From Erysipelotrichaceae bacterium (lineage in GTDB: Bacteria > Bacillota_I > Bacilli_A > Erysipelotrichales > Erysipelotrichaceae): a stretch of 32,345 nt of DNA. Below the pieces are notes generated by a model. It made no database searches. It saw only the letters and a list, made by a program, of their open reading frames with translations, and had not been told where the DNA came from. Where the stretch lies: positions 1 through 32,345 of the forward strand of contig JAFRJA010000091.1 of NCBI GenBank assembly GCA_017432545.1. The letters run 5' to 3'. Within the stretch, counting starts at the first letter, position 1. Every line of letters starts with the position of its first letter. Made by a program: the position numbers and the translations under genes. Positions 1-32,345 of this stretch are shown one piece after another.

Positions 1-2330
1 CTACGCAGGCTAAAGTAGATGAGAGATTAAAAAAGCAGGGGATCTCACGCTATGATCTGGGCAGAGAGAAATTCTTAGAGAAAGCCTGGGAGTGGAAACA
101 TGAATATTCTAATTTCATCCGTTCACAATGGGCAAAACTCGGTAACTCTACTGATTACCGTAAAGAAAGGTTCACTCTGGATGAAGGCTTATCTGCAGCA
201 GTTGCGAAAGTTTTTGTGACTTACTACAAAGAAGGTCTGATCTATCGTGGAAAACGAGTCATCAACTGGGATCCGGAAGCCAAAACAGCCTTAAGTAATA
301 TCGAAGTTATCCATAAGGATGTTGAGGCATACATGTATTACATCAGATATCATATCGTTGGTTCTGATGAGACTTTTGAAGTAGCAACCACAAGACCGGA
401 AACGATGTTTGGTGATGTCTGTATCGTTGTTAACCCGAATGATGAAAAAGTAAATCATCTCATAGGCAAGAAAGCTATCAATCCGGCTAATGGAGAAGAA
501 CTACCTATTATCGGTGATGAATACATCGAAATCGGTTTTGGTACCGGCATCATGAAATGTACCCCGGCTCATGACCCTAATGACTATCAGATCGCCTTAA
601 GACATAATCTTGAGATGCCTATCTGTATGAACGAAGATGGCACGATGAATGAATTGTGCGGTGAGTTTGAAGGCTCAGATCGTTTTGAATGTCGTGAGAA
701 ACTGTTAGAAAAGTATAAAGCGGAAGGAGCTTTCGTTAAAGCTGATAAGATCGTTCACTCAGTCGGACATTCCGAAAGAACTGGTGTTATGGTCGAACCA
801 TATCTTTCCAATCAGTGGTTCGTCAAGATGAAACCATTAGCAGAAGATGTTTTAAAGGCTCAGCAGAATGAAGAGACCAAGATCCATTTCTATCCGAAAC
901 GTTTTGAAAAGACCTTCAATCAGTGGTTAGAGAATATTGAAGACTGGTGTATCTCTCGACAGTTATGGTGGGGTCACAGAATTCCGGTCTGGTATCACAA
1001 CGAAACAGGAGAGATCTATTGTGAAGTTGAACCTCCGAAAGACATTGAAAACTATCACCAGGATGAAGACGTTCTTGATACCTGGTTCTCCAGTGCTTTA
1101 TGGCCATTCACCACTTTAGGCTGGCCGGAAGAAACAGAAGACTTCAAGCGTTACTATCCTACATCCTGCATGGTCACTGGTTATGACATCATCTTCTTCT
1201 GGGTCGCCAGAATGGCTTTTTCTGCCCGTCATTTCACCAATGATGTTCCATTCAGAGATTGTCTGATTCATGGTCTGATCAGAGACGAACAGGGTAGAAA
1301 GATGTCCAAATCATTAGGCAACGGAATCGATCCGATCGATCTGATCGATAAGTATGGTGCTGATGCCTTGAGATTATTCTTATCAACCAACTCTACTCCG
1401 GGTCTTGATATGAACTATTCATCAGCCAAGATGGAAGCCGGCTGGAATTTCATAAACAAGCTCTGGAATGCGTCAAGATATGTCCTGATGAATTGTGATG
1501 AGACCTATAAGTATGAAAAACCTCAGATCTTTAAAGAGATCGATCACTGGATCGTTAACAGACTGAATCAGGTCATTAAGACTGCTACCGTAAATCTTGA
1601 TCGTTATGAACTGGCGATAGCCGGCAATGAGATAATGGATTTCGTCTGGAATGATTTCTGTTCATCATATATCGAGTTCACAAAATCAGCTTTGAATTCA
1701 GAAGATCTTAATGTTAAACACGAGACCTTGAATACACTTATCTATGTTCTGGACGCGATCCTTAAACTGTTACATCCGTTTATTCCGTTTGTGACGGAAG
1801 AGATCTATCAGAATATCCATGGAACAAAAGAAGTTTCAATCATGACGGAAAGTTGGCCTGAGATCTATGAAGGTATTGATGAAGAAAAAGCTAAAGCTAT
1901 CGACAACATCTTACAGATCATCAAGATCTCCAGAGAATTAAGAACCGAAAACAACATCAAGCCTTCTAAAGAGCTGCATGTCCTGATCGATGGTTTTGAA
2001 CTTGATGATTCCTTAAGAGCTATCCTTTACCGTATGACCAAATTAGCAGAGATCAAAGCAACTGATGAAGAAACGATCGTCCGTCCGACGACTTTCGGCA
2101 AAGTTTCATTCATCATGAATGAGATCGTCGATAAGAAAGCGGAACTGGAAAAGATCGATAAAGAACTCAAACGTCTGGAATCTGAGATTCAGAGATCTAA
2201 CGGTATGTTGAGTAATGAGAGGTTCTTATCCAAAGCTCCAAAAGAGAAGGTCGAAGAAGAAAAAGAGAAACTGCGCAATTATCAGAATTCCTATGATACT
2301 TTATCAGCTAAGAAGAAGGAGATCGCGTAA
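1..2330 (+). CDS. valS: Valine--tRNA ligase, 5'-truncated by the window edge
   Basis: Class I synthetase that charges tRNA-Val in the cytoplasm. The frame is open from base 3 and reads TQAKVDERL, so the N-terminus and the HIGH motif lie upstream of the window. Visible are the CP1 editing-site motif ATTRPETMFGD (about 380-415), the WCISRQLWWGHRIPVW block (about 942-990) and the KMSKS loop at 1299-1313. An all-helical anticodon-binding domain follows, then a Lys/Glu-rich C-terminal coiled coil from about 2120, the normal end of bacterial ValRS. The stop TAA at 2328-2330 shares its last A with the ATG of the next gene. An ATG-like internal start near 216 is not the real start because homology continues upstream to the window edge. 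No T-box can be assessed because the leader is outside. Confidence 0.97.
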   Translation, partial: TQAKVDERLKKQGISRYDLGREKFLEKAWEWKHEYSNFIRSQWAKLGNSTDYRKERFTLDEGLSAAVAKVFVTYYKEGLIYRGKRVINWDPEAKTALSNIEVIHKDVEAYMYYIRYHIVGSDETFEVATTRPETMFGDVCIVVNPNDEKVNHLIGKKAINPANGEELPIIGDEYIEIGFGTGIMKCTPAHDPNDYQIALRHNLEMPICMNEDGTMNELCGEFEGSDRFECREKLLEKYKAEGAFVKADKIVHSVGHSERTGVMVEPYLSNQWFVKMKPLAEDVLKAQQNEETKIHFYPKRFEKTFNQWLENIEDWCISRQLWWGHRIPVWYHNETGEIYCEVEPPKDIENYHQDEDVLDTWFSSALWPFTTLGWPEETEDFKRYYPTSCMVTGYDIIFFWVARMAFSARHFTNDVPFRDCLIHGLIRDEQGRKMSKSLGNGIDPIDLIDKYGADALRLFLSTNSTPGLDMNYSSAKMEAGWNFINKLWNASRYVLMNCDETYKYEKPQIFKEIDHWIVNRLNQVIKTATVNLDRYELAIAGNEIMDFVWNDFCSSYIEFTKSALNSEDLNVKHETLNTLIYVLDAILKLLHPFIPFVTEEIYQNIHGTKEVSIMTESWPEIYEGIDEEKAKAIDNILQIIKISRELRTENNIKPSKELHVLIDGFELDDSLRAILYRMTKLAEIKATDEETIVRPTTFGKVSFIMNEIVDKKAELEKIDKELKRLESEIQRSNGMLSNERFLSKAPKEKVEEEKEKLRNYQNSYDTLSAKKKEIA

Positions 2331-3226
2331 TGAAATTTTCTACCATCATCGAAGGTGCCGGACTGACCGGTGTCGTATCCTATCTGGCTTATAAGAAGAT
2401 TTCCGATCAGATGTTCAAGAATACTTTTTCGCGTCGTGATAAACAGGATATCGTGGAACAGAAATATCTGGATTGGCTAATTGATTCACATGTAGAGCAG
2501 GTAACAGTTACTTCTTTTGACGGACTCAAACTCAATGCCTATGATATGCACAATCACGATACCAACAGATACATGATCATGATTCACGGTATCTCATCAT
2601 CAAAAGCTTTCATGTATCCTCGTGCTTTTGAATTTGACAAGTTAGGTTACAATATTCTTCTTATCGATCAAAGAGCAGCCGGTGATTCGGAAGGAGATTA
2701 TTATACCTACGGTCTGAAAGAATCACAGGATCTTACACTTTGGATCGATTACCTCAATGAGAAGTATCCCGGTGTAGTTATAGCTTTATTCGGTTTATCG
2801 ATGGGTGCTGCTACCGTCATGATGTCAAGTGCTTATGATCTTCCTGATAACGTTAAATGCATCGTAGAAGACTGCGGTTACTGTTCTTTACGTGAAGAAC
2901 TTGATCATTATATCAGAACAAATTATAAGATTTCTTATACTGACGCTGTATTAAAAATGATCGATAATAAAATGAAGAAAAAGTTTGGCTTCTCTATCGA
3001 TGATGTATCACCTAAAGAGTGCCTGGAAGAAAATGAAATTCCGATTCTGTTTGTTCATGGAAAAGATGACAGTTTAGTTCCATATGATCATGCGATCAAA
3101 AACTATAATCACAACAAAGGTGTGAATAAATTTTATCCGGTAACCGGTGCCGGTCATACTGAGTGTAATAATGATCCAAATTATTATGTAAACATTTCTA
3201 ACTTTTTGAATGAATACTTGATATAA
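2330..3226 (+). CDS. Alpha/beta hydrolase, serine hydrolase family
   Basis: 298 aa. The catalytic set of an alpha/beta hydrolase is readable: oxyanion segment MIHGIS (84-89), nucleophile elbow GLSMG with Ser157, acid Asp247 in HGKDDSLVP, and His276 in GAGHTE. The N-terminus has one weakly hydrophobic segment (about 8-22) followed by basic residues, so it could be a membrane-anchored or secreted hydrolase facing the surface. It resembles the YqkD-like or prolyl-oligopeptidase-like group; the substrate cannot be read from sequence. The ATG overlaps the valS stop by one base (TAATG), so it should be co-transcribed and translationally coupled with valS. No clear terminator hairpin was seen after its stop before the next promoter. 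Confidence 0.85.
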   Translation: MKFSTIIEGAGLTGVVSYLAYKKISDQMFKNTFSRRDKQDIVEQKYLDWLIDSHVEQVTVTSFDGLKLNAYDMHNHDTNRYMIMIHGISSSKAFMYPRAFEFDKLGYNILLIDQRAAGDSEGDYYTYGLKESQDLTLWIDYLNEKYPGVVIALFGLSMGAATVMMSSAYDLPDNVKCIVEDCGYCSLREELDHYIRTNYKISYTDAVLKMIDNKMKKKFGFSIDDVSPKECLEENEIPILFVHGKDDSLVPYDHAIKNYNHNKGVNKFYPVTGAGHTECNNDPNYYVNISNFLNEYLI

Positions 3227-3233
3227 AAAAATA

Positions 3234-3262
3234 TTGTTTTTAAAAAAATAAGTAATTATAAT
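3234..3262 (+). promoter_or_regulatory. Promoter of the Lys/Ala-rich protein gene
   Basis: TTGTTT (3234-3239), a 17-base spacer and a perfect TATAAT (3257-3262), in A/T-rich DNA. Transcription should begin near 3269. A small hairpin (GAGGT 3271-3275, loop AAGA, ACCTC 3280-3284) would then sit almost at the mRNA 5' end. Confidence 0.75.
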
Positions 3263-3314
3263 TATTCTATGAGGTAAGAACCTCAGTAAAAAAAGAAGGA
3301 AGGATAAATTTAAA

Positions 3315-3677
3315 ATGGCTGAAAAGAAAGAAGTTAAAAAAGCACCGGCTAAGAAAGCCCCTGCAAAGAAAGCTGCTCCTGCAAAGAAAGCCGCTGCTGT
3401 TAAAAAAGTAGTTAAGAAGGCTGTTGCAAAGAAAGCTGCTACTACTGCTGTTAAGAAAGCTGCTCCTGCAAAGAAGGCTGCTACTACTGCTGTTAAGAAA
3501 GCTACAGTTGCTAAGAAAGCTGCTCCTGCAAAGAAGGCTGCTACAACTGCTAAGAAAGCTACAGTTGCTAAGAAAGCTGCTCCTGCAAAGAAAGCTGCTC
3601 CAGCTAAGAAGGCTGCACCTGCTAAGAAAGCTGCTCCAGCTAAAAAGGCTCCAGCAAAGAAGACAACAAAGAAATAG
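3315..3677 (+). CDS. Lys/Ala-rich histone-H1-like repeat protein
   Basis: 120 aa, almost entirely Lys, Ala, Pro, Val and Thr in tandem units such as PAKKA, TAVKKA and TVAKKA after a short MAEKKEVKK start. This composition is known from bacterial histone-H1-like, nucleoid-associated proteins (HctB/AlgP-like C-terminal tails) and predicts a disordered, strongly cationic nucleic-acid binder. No folded domain is visible, so a role in DNA compaction is inference; RNA or ribosome binding is also possible. A purine-rich Shine-Dalgarno region (AAGGAAGG, 3296-3303) lies 11 bases before the ATG. It has its own strong promoter and its own terminator, so it is a monocistronic unit. The opposite strand is also open but encodes only the mirror of this repeat. 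Confidence 0.8.
   Translation: MAEKKEVKKAPAKKAPAKKAAPAKKAAAVKKVVKKAVAKKAATTAVKKAAPAKKAATTAVKKATVAKKAAPAKKAATTAKKATVAKKAAPAKKAAPAKKAAPAKKAAPAKKAPAKKTTKK
3340..3670 (+). repeat. Tandem Lys/Ala codon repeats inside the histone-like gene
   Basis: Degenerate units of about 12-60 bases built from AAGAAAGCTGCTCCTGC and AAGAAAGCTACAGTTGC type blocks repeat in frame. Longer near-identical copies start near 3496 and 3553. Such in-frame repeats can expand or contract by recombination or slippage, changing protein length without loss of frame. Confidence 0.8.
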
Positions 3678-3702
3678 AGGCTTAAAAAGCTTCTATTTTT
3701 TT
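3675..3702 (+). terminator. Rho-independent terminator of the histone-like gene
   Basis: Stem TAGAGGCTT (3675-3683) pairs with AAGCTTCTA (3687-3695) across an AAA loop, with one G-U pair, followed by T7. The stem begins with the stop codon TAG of the gene. Confidence 0.85.
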
Positions 3703-3762
3703 GATTTGTTGTATTAGCTAACAAATTCGTTATTCGGATTTAATTTTGTTTGTTGCTCAATA

Positions 3763-3791
3763 TTGAAAATTCATATTATAGTTTCTATAAT
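3763..3791 (+). promoter_or_regulatory. Promoter of the thrS T-box transcript
   Basis: TTGAAA (3763-3768), 17 bases, then TATAAT (3786-3791): a near-consensus housekeeping promoter. Predicted start is near 3798, just before T-box stem I. The preceding stretch (3703-3762) has no gene; it holds a short inverted repeat TTTGTT/AACAAA at 3705-3725 of unknown meaning. Confidence 0.75.
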
Positions 3792-3797
3792 ATTTCT

Positions 3798-3994
3798 ATA
3801 AACGCGATAAGACATGATCATGATACTTCATGTTTAAAGAGAGACTGTGGTTGGTGCAAACAGTCAACAGAGATCATGATTACTACTTATCAGTTTCTCC
3901 GTAATGGGATGACGTTTACTCGCGTTAAGAGTTAAAGTTAGAAGATAAGGTGGTACCGCGCTGTTTGCGCCCTTAGTATCACCTTTTTGTTTTT
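3798..3994 (+). promoter_or_regulatory. T-box riboswitch, threonine, upstream of thrS
   Basis: The leader carries the conserved T-box AAGGTGGTACCGCG at 3947-3960. Stem I pairs GATAAG (3806-3811) with CTTATC (3886-3891) and ATGATC (3814-3819) with GATCAT (3872-3877), leaving a specifier loop in which ACT (3882-3884, followed by A) is the threonine codon. The distal hairpin is GACTGT/ACAGTC (3843-3865). The terminator uses the T-box segment paired with GTATCACCTT and ends in a T-rich run to 3994. Uncharged tRNA-Thr should stabilise the antiterminator and allow thrS expression. Confidence 0.93.
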
Positions 3995-4010
3995 TAGGGA
4001 GGCTATGACA

Positions 4011-5762
4011 ATGATCAACATTAAAGAAGACGAAAAACTATCTGTGTTAAACCATTCCTGTGCGCACTTGCTTGCTCAGGCTGTTTCACATCTTTATCCG
4101 CATGCCAAGTTCTGGGTAGGGCCGGTTATCGAAGAAGGATTCTACTACGATATGGATCTTGGTGATGATGTCATCAAGGATGAAGATATTGAAAGAATCG
4201 AAAAGGAAATGAAGAAGATCTCCAAAGATGGAAAGAGGATCGTCAGAAGAGAATTAACTCGTGAAGAAGCTCTGGAGATGTTCAAGGATGATGAATACAA
4301 GATAGATCTGATCAATCACATGGATGATTCTACAGTAATTTCCTGTTATTCACAGGGAGACTTCACAGATCTTTGCCGTGGCCCGCACGTTGAATCAGTT
4401 AAAGAGATCAAGTTCTTTAAGTTGCTTAAGTATTCAGGAGCTTACTGGAAAAACGATGCAAACAACAAGATGCTTCAGCGTATCTATGGTGTAGCTTTCT
4501 ATACACAAGAAGACCTTGATCAGTGTCTGCAGGAGATCGAAGAAGCCAAACAGCGAGACCATCGCAAGATCGGTAAGGAACAGGAACTGTTCATGTCTCA
4601 TGTGTTGGTCGGTTCCGGTATGCCGATGTGGTTGCCAAATGGTGCGATCATCCGTAAACAGTTAGAGAATTATATCTACGAAAAAGAACAGAAGCTCGGT
4701 TATGAACATGTCTACACGCCATGTGTTGGTACTGTTGATCTCTATAAGACTTCCGGCCACTGGGATCATTATAAAGACAACATGTTCCCAATGATGAAAG
4801 TCGACAATGAAGAATTCGTCTTAAGACCGATGAACTGTCCTCATCATATGCTGATCTATAAGAACAAGTTACATTCATATAGAGATCTGCCGGTAAGAAT
4901 CGGTGAATTCGCTACCGACTTCCGTTATGAAGCATCCGGTGCCGTTAAAGGTCTTGAAAGAGTCCGCTGCATGTGCCAGAATGATGCGCATTTATTCGTC
5001 AGACCTGATCAGATCGCTGATGAATTCCGTAAGGTTGTTACTCTGATCCTTGATGTATATCGTGATTTCGGTATCAAGAACTACAAGTTCAGACTATCCT
5101 TGAGAGATCCGTCTGATAAAGAAAAATATTTTGACGATGATGATATGTGGAATGAAGCCGAAGCTAAGCTTCGTGAAGTCCTGAATTCCTTAGATGTCGA
5201 ATACTTTGAAGCGATAGGGGAAGCAGCTTTCTATGGACCAAAGCTTGACGTAGAAGTCAAACCGGCTATCGGTCCGGAAATCACTTTATCTACCTGCCAG
5301 CTGGACTTCTTGCTTCCTAGAAGATTTGAACTCAGCTATATCGATTCAAACGGTGAAAAACAGACACCGGTCGTTTTACACCGTGCTATATTCGGTACAT
5401 TCGACAGATTCACGGCTTACCTTATCGAGGAAACAAAGGGTGCATTCCCGGTATGGCTCTCTCCGAAACAGGTCGTTATCATTCCTGTTCACTTTGAAAG
5501 ACATGAAGATTATGCCTGCAAGGTAAATAATGCTTTGAAAGAAGCTGGTGCCAGAGTCCATGTCGATAACAGAAATGAAAAACTCGGCTACAGGATCAGA
5601 GAAGCGCAGATGAACAAGATTCCTTACCAGATCGTTGTCGGTGACAGTGAAGTTGAAAACGGAACTGTCAATGTCAGATGTTACGGCAAGGAAGGTTCTG
5701 AATCAATGAGCTTGGAAGATTTCGTTGCCAAGATTGCCGATGAGATCAAAAACAGAAAATAA
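4011..5762 (+). CDS. thrS: Threonine--tRNA ligase lacking the TGS domain
   Basis: Class II synthetase charging tRNA-Thr. With the ATG at 4011 (AGGGAGG 8 bases upstream) the protein is 583 aa, against about 640 for typical bacterial ThrRS. It begins almost directly at the editing domain: HSCAH (His15, His19) is the HxxxH zinc-like motif, and LCRGPHV is a second editing-site element. The catalytic core has the zinc ligands in PMNCPHH, the motif 2 region FRYEASGAVKGLERVR, NDAHLF, and VVLHRAIFGTFDR near motif 3. The anticodon-binding domain fills the last 100 residues. The usual N-terminal TGS domain of about 60-70 residues is absent, and no coding space for it exists because the T-box occupies the upstream DNA. 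Starts at 3987 or 4005 are poorer. Confidence 0.96.
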   Translation: MINIKEDEKLSVLNHSCAHLLAQAVSHLYPHAKFWVGPVIEEGFYYDMDLGDDVIKDEDIERIEKEMKKISKDGKRIVRRELTREEALEMFKDDEYKIDLINHMDDSTVISCYSQGDFTDLCRGPHVESVKEIKFFKLLKYSGAYWKNDANNKMLQRIYGVAFYTQEDLDQCLQEIEEAKQRDHRKIGKEQELFMSHVLVGSGMPMWLPNGAIIRKQLENYIYEKEQKLGYEHVYTPCVGTVDLYKTSGHWDHYKDNMFPMMKVDNEEFVLRPMNCPHHMLIYKNKLHSYRDLPVRIGEFATDFRYEASGAVKGLERVRCMCQNDAHLFVRPDQIADEFRKVVTLILDVYRDFGIKNYKFRLSLRDPSDKEKYFDDDDMWNEAEAKLREVLNSLDVEYFEAIGEAAFYGPKLDVEVKPAIGPEITLSTCQLDFLLPRRFELSYIDSNGEKQTPVVLHRAIFGTFDRFTAYLIEETKGAFPVWLSPKQVVIIPVHFERHEDYACKVNNALKEAGARVHVDNRNEKLGYRIREAQMNKIPYQIVVGDSEVENGTVNVRCYGKEGSESMSLEDFVAKIADEIKNRK

Positions 5763-5773
5763 GAATTAAGAAA

Positions 5774-5806
5774 AACCGCTTACGTTATGATCGTAAGCGG
5801 TTCTTT
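5774..5806. terminator. Bidirectional terminator between thrS and proS
   Basis: Perfect 11-bp stem AACCGCTTACG (5774-5784) with CGTAAGCGGTT (5792-5802), 7-base loop. It is followed by TCTTTT on the plus strand and by TTTTT on the minus strand, so it can end both converging transcripts. Confidence 0.88.
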
Positions 5807-5813
5807 TATCTAG

Positions 5814-7493
5814 TTACTGTTTGATCTTGGCCAAGAGTTCATCGATTGTGATTTCTTGAGCTTTTTCATCGGTGCGGTGTTTGAATTCGACGATACCTTC
5901 GCCAGCTTTCTTGCCGACAGTGATACGATATGGAATACCGATCAGTTCAGCATCATTGAATTTGACGCCCGGTCTTTCATCTCTGTCATCAAGTATGACT
6001 TCTTCACCAAGTTCATTAAATTTATTATATAAATCATTGGCGACTTTGATCTGAGTCTCATCCTTACTGTTCATGAGTAAGATGATATATTTGTATGGCG
6101 CGATATTGTCCGGCCAGACGATACCTTTATCATCATGGGATTGTTCGACGATCGCTGCCATTGTACGACCAATACCGATGCCGTATGATCCCATCCAGAC
6201 ATCCTGAAGTTTGTTTTCTTCATCGGCGTACTGTAAATTCATGGCTTTGGAGTATTTTGTACCGAGTTTGAAAGTGTTGCCGACTTCGATGCCTTTAGTG
6301 AATTTTAATGGCTTACCACAAAGCGGACATAAATCACCGTCTTTGGTATTGACTATATCTCCGACCAGGTCATATTTAATGTCCTCCGGATTTACGTTGA
6401 TGTAGTGATAACCTTTCCGATTGGCTCCGCAGACGAAATTGCGCATTTCCAGAACTTCTTTATCAATCACGACTTTGCAGTTGAGGTCAATTGGTCCGCA
6501 ATAACCCGGAACCGCATTGGAAGTTGCGATCAGTTCGTCGCCCGCAAAATTAAGTTCATTTCCTTTAAGAAGTTTTAAAACTTTGGATTCATTGAGATCT
6601 CTTTCACCATTGATGAAGAAGATGACCAGTTCACCATCAACATTCATGATCAATGCTTTGACGGTATCAGCCATATCTTTCTTCAGAAACTTGGCAACAT
6701 CTTCTATAGTTTCGCAATGCGGTGTTTCTACGAGTTCTTTTTCTTTTTTATCTTCTGTATATTCTCTTACAGGTCTGATTGTTTCACCGACTTCCAGATT
6801 TGAAGAATATGAACAGTAATCGCAATAGACTACTGTATCTTCACCAAGTGGGGCAATAGCCTGGAATTCTTCCGATAACAACCCACCCATTACACCTGTA
6901 TCGGCTTTGACGATCCGGTAATTGATGCCCATTTCATCAAATGATTTCTTATAGGCATCAAACATCTTCTGATAGGATACATCAAGACCTTTTTCATCTG
7001 TATCAAAAGAGTAGGCGTCTTTCATTACAAATTCCTTGACTCTGACTAAGCCGAATCGGGCTCTTGGTTCATCTCTGTATTTGGTCTGGAACTGATAAAG
7101 ATTGAAAGGCAGATCTTTATAGGATCTGATCTTGTTTTTGGCCGCAAAAGCGAATAATTCTTCATGGGTCGGACCTAAGACCATATCCTTACCGGAACGG
7201 TCTTTGAGCTTAAAGATCGAAGGACCAAAGCCTTTCATACGTCCTGAATCCTCATAGTATTCAGCCGCAATTAAGGCCGGCATCTTGACTTCCTGGGCTC
7301 CGGCTTCATTCATATACTTTCTGATGATGTTTTCGATCTTATTCTGAACTCTTAAGCCCAGAGGCAACATCATGTATACACCGGCAGAGGTTTTCTTTAT
7401 ATAGCCGGCTTTGACCAGGAGATTACCGCTCAATGAATCTTCATCACGCACATCTTCTCTTAAAGTGTAGAAAAATGAACTCTTTAATTTCAT
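5814..7493 (-). CDS. proS: Proline--tRNA ligase (bacterial type, with editing insertion)
   Basis: 559 aa class II synthetase charging tRNA-Pro. The first part carries GPTHEE (108-112) and motif 2 RDEPRARFGLVR (140-151). The INS/YbaK-like editing domain that hydrolyses Ala-tRNA-Pro occupies roughly residues 220-400 and includes GYCGPIDLN. Motif 3 is GSYGIGIGRTMAA (about 437-449), and an anticodon-binding domain closes the protein. The length is normal for the bacterial type. The gene lies 33 bases downstream of rnhC on the same strand and is preceded by a GGAG Shine-Dalgarno. There is no T-box, unlike thrS, trpS and alaS in this window. Transcription may come from the rnhC promoter and from a local -10 at 7519-7524. 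Confidence 0.97.
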   Translation of the reverse strand: MKLKSSFFYTLREDVRDEDSLSGNLLVKAGYIKKTSAGVYMMLPLGLRVQNKIENIIRKYMNEAGAQEVKMPALIAAEYYEDSGRMKGFGPSIFKLKDRSGKDMVLGPTHEELFAFAAKNKIRSYKDLPFNLYQFQTKYRDEPRARFGLVRVKEFVMKDAYSFDTDEKGLDVSYQKMFDAYKKSFDEMGINYRIVKADTGVMGGLLSEEFQAIAPLGEDTVVYCDYCSYSSNLEVGETIRPVREYTEDKKEKELVETPHCETIEDVAKFLKKDMADTVKALIMNVDGELVIFFINGERDLNESKVLKLLKGNELNFAGDELIATSNAVPGYCGPIDLNCKVVIDKEVLEMRNFVCGANRKGYHYINVNPEDIKYDLVGDIVNTKDGDLCPLCGKPLKFTKGIEVGNTFKLGTKYSKAMNLQYADEENKLQDVWMGSYGIGIGRTMAAIVEQSHDDKGIVWPDNIAPYKYIILLMNSKDETQIKVANDLYNKFNELGEEVILDDRDERPGVKFNDAELIGIPYRITVGKKAGEGIVEFKHRTDEKAQEITIDELLAKIKQ

Positions 7494-7518
7494 ATTTATT
7501 CTCCAATCTGACTTAGTT

Positions 7519-7524
7519 ATTATA
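7519..7524 (-). promoter_or_regulatory. Possible internal -10 element for proS
   Basis: On the minus strand a perfect TATAAT follows directly after the rnhC stop and would give a leader of about 19 bases containing the proS Shine-Dalgarno. No good -35 is visible, so this is tentative. Confidence 0.35.
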
Positions 7525-7526
7525 AC

Positions 7527-8375
7527 TCATCGGTAATTATCGAAATTCTTGAAATGAAGTTTGGCAACTTCATTTAATCGTTGTTTTCCATATCTGGATA
7601 TAAACAACTCTGTATCAGCTTTGATCCCTTCAAGATCTGAAGATCCTTTATGGAAACGGATCGCATATTTCTGTTCCAGTCTGTCCATATAGTCTAAGAA
7701 AGCGTAACGTGAGATCATCGATCCTATTGCCACGGCATGGTATTTGCTTTCAGCTTTGGTTTCAAAAATAAGGTCACGGTAGATCTCTTTTTCATCAAAG
7801 AGATAACGGAAATAATCATTTACGGAACAAAACTGATCGATATAGGCGGCTTTGGGGATGTCATAGCCCTTAGCTTTCATATTCAGAAAAGCTTTGTTAT
7901 GCATCTTGGCTTTTATAGCATTGAGATTATTGGTCTCATGAACGCGGTTATAGGTCACATTGTCCAATATGAGAAGGGAATGTTTGAACTTTTTCATCAG
8001 TTCAGGACCTAAAGTTCTTATATAGTTATCATCCAATTGTTTTGAATCAGTGATGTGTTTTTCAGTTATATAAGGATAATCATCCTCTTCGACGATCGCT
8101 GCACACACGATGACCGGTCCGAAAGCATCGCCTGTTCCTACTTCATCAGAGCCGGCTTGTCTGTTTTGTTTTGATTCAAGATATGCCTGGGCATAAAAGA
8201 AGGCATCATTGCCTTGAAAGACGACCTTATTGCTGGTATAGATAGAAATCGTCAGATCTTCTTTCTGAATGAAAGTATCGATATACTCATTAGGACTCTT
8301 TTTGATATATTCCTTGAAAGTATCTTTGAGGATCGCGATCTTTTCATCAGTCAGTTTTACAGAGAACGTAGCCAT
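7527..8375 (-). CDS. rnhC: Ribonuclease HIII
   Basis: 282 aa. RNase HIII removes RNA from RNA-DNA hybrids such as R-loops and primers. The first 70 residues form the TBP-like substrate-binding domain that separates RnhC from RnhB. The catalytic domain opens with AGSDEVGTGDAFGP (Asp77, Glu78), followed by ITDSKQL (Asp110), the AAYID segment and YHAVAIGSMISR, all typical of type 2 RNases H. It is the first gene of a minus-strand unit with proS and is divergent from cvpA, as in Bacillus. No Shine-Dalgarno precedes the ATG. Instead an extended -10 lies six bases upstream, so the mRNA may be leaderless. Confidence 0.95.
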   Translation of the reverse strand: MATFSVKLTDEKIAILKDTFKEYIKKSPNEYIDTFIQKEDLTISIYTSNKVVFQGNDAFFYAQAYLESKQNRQAGSDEVGTGDAFGPVIVCAAIVEEDDYPYITEKHITDSKQLDDNYIRTLGPELMKKFKHSLLILDNVTYNRVHETNNLNAIKAKMHNKAFLNMKAKGYDIPKAAYIDQFCSVNDYFRYLFDEKEIYRDLIFETKAESKYHAVAIGSMISRYAFLDYMDRLEQKYAIRFHKGSSDLEGIKADTELFISRYGKQRLNEVAKLHFKNFDNYR

Positions 8376-8381
8376 ATAATT

Positions 8382-8390
8382 AGTATATCA
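8382..8390 (-). promoter_or_regulatory. Extended -10 promoter of rnhC, placed for a leaderless mRNA
   Basis: Minus strand reads TGATATACT, an extended -10 (TGN plus TATACT). The hexamer ends six bases before the rnhC ATG, so the predicted start site falls on or next to the A of ATG. The -35 position has no recognisable hexamer. Confidence 0.6.
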
Positions 8391-8393
8391 AAC

Positions 8394-8422
8394 TTGGATA
8401 TTTAGTATTGTTGCGTTAAAAT
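8394..8422 (+). promoter_or_regulatory. Promoter of cvpA operon, placed for a leaderless mRNA
   Basis: TTGGAT (8394-8399), 17 bases, TAAAAT (8417-8422). Six bases then separate the -10 from the cvpA ATG, so transcription should begin at or within a base or two of the start codon. No Shine-Dalgarno is present. Confidence 0.6.
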
Positions 8423-8428
8423 TTAGCC

Positions 8429-9067
8429 ATGCAAATACCAGAACAATATTTTTTGTACATTTCCATCTTTATCGGTCTTATCTATGTCGCAATGATGTTT
8501 ATCGGTTATAAACATGGATTTCTCTATGAACTGGTTAATCTCCTCTATACTGCTGCCTCATTGGCATTAGCATATTTTGCTTCACCGGTCTTAGCCTCTT
8601 TATTTCCGATAATCGATCTATCAAAGACCCAGGGACAGTATTATGCCTTAAATGAACTGTTCAATCTTAATAAGATCATCAACACAGTTGCTTATTTCAT
8701 TATCGTCTTCCTGATCTTAAAAGTTCTTTATATCTTTATTTCTTTGTTCGTTAAATCTTTGAATAAGATTCCTGTTATCGGCAAGTTCAATCAGTTTTTA
8801 GGCCTGGTCTTCGGTGTTCTCAATGCCACCTTGATCGTTCTGGCATTATCAATGTTATTAAGTCTTCCTTTGATCAAAAACGGTAAGGAGATAAGAGATA
8901 AAACGATCTTACGCTATATCACGAAATATTCCGATCAGGCTCTGACTTTCCTTGTCGCCAAAGCTGGTGAACAGAATCTCAAGGATACAATTACCGGTTT
9001 CGATATCGATTCCTACCGTGAGGATTTCAAAAACTGGATCATCTCCATAACTAAGACCAATGAATAG
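8429..9067 (+). CDS. cvpA: CvpA family membrane protein
   Basis: 212 aa with about four hydrophobic segments (roughly 8-30, 33-58, 82-108, 122-147) and the family-typical block FNQFLGLVFGVLNA. CvpA-like proteins are inner-membrane proteins of uncertain function, first linked to colicin V production and purine genes in Escherichia coli. In Bacillota the gene sits next to mutS2, as here. The C-terminal 60 residues are hydrophilic and probably cytoplasmic. It heads a tightly overlapping operon with DNA-repair genes; its stop overlaps the mutS2 start by 8 bases. The zapA and polX genes that flank cvpA in Bacillus are absent. Confidence 0.85.
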   Translation: MQIPEQYFLYISIFIGLIYVAMMFIGYKHGFLYELVNLLYTAASLALAYFASPVLASLFPIIDLSKTQGQYYALNELFNLNKIINTVAYFIIVFLILKVLYIFISLFVKSLNKIPVIGKFNQFLGLVFGVLNATLIVLALSMLLSLPLIKNGKEIRDKTILRYITKYSDQALTFLVAKAGEQNLKDTITGFDIDSYREDFKNWIISITKTNE

Positions 9068-11327
9068 CTACAACAATCTTGATCTTGATATCATAAAAAA
9101 CACAATCGGCGAGTATACGCCGATTTTAGAAGCCAAAGAATACATTAATGACGAAGAAGTTGTCTTCAATCCTTTACTTATACGCAAAAAACTTCAGGAG
9201 ACTTCCGAAGCTTTAAAGCTGCTCAATGAGAATAATGATATCTCTTTTGACGGAATATATAACTGTAATGATCTTTTGATAAAAGCCGATAAAGGTTTTT
9301 TACTAAATGGTATCGAATTAAGGAATCTTTTAGTCTTCCATAATCATTGTGAAAGGATCGTCAAGATCTTCAATAAGCTTGAAGGGGAGATGTCGATCAG
9401 AGATTACACTGATTCGATAAATCTCAATAACCGAGTGTTTGATAAGGTATCTCAGTGTATCGACAATTCAGGCGAAGTCAAAGATGATGCCTCAGATCGT
9501 TTAGCTGAATTGAACAGACAGATCACTTCCGCCGAGACAGATCTGTATAATCGGGCCCATCGTTTCATCGATAAACATGGCGCTTCCTTACAGGAACCAT
9601 CATTCTATATCCGAAATGACAGACTCACATTTCTTATTAAAAACTCCGATAAAAACAAATATCAGGGTTATACCTATGGTTCATCGGCTTCCGGTCTGGC
9701 TTATTATGTAGAACCGGCCAGCTTTATTGAAGCCAACAATCACCTTCTTAATCTTAAAGGTGAAAAAGCTGATGAGATCGAAAGGATCTTAAGAGAACTG
9801 TCTTATCAGATCGCTTCGATCGCTGAAGATTATTCTTTAAATTTCGATTCCTTACTGAAGTTAAGTGTTATTTTCGCGAAAGCCCGATATGGTTTCTATA
9901 AACAAGGGATCTGCGCTTCTTTAAATGATACTAAGTATTTTGCATTCAAAGATCTTTGTCATCCTCTGATCGATCCTGAAAAAGTCGTATCCAATTCCTA
10001 TCGTTTATATCCGCCATATCAGGGAATCGTTATTTCCGGTTCCAATACCGGTGGCAAGACCGTTTCCTTAAAAGCGATCGGTTTATCTATTCTTATGTCT
10101 TATTTAGGGATCCCGATCATCGCCTCGGACGCAAGTTTGCCTTTATATGACCAGATCTATGTCGATATCGATGATAATCAATCGATTCAGGATTCCTTAT
10201 CGACTTTTTCAGCACATATCTCCAATATCAATCACATCTTGAATAACGCTGATGAAAAATCACTGATCCTGATCGATGAACTGATCTCGGGAACCGATCC
10301 TAAAGAAGCCCAGGCTATCTCTTTAGCGATCCTGGATAAGATCAAACAGTTGCGTTCGATCTTTATCATTACGACTCATTTCGATGATATAAAGAACTAT
10401 TCCTATAATGATCCGGAGATCTTATTATCTTCCGTAGGTTTTAATATGGATACGTTGACTCCTACCTATAGGTATCTTGAAGACTCTATCGGTTCTTCCA
10501 ATGCGATCGAGATCGCTTCGAGGTATTTTGATGATCAGGCAATAGTTGAATCAGCTAAGAGATATATCAATCTAAATCGAACTAAGGAAGAAGAACTATT
10601 AGAGAAACTTTCAAGACAGATCGAAGAGAATGAAACAATCAAGGAAGATCTGAATTCCGAAAAACAGAAATTCAATTATCTGAAGAATGAATATGATCAG
10701 AAAATCAAATCTTTCGAAGAAGAAAAGAATAAGTTAAAAGATAAATATCTGAAAGAACTCAATGAATATATAGAAGAGATCAAATACCAGGCAGAAGAGA
10801 AACTGGAAAAACTGAATGAAAAAGACAGTGATGAAGTGATCCGGGAATTTGATTCTTTTAAGCAGGAAAAAGAAGTTAAGAAAGAAGAGAAAGTTGAATT
10901 CAAAGTCAATGACAATGTCAGGATCAAGGATAATGAACAGATAGGTGTCATCAGTGAGATAAATAAAGACACAGCTATCGTCGATGTCAGAGGTTTAAGA
11001 GTTAAGACTAAACTTAAAGATCTTATCCTGATGCCTAAGATCAAGAAACAGGAGACCAAGGTCGTAGCCAAGGCATATAAGCGTATTCCTTCTGAACTCA
11101 ATATCGTCGGGGAAAGAGTGGAAGATGGTTTAGTCATGATGGAAGAATATCTGGATAAGGCAAATGCGGCTCATATGTCAAATGTCAAGATCATTCATGG
11201 TATAGGAACAGGCACTTTGAGATCGGCGATCAGAAGCAGGTTAAAGAAGCTTTCTTATGTTAAAGAGTTCAAAGACGGGGATTACTATGACGGCGGTTCG
11301 GCGGTAACGATGGTGGAGTTCAAGTAA
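9060..11327 (+). CDS. mutS2: MutS2: ATPase/Smr-domain protein
   Basis: 755 aa. MutS2 acts on branched DNA and, in Bacillus, on collided ribosomes. It contains the MutS core and clamp regions, Walker A GSNTGGKT (327-334), Walker B LILIDELISGTDP, and a long charged coiled coil (about 505-625). A KOW-like segment (FKVNDNVRIKD) follows, then a C-terminal Smr domain (about 680-755) with HGIGTGTLR. The first Smr motif reads LNIVGER where many Smr nucleases have LDLRGER, so its endonuclease activity is uncertain. The mismatch-recognition domain I of MutS is lacking, as is normal for MutS2. The gene overlaps cvpA by 8 bases and shares one base with uvrC (TAATG). Confidence 0.95.
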   Translation: MNSYNNLDLDIIKNTIGEYTPILEAKEYINDEEVVFNPLLIRKKLQETSEALKLLNENNDISFDGIYNCNDLLIKADKGFLLNGIELRNLLVFHNHCERIVKIFNKLEGEMSIRDYTDSINLNNRVFDKVSQCIDNSGEVKDDASDRLAELNRQITSAETDLYNRAHRFIDKHGASLQEPSFYIRNDRLTFLIKNSDKNKYQGYTYGSSASGLAYYVEPASFIEANNHLLNLKGEKADEIERILRELSYQIASIAEDYSLNFDSLLKLSVIFAKARYGFYKQGICASLNDTKYFAFKDLCHPLIDPEKVVSNSYRLYPPYQGIVISGSNTGGKTVSLKAIGLSILMSYLGIPIIASDASLPLYDQIYVDIDDNQSIQDSLSTFSAHISNINHILNNADEKSLILIDELISGTDPKEAQAISLAILDKIKQLRSIFIITTHFDDIKNYSYNDPEILLSSVGFNMDTLTPTYRYLEDSIGSSNAIEIASRYFDDQAIVESAKRYINLNRTKEEELLEKLSRQIEENETIKEDLNSEKQKFNYLKNEYDQKIKSFEEEKNKLKDKYLKELNEYIEEIKYQAEEKLEKLNEKDSDEVIREFDSFKQEKEVKKEEKVEFKVNDNVRIKDNEQIGVISEINKDTAIVDVRGLRVKTKLKDLILMPKIKKQETKVVAKAYKRIPSELNIVGERVEDGLVMMEEYLDKANAAHMSNVKIIHGIGTGTLRSAIRSRLKKLSYVKEFKDGDYYDGGSAVTMVEFK

Positions 11328-13078
11328 TGGAACTGAAAGAAAAACTCAAAACTCTACCTAAGAAGCCAGGTGTCTATCTTCACAAAGATTCAAACGGTAC
11401 AGTCATCTATGTAGGTAAGGCCATTAATCTATATAATCGCGTAAATTCCTATTTTAAAGGCGCTCATGATTACAAAACGACGAAGCTGGTAAGTAATATC
11501 GTCGATTTTGATTATATCGTCACAAAGTCCGAAAAAGAGGCACTGATCCTTGAATACAATCTGATCAAGGAATATGATCCCAAATACAATATTGTCTTTA
11601 AAGATGATAAATCATATCCCTATATTCTCTTGAAAGACTGTAAGGAACCTTTTGTGGATGTCGTAAGACTGAAAAAGAAATCCCGTTATAAAGGTAAACT
11701 CTATGGTCCTTTTCCTGATGTCGGGGCCGCCAGGAATATGGTCCAGCTTATTAATAAACTATATCCGACCAGAAAGTGTTCATCTTTAAAAAACGATCTT
11801 TGTCTTTATTATCATCTTGGACAATGCCCCGGATACTGCAAGATCGATGTTCCTGAAGAAGAATGTAATAAAACTAAAGAAGATATCATTTCTTTTCTGA
11901 ATGGTGACAGTAAAGATATCATCAATGATCTAAAGAAAAGAATGGATGAAGCTGTTGAGAAACTTGATTATGAAAATGCGGCTTATTACAGGGATCTGAT
12001 CTACGATGTTAAACAGACCAATCAGAAACAGGATGTCCAGAAGAATAACCGTGAAACATTCGATGTCTTCAATTACTACGTGGAAGATGGTTATATCGCC
12101 ATTACCGGATTATTTGTAAAGAATGGCAGATTACTGTCTTCAGATAAGTTCATTGATTATCTGGTAGGTGATGCGGAGAACTTTGTATCAGCTTATATCT
12201 ATCAGTTCTATGAGATAAATGAAAAACCTAAGAAGCTTTATCTGCCAGAAGAGCTTTTAAGCTATTTTGAAGGCGTTTATGACGCTTTTACAGTTAACAG
12301 GGGATACAAGTATCAGTTACTTAAACAAGCCAAGACAAACTCTATAGAACTTCTGAATCAGAATAAGAAAGTTATAACCAATAAAGAAGAATACAACGAA
12401 CAGCTTGATTCAGAATTCAAAAGAATATTCAATAAAGAAATCAAAAGGATTGAATTATTCGATAACTCTCATACCGGTGGCACCAATACCGTAGGCGCGA
12501 TGGTCGTCTATAAAAATTTCAAACCCTCCAAGAAAGATTATCGTCTCTATAAACTTGAAGAATCAGCTGATGATCTGAGCTCTATGAAAGAGATGCTGTA
12601 TAGAAGGTATTTCAGAGTACTTAAAGATAATCTTCAAAGACCTGATCTATTGATCGTTGATGGCGGAAGAATCCAGATCGATATCGCCAAAGAGGTATTG
12701 GGATCTTTAATGATGGATATTACGATCGCCGGTTTAGGCAAGGATGATCATCACAATACTTCATATATGATGAATTCCGATTATGACATCATTGAAATAC
12801 AGAAGGATTCCAATCTCTTCTTTTTCCTTACCAATATGCAGGATGAAGTCCATCGCTTTGCGATTACTTATCATAAGAAACTGAGACAGAAGGCTGTCTA
12901 TAAATCCGTACTCGATGATGTGAAGGGTTTAGGACCTAAATCAAGGGTCAAACTGTTAAGGAAATATAAATCGATTTCCAATATCAGGACATTGTCTTTA
13001 GAAGAATTAGAGACCGTTTTAAACAAGAATACGGCCGAAGAATTGTATAATAAATTAAGAGCTGAAGAAAATGCTTAA
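11327..13078 (+). CDS. uvrC: UvrABC system protein C
   Basis: 583 aa excision nuclease subunit that cuts on both sides of a lesion in nucleotide excision repair. In order: GIY-YIG nuclease domain (GVYLHKD...IYVGK, about 15-95); a cysteine cluster around 160-175; the UVR helix pair that binds UvrB (about 203-238, RMDEAVEKLDYENAAYYRD); the RNase-H-like nuclease with Asp379 in LFDNSH and Asp445 in IVDGGR, plus HRFAITYH; and a terminal helix-hairpin-helix (DVKGLGPKSRVKLL). Length is normal. It starts on the last base of the mutS2 stop and overlaps the following 56-codon ORF by 8 bases, so all three are likely translationally coupled. Confidence 0.97.
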   Translation: MELKEKLKTLPKKPGVYLHKDSNGTVIYVGKAINLYNRVNSYFKGAHDYKTTKLVSNIVDFDYIVTKSEKEALILEYNLIKEYDPKYNIVFKDDKSYPYILLKDCKEPFVDVVRLKKKSRYKGKLYGPFPDVGAARNMVQLINKLYPTRKCSSLKNDLCLYYHLGQCPGYCKIDVPEEECNKTKEDIISFLNGDSKDIINDLKKRMDEAVEKLDYENAAYYRDLIYDVKQTNQKQDVQKNNRETFDVFNYYVEDGYIAITGLFVKNGRLLSSDKFIDYLVGDAENFVSAYIYQFYEINEKPKKLYLPEELLSYFEGVYDAFTVNRGYKYQLLKQAKTNSIELLNQNKKVITNKEEYNEQLDSEFKRIFNKEIKRIELFDNSHTGGTNTVGAMVVYKNFKPSKKDYRLYKLEESADDLSSMKEMLYRRYFRVLKDNLQRPDLLIVDGGRIQIDIAKEVLGSLMMDITIAGLGKDDHHNTSYMMNSDYDIIEIQKDSNLFFFLTNMQDEVHRFAITYHKKLRQKAVYKSVLDDVKGLGPKSRVKLLRKYKSISNIRTLSLEELETVLNKNTAEELYNKLRAEENA

Positions 13079-13241
13079 AAACGTATCTGACTATTTATCT
13101 TTACTTACACTCATCGTAGCGAATATGTATGCGTTACATGTCTTCATACTGTCTATCATCAGACGTAAGGATTATGATGAAGACCGCTCTGCGACCAGAT
13201 TACAGTTATTAAAAGACTATCTTAACAACATTGACGAATAA
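13071..13241 (+). CDS. Small single-pass membrane protein (56 aa), unknown function
   Basis: An ORF of 56 codons begins at ATG 13071 inside the end of uvrC (8-base overlap) and stops with TAA 13239-13241, sharing one base with the rmuC ATG. The product starts MLKNVSDYL, has one hydrophobic segment (about residues 9-30), then RRKDYDEDR and a polar helix ending LNNIDE. The basic residues after the segment favour a cytoplasmic C-terminus. Exact tiling between two genes, with overlaps on both sides, argues that it is translated, probably by reinitiation, because no strong Shine-Dalgarno is seen. I do not recognise the family. Location suggests a link to DNA repair at the membrane or to RmuC, which also has an N-terminal membrane helix, but that is inference. 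Confidence 0.65.
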   Translation: MLKNVSDYLSLLTLIVANMYALHVFILSIIRRKDYDEDRSATRLQLLKDYLNNIDE

Positions 13242-14290
13242 TGGATAATAATACTTTTCTGCTTATCATGGCGATCCTTTTTGTCGTGACGATCATTCTG
13301 ATATTGATCATCGTTTTGAATAACGCCAAAAAGACCAATGACCTGAACAACGAACTCAGTAAATCAATTTATGAGATCAGAGCTAATCTTAATAAGGATT
13401 TCTTTGATCTGAACAGATCACTTAATGATGAATTCAACAATTTTTCGGAAAGAGTGAATTCCAATCTGATCCAATCAAACAGATCTGGCAATGAAATCAT
13501 GACTTCTTTAAATGACAGGCTTATCAGGATCGATGAGACACAGAAGAATCTCGATGATCTGTCCAAAGAGATCCTGAATTTACAAAGTATCCTTAAAGAT
13601 AAGAAAAGCAGGGGCTCATTTGGGGAAGTTGAGCTATATGCGATCCTTGAAGCGGCCTATGGCACGAATTATGAACTCTATGATCGTCAATACCATCTGC
13701 CAAACGGATCGATCGCTGATGCGGTTATCTTGGGTGGAGATAATATCGGTATACTTTGTATTGATTCCAAATTTCCATTAGAGAATTATCGGAAAATGTA
13801 TGATGATTCCCTGGATGAGAAATCCAAAGCCGCTTATCGTAAACAGTTTACGATTGACGTCAAGAAACACCTCGATGACATCCATAATAAATATCTGATC
13901 CCGGGTGTAACGGCTGATCTTGCTTACATGTTTATCCCGGCCGAAGCGATCTTTGCGGATCTGTATGCTTCATTCCCGGATCTGATCGATTATTCCTATA
14001 AACAGAAAGTCTATATCGTTTCGCCTACTACCCTGATGGCTTATATAACAGCTATCAAATCTATCTATCTTCGACACAAGAAAGATGAAAAAGCCAGAGA
14101 AATAGAAATTTTACTTAATGACCTGGCAATTGAGTTTGCAAGATTTCAGAAAAGAAGTGAAGAACTTTATAAAGATTATGAGAATCTATCCAAAGCTTTT
14201 GCGGCTATGAATATCTCTTCAAACAAGATCGTCAAACGTTTTGATCGTCTGAACAGCGGTGAAATAGAATCTAAAGAAAATGGAAACTGA
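13241..14290 (+). CDS. rmuC: RmuC family DNA recombination protein
   Basis: 349 aa. An N-terminal membrane helix (about 6-28) is followed by a coiled-coil stretch (about 30-120, rich in Asn, Asp and Leu). The RmuC domain comes next, with GSFGEVELYAILE and the PD-(D/E)XK-like core ADAVILGG...LCIDSKFPLENY. RmuC was found in E. coli as a factor limiting recombination at inverted repeats; it is predicted to be a membrane-tethered nuclease. Here it ends a repair operon (mutS2-uvrC-small ORF-rmuC). Its stop codon lies in the loop of the shared terminator with trpS. Confidence 0.92.
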   Translation: MDNNTFLLIMAILFVVTIILILIIVLNNAKKTNDLNNELSKSIYEIRANLNKDFFDLNRSLNDEFNNFSERVNSNLIQSNRSGNEIMTSLNDRLIRIDETQKNLDDLSKEILNLQSILKDKKSRGSFGEVELYAILEAAYGTNYELYDRQYHLPNGSIADAVILGGDNIGILCIDSKFPLENYRKMYDDSLDEKSKAAYRKQFTIDVKKHLDDIHNKYLIPGVTADLAYMFIPAEAIFADLYASFPDLIDYSYKQKVYIVSPTTLMAYITAIKSIYLRHKKDEKAREIEILLNDLAIEFARFQKRSEELYKDYENLSKAFAAMNISSNKIVKRFDRLNSGEIESKENGN

Positions 14291-14304
14291 ACGTTTCCAT
14301 TTTT
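14277..14304. terminator. Bidirectional terminator between rmuC and trpS
   Basis: Stem AAAATGGAAAC (14277-14287) and GTTTCCATTTT (14293-14303) around loop TGAAC. T-runs occur on both strands. The rmuC stop TGA (14288-14290) is in the loop and the trpS stop (14303-14305) touches the other foot. Confidence 0.8.
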
Positions 14305-15298
14305 ACTGATATTTGATCTCCAAGCCGATCTTTTTAACGGCTTTGTCCAGAGTCTTATTAGCGATCGCAGAAGCTTTCTGAGCTCCTTCTTCCAGTACTT
14401 TTTCGATCTGCCGTGATTCAATGATCTCTTTATATCTGCCCTGGATCTTCTCCAGAGTATCACAGACAACATCAGCGACATAGCCTTTGAGTTTTCCATA
14501 ACCCTGGCCTTTGAATTCTTCAACGATATCTTCCATACTTCTTCCTGATAAGGCTGAAGCTATTTCGATCAGATTATATAAACCAGGCTGATTCTCTTTA
14601 TCAAGTTTGATGTCATTGAGTGAATCTGTAACAGCCGACATGATCTTCTTTCTGGCAACCTTAGGATCATCTAACAGATAGATGCAGCCTTTATTGGTCT
14701 CATCGGATTTGGACATCTTTTTTGATGGATCGGTAAGGGACATGATCCTGGCGCCGACTTTAGCGATCAAAGGTTCCGGAACGACGAATGTTTCGCCATA
14801 TTTGTTGTTGAAGCGCTGCGCGATATCTCTGGTCAGTTCAACGTGCTGTTTCTGATCCTCACCGACCGGTACATAGTTGGCGTCATAAAGCAAGATATCC
14901 GCAGCCATCAGACAAGGGTAGGTATATAGACCGGCGGTCAAATTCTTTTCACCTTTGGCGCTCTTATCCTTGAACTGGGTCATTCTGTTGAGTTCACCTA
15001 AATAGGTGTTACAGGCCATGATATAACCGAGCTGCGCATGAGCCGGAACATCAGTCTGAAGGAAGATCGTTGCCTTATTCGGATCAAGACCGCAAGCCAG
15101 GTATAAAGCTACCGCATCGGTCAGATTTTTCTTGAGATCTTCCGGATCCTGATATTCGGTAATACAGTGCAGGTTCGCAATAAAGACGATCATCTCATAA
15201 TCGTCCTGATAATTGACGAAGTTTCTTAAAGCACCGATATAATTGCCTAAGGTAAGCTGTCCTGTCGGTTTGATGCCCGACAACATTCTCTTTTTCAT
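14303..15298 (-). CDS. trpS: Tryptophan--tRNA ligase
   Basis: 331 aa class I synthetase for tRNA-Trp. It begins MKKRMLSGIKPTGQLTLGNYIGA, which contains the HIGH-equivalent GNYIG. The VPVGEDQKQHVELTRDIA block is tryptophanyl-specific and KKMSKSDET is the KMSKS loop. The start at 15298 is chosen because homology begins there and GGAGG lies six bases upstream. The frame stays open a further 45 codons, but that DNA encodes the T-box leader. Expression is therefore controlled by the tRNA-Trp charging state. The gene converges on rmuC and diverges from spx. Confidence 0.97.
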   Translation of the reverse strand: MKKRMLSGIKPTGQLTLGNYIGALRNFVNYQDDYEMIVFIANLHCITEYQDPEDLKKNLTDAVALYLACGLDPNKATIFLQTDVPAHAQLGYIMACNTYLGELNRMTQFKDKSAKGEKNLTAGLYTYPCLMAADILLYDANYVPVGEDQKQHVELTRDIAQRFNNKYGETFVVPEPLIAKVGARIMSLTDPSKKMSKSDETNKGCIYLLDDPKVARKKIMSAVTDSLNDIKLDKENQPGLYNLIEIASALSGRSMEDIVEEFKGQGYGKLKGYVADVVCDTLEKIQGRYKEIIESRQIEKVLEEGAQKASAIANKTLDKAVKKIGLEIKYQ

Positions 15299-15313
15299 AA
15301 GTTGCCTCCATTC

Positions 15314-15503
15314 AAAATAAAAAGGTGATATAAAGGGCGCTGATAGCGCGGTACCACCTTTGTTTATAACTTTTTTCCTTAACGCGGAAGACGTAAATGA
15401 CTGATGCCATTTAGTTAACAGGTCCCAATTCATTCAGCCAGTACCATCTGTTTTCACCATTCCAGACTCTCTTTCGGTTCACTTAACTGAACTACTAATT
15501 CCT
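15314..15503 (-). promoter_or_regulatory. T-box riboswitch, tryptophan, upstream of trpS
   Basis: On the minus strand the T-box AAGGTGGTACCGCG is at 15360-15347. The base of stem I forms from AGG and CCT and from TTCAG and CTGAA. Between them is the specifier loop with TGG (plus-strand 15425-15427), the only tryptophan codon, followed by a purine. The terminator pairs the T-box segment with ATATCACCTTT and ends in a T-rich run at 15323-15314. Confidence 0.92.
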
Positions 15504-15509
15504 TTATTT

Positions 15510-15539
15510 ATAATATCCTAATTTAAAGACTAAAATCAA
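15510..15539 (-). promoter_or_regulatory. Promoter of the trpS T-box transcript
   Basis: Minus strand: TTGATT (15539-15534), 18 bases, TATTAT (15515-15510). The predicted start is near 15503, just ahead of stem I. It lies back to back with the spx promoter. Confidence 0.55.
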
Positions 15540-15552
15540 CGGAATGATGATG

Positions 15553-15558
15553 TATAAT
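15553..15558 (+). promoter_or_regulatory. -10 element of spx, placed for a leaderless mRNA
   Basis: A perfect TATAAT ends six bases before the ATG at 15565, and no Shine-Dalgarno intervenes. No good -35 hexamer is found at the expected position, so activity may need an activator or may be weak. Confidence 0.5.
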
Positions 15559-15564
15559 AACATT

Positions 15565-15981
15565 ATGATTGTTATCTACACATCACCGGGATGTTCATCA
15601 TGCCGCAAGGTCAAAAGCTATCTTAAAGACAACAATCTCAAATTTATTGAGAAGAATATATTCAATACTCTGCTGAACAGAGAAGAGATCCGTTATCTTA
15701 TTTCGCGAACCGACAATGGCACGGATGATATCATTTCCAAACGTTCGAAGATCATTCAGGAAAACAGAGTCGATATCGAATCAATGTCACTTAATGAACT
15801 GTGTGATTTCATCGTCAACAATCCTTCTGTTCTGAAACGTCCGATCATCATCGACGACAAGAACATGCAGATCGGCTATGACGAAGAAGAGATCGAGCTG
15901 TTTGCGAAACTCAAGAATATCTCCAAATGCGATAACGGTTGTCCTCACTATGTAAATTGCGGTGAGATCAGAAAAGCTTGA
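15565..15981 (+). CDS. spx: Spx-family transcription regulator with cysteine-rich tail
   Basis: 138 aa ArsC-fold protein. Spx binds the RNA polymerase alpha C-terminal domain and redirects transcription under thiol stress. The redox switch CSSC (Cys10, Cys13) and the family blocks RTDNGTDDIISKRS (48-61) and KRPIIIDDKNMQIGYDEEEI are well conserved. The start at 15565 gives the family N-terminus MIVIYTSPGCSSC. Unusual is the C-terminus, with Cys122, Cys126, His128 and Cys132 (KCDNGCPHYVNC). The Bacillus Spx tail lacks these cysteines and is used for ClpXP/YjbH recognition. The stop TGA overlaps the mnmA ATG, so spx is the first gene of a coupled unit with mnmA, recD2 and a transporter subunit. 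Confidence 0.9.
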   Translation: MIVIYTSPGCSSCRKVKSYLKDNNLKFIEKNIFNTLLNREEIRYLISRTDNGTDDIISKRSKIIQENRVDIESMSLNELCDFIVNNPSVLKRPIIIDDKNMQIGYDEEEIELFAKLKNISKCDNGCPHYVNCGEIRKA

Positions 15982-17123
15982 TGAAGGTATTAGTTGGACT
16001 TTCAGGCGGCGTTGACAGCGCTATAGCAGCATATCTATTGAAACAGGCAGGTTACGAAGTTACCTGCTGTTTTATGCGTAACTGGGATTCTGCTTTAAAT
16101 AATGACATTTTAGGCAATAATACCTTAGGAAACGATATCTGCCCGCAGGAAGAAGATTACAATGACGCCAAAGCCGTGGCTGATAAACTGGGTCTAGAGC
16201 TATTAAGAAGTGATTATATCGAAGAATACTGGAATTATGTTTTCAAGAACTTCATTGACGAATACCAGAAGGGCAGAACGCCTAATCCCGATATTCTGTG
16301 CAACAAATACATTAAATTCGATTATTTCTTAAGATTTGCGGAAGAAAATGGTTTTGACAAGATCGCGACCGGTCATTATTTCAAATCAATTGAAACTGAT
16401 GAAGGAATCAGATACTACAAGGCTGCCGATCTTAATAAGGATCAGTCTTATTTTCTCGCTCAGGTCGATAAAAAAGCTTTGGATAAGTGTTTATTTCCAT
16501 TAGGAGATATCGATAAGACCGAGGTCAGAAGCCTGGCTCATGAGCTGGATCTGGTAATTGCGGATAAAAAGGATTCGACCGGGATCTGTTTTATCGGTGA
16601 AAGAAATTTCAGAGAATTCCTTAAAAACTATATTCCTATGAAACCTGGAAAGATCATCGATATCGATACTCTGGAAGAGATCGGAGAACACGAAGGCGTC
16701 TATTACTATACGATCGGACAGCGAAAAGGTTTCGGTGTCGGTGGCAACAGGGGGCCTTATTTCTGTGTCGGAAAAGATGTGGTTAAGAATGAACTTTATC
16801 TGACTTCGATCAATAATGAAGATTATCTGTATTCAGATAGCGCCTTAATAAAAGATATCAACTGGATAGGCGAACTTAATTCAGAAGATATTCAATGTAA
16901 ATTCAGATATCGCCAGGCTGATAATGAAGTCAATATTCAGAAGCTAGATGAAACAAGTGCCGTATTGACTTATCCTGATAAGATCAGATCAGTTACACCG
17001 GGGCAACAGGCTGTTTTCTATAAAGATGGTGAACTGTTAGGCGGTGGCGTTATAGAGACTGTCTATCGTGATGGGACCGATGTCAATAAATGGTTATACG
17101 ACAGGGTAAATAATGGCAGATAA
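15981..17123 (+). CDS. mnmA: tRNA 2-thiouridine(34) synthase MnmA
   Basis: 380 aa. MnmA adenylates and thiolates U34 of Lys, Glu and Gln tRNAs. The PP-loop SGGVDS (residues 8-13) opens the protein. FMRNWD, TPNPDILCN with the first catalytic cysteine, ATGHY, and STGICFIGERNF with the second cysteine follow, and the C-terminal beta-barrel is complete. The ATG at 15981 (shared with the spx stop) gives the usual MKVLVGLSGG start; a TTG one codon earlier is less likely. The 3' end overlaps recD2 by 11 bases. The mnmA-recD2-alaS order is conserved in Bacillus. Confidence 0.97.
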   Translation: MKVLVGLSGGVDSAIAAYLLKQAGYEVTCCFMRNWDSALNNDILGNNTLGNDICPQEEDYNDAKAVADKLGLELLRSDYIEEYWNYVFKNFIDEYQKGRTPNPDILCNKYIKFDYFLRFAEENGFDKIATGHYFKSIETDEGIRYYKAADLNKDQSYFLAQVDKKALDKCLFPLGDIDKTEVRSLAHELDLVIADKKDSTGICFIGERNFREFLKNYIPMKPGKIIDIDTLEEIGEHEGVYYYTIGQRKGFGVGGNRGPYFCVGKDVVKNELYLTSINNEDYLYSDSALIKDINWIGELNSEDIQCKFRYRQADNEVNIQKLDETSAVLTYPDKIRSVTPGQQAVFYKDGELLGGGVIETVYRDGTDVNKWLYDRVNNGR

Positions 17124-19236
17124 TACTTTTGACAGTTTAAACGGATATTTCGTTCATACATTATTCAAGGCCGAGAATTATATGGTCGCCAAGTTCAAAA
17201 CGGAAGAAGGCACCATTATTGTTACCGGCCCTGCTTTTGATTATGACCCGAAAAGTGAATATGTACTCAGCGGCAATTATGTTGAACATCCCAAATACGG
17301 TCTGCAGTTCAAGATGGCGACGATCGAAAGAGCCTTACCATCCAGAAAAAGCGACATCATCTCTTTTCTTTCCTCAAAATCTTTTAAAGGCATAGGAAAG
17401 AAAGCTGCTCAGAAGATCTATGAAGCCTATGGTGATGATACTTTTGCGATCCTTAAAAGTGATCCGGATCTGATCTTTTCTCTGGATCTTACCGATAAAC
17501 AGATCAATTCCTTACTTGAAGGATTAAAACAACTCGATGATCCACATAATGAGATCATTTTTCATCTGATCTCTCATGGCTTTACCAATTCCGAAGCAGG
17601 AAGGATCTTCAACCGTTTTGAACTCGCAACCTTGGAAGTAGGACAGAATAATCCGTTCTCTTTCTACAATGATGTTTATGGCATCTCTTTTGAAAAAGTA
17701 AAAGAATATGCGAAAACGATCGATTTCAACGATCCCGATCTCAAATACAAGGAATCATTTCTGATCTATCTGCTGACGGATTATTTCTTCAATACCGGTG
17801 ATACCTATATCGTATTTGAAAAGTTTATTGAACTTTTAAAGAGATATGGTCCTTATGAAGAATTTATTCCGGCTTTTGAAAAATGTATCAGTGATGAATA
17901 TCTTACTAAAGACGGTGAGAATATCTATCTGACTTCCGATTTCAATGATGAAAAATATATCGCACATTTCCTCTGTAAGGAAAAAGGAGAACTTCTTTTA
18001 ACAGATGAATCTATTGAAGAAGGTATTATTTCAAATGAAAACGCCTTAGGGATCGAATATGATGAAAACCAGAAACAGGCGATCAGATCATTCTTCAGGA
18101 ATGATATCTCGATCATCATCGGCGGTCCCGGCACAGGTAAAACTACGATCGTCAAGACGATGGTCAATATCTTCAAGGAGTATTTCCCGTTTTCCAACCT
18201 GATCGTTGTTGCCCCGACCGGCAGAGCAGCTAAACGTATCAATGAGATCTGTGATTGTGAATCAAAAACTATCCATTCTCTGCTTAAATGGGATAAGGAA
18301 TCAAATACATTTGTTCATAACGAAGATGAACCGATAATTTATGATGCGGTCATTATCGATGAATTCTCAATGGTGGATAATTCCTTGTTTGCGTCTTTAT
18401 TAAAAGCGGGAAACAACATCAAGAAGATCTGCATCATCGGTGATAATAATCAGCTTCCTTCGATCAGACCGGGAAACCTTTTAAGCGATCTTATTGATTG
18501 TGGCATATTTGAAACTATCACCTTAAAAGCCAATTACAGGCAGAATAAGGGCTCGGAAATAATCGAACTGGCTAGCGATATCATCAATGGAGAAATCGAT
18601 CTCAATCGCTTTAAAAAAGATGTCTTCTATTATGATCATTTAAACAGTGAAAATGAATTACTGGATTTTATTAAAGAAGATCTGAATAATGGATATACTC
18701 TTGGTGATATACAGGTCTTATCACCGATGTATAGAGGACCATTGGGTATCGATAATCTAAATTTAATGTTACAGAACGCCTTTAATCCACCCGGTTATGG
18801 CAAAGCTCAGAAGAAGATAGGGCAGGTAATTTATCGTTTGGATGATAAGATCCTGCAGCTTAAGAATCGTCCTTCTGATGATGTCTATAATGGCGATATC
18901 GGTATCCTGGAAGATATTGATGATAAAGAAAATTCTCTGATGGTCAACTTTGATGGAAATTATGTCTTCTATACTTCGGAGGAATATCAGGAGATATCTT
19001 TAGCCTATGCAATGTCAGTCCATAAAGCACAGGGCTCAGAGTATCCGATCGTCTATTTTGTGATCAATCCTAACAATTTTAGGATGCTTAACAGAAATTT
19101 AATTTACACTGCCATCTCGCGCGGTAAGAATAAACTTGTTATAATTGGAAATGGTTCTTTATTCATTTCCGGAACCAAGAATATGATGGAAAGAAGAAAA
19201 ACCGGTCTTAAGGAGAAACTTCAACATGAGAGATAA
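17113..19236 (+). CDS. recD2: RecD2-type SF1B DNA helicase
   Basis: 707 aa, slightly shorter than the usual 740-800. RecD2 is a 5'-3' helicase acting without RecBC and is tied to replication-fork and repair stability in Bacillus. An N-terminal OB-like region is followed by helix-hairpin-helix repeats (FKGIGKKAAQKIYEAYG, about 95-111), Walker A GGPGTGKTT (337-345), the Walker B region VIIDEFSMVD, a GDNNQLPSI motif, and the final helicase motif YAMSVHKAQGSEYP. It overlaps mnmA by 11 bases and the next gene by 11 bases, so the unit is translationally coupled. Confidence 0.95.
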   Translation: MADNTFDSLNGYFVHTLFKAENYMVAKFKTEEGTIIVTGPAFDYDPKSEYVLSGNYVEHPKYGLQFKMATIERALPSRKSDIISFLSSKSFKGIGKKAAQKIYEAYGDDTFAILKSDPDLIFSLDLTDKQINSLLEGLKQLDDPHNEIIFHLISHGFTNSEAGRIFNRFELATLEVGQNNPFSFYNDVYGISFEKVKEYAKTIDFNDPDLKYKESFLIYLLTDYFFNTGDTYIVFEKFIELLKRYGPYEEFIPAFEKCISDEYLTKDGENIYLTSDFNDEKYIAHFLCKEKGELLLTDESIEEGIISNENALGIEYDENQKQAIRSFFRNDISIIIGGPGTGKTTIVKTMVNIFKEYFPFSNLIVVAPTGRAAKRINEICDCESKTIHSLLKWDKESNTFVHNEDEPIIYDAVIIDEFSMVDNSLFASLLKAGNNIKKICIIGDNNQLPSIRPGNLLSDLIDCGIFETITLKANYRQNKGSEIIELASDIINGEIDLNRFKKDVFYYDHLNSENELLDFIKEDLNNGYTLGDIQVLSPMYRGPLGIDNLNLMLQNAFNPPGYGKAQKKIGQVIYRLDDKILQLKNRPSDDVYNGDIGILEDIDDKENSLMVNFDGNYVFYTSEEYQEISLAYAMSVHKAQGSEYPIVYFVINPNNFRMLNRNLIYTAISRGKNKLVIIGNGSLFISGTKNMMERRKTGLKEKLQHER

Positions 19237-19774
19237 CAAGAAAAATGTTGTGATAGCGATCTTTGCGGCGATAGTAATCGTATTACAGCTTGTCGCTACT
19301 TTTATAAATTTCGGATCTTTTCCGATCACTTTGACTCTGATCCCGATCATCGTTGCCGGTGCGGTATTCGGACCGGGTGTAGGTGCTTTAATGGGAACAG
19401 TATTTGGTGTGATCGTGGCTTTAATGGTCATTACCGGAGCCGATCCTTCCGGTGCGACCATGCTGGCGATCCATCCGATCATTACGATCAGCGTCTGTAT
19501 CATAAAGGGAACGCTTTGCGGATTCTGTTCGGCTTTGGTTTATAAGGCTTTAAGAGGCAAAAACGAGAAGCTGGCGATCGTATTAGCTTCTGCCGTAGCT
19601 CCGATCGTCAATACAGGAACCTTATTCCTTTGCCTGATCTTATTCTTTGAATCAACTTTTGCGGCGATGGTTTCCGCCTTCATGTCGATCAACTTCATCG
19701 TTGAGCTGCTGACAAATATCTTACTTGCGCCGGGATTGTTAGGAATTATACATTCTTGGCAAAATAGAGAATAA
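19226..19774 (+). CDS. ECF-transporter substrate-binding (S) component
   Basis: 182 aa, nearly all membrane, with about six hydrophobic segments. The blocks FPITLTLIPIIVAGAVFGPGVGALMG and SINFIVELLTNILLAPGLLGII fit the S-component family that includes RibU, FolT, ThiT and PanT. These are small membrane proteins that capture vitamins and share an energising module (EcfA1/A2/T) encoded elsewhere. Substrate cannot be assigned from this sequence. The start ATG lies inside recD2 (11-base overlap). No ATPase or T component is nearby, as expected for a group II system with a shared module. No Shine-Dalgarno better than a weak GGAGAAAC is seen. Confidence 0.8.
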   Translation: MRDNKKNVVIAIFAAIVIVLQLVATFINFGSFPITLTLIPIIVAGAVFGPGVGALMGTVFGVIVALMVITGADPSGATMLAIHPIITISVCIIKGTLCGFCSALVYKALRGKNEKLAIVLASAVAPIVNTGTLFLCLILFFESTFAAMVSAFMSINFIVELLTNILLAPGLLGIIHSWQNRE

Positions 19775-19778
19775 ACTG

Positions 19779-19787
19779 TGCTAAAAT
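19779..19787 (+). promoter_or_regulatory. Extended -10 promoter of the alaS T-box transcript
   Basis: TGCTAAAAT is an extended -10 (TGN plus TAAAAT). TTGGCA lies upstream but at 20 bases, too far for a normal -35. Predicted start near 19794, at the foot of stem I. Confidence 0.55.
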
Positions 19788-19793
19788 TGTAGA

Positions 19794-19978
19794 GAAGATG
19801 AGTAGTTATTTATAGCAGTATAGAGAGTATCTGGGCGGTGAAAAGATATCTGTGAGAATAATGAAGCTACTTCTTGCTATTCGGGGTAATGCCTGACGTA
19901 GATCTGCGTTAAAGATGAGAGTTATAAATTAAGGTGGTACCGCGCAATAAGCGCCCTTGGTGATCACCTTTTTTGTTT
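19794..19978 (+). promoter_or_regulatory. T-box riboswitch, alanine, upstream of alaS
   Basis: T-box AAGGTGGTACCGCG at 19931-19944. Stem I pairs AGAAG (from 19794) with CTTCT and GTTATT with AATAAT, leaving GAAGCTA as the specifier loop. GCT (19866-19868, followed by A) is an alanine codon. The terminator combines the T-box segment with a later CACCTTTTTT run near 19966-19974. Confidence 0.92.
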
Positions 19979-19993
19979 GAACAGGAGGCTAAT

Positions 19994-22606
19994 ATGAATT
20001 ATCTGAGTGGAAATGAAGTTAGAAAAAAATTCCTTGATTACTTTGTGTCCAAAGGACATATGATCGAACCGGGTGTATCGCTTGTTCCGATCAATGATCC
20101 GACTTTGTTATGGATCAATGCGGGTGTTGCCGGTTTAAAGAAATATTTTGATGGTCGTGAGAAGCCAAGATGTAACCGCATCACTAATGCCCAGAAGTGT
20201 ATCCGTACCAACGATATCGAAAACGTCGGTAAGACTGCGAGACATCACACTTTCTTTGAGATGCTCGGAAATTTCTCGATAGGTGATTACTTCAAGGAAG
20301 AAGCTTTACAGTTTGCCTATGAATTTCTGACTTCACCGGAATGGATCGGATTTGACCCGGACCGTTTATATGTAACGATCTATCCGGATGATACGGAAGC
20401 TTATCGTATCTGGACCGAAGTCATCGGTTTCAATCCTAAGCATATCCTGAAATCATATGATAACTACTGGGAGATCGGTGAAGGCCCAAGCGGACCGGAC
20501 TCAGAGATTTATTATGACCGTGGTGAAAAATATGATCCGCAGGGTCTGGGCGAAAGAGCCTTCTTTGAAGAACTGGAAAATGACCGTTATATCGAAGTCT
20601 GGAACGTCGTTTTCTCCCAATATGACGCCAAAGAAGGTGTAGACAGGAAAGACTACAAGGAACTTCCGCAGAAGAATATCGATACCGGTATGGGTCTTGA
20701 AAGACTGACAGCCCTGATTCAGGATGGTGAGACCAACTTTGATACCGATTTATTCCTCCCTTATATCAAAGAAGCGGAAAAATATGCGAACAAGTCATAT
20801 GCTGAAGAAAAGATGGCCTATCGAGTTATCGCTGACCACATCAGGACCTGTGTCTTTGCTTTAGCAGACGGTGCCTTATTCTCCAACGAAGGAAGAGGCT
20901 ATGTCTTAAGAAGGGTTTTACGTCGTGCTATGCGCTATGGAAGAAATATCGGCATTGAAAAACCGTTCCTATATGAACTGGTCGATGTTGTATGTGAGAA
21001 TATGAAAGATTTCTATCCATATCTGATGGATAAGAAAGATTTCGTCAAGAAACTGATCCTGAAGGAAGAAGAATCATTCATCCAGACTCTGGCTAACGGT
21101 GAAAAACTCTTGGCTGAAGAGATCTCTAAGGCAAAAGACGGAACATTAAGTGGCGAAGTTATCTTCAAACTTTATGATACCTATGGTTTCCCGAAAGAAA
21201 TGACGATCGAAACAGCCGAAGAAAAGGGTCTTAAATGTGATCTTGAAGGTTTCCAGAAATGTATGGACAGACAAAGAGAAATGGCGAGAAACGCCAGGGA
21301 TGTTGAAGAATCCATGCATAATCAGTCTGAAGACCTGCTCAACTTCAAACAGAAGTTCTTCTTCTCCGGATATACGATGACCAAAGATTGTGGCACAGTT
21401 ACCGGTTTATTCAAAAATGGTACATCTGTTAATGAGATCGATGATGAAGGTGAAGTAGCCTTGGATCGTTCCTGTTTCTACGCTGAATCAGGTGGCCAAT
21501 GTGCCGATACAGGTATTCTGTATAACTATTCAGTTAAGGCTGATGTTGTTGACGTAAAGAAAGCTCCAAATGGGCAATTCTTACATCATGTCAAAGTAAA
21601 AGAAGGAACAATTACTCTTGATGATGTCCTGAAAGAAGAAATAAATGCTGAAGACAGATTGAAGATCAGAGCCAATCACTCATCTGTGCACCTTTTGCAG
21701 GCAGCTTTATTAAAAGTACTAGGATCGCATGTTGCGCAGGCTGGTTCTTATGTCTGCAAAGATTATGCGAGATTTGATTTTACACATTTTGAGAAAGTCA
21801 CACCTCAACAGCTCGATGAAGTAGAAAGACTGGTCAACAGCTATATCTGTGAACAGTTACCTGTTGATACGGAAGTCTTATCGATCGACGATGCCAAAAA
21901 GACCGGTGCGATCGCCTTATTCGATGAAAAGTACGGCGATACCGTTAGAGTCGTTTCTATGGGTGATGTTTCCAAGGAATTCTGCGGTGGTACGCACGTA
22001 TCCAACACAGCCGATATCGGCAGCTTCAAGATCAACTACGAAGAATCCATCGGTTCCGGTATCAGACGTATCGAATCCTGCACGAAAATGAGATCATATG
22101 AAGGCTTCAAGGATTATGAGAATCGTCTCAATCAGCTCAAGAACGAACTGAAATTAAAGAATATAGACATGCTGTATGATCGAATAGTTCAGATGAAGAA
22201 CGAAAATGCGGATCTGAATGCGCAGTTAAAGACGATCAAAGAAAAACTGCTCAATGAAGAAGCCAATTCGCTGATATCTAAGGCAATAGATAACGGCAAG
22301 TTCAGATATCTGTTATTGAGTCTGGATAAATATGAAGGCAATATCAAGGATTATGCCAACGGTATCCGTAACAAGCTTGATGGCGGTTTCGTCTTTGTGA
22401 TCAATCAAAACGAAGATAAATTATCGATGGTCGCTTCCGCCGGAAACAAGGCAACAGAGGCCGGAATCAACTGTGGAAAGCTTATTTCTGCGATCTGTGC
22501 TCAGGCAAATGGCAAGGGCGGAGGTCGTCCGGACCTGGCACAGGGCGGAGGCAGTAACGCTGATCCTCAGACATTGCTTAAAGAAGTTGAAAAGATGATC
22601 TTATAG
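19994..22606 (+). CDS. alaS: Alanine--tRNA ligase
   Basis: 870 aa class II synthetase for tRNA-Ala, full length. AGGAGG ends five bases before the ATG at 19994; an earlier TTG in frame lies inside the terminator and is rejected. The catalytic domain shows ARHHTFFEMLGNFSIGDYF and RVIADHIRTC. The editing domain has HSSVH, a second element at RFDFTH, and CGGTH, the Cys/His set that binds zinc and deacylates Ser- and Gly-tRNA-Ala. A coiled coil and the DHHA1/C-Ala domain follow, ending with GKGGGRPDLAQGGG. Controlled by the T-box. Downstream are ireB and yrzB, as in Bacillus, but ruvX is missing from the set. Confidence 0.98.
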   Translation: MNYLSGNEVRKKFLDYFVSKGHMIEPGVSLVPINDPTLLWINAGVAGLKKYFDGREKPRCNRITNAQKCIRTNDIENVGKTARHHTFFEMLGNFSIGDYFKEEALQFAYEFLTSPEWIGFDPDRLYVTIYPDDTEAYRIWTEVIGFNPKHILKSYDNYWEIGEGPSGPDSEIYYDRGEKYDPQGLGERAFFEELENDRYIEVWNVVFSQYDAKEGVDRKDYKELPQKNIDTGMGLERLTALIQDGETNFDTDLFLPYIKEAEKYANKSYAEEKMAYRVIADHIRTCVFALADGALFSNEGRGYVLRRVLRRAMRYGRNIGIEKPFLYELVDVVCENMKDFYPYLMDKKDFVKKLILKEEESFIQTLANGEKLLAEEISKAKDGTLSGEVIFKLYDTYGFPKEMTIETAEEKGLKCDLEGFQKCMDRQREMARNARDVEESMHNQSEDLLNFKQKFFFSGYTMTKDCGTVTGLFKNGTSVNEIDDEGEVALDRSCFYAESGGQCADTGILYNYSVKADVVDVKKAPNGQFLHHVKVKEGTITLDDVLKEEINAEDRLKIRANHSSVHLLQAALLKVLGSHVAQAGSYVCKDYARFDFTHFEKVTPQQLDEVERLVNSYICEQLPVDTEVLSIDDAKKTGAIALFDEKYGDTVRVVSMGDVSKEFCGGTHVSNTADIGSFKINYEESIGSGIRRIESCTKMRSYEGFKDYENRLNQLKNELKLKNIDMLYDRIVQMKNENADLNAQLKTIKEKLLNEEANSLISKAIDNGKFRYLLLSLDKYEGNIKDYANGIRNKLDGGFVFVINQNEDKLSMVASAGNKATEAGINCGKLISAICAQANGKGGGRPDLAQGGGSNADPQTLLKEVEKMIL

Positions 22607-22619
22607 GGACTTGTTAGTG

Positions 22620-22625
22620 TATAAT
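22620..22625 (+). promoter_or_regulatory. -10 element before ireB
   Basis: A perfect TATAAT starts 14 bases after the alaS stop and would give a short leader carrying the ireB AAAGGAGG. No matching -35 is clear. Confidence 0.4.
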
Positions 22626-22647
22626 AAGTTCAAAGGAGGATTTGGCC

Positions 22648-22908
22648 ATGGCTTATAATTCTAATTCAAGAACGATGCTTTTTACTTCCGAAGAAATCAA
22701 AAGAGAGAATTTGAAGCAGCTTCTTAAGGAAGTTTCGGAAGCGTTGGAAGAAAGAGGCTATAATGCCGTTAACCAGATCTCCGGTTATCTGATCAGTAAT
22801 GATCCGGCTTATATCTCATCACACAAGAATGCCCGCAATAATATTCAGCAGGTCGAAAGATATGAAATAATCGAGGAACTTGTCAGATATTATCTTGAGA
22901 GCAAGTAA
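22648..22908 (+). CDS. ireB: IreB family regulatory protein (UPF0297/YrzL)
   Basis: 86 aa small cytoplasmic protein with the family blocks NLKQLLKEVSEALEERGYNAVNQISGYLISNDPAYI and NARNNIQQVERYEIIEELVRYYLE. In Enterococcus faecalis IreB is a substrate of the PASTA kinase IreK and a negative regulator of cephalosporin resistance; N-terminal threonines are the phosphosites, and here SNSRTMLFTSEE offers Thr candidates. The ATG at 22648 is 8 bases after AAAGGAGG, whereas a TTG at 22642 is too close. The position between alaS and yrzB is conserved in Bacillota. Confidence 0.93.
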   Translation: MAYNSNSRTMLFTSEEIKRENLKQLLKEVSEALEERGYNAVNQISGYLISNDPAYISSHKNARNNIQQVERYEIIEELVRYYLESK

Positions 22909-22938
22909 ATATGATGAAGAAAACTTTATAAAACTGAA

Positions 22939-22980
22939 TTGACATAATAGTACTCTCCTTAATAAGGAGAGTCTATTTCG
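22939..22980 (+). terminator. Hairpin between ireB and yrzB, possible attenuator
   Basis: A 9-bp perfect stem ACTCTCCTT/AAGGAGAGT (22952-22960, 22964-22972) with loop AAT is followed by only a short T-poor tract (CTATTTCGTT). A consensus TTGACA (22939-22944) lies just upstream but without a good -10 at the right distance. It could be a weak terminator or an mRNA-processing hairpin. Confidence 0.45.
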
Positions 22981-22998
22981 TTAATAGAAGGATGCAAG

Positions 22999-23232
22999 AT
23001 GAAAGAAAATTCGATTTTTATTATGGATGATGAAGGCAAAGAAGTGGAGATGAAGATCTATCTCACTTTTGATGCTAATGATAAACAGTATGTAGTAGTT
23101 TATGAAGAGGATCATGATGATGAATTGTTTGCTCTGATCTATGATGATGAGGGCAACCTTTATCCTGTTGATGATCCGGAAGAACTGGAAATGATTGATG
23201 AGGTCGTATCGGCATATGAAGAAGAGAACTAA
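22999..23232 (+). CDS. DUF1292 family acidic protein (YrzB/UPF0473)
   Basis: 77 aa, very acidic, with the family pattern IFIMDDEGKEVEMKIYLTFD, YVVVYEED and LYPVDDPEELEMIDEVVSAYEEE. The function of the family is unknown, but its place beside ireB and mltG is conserved in Bacillota, implying a link to cell-wall or division control. A Shine-Dalgarno AGAAGGA precedes the ATG. Its end overlaps the likely mltG start by 17 bases. Confidence 0.9.
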   Translation: MKENSIFIMDDEGKEVEMKIYLTFDANDKQYVVVYEEDHDDELFALIYDDEGNLYPVDDPEELEMIDEVVSAYEEEN

Positions 23233-24376
23233 GATCCTGATTTTAATATTTGTTATACTGTTTATAATCATCGGCATCATTGCCGGAATTATAATCTATG
23301 TTAATTCCTGTCTGAAACTGACCAATAAGTTCCTGGACGGTCAGATCTGTGAAAATGACAATGTGCCATGTGAAACCACACCTTTTATCGTCGATGAAGG
23401 TGCTTATGGAAAATCCACTTTGGATAAACTTGAACAGGCAGGTATCATCAAGGATTCCGATATCGTCTATTACTATAACCGTGTCTTTACCGGTTACAGT
23501 TTTGCGGCCGGTTATTTTGAACTTCCGCACACGATGACTGATGAATACGGAAACAGTCATAAGACTACCCTGGATGAATTGATGGGATTCCTGGCTGACC
23601 CGAGGAACGCCCATCAGGATACGGTGATGCTTTCATTTGATGACGGCGATTTTGCCAGATCCTATGCGGAAAAGATCGGTGAATATACGACTGTCCATGC
23701 TGAAGAATTATTTGCCTACTGGAATAATGAAGATGTGATCAGAGGGTATATGAAGGAATATCCGTTCCTGACAGAAGAACTGTTCAAGGCCAACCCTAAT
23801 AAGGACGAAAAGAAATGTTACCTGGAAGGCTATCTCTTCCCGGATACCTACGAGTTCTTTGAGTTCACCAATTGTGATGAAGTGACCAGAAGGTTCTTGG
23901 ACAGAACTTTAGAAGTCTACAACAATCATAAAGCTGAATTTGATAATTCCCGTTTCAGTATTCACGAAGTCTTCACTTTAGCTTCGATCGTTCAATGGGA
24001 ATCAGGAGACGAAGAAGATTCCAAGAAGATCGCCGGCGTCTTTGTCAACAGGCTTGATGAACCGGAGATCTTAGGTTCTACCGTTACCGCCTGTTACGCA
24101 TTCGACCTGACAAAAGATGAATGCTACCATGTAGGTGATACGCTTGATTACACCTGGAGAGATGATCCATACAACACATATACCAATCAGGGGCTTCCTC
24201 CTGGAGCGGTATGCAATCCTAATGAAATCGCAATCGTAGCTGCATTGAATCCGGATACGACTGATGGCTATTTCTTCTTCTGTGCCGATATGTGCAACGG
24301 CGGAACTGCTTTTGCCAAAACAGCCGAGGAACATCAGTACAATATTGATAACTATTATTTAGCCTGCGCTTATTAA
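23216..24376 (+). CDS. mltG: Endolytic murein transglycosylase MltG
   Basis: 386 aa. MltG cuts nascent glycan strands at the membrane and sets their length. MKKRTK is followed by one membrane helix (about 7-29), so the body is extracellular. The YceG domain has LASIVQWESGDEED with catalytic Glu262 in the WES triplet, then KKIAGVFVNRL, and the C-terminal block YNTYTNQGLPPGAVCNPNEIAIVAALNP. The ATG at 23216 gives a typical basic N-terminus; ATG 23198 (six codons upstream) is an alternative, since the GAGG element is 12 bases from 23216. The extracellular domain has several cysteines (for example CENDNVPCE), which is unusual for a Gram-positive exported protein. Confidence 0.93.
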   Translation: MKKRTKILILIFVILFIIIGIIAGIIIYVNSCLKLTNKFLDGQICENDNVPCETTPFIVDEGAYGKSTLDKLEQAGIIKDSDIVYYYNRVFTGYSFAAGYFELPHTMTDEYGNSHKTTLDELMGFLADPRNAHQDTVMLSFDDGDFARSYAEKIGEYTTVHAEELFAYWNNEDVIRGYMKEYPFLTEELFKANPNKDEKKCYLEGYLFPDTYEFFEFTNCDEVTRRFLDRTLEVYNNHKAEFDNSRFSIHEVFTLASIVQWESGDEEDSKKIAGVFVNRLDEPEILGSTVTACYAFDLTKDECYHVGDTLDYTWRDDPYNTYTNQGLPPGAVCNPNEIAIVAALNPDTTDGYFFFCADMCNGGTAFAKTAEEHQYNIDNYYLACAY

Positions 24377-24385
24377 GGAGATATC

Positions 24386-25009
24386 ATGACAGATAAAAGA
24401 CCTCTCGTTATCGGCATTGCCGGTGGTACATGCTCGGGAAAATCATCGATCGCCAAGATCCTGATCAAGGAATTCGACAACAAGAAATCAGTAAACATCA
24501 TCAGAGAAGATGATTACTACAAGGATCAGTCCAATCTTTCGATGGAAGAAAGAGCCAAGACCAATTATGACCATCCTCTGGCTTTTGATTTCGATCTTAT
24601 GATCGAACACCTTCATAAGCTAATCAATGGTGAATCGATCGAAAAACCGACTTATGATTATACCGTTCATAACCGTTCCGATGTTACCGAGATCGTTCAT
24701 CCAAGTGATGTATTGATCATTGAAGGTCTTTTCGCACTTTATACACAGGAAATAAGAGAACTGGAGGGTATTAAGATCTTTGTCGATACACCAGCCGATG
24801 AGCGTTTTATAAGACGTTTAAGAAGAGATGTCAAAGAAAGAGCCCGTACTGTTGAATCGATAACCGAACAGTATCTGACTACCGTTAAGCCGATGCATGA
24901 TCAGTTTATCGAACCGACGAAAAAATATGCGGATATCATCATTCCGCAAGGTAAATCAAATATCGTTGCCATAGATCTTATTAAAACTAAAATTCATAGT
25001 ATTCTATAG
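24386..25009 (+). CDS. udk: Uridine kinase
   Basis: 207 aa P-loop kinase that phosphorylates uridine and cytidine to UMP and CMP in pyrimidine salvage. Walker A is GGTCSGKS (13-20). REDDYYKDQ, NYDHPLAFD and PTYDYTVHNR are uridine-kinase signatures, and the RRLRRDVKERARTVES block forms the lid. An AGGAG Shine-Dalgarno sits nine bases after the mltG stop. The peptidase and methyltransferase genes found between mltG and udk in Bacillus are absent. Confidence 0.96.
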   Translation: MTDKRPLVIGIAGGTCSGKSSIAKILIKEFDNKKSVNIIREDDYYKDQSNLSMEERAKTNYDHPLAFDFDLMIEHLHKLINGESIEKPTYDYTVHNRSDVTEIVHPSDVLIIEGLFALYTQEIRELEGIKIFVDTPADERFIRRLRRDVKERARTVESITEQYLTTVKPMHDQFIEPTKKYADIIIPQGKSNIVAIDLIKTKIHSIL

Positions 25010-25016
25010 GACAAAA

Positions 25017-25025
25017 TGTTATAAT
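25017..25025 (+). promoter_or_regulatory. Extended -10 promoter of greA
   Basis: TGTTATAAT, an extended -10 with a perfect hexamer. The start is expected near 25032, leaving a short leader that holds GGAGG before the ATG. No clear -35. Confidence 0.6.
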
Positions 25026-25047
25026 CGTGAAGTTGGAGGACTTATAA

Positions 25048-25509
25048 ATGGAAGAGAAATTCTATGTCACCGAAGAAGGTCTTAATGACCTGAAAGAAGA
25101 GCTTGATACGCTCGTACATGTAACAAGAGAAGAAGTAATTGAAGAATTAAAAGCTGCCCGTGCACAGGGCGACTTATCAGAAAACGCTGATTATGATGCA
25201 GCCAGAGACCATCAGGCTAAAGTCGAATCTCGTATCAAAGAACTCGAACATCTGATCAAGAATGCAGAACTGATCAGTGAAAAGAAGTCTAATTTCGTTA
25301 GAATCGGTTCTACCGTTGATATTCAGGAGCTTGATACCAAAAACAAGATCACTTACAAGATCGTAGGATCCGTTGAGGCAGACCCTTTGAACGGCTTCTT
25401 ATCTAATGTGACTCCGTTAGCAGTGGCTATTATGGGCCACAGAGTCAATGATGTGGTCACCGTTATGGTCGATCAGCCATATGATGTCAAAATTCTGAAG
25501 ATAAGTTAA
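25048..25509 (+). CDS. greA: Transcription elongation factor GreA
   Basis: 153 aa. GreA enters the RNA polymerase secondary channel and stimulates transcript cleavage in backtracked complexes. The N-terminal antiparallel coiled coil carries ARAQGDLSENADYDAARDHQ, whose acidic tip residues coordinate the catalytic metal. The C-terminal domain (about 80-153) has the FKBP-like fold, with SPVGxAxMG-type sequence replaced by TPLAVAIMGHRVND. Preceded by GGAGG and its own promoter; followed by a strong terminator. Confidence 0.97.
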   Translation: MEEKFYVTEEGLNDLKEELDTLVHVTREEVIEELKAARAQGDLSENADYDAARDHQAKVESRIKELEHLIKNAELISEKKSNFVRIGSTVDIQELDTKNKITYKIVGSVEADPLNGFLSNVTPLAVAIMGHRVNDVVTVMVDQPYDVKILKIS

Positions 25510-25533
25510 GGATTTTATACAATTTAAAGCAAT

Positions 25534-25560
25534 AATGAGTAGGATAACTACTCATTTTTT
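25534..25560 (+). terminator. Rho-independent terminator of greA
   Basis: AATGAGTAG (25534-25542) pairs perfectly with CTACTCATT (25548-25556) across GATAA, with the T-run ending at 25560. The ATG of the next ORF follows with no spacer. Confidence 0.88.
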
Positions 25561-26184
25561 ATGCGAAAAATTCTTATTATTTTGTTCTTGCTGATCATCA
25601 ATATTCTGTCATTTGAATATCTGAAAGAAGTGATTTATGAAAAGAAAGCCTATGATCTGAAGCTCAATCATAATGTTTTTATTTTGCCAAAAAAGGAAAT
25701 ACTGCTCAATGATACAGATGAATTCAGGCCTGAAGATTATTTTGAATTTTATTCTTTCAGTGATTTTTCTTATCGCTATTATTTTGATGAAAAATCACTT
25801 TATCTGGAAGTCGATGAAAACAATTACGTTTTTCCTTATGCGATCAGGGAAAAAGAAGTAGAAATAGTTGAAACAGTCGTAATTCAGGAGGTATATATCA
25901 GGGAAGAAAATGAGGCCACTCAACCTGTTTATGTCGAAGAAGAAAACGATCAGAATCATGATTTTGAATACGAAGATAAATACTTCAATCTGACCAGGGA
26001 TCATTTTAACTATGTCAGAGGTTCATCTGTATCTTCTATCATCGCTGATATCCAGAATTACATCCAGACAAACAAGAGGGTTACGATCGATTATTCTTCA
26101 TTAAACCCCAATGACAGCGGGGAATATTCCGTATTTCTGATAACAGATGATAATACTTATACGGTTTTTGTGAAAATCGATTAG
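25561..26184 (+). CDS. Membrane-anchored or secreted Ig-like protein, unknown function
   Basis: 207 aa. The N-terminus MRKILIILFLLIINILSF is a signal sequence or membrane anchor. The rest is polar, acidic and aromatic, and should lie outside the cell. The last 55 residues (VRGSSVSSIIADI...IDYSSLNPNDSGEYSVFLITDD...YTVFVKID) resemble the bacterial Ig-like/DUF5011 pattern in which a final Asp-x-Gly-x-Tyr-x-Val turn precedes two strands. Residues 32-85 may be a second, more diverged copy. A Glu/Val-rich linker (about 98-135) joins them. There is no Shine-Dalgarno, and the ATG directly abuts the greA terminator T-run. The next gene encodes a surface adhesin, so the pair probably acts at the cell surface. 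No orthologue recognised. Confidence 0.7.
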   Translation: MRKILIILFLLIINILSFEYLKEVIYEKKAYDLKLNHNVFILPKKEILLNDTDEFRPEDYFEFYSFSDFSYRYYFDEKSLYLEVDENNYVFPYAIREKEVEIVETVVIQEVYIREENEATQPVYVEEENDQNHDFEYEDKYFNLTRDHFNYVRGSSVSSIIADIQNYIQTNKRVTIDYSSLNPNDSGEYSVFLITDDNTYTVFVKID

Positions 26185-26226
26185 GTTTTTTCGTTTTTTC
26201 CGGCAATAAAGATATGGAGGGAGAAA

Positions 26227-28059
26227 ATGAAAAAAATAGTTTTAAAAATACTGATATTACTGCTTCTTACATCATCTTTTGTATATATCGCTGCCGAAGA
26301 TGAATACGAAGACATGAAACCGTGGCAATTGAAGATCCTATTACAGAACTGTGATCAGAAACAGGAGATCAAAGTTGTAAGGTACTACAACAACGTTACC
26401 GACAAGGTAGGATTCTGTATTGAACCGGAAGTAAACTACAACCGTTTTGATTATGTCTATACCAAGGATTCCTATCCGGAAAACGAAGTATTCAATATCG
26501 TTAGAGCCTATAACGAATATAACGATGAAGAACATTTTATTTCTGCTCAACTGATGATCTGGGAAGCTGTTAGTGGCAATGTCTATACCTTTGAAGGAAA
26601 AGATGCCTCAGATTTTGGTAAAGACGATCTGCTTACTTTAATTGAGGGATACAAACAGGATGATAATACGATAAATGAAAAAATCGATGTAAAGGCTGGT
26701 CAGGAGAATACTTATTCTTTTGAAGATCTGAGCTCCTATACGATTGAAAGTAATGATGTTACTATCACAGACAAATCTGACACTTCATTTGCTTTTACAA
26801 TCAATGATCCTGATAAAAAAGATAATCACATCTTTTTAAGATCCAGGATCAGAAGAGGAAACGGTGCTTTTATCTATCATTCAGAAGGATCACAGGATCT
26901 TTATTCCTATGAAGGTGATTATTCTAACAAGAAAGATATCGATCTGAAACTTGATGTTTCAAAAGAGGAATATGTAACTTTGAACTTCAGCAAAAAAGAT
27001 ACTTCGGGTAATTGTATAGCCGAAGCTGAGTTTACACTATTTGATCTGGAATCAGATTCTGCCAATGAAACAATGTATATCCTGCAGAAAGACAAAAATG
27101 TCGATCTGTTCAGAATGCTGGTGGAAGATTATCCCAATTATGATCTCAATAAAGTTGAAATCAGTTTATCAGAAAGATTTGAAAAGTATCTTGATGGCAC
27201 GATCATCAAAGCCTCGGAAACCGGTGTCTTTCCATTCACGATCAGATATAACGGCAATATTCTCAAAGAAGGCAAAGTTTTCGTCTTTGAAGATCCGAAT
27301 CAGACCATGGGTGAATATCGAAAATTAAAAGTCAGAAAAATAACTTCAGTTTTAACAGCTAATGATGAGATCAATCATATCAGTGATGTTAAAAAGGGGC
27401 ATAAGTATTATCTTTGTGAAACGAGGCCTTCAAACGGCTATGAATATGCATCCGATCCCTGCAAGATTATCAATACGGCTGATAACAGTTATGAAACACC
27501 GGTGAATTTTATAAATTCCATCAGAAACTATACTTTGAAACTGGTAAAAAACGATCCTGATCATATCTATAAACTTAACGGAGCCAGATTTGAAATGGAA
27601 TATGAAGACGGAAAAGAACTAAAGAGAATCGAATTTGTTACAGGGGCTTTGAACATAACGCAGACAAAGGATCGCAAATACGTAATCTATCGCTATGAAG
27701 GTTCTGATGAAGTCAATGTTGAAGAGTTCAAAAATGCTTATTTCATCAAAGAAAATGTTCCATACGGCAGATATTACTACTATCTGGCTAATGAGCCTGA
27801 TATTGACTTAAACAAGCTTAAAAACAAATATATCGATGTATCTGAAGGATCCTATACGATCCAGAATATTCCTTATGACAGTGCAGTAACCATAAAAGAA
27901 CTTAAAGCTCCTAACGGTTATATTATCGATCCTAATGTATATAAACTTGTACCGGATATTTCATATGATGAAGTAACCTATAAGAACTCCCGAGTCAATA
28001 CGGCACTGATCATTCCGGAAAACAGACGCAAGATCCCTAAGACATGTATAGAAGACTGA
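26227..28059 (+). CDS. Thioester-domain/SpaA-type surface protein without a membrane anchor
   Basis: 610 aa. Signal peptide (1-23, cleavage likely near IAA|ED). Residues 40-150 look like a thioester domain: Cys64 in GFCIEPE and Gln108 in SAQLMIWEAVSG match the paired Cys and (T/S)Q-x-x-IW motifs whose Cys-Gln bond covalently captures host targets in other Gram-positive adhesins. Two SpaA/Cna-B-like modules follow: about 250-432 (Lys256/257, E-box Glu398 in YLCETRPSNGY, Asn427/430) and 434-592 (Lys441, Glu558 in IKELKAPNGY, Asn587), with residues fit for Lys-Asn isopeptide bonds. The C-terminus is IPENRRKIPKTCIED, like a sortase motif (IPKTG) with Cys for Gly, but no hydrophobic tail follows. 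Strong GGAGGGAG precedes the ATG. The end overlaps comEA by 16 bases. Confidence 0.78.
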   Translation: MKKIVLKILILLLLTSSFVYIAAEDEYEDMKPWQLKILLQNCDQKQEIKVVRYYNNVTDKVGFCIEPEVNYNRFDYVYTKDSYPENEVFNIVRAYNEYNDEEHFISAQLMIWEAVSGNVYTFEGKDASDFGKDDLLTLIEGYKQDDNTINEKIDVKAGQENTYSFEDLSSYTIESNDVTITDKSDTSFAFTINDPDKKDNHIFLRSRIRRGNGAFIYHSEGSQDLYSYEGDYSNKKDIDLKLDVSKEEYVTLNFSKKDTSGNCIAEAEFTLFDLESDSANETMYILQKDKNVDLFRMLVEDYPNYDLNKVEISLSERFEKYLDGTIIKASETGVFPFTIRYNGNILKEGKVFVFEDPNQTMGEYRKLKVRKITSVLTANDEINHISDVKKGHKYYLCETRPSNGYEYASDPCKIINTADNSYETPVNFINSIRNYTLKLVKNDPDHIYKLNGARFEMEYEDGKELKRIEFVTGALNITQTKDRKYVIYRYEGSDEVNVEEFKNAYFIKENVPYGRYYYYLANEPDIDLNKLKNKYIDVSEGSYTIQNIPYDSAVTIKELKAPNGYIIDPNVYKLVPDISYDEVTYKNSRVNTALIIPENRRKIPKTCIED

Positions 28060-28514
28060 TCGCAGTTTTACTGATCATAGGCGCGATCTTTTATCTTTCA
28101 TTCAGTCTTGATTTCAGACAGATCGATGAATCTGAAACAATATCTGTTGAAATAAGAGGCAAGGTGAAAAATCCCGGTGTATACCAACTGCCTTTGGGAT
28201 CGACGATCGAAGATATTTTGAATTTGGCCAAACCAACAGAAGAAGCCAATCTTGATGTCCTGTCTTATCAGAGTGTTCTCTACAACAAGCAGATCATAGT
28301 GATCGAAGAAAAAAGTGTAAAGAAACTTGTTTCTATCAACAGCGCATCCTTGGAAGAATTATCTACTTTACCGGGTATTGGCCCATCAACGGCCGCCAAG
28401 ATAATTGAATATAGAGAAAATATCGGTAGTTTTCAGACTTTGGAAGATCTCATGAAAGTTAAAGGAATAGGTAATGGCAAGTTCAATAAACTTAAAGAAT
28501 ATATCTGTCTTTAG
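28044..28514 (+). CDS. comEA: Competence DNA-binding protein ComEA
   Basis: 156 aa. ComEA is the membrane-anchored receptor that binds incoming double-stranded DNA. RRLIAVLLIIGAIFYLSF (3-20) is the membrane anchor. An SLBB domain follows (about 32-90, VEIRGKVKNPGVYQLPLGSTI), then the helix-hairpin-helix DNA-binding pair (SINSASLEELSTLPGIGPSTAAKIIEYR and LMKVKGIGNGKFNKLK). The ATG lies inside the upstream surface-protein gene (16-base overlap, -1 frame), so its translation is coupled to that gene. No independent promoter was seen. The comEC start lies inside its 3' end. Confidence 0.93.
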   Translation: MYRRLIAVLLIIGAIFYLSFSLDFRQIDESETISVEIRGKVKNPGVYQLPLGSTIEDILNLAKPTEEANLDVLSYQSVLYNKQIIVIEEKSVKKLVSINSASLEELSTLPGIGPSTAAKIIEYRENIGSFQTLEDLMKVKGIGNGKFNKLKEYICL

Positions 28515-30294
28515 ACTGATGTTCCTGTTGGTTTTGAATTGTCATTATTTAAACATATATCTTTTTATCTTCAGCTGTATCTATCTACTGTTTACTGATT
28601 ATAAAGAAATGATTCTGTTTATTCTTCTTTCAGGATCAGTATATCTTATAGAGAGGTATCGCATTGATTTTATTCCTTTCGGTATCGTTGATCATATCAG
28701 TGGCAAGTATTATGTCGTTGATAAAGTTCTTTATAAAGTCAAAGTCATTTCACAATTATCCTTAAATCATGGCGATATCCTTTATTTTCCATTTCAGTTG
28801 GAACGGGTAAATGATGATTCTCAGCTGAGTAAAAACATATTATATTCCGGAGAAGCGGGGAAGGTGATATTCAAATTCTTTCCCCGTCTTTTCATTGAAA
28901 GGCAGATCGCCAAACTCAATAACGAAAGTTCTTCAATAATAAACAAGCTGTTCTTCAACCAGTATCTGCCATCTGATTTTGACTACAATCTCGGTTATGG
29001 ATTGATGTCGTATTATCTGTTCCGTTATATCTACGCCAAGAAACCGATAATCGGAATTATTTCAATGACCATTTATTCATTGTTTTTTACTTTCGAAGTG
29101 AAGTTTTTACTCCTGTTCCTTGATTTCTTTTTAAAGAAGAAAAGCGATAAAAGTAAAGATCGTTTTGCGATCAAAGTAATAGTATTGTGTCTGTTGAATA
29201 AAGATCTGATAAACAATTACTCGATAACGTTGCCTCTACTGTTTAATCTGTTTACTTTTATCAGGAAAGACCTTGATTTCAAGACTTATCTCTTGTTTAT
29301 AGAATCCTTGTTATTTGGTGAATGCGGGCTGATCTCCGTCTTTCTTTATCATAAGCTGATCATATTGAAGATAATTGTTTTCGTATTCACTATAATAACA
29401 ATCCTGATACCTTCTTTTGAAAAAATATTTCTTTTAATAATCCAGATCTATTCCTTCATCAATTCCTTTGATATATCTCTACGTGGTTCGATATCGCCTT
29501 TATGTATTCTTATCTTTTTGCTGTTCAGAAAATACGCACATTATAAAAACTTTGATTTGAAATTTGTTTTATTGATCATTCTGATAATTCTTCCGATTAA
29601 TTTTCCTTTTACACACGTAAGCTTTATTGATGTAGGACAGGGTGATGCGATATTGATCAGAAAAGGTTTTATACCTTCGGCTATAATGATCGATACCGGA
29701 TCATCATTTAACTATTACAAACTTAGAAGCGAGCTGATGAAAGAAGGAATATATACGATCGATCATCTGATCGTTACGCATGAAGATTCCGATCATTCAG
29801 GAAATGTTGAAGCACTAAAGAAAGATTTCAGAGTAAAGGAAGTAATAACTGAAGGAAAAGATTTTAATTGGCATGGTCTTTATTTTGATCATCTTGATCT
29901 GGGTACTTATGATAACGACAATGATAATTCCCTGGTCTATTATCTCAATATCGATAATAAAGGATTCTTATTTACCGGAGATATATCCAAGCAGATCGAT
30001 GATATACTGGTAAGAGATTTCGGACAGCTTGATATCGATTTCCTTAAAGTAGCTCATCATGGTTCGGTAACAGGGACAAGTGAAAAGCTTATTTCGTATT
30101 TCCTGCCTGATTTTGCGATCATTTCCACCAACGGATTATATGGTCATCCTCATGAATCTGTACTAAAGACATTAAAAAAATATCTGGTCAGATATTATGT
30201 GACTAAATACTCTTCAACGGTCAGTATTTACTTTACAAAGTACTACGATCTGCTTAAAACCGGGAAGGGCGAATTTGTTATAATTAAGTCGTGA
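28474..30294 (+). CDS. comEC: Competence DNA-channel protein ComEC, compact form
   Basis: 606 aa, against about 770 in Bacillus. ComEC is the polytopic channel for single-stranded DNA entry. The N-terminal half has many hydrophobic segments, with a short soluble part (about 60-135) where the OB-like domain is expected. The C-terminal third is a metallo-beta-lactamase-like domain: FIDVGQGDAILI, THEDSDHSGN (metal-binding His/Asp), FTGDIS and VAHHGS. The ATG at 28474 overlaps comEA by 41 bases but has AAAGGA seven bases upstream; an ATG at 28519 lacks any Shine-Dalgarno. The smaller size is mostly in the membrane/OB part. It ends in GTGA shared with holA. Confidence 0.92.
   Translation: MASSINLKNISVFRLMFLLVLNCHYLNIYLFIFSCIYLLFTDYKEMILFILLSGSVYLIERYRIDFIPFGIVDHISGKYYVVDKVLYKVKVISQLSLNHGDILYFPFQLERVNDDSQLSKNILYSGEAGKVIFKFFPRLFIERQIAKLNNESSSIINKLFFNQYLPSDFDYNLGYGLMSYYLFRYIYAKKPIIGIISMTIYSLFFTFEVKFLLLFLDFFLKKKSDKSKDRFAIKVIVLCLLNKDLINNYSITLPLLFNLFTFIRKDLDFKTYLLFIESLLFGECGLISVFLYHKLIILKIIVFVFTIITILIPSFEKIFLLIIQIYSFINSFDISLRGSISPLCILIFLLFRKYAHYKNFDLKFVLLIILIILPINFPFTHVSFIDVGQGDAILIRKGFIPSAIMIDTGSSFNYYKLRSELMKEGIYTIDHLIVTHEDSDHSGNVEALKKDFRVKEVITEGKDFNWHGLYFDHLDLGTYDNDNDNSLVYYLNIDNKGFLFTGDISKQIDDILVRDFGQLDIDFLKVAHHGSVTGTSEKLISYFLPDFAIISTNGLYGHPHESVLKTLKKYLVRYYVTKYSSTVSIYFTKYYDLLKTGKGEFVIIKS
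30276..30284 (+). promoter_or_regulatory. Extended -10 within comEC, placed for leaderless holA mRNA
   Basis: TGTTATAAT, an extended -10 with perfect hexamer, ends six bases before the GTG start of holA. There is no Shine-Dalgarno at this junction and no clear -35. Confidence 0.5.
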
Positions 30295-31253
30295 TTTACG
30301 TAATTGAAGGCAATGAAGAATTTTTTATCAGGGAAAGGATAAGCAGGATCATTTCCGAAAGTGAAGGGGAAGTAACCAGGTTTGATGGCTCTGATAAAGC
30401 TTTTTCTATTGATATCATGTTAGAAGCCTGTGAGGTTAATTCTTTATTTTCGGAAGGTTCGATTGTTTTAGTCAATGAACCTTATTTTCTTATCAGGAAG
30501 ATCGAAGACAATGAATATATTCTTTTAGAAAAATATATCAATAATCCTATCTATGAATGTCAGCTGGTTTTATATACCTTTGCCAATAACTTCAGCAGCA
30601 GGTTAAAAGCTTATAAGCTGGTTTCACATAATGCGGAGAATATCGTTTTGAATTCCATGGATTATAAGAACTTCAATTCCTATGTCAAAAGCAGAATAAA
30701 CGAAGAAAAACTCAATATCTCTTCTGATGCTGTATATCTTTTGAATAATATCTGTAAAAGAAGTGCGACTTTATTTGAACACAATCTTGAAGTTCTCAAA
30801 CTATATCCTGAACAGATCACGCCGACAGTTGTATCAAAGCTCTGTTCCCGATCGGATGATAACGAATCGTTTGATCTGATCAACGCCTTAACTGATAAGG
30901 ATCTTTCTAAAGCCATTGCACTGGAAAGAAAGATGCTGTCGGATAGTGATTCTGCTTTAAGTGTTATTTCCTTGTTAGCTGGTCAATTGCGTTTTCTTTA
31001 TCAGATCGCTTATTATAATTCTCTCGGCATGAAAAAGAGAGATATTATTTCTGAAAACAACATCAATGAATATCGTTATGACAAGGCTTTAACAGCATTA
31101 AACAAACTTGATATGAAACAGATCATTTATCTGCTTAAGCAGCTGTCGGATCTGGATATTGCTGCCAAATCTGATTATTCATTAAAAGATAATGAACGTT
31201 TTGAAATGTTTATCGTAAGGATGTGCAGGAAGGAAAGATATGCAGGCAATTAA
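30291..31253 (+). CDS. holA: DNA polymerase III delta subunit
   Basis: 320 aa. The delta subunit opens the sliding clamp as part of the clamp loader. The start MIYVIEGNEEFFIRERISRII matches the family N-terminus. The segment FSEGSIVLVNEP corresponds to the beta-clamp-contact/AAA region, and the C-terminal collar is represented by LLAGQLRFLYQIAYYNSLGMKKRDI and LKQLSDLDIAAKSDYSLKDNERFEMFIVRM. The GTG at 30291 overlaps the comEC stop (GTGA). Location after comEC is common in Bacillota. Its 3' end overlaps the serine dehydratase gene by 14 bases. A -10 element six bases upstream may give a separate leaderless transcript for this essential gene. Confidence 0.93.
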   Translation: MIYVIEGNEEFFIRERISRIISESEGEVTRFDGSDKAFSIDIMLEACEVNSLFSEGSIVLVNEPYFLIRKIEDNEYILLEKYINNPIYECQLVLYTFANNFSSRLKAYKLVSHNAENIVLNSMDYKNFNSYVKSRINEEKLNISSDAVYLLNNICKRSATLFEHNLEVLKLYPEQITPTVVSKLCSRSDDNESFDLINALTDKDLSKAIALERKMLSDSDSALSVISLLAGQLRFLYQIAYYNSLGMKKRDIISENNINEYRYDKALTALNKLDMKQIIYLLKQLSDLDIAAKSDYSLKDNERFEMFIVRMCRKERYAGN

Positions 31254-32345
31254 AGGTTTATACAGGATCGGCTATGGTCCCTCAAGTTCTCATACGATAG
31301 CTCCTTATCGCATCGCCAGTTACTATAAGGAACATTTTAAAGACTGTGAACGCTATGAGATAGTTTTAGGCGGATCTTTAGCTTTAACAGCCATGGGACA
31401 TGGCACACTTGATATCATCAGAAGAGCTTTGGGAACTGATGAGATTTCTTTTGTTTATGATCGCACCACTAAGGAAAACATCATGAACATTACAGGTTAT
31501 AAAAATGATGAAGTTTATAAAACCTGGCATGGAAAATCTTTGGGTGGCGGTGCTGTTTCAATTGAAGAATATGATTGTCATGATCTTGATGATATCTATA
31601 AGGAAAACAATTTTACGGAAATAAAGGAATACCTGAAAAAACATAATGTTACTCTGATTGAATACGCTGAAACTCACGAACCTGATCTTAAGGATCATCT
31701 GAAAAAATGTCTGGAAGTGATGTTTGATACGGTTAACAGAGGTTTAAATTCAGAAGGACTGATAAATAAAGAGCTGAATTACTATAGAGTTGCGAAAAAC
31801 CTGTATAAAAAAGCCGAAAACAAAAACGATTATATCCTTGCTTATTCTTACGCAACATGTGAAGAGAATGCCGCGGGAGGTCTCATGTGTACGGCACCGA
31901 CTTTGGGAGCCTGCGGTATCCTTACTTCCTTAATGTATTACCTGCGTTTCAATGAAGATTTATCGATTGATACATTATGTGATCTGCTGATCGTTGCCGG
32001 TGTCTTTGGCAACTGTATCAAGAAGAATGCCTCGATCGCGGGATCGGAAGGCGGATGTCAGGCAGAAGTTGGCACGGCCTGTGCCATGGCGGCTGCGGCA
32101 ATTGCCTGCCATAACAAACAATCGCTTCCGACGATCGAATATGCGGCAGAAATGGGTATCGAACACTGTCTGGGTCTGACTTGTGATCCGATACTCGGTT
32201 ATGTGATCATTCCGTGTATTGAAAGAAATGCAATATATATCTTGCGAGCCTTTGATTGCGCAGATCTGGCTGCTTCGCTTTGTAATGTAAAAGAAAACTA
32301 TGTGAGTTTTGACAACGTTGTTCATGCGATGAACTATACCGGAAA
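31240..32345 (+). CDS. sdaA: L-serine dehydratase, single-chain iron-sulfur type, 3'-truncated
   Basis: Open from ATG 31240 to the window edge (368 codons visible). This enzyme converts L-serine to pyruvate and ammonia with an oxygen-sensitive 4Fe-4S cluster. The N-terminal beta domain begins MQAIKGLYRIGYGPSSSHT, the substrate-binding GPSSSHT motif. The alpha domain starts near residue 200 and has ASIAGSEGGCQAEVG, the family signature, then LTCDPILG and IPCIERNA with cluster cysteines. Both parts are in one chain, as in Escherichia coli SdaA, whereas Bacillus uses two genes (sdaAA, sdaAB). AGGAAGGAAAG lies just before the ATG inside holA (14-base overlap). The C-terminus is outside the window. 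Confidence 0.92.
   Translation, partial: MQAIKGLYRIGYGPSSSHTIAPYRIASYYKEHFKDCERYEIVLGGSLALTAMGHGTLDIIRRALGTDEISFVYDRTTKENIMNITGYKNDEVYKTWHGKSLGGGAVSIEEYDCHDLDDIYKENNFTEIKEYLKKHNVTLIEYAETHEPDLKDHLKKCLEVMFDTVNRGLNSEGLINKELNYYRVAKNLYKKAENKNDYILAYSYATCEENAAGGLMCTAPTLGACGILTSLMYYLRFNEDLSIDTLCDLLIVAGVFGNCIKKNASIAGSEGGCQAEVGTACAMAAAAIACHNKQSLPTIEYAAEMGIEHCLGLTCDPILGYVIIPCIERNAIYILRAFDCADLAASLCNVKENYVSFDNVVHAMNYTG

Follow-up and report, generated by a model that had tools for sequence, protein, structure and literature searches.

A class II thioester adhesin with a conserved, tail-less IPKTC end, encoded next to comEA in gut Erysipelotrichaceae

In class II thioester domains (TEDs), the Cys of a [YFL]C-phi-zeta motif bonds to a Gln on a late strand, as in the Cys296-Gln467 thioester of SaTIE, and the Gln of the TQXX-phi-W motif is not required for this bond (PMC6194298). 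SaTIE from S. aureus (6FX6) and BaTIE from B. anthracis (6FWV) both carry a sortase sorting signal. A different arrangement is found on the B. subtilis conjugative plasmid pLS20, where the conjugation operon encodes TIEpLS20, a class II TED adhesin that has no sorting signal and is sortase-independent (PMC8092201). In streptococci, SrtB anchors AbpA, a protein that ends in LPKTS-AVK and has neither a hydrophobic nor a charged tail. The AbpA signal cannot do without L, P and T or without its last three residues, but it tolerates replacement of the residue after T (PMC4974636).

We analyzed a window of 32,345 nucleotides from an Erysipelotrichaceae bacterium (here, the window is the whole stretch of DNA examined), in which the gene order is greA, a gene for an Ig-like membrane protein, the adhesin gene, comEA and comEC. 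The adhesin gene is an intact 610-aa open reading frame (26227-28059, + strand). Its product comprises a signal peptide, a thioester domain, two SpaA/CnaB modules and a disordered tail ending in IPKTCIED. The Sec-type signal peptide (MKKIVLKILILLLLTSSFVYIAA; 26227-26295, + strand) was read from the sequence as residues 1-23, with an inferred boundary; residues 2-16 form a helix in the AlphaFold model, and the hydrophobic N-terminus is kept across the aligned orthologues. Downstream lie comEA, encoding a DNA receptor with SLBB and HhH domains (28044-28514, + strand; Pfam HHH_3 and SLBB), and a gene for a comEC-like DNA-uptake channel (28474-30294, + strand), assigned from a Pfam Lactamase_B match and its position beside comEA. 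The product is an adhesin of a known type (internal thioester and cross-linked stalk) placed between DNA-uptake genes. Its identity as an adhesin is nearly certain, and its link to competence is suggested by gene position only; T2SSE/ComGA-like genes occur throughout the genus, and their presence does not discriminate.

The adhesin resembles BaTIE and SaTIE in its thioester fold, FC-phi-zeta motif, late-strand Gln and CnaB/SpaA stalk, and differs from them in being tail-less and encoded in a com operon. With TIEpLS20 it shares a class II TED, CnaB modules, the lack of a sorting signal and a place in a DNA-transfer operon (PMC8092201). TIEpLS20, however, has a large C-terminal region and no LPXTG-like end, whereas the present adhesin is chromosomal, sits at comEA/comEC and has a conserved IPKTC. 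By analogy, based on the TED and the com-operon position, TIEpLS20 is the nearest functional precedent. The C-terminus resembles that recognized in the AbpA-SrtB system of oral streptococci, where [LI]PKT-x plus three residues also ends the protein without a tail (PMC4974636). AbpA, in contrast, is small, binds amylase and has its own sortase gene directly downstream; the present adhesin has comEA downstream, Cys at P1′ and a genus-wide class B-like sortase that lacks the catalytic Arg.

The thioester domain spans residues ~24-243 (26296-26955, + strand). A profile of 11 orthologues matched the SaTIE thioester domain among PDB sequences (6fx6; 1.6e-5). The AlphaFold model (mean pLDDT 87, pTM 0.57) agrees with a class II fold with an inserted beta-sandwich: its top Foldseek matches are class II TIE proteins and include BaTIE (2.5e-15) and SaTIE-TED (9.2e-10). 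Global TM-scores were low, which is not surprising in a model of several domains whose orientation is uncertain. The profile and Foldseek matches together therefore identify the protein as a class II TIE-type adhesin. The Pfam TED model (PF08341) matched 9/20 family members (best 3.9e-6), and the 610-aa adhesin itself had no match.

The original prediction paired Cys64 (GFCIEPE) with Gln108 (SAQLMIW) in an internal thioester. Both residues are present and the adhesin type is upheld, but the predicted partner is a different Gln. Cys64, in the FCIE form of the [YFL]C-phi-zeta motif (26416-26418, + strand), and Gln223, in SQDLYSYEG (26893-26895, + strand), are invariant in all 19 relatives covering the region. 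In the 6fx6 profile alignment, chain Cys47 (Cys296) lies opposite Cys64, and chain residue 218 (Gln467) lies opposite Gln223. Gln108, in AQLMIW (TQXX-phi-W; 26548-26550, + strand), is Ala or Thr in two relatives (G067 and G070), both of which retain Cys64 and Gln223. This loss, together with the class II structures (PMC6194298), rules out Gln108 as the thioester partner and leaves it a structural, non-bond-forming residue. The residue preceding Gln223 is Ser, so the weak late-Gln motif fits only in part. These data predict a Cys64-Gln223 thioester.

The two stalk modules proposed in the original prediction, each with a Lys/Glu/Asn set, were borne out by a Pfam SpaA match (1.4e-11) and by conservation. 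Module 1 (26965-27525, + strand) has the candidate isopeptide set K256/E398/N430, with invariant residues and strands in the model. Module 2 (27526-28002, + strand), to which Pfam assigns SpaA, has the candidate set K441/E558/N591. K256, E398, K441 and E558 are invariant in the alignment of relatives, and N591 is replaced by Asp in one of them. The conserved residues are fitting for isopeptide bonds in both modules.

The C-terminus (...RKIPKTCIED*; IPKTCIED at 28033-28056, + strand) has no canonical sorting signal of LPXTG, hydrophobic segment and basic tail, just as had first been noticed, and residues 596-610 are disordered in the model. Of the com-locus relatives, 18, drawn from three genera, have a readable 3′ end, and every one of these likewise lacks a hydrophobic or basic tail; the open reading frame is intact wherever it was seen. 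None of these relatives has a full LPXTG tail, which rules out a frameshift or truncation of the present copy as the cause of its missing tail. Eleven species end in IPKTCI(G/E)(D/N/E)*, with VPKTC occurring once. Over 10 orthologues, pairwise identity was 95% for IPKT versus 41% for the whole protein, a conservation equalled by only 8/589 four-column windows, and the codons for Ile, Pro and Lys vary synonymously. The IPKT end, judged from this conservation and these substitutions, is not due to chance and is under purifying selection. More distant com-locus adhesins end in PVKTCVE (G004), VPLLCTRD (G026) or IIPNTGCSKRY (G154), or without a motif (genus g24), and all are tail-less. IPKT is missing from the related com-locus adhesins that lie outside one clade (those of G004, G026, G199, G067, G070 and G204).

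The adhesin 3′ end overlaps the comEA start by 16 bases (28044-28059, + strand), and this overlap encodes the Cys. The comEA ATG at 28044 is in the −1 frame and lies inside the ACATGT that codes for Thr-Cys in all IPKTC orthologues. The comEA start (ATG-TAY) thus fixes the Cys codon but not IPKT. The candidate signal has the layout seen in AbpA, [LI]PKT-x followed by about three C-terminal residues, as IPKT-C-IED and IPKT-C-IGD/N/E.

Most relatives recovered from a scan of GTDB contigs with an alignment query were Erysipelotrichaceae metagenome-assembled genomes, many of them from the ruminant gut, and they included Solobacterium sp. UBA3303. The assembly to which the window belongs (G000) is 3.4 Mb, versus 1.0-2.4 Mb for congeners, and has 5% estimated contamination; this bin may contain more than one strain. 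A further contig of G000 (C59, locus L215) carries a 2369-aa SpaA-containing open frame that runs off the contig start. Immediately upstream of it are genes whose products have type IV pilin-like N-termini, and T2SSE ATPases are encoded on the same contig.

Tail-less ends are not confined to the com locus. In 13 other SpaA proteins of the lineage, we found a terminal [ILV]PxTG motif followed by no more than 1-11 residues. Five of these were scanned with Pfam; all had SpaA and TQ ester-bond domains, and four had SHIRT. Canonical tailed LPXTG proteins also occur in the genus, and the tail-less type thus coexists with them. The com-locus adhesins and the tail-less PxTG proteins have homologous last SpaA modules (NYR.N..II), and in the TIE/SpaA proteins L114, L116, L118, L188, L190 and L191 the motif likewise lies near the stop codon. 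These proteins differ from the com-locus adhesin in having Gly after Thr, SHIRT and TQ ester-bond domains in several cases, and an adjoining class B-like sortase with His-Cys-Arg; some lie near ParA/ParB-like genes. Together with L117, these six have a class B-like sortase gene directly downstream; in L114 and L116, the end of the adhesin gene is overlapped by the sortase start codon, just as it is by the comEA start at the com locus. There is no sortase gene adjoining the com-locus adhesin, which comEA follows.

Several side observations concern the tail-less loci. The L114 and L116 cassettes (tail-less LPXTG adhesin, sortase and Ig-like protein) lie near ParA/ParB-like genes, suggesting that they are on mobile elements. 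What looks like a fragment of a gene lies on G000:C109 (L119:4016-5530): this 505-aa open frame ends in RIPETGI*, follows unrelated genes and is similar to the tail-less adhesins in their C-terminal part only. Several TIE-type adhesins have beside them a small membrane protein (L114:6017-6754, L115:4974-5585, L116:8791-9882, L120:6020-6646 and L216:3360-4073) whose C-terminus shows a conserved HHDAxYRxxxHDPxYxxxHH-like pattern. These adhesins are tail-less where the end is visible, and no convincing Pfam domain was found in the two copies of the membrane protein that were scanned.

Many class B-like sortases escaped a scan with PF04203 and were recovered only by a protein query. With this query, a class B-like relative was found in 34/36 genus genomes; the class B-like assignment of the sortases rests on sub-threshold TIGR03064 matches together with PDB SrtB matches. 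The genus-wide core sortase (G000:C114:56189-57085, equal to L124:4190-5086, and 20 orthologues) keeps His and Cys, and its catalytic Arg is replaced by Phe or Tyr in 21/21 core orthologues. The accessory sortases paired with the tail-less proteins retain this Arg. In B. anthracis SrtB, the substrate is positioned by the Arg and no longer binds when this residue is lost (PMC11987632). No other class B-like sortase was found in several IPKTC genomes (e.g., G012 and G027, both <80% complete). A check of whether IPKTC and the core sortase clade occur together gave a consistent result, but one confounded with species phylogeny. Where inspected, the core sortase gene sits after ddl-like and VanY-like genes.

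The Ig-like membrane protein (25561-26184, + strand) was characterized by alignment, distribution and modelling. The model shows an N-terminal transmembrane helix followed by Ig-like strands, with weak Foldseek matches to InlK and a Rib domain. Its gene lies directly upstream of the adhesin gene at every locus inspected. The Ig-like gene is also present without the adhesin in nine species (G017, G018, G023, G032, G071, G150, G159, G184 and G195), which weakens the case for this protein as a dedicated anchor. The adhesin may depend one-way on the Ig-like protein, or its gene may merely be sited there. In a tree of GreA, the Ig-like protein and ComEA, the IPKTC species fall in one clade, which also holds three adhesin-less species, and the adhesin history on this tree needs at least five gains or losses.

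As the best single explanation, we tentatively favor a minimal, tail-less sortase signal of the AbpA type at the IPKTC end, at slightly less than an even chance; the original prediction did not consider such a signal. According to this model, gut Erysipelotrichaceae would express a class II TIE adhesin from the comEA/comEC operon and secrete it. Through its N-terminal Cys64-Gln223 thioester, the adhesin would attach covalently to an amine of a partner surface, and its stalk would consist of two SpaA modules locked by isopeptide bonds. IPKT-C-I(G/E)(D/N/E) would be the minimal sorting motif, at which a class B-like sortase or a relative would capture the secreted protein without a membrane-retention tail, and part of the protein would be released. 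The homologous tail-less PxTG proteins encoded beside class B-like sortase genes are consistent with such recognition. Counting against it are the Cys in place of Gly at P1′, the Arg-less core sortase, the lack of an adjoining sortase gene and the limitation of IPKT to one clade. The same Arg-less sortase favors sortase-independent retention of an anchorless TIE adhesin, possibly through the Ig-like protein, with IPKTC as a docking peptide. TIEpLS20 is a precedent in a DNA-transfer operon that needs no host sortases (PMC8092201), and the Ig-like gene directly upstream of every inspected adhesin fits as well. Nine species nevertheless have the Ig-like gene and no adhesin, and IPKT resembles a sortase motif and parallels the [ILV]PxTG ends encoded beside sortase genes; we consider retention of this kind possible but rather unlikely.

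The signal peptide, the disordered C-terminus and the lack of an anchor in any relative would also suit a fully released, soluble protein that covalently tags host or other bacterial surfaces, its C-terminus having another role. Stalk modules make most sense when anchored, however, and the strong constraint on IPKT and the lineage parallels with sortase neighbors also speak against release, which we regard as unlikely. A truncated relic, one of the options raised in the original prediction, is strongly disfavored. An ancestral LPXTG adhesin could have lost its tail when the end of its gene fused with the start of comEA, leaving IPKTC as a remnant; in G154, comEA starts inside the Gly-Cys codons of IIPNTGCSKRY*, so that deleting a single codon could convert T-G-C to T-C. 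This origin is improbable given tail-less ends in three genera, intact reading frames, and the retention of IPKT in 11 species, where it is 95% identical and its codons change synonymously. Far-fetched by comparison is a programmed −1 frameshift that runs on from the adhesin into ComEA, whose N-terminus is hydrophobic. The −1 frame is that of ComEA, and the hydrophobic segment of ComEA starts right after IPKT, which would yield IPKT plus a membrane segment, but the 16-base overlap has no conserved slippery sequence in 11 species, and the product would carry the whole of ComEA behind the membrane segment.

In the literature searched, we found no experimentally supported tail-less sortase substrates beyond AbpA and no paper joining "thioester domain" with "comEA". 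Sortase substrates are usually searched for as LPXTG followed by a membrane segment and a basic tail, and tail-less substrates of this kind would thus be missed or called truncated. Here, more than a dozen adhesins of one bacterial family have a tail-less layout, and seven are encoded beside sortase genes. It is conceivable, if doubtful, that Erysipelotrichaceae adhesins regularly use tail-less motifs as a second kind of sorting signal, handled by class B-like sortases that act on secreted substrates without membrane retention, and that the com-operon adhesin is dedicated to DNA uptake or cell contact, its Gly-less motif matched to the Arg-less sortase relative. Thioester adhesins are already linked to DNA transfer through conjugation; the com-operon position widens this link to include a possible role in DNA uptake, during which the protein may act in adhesion.
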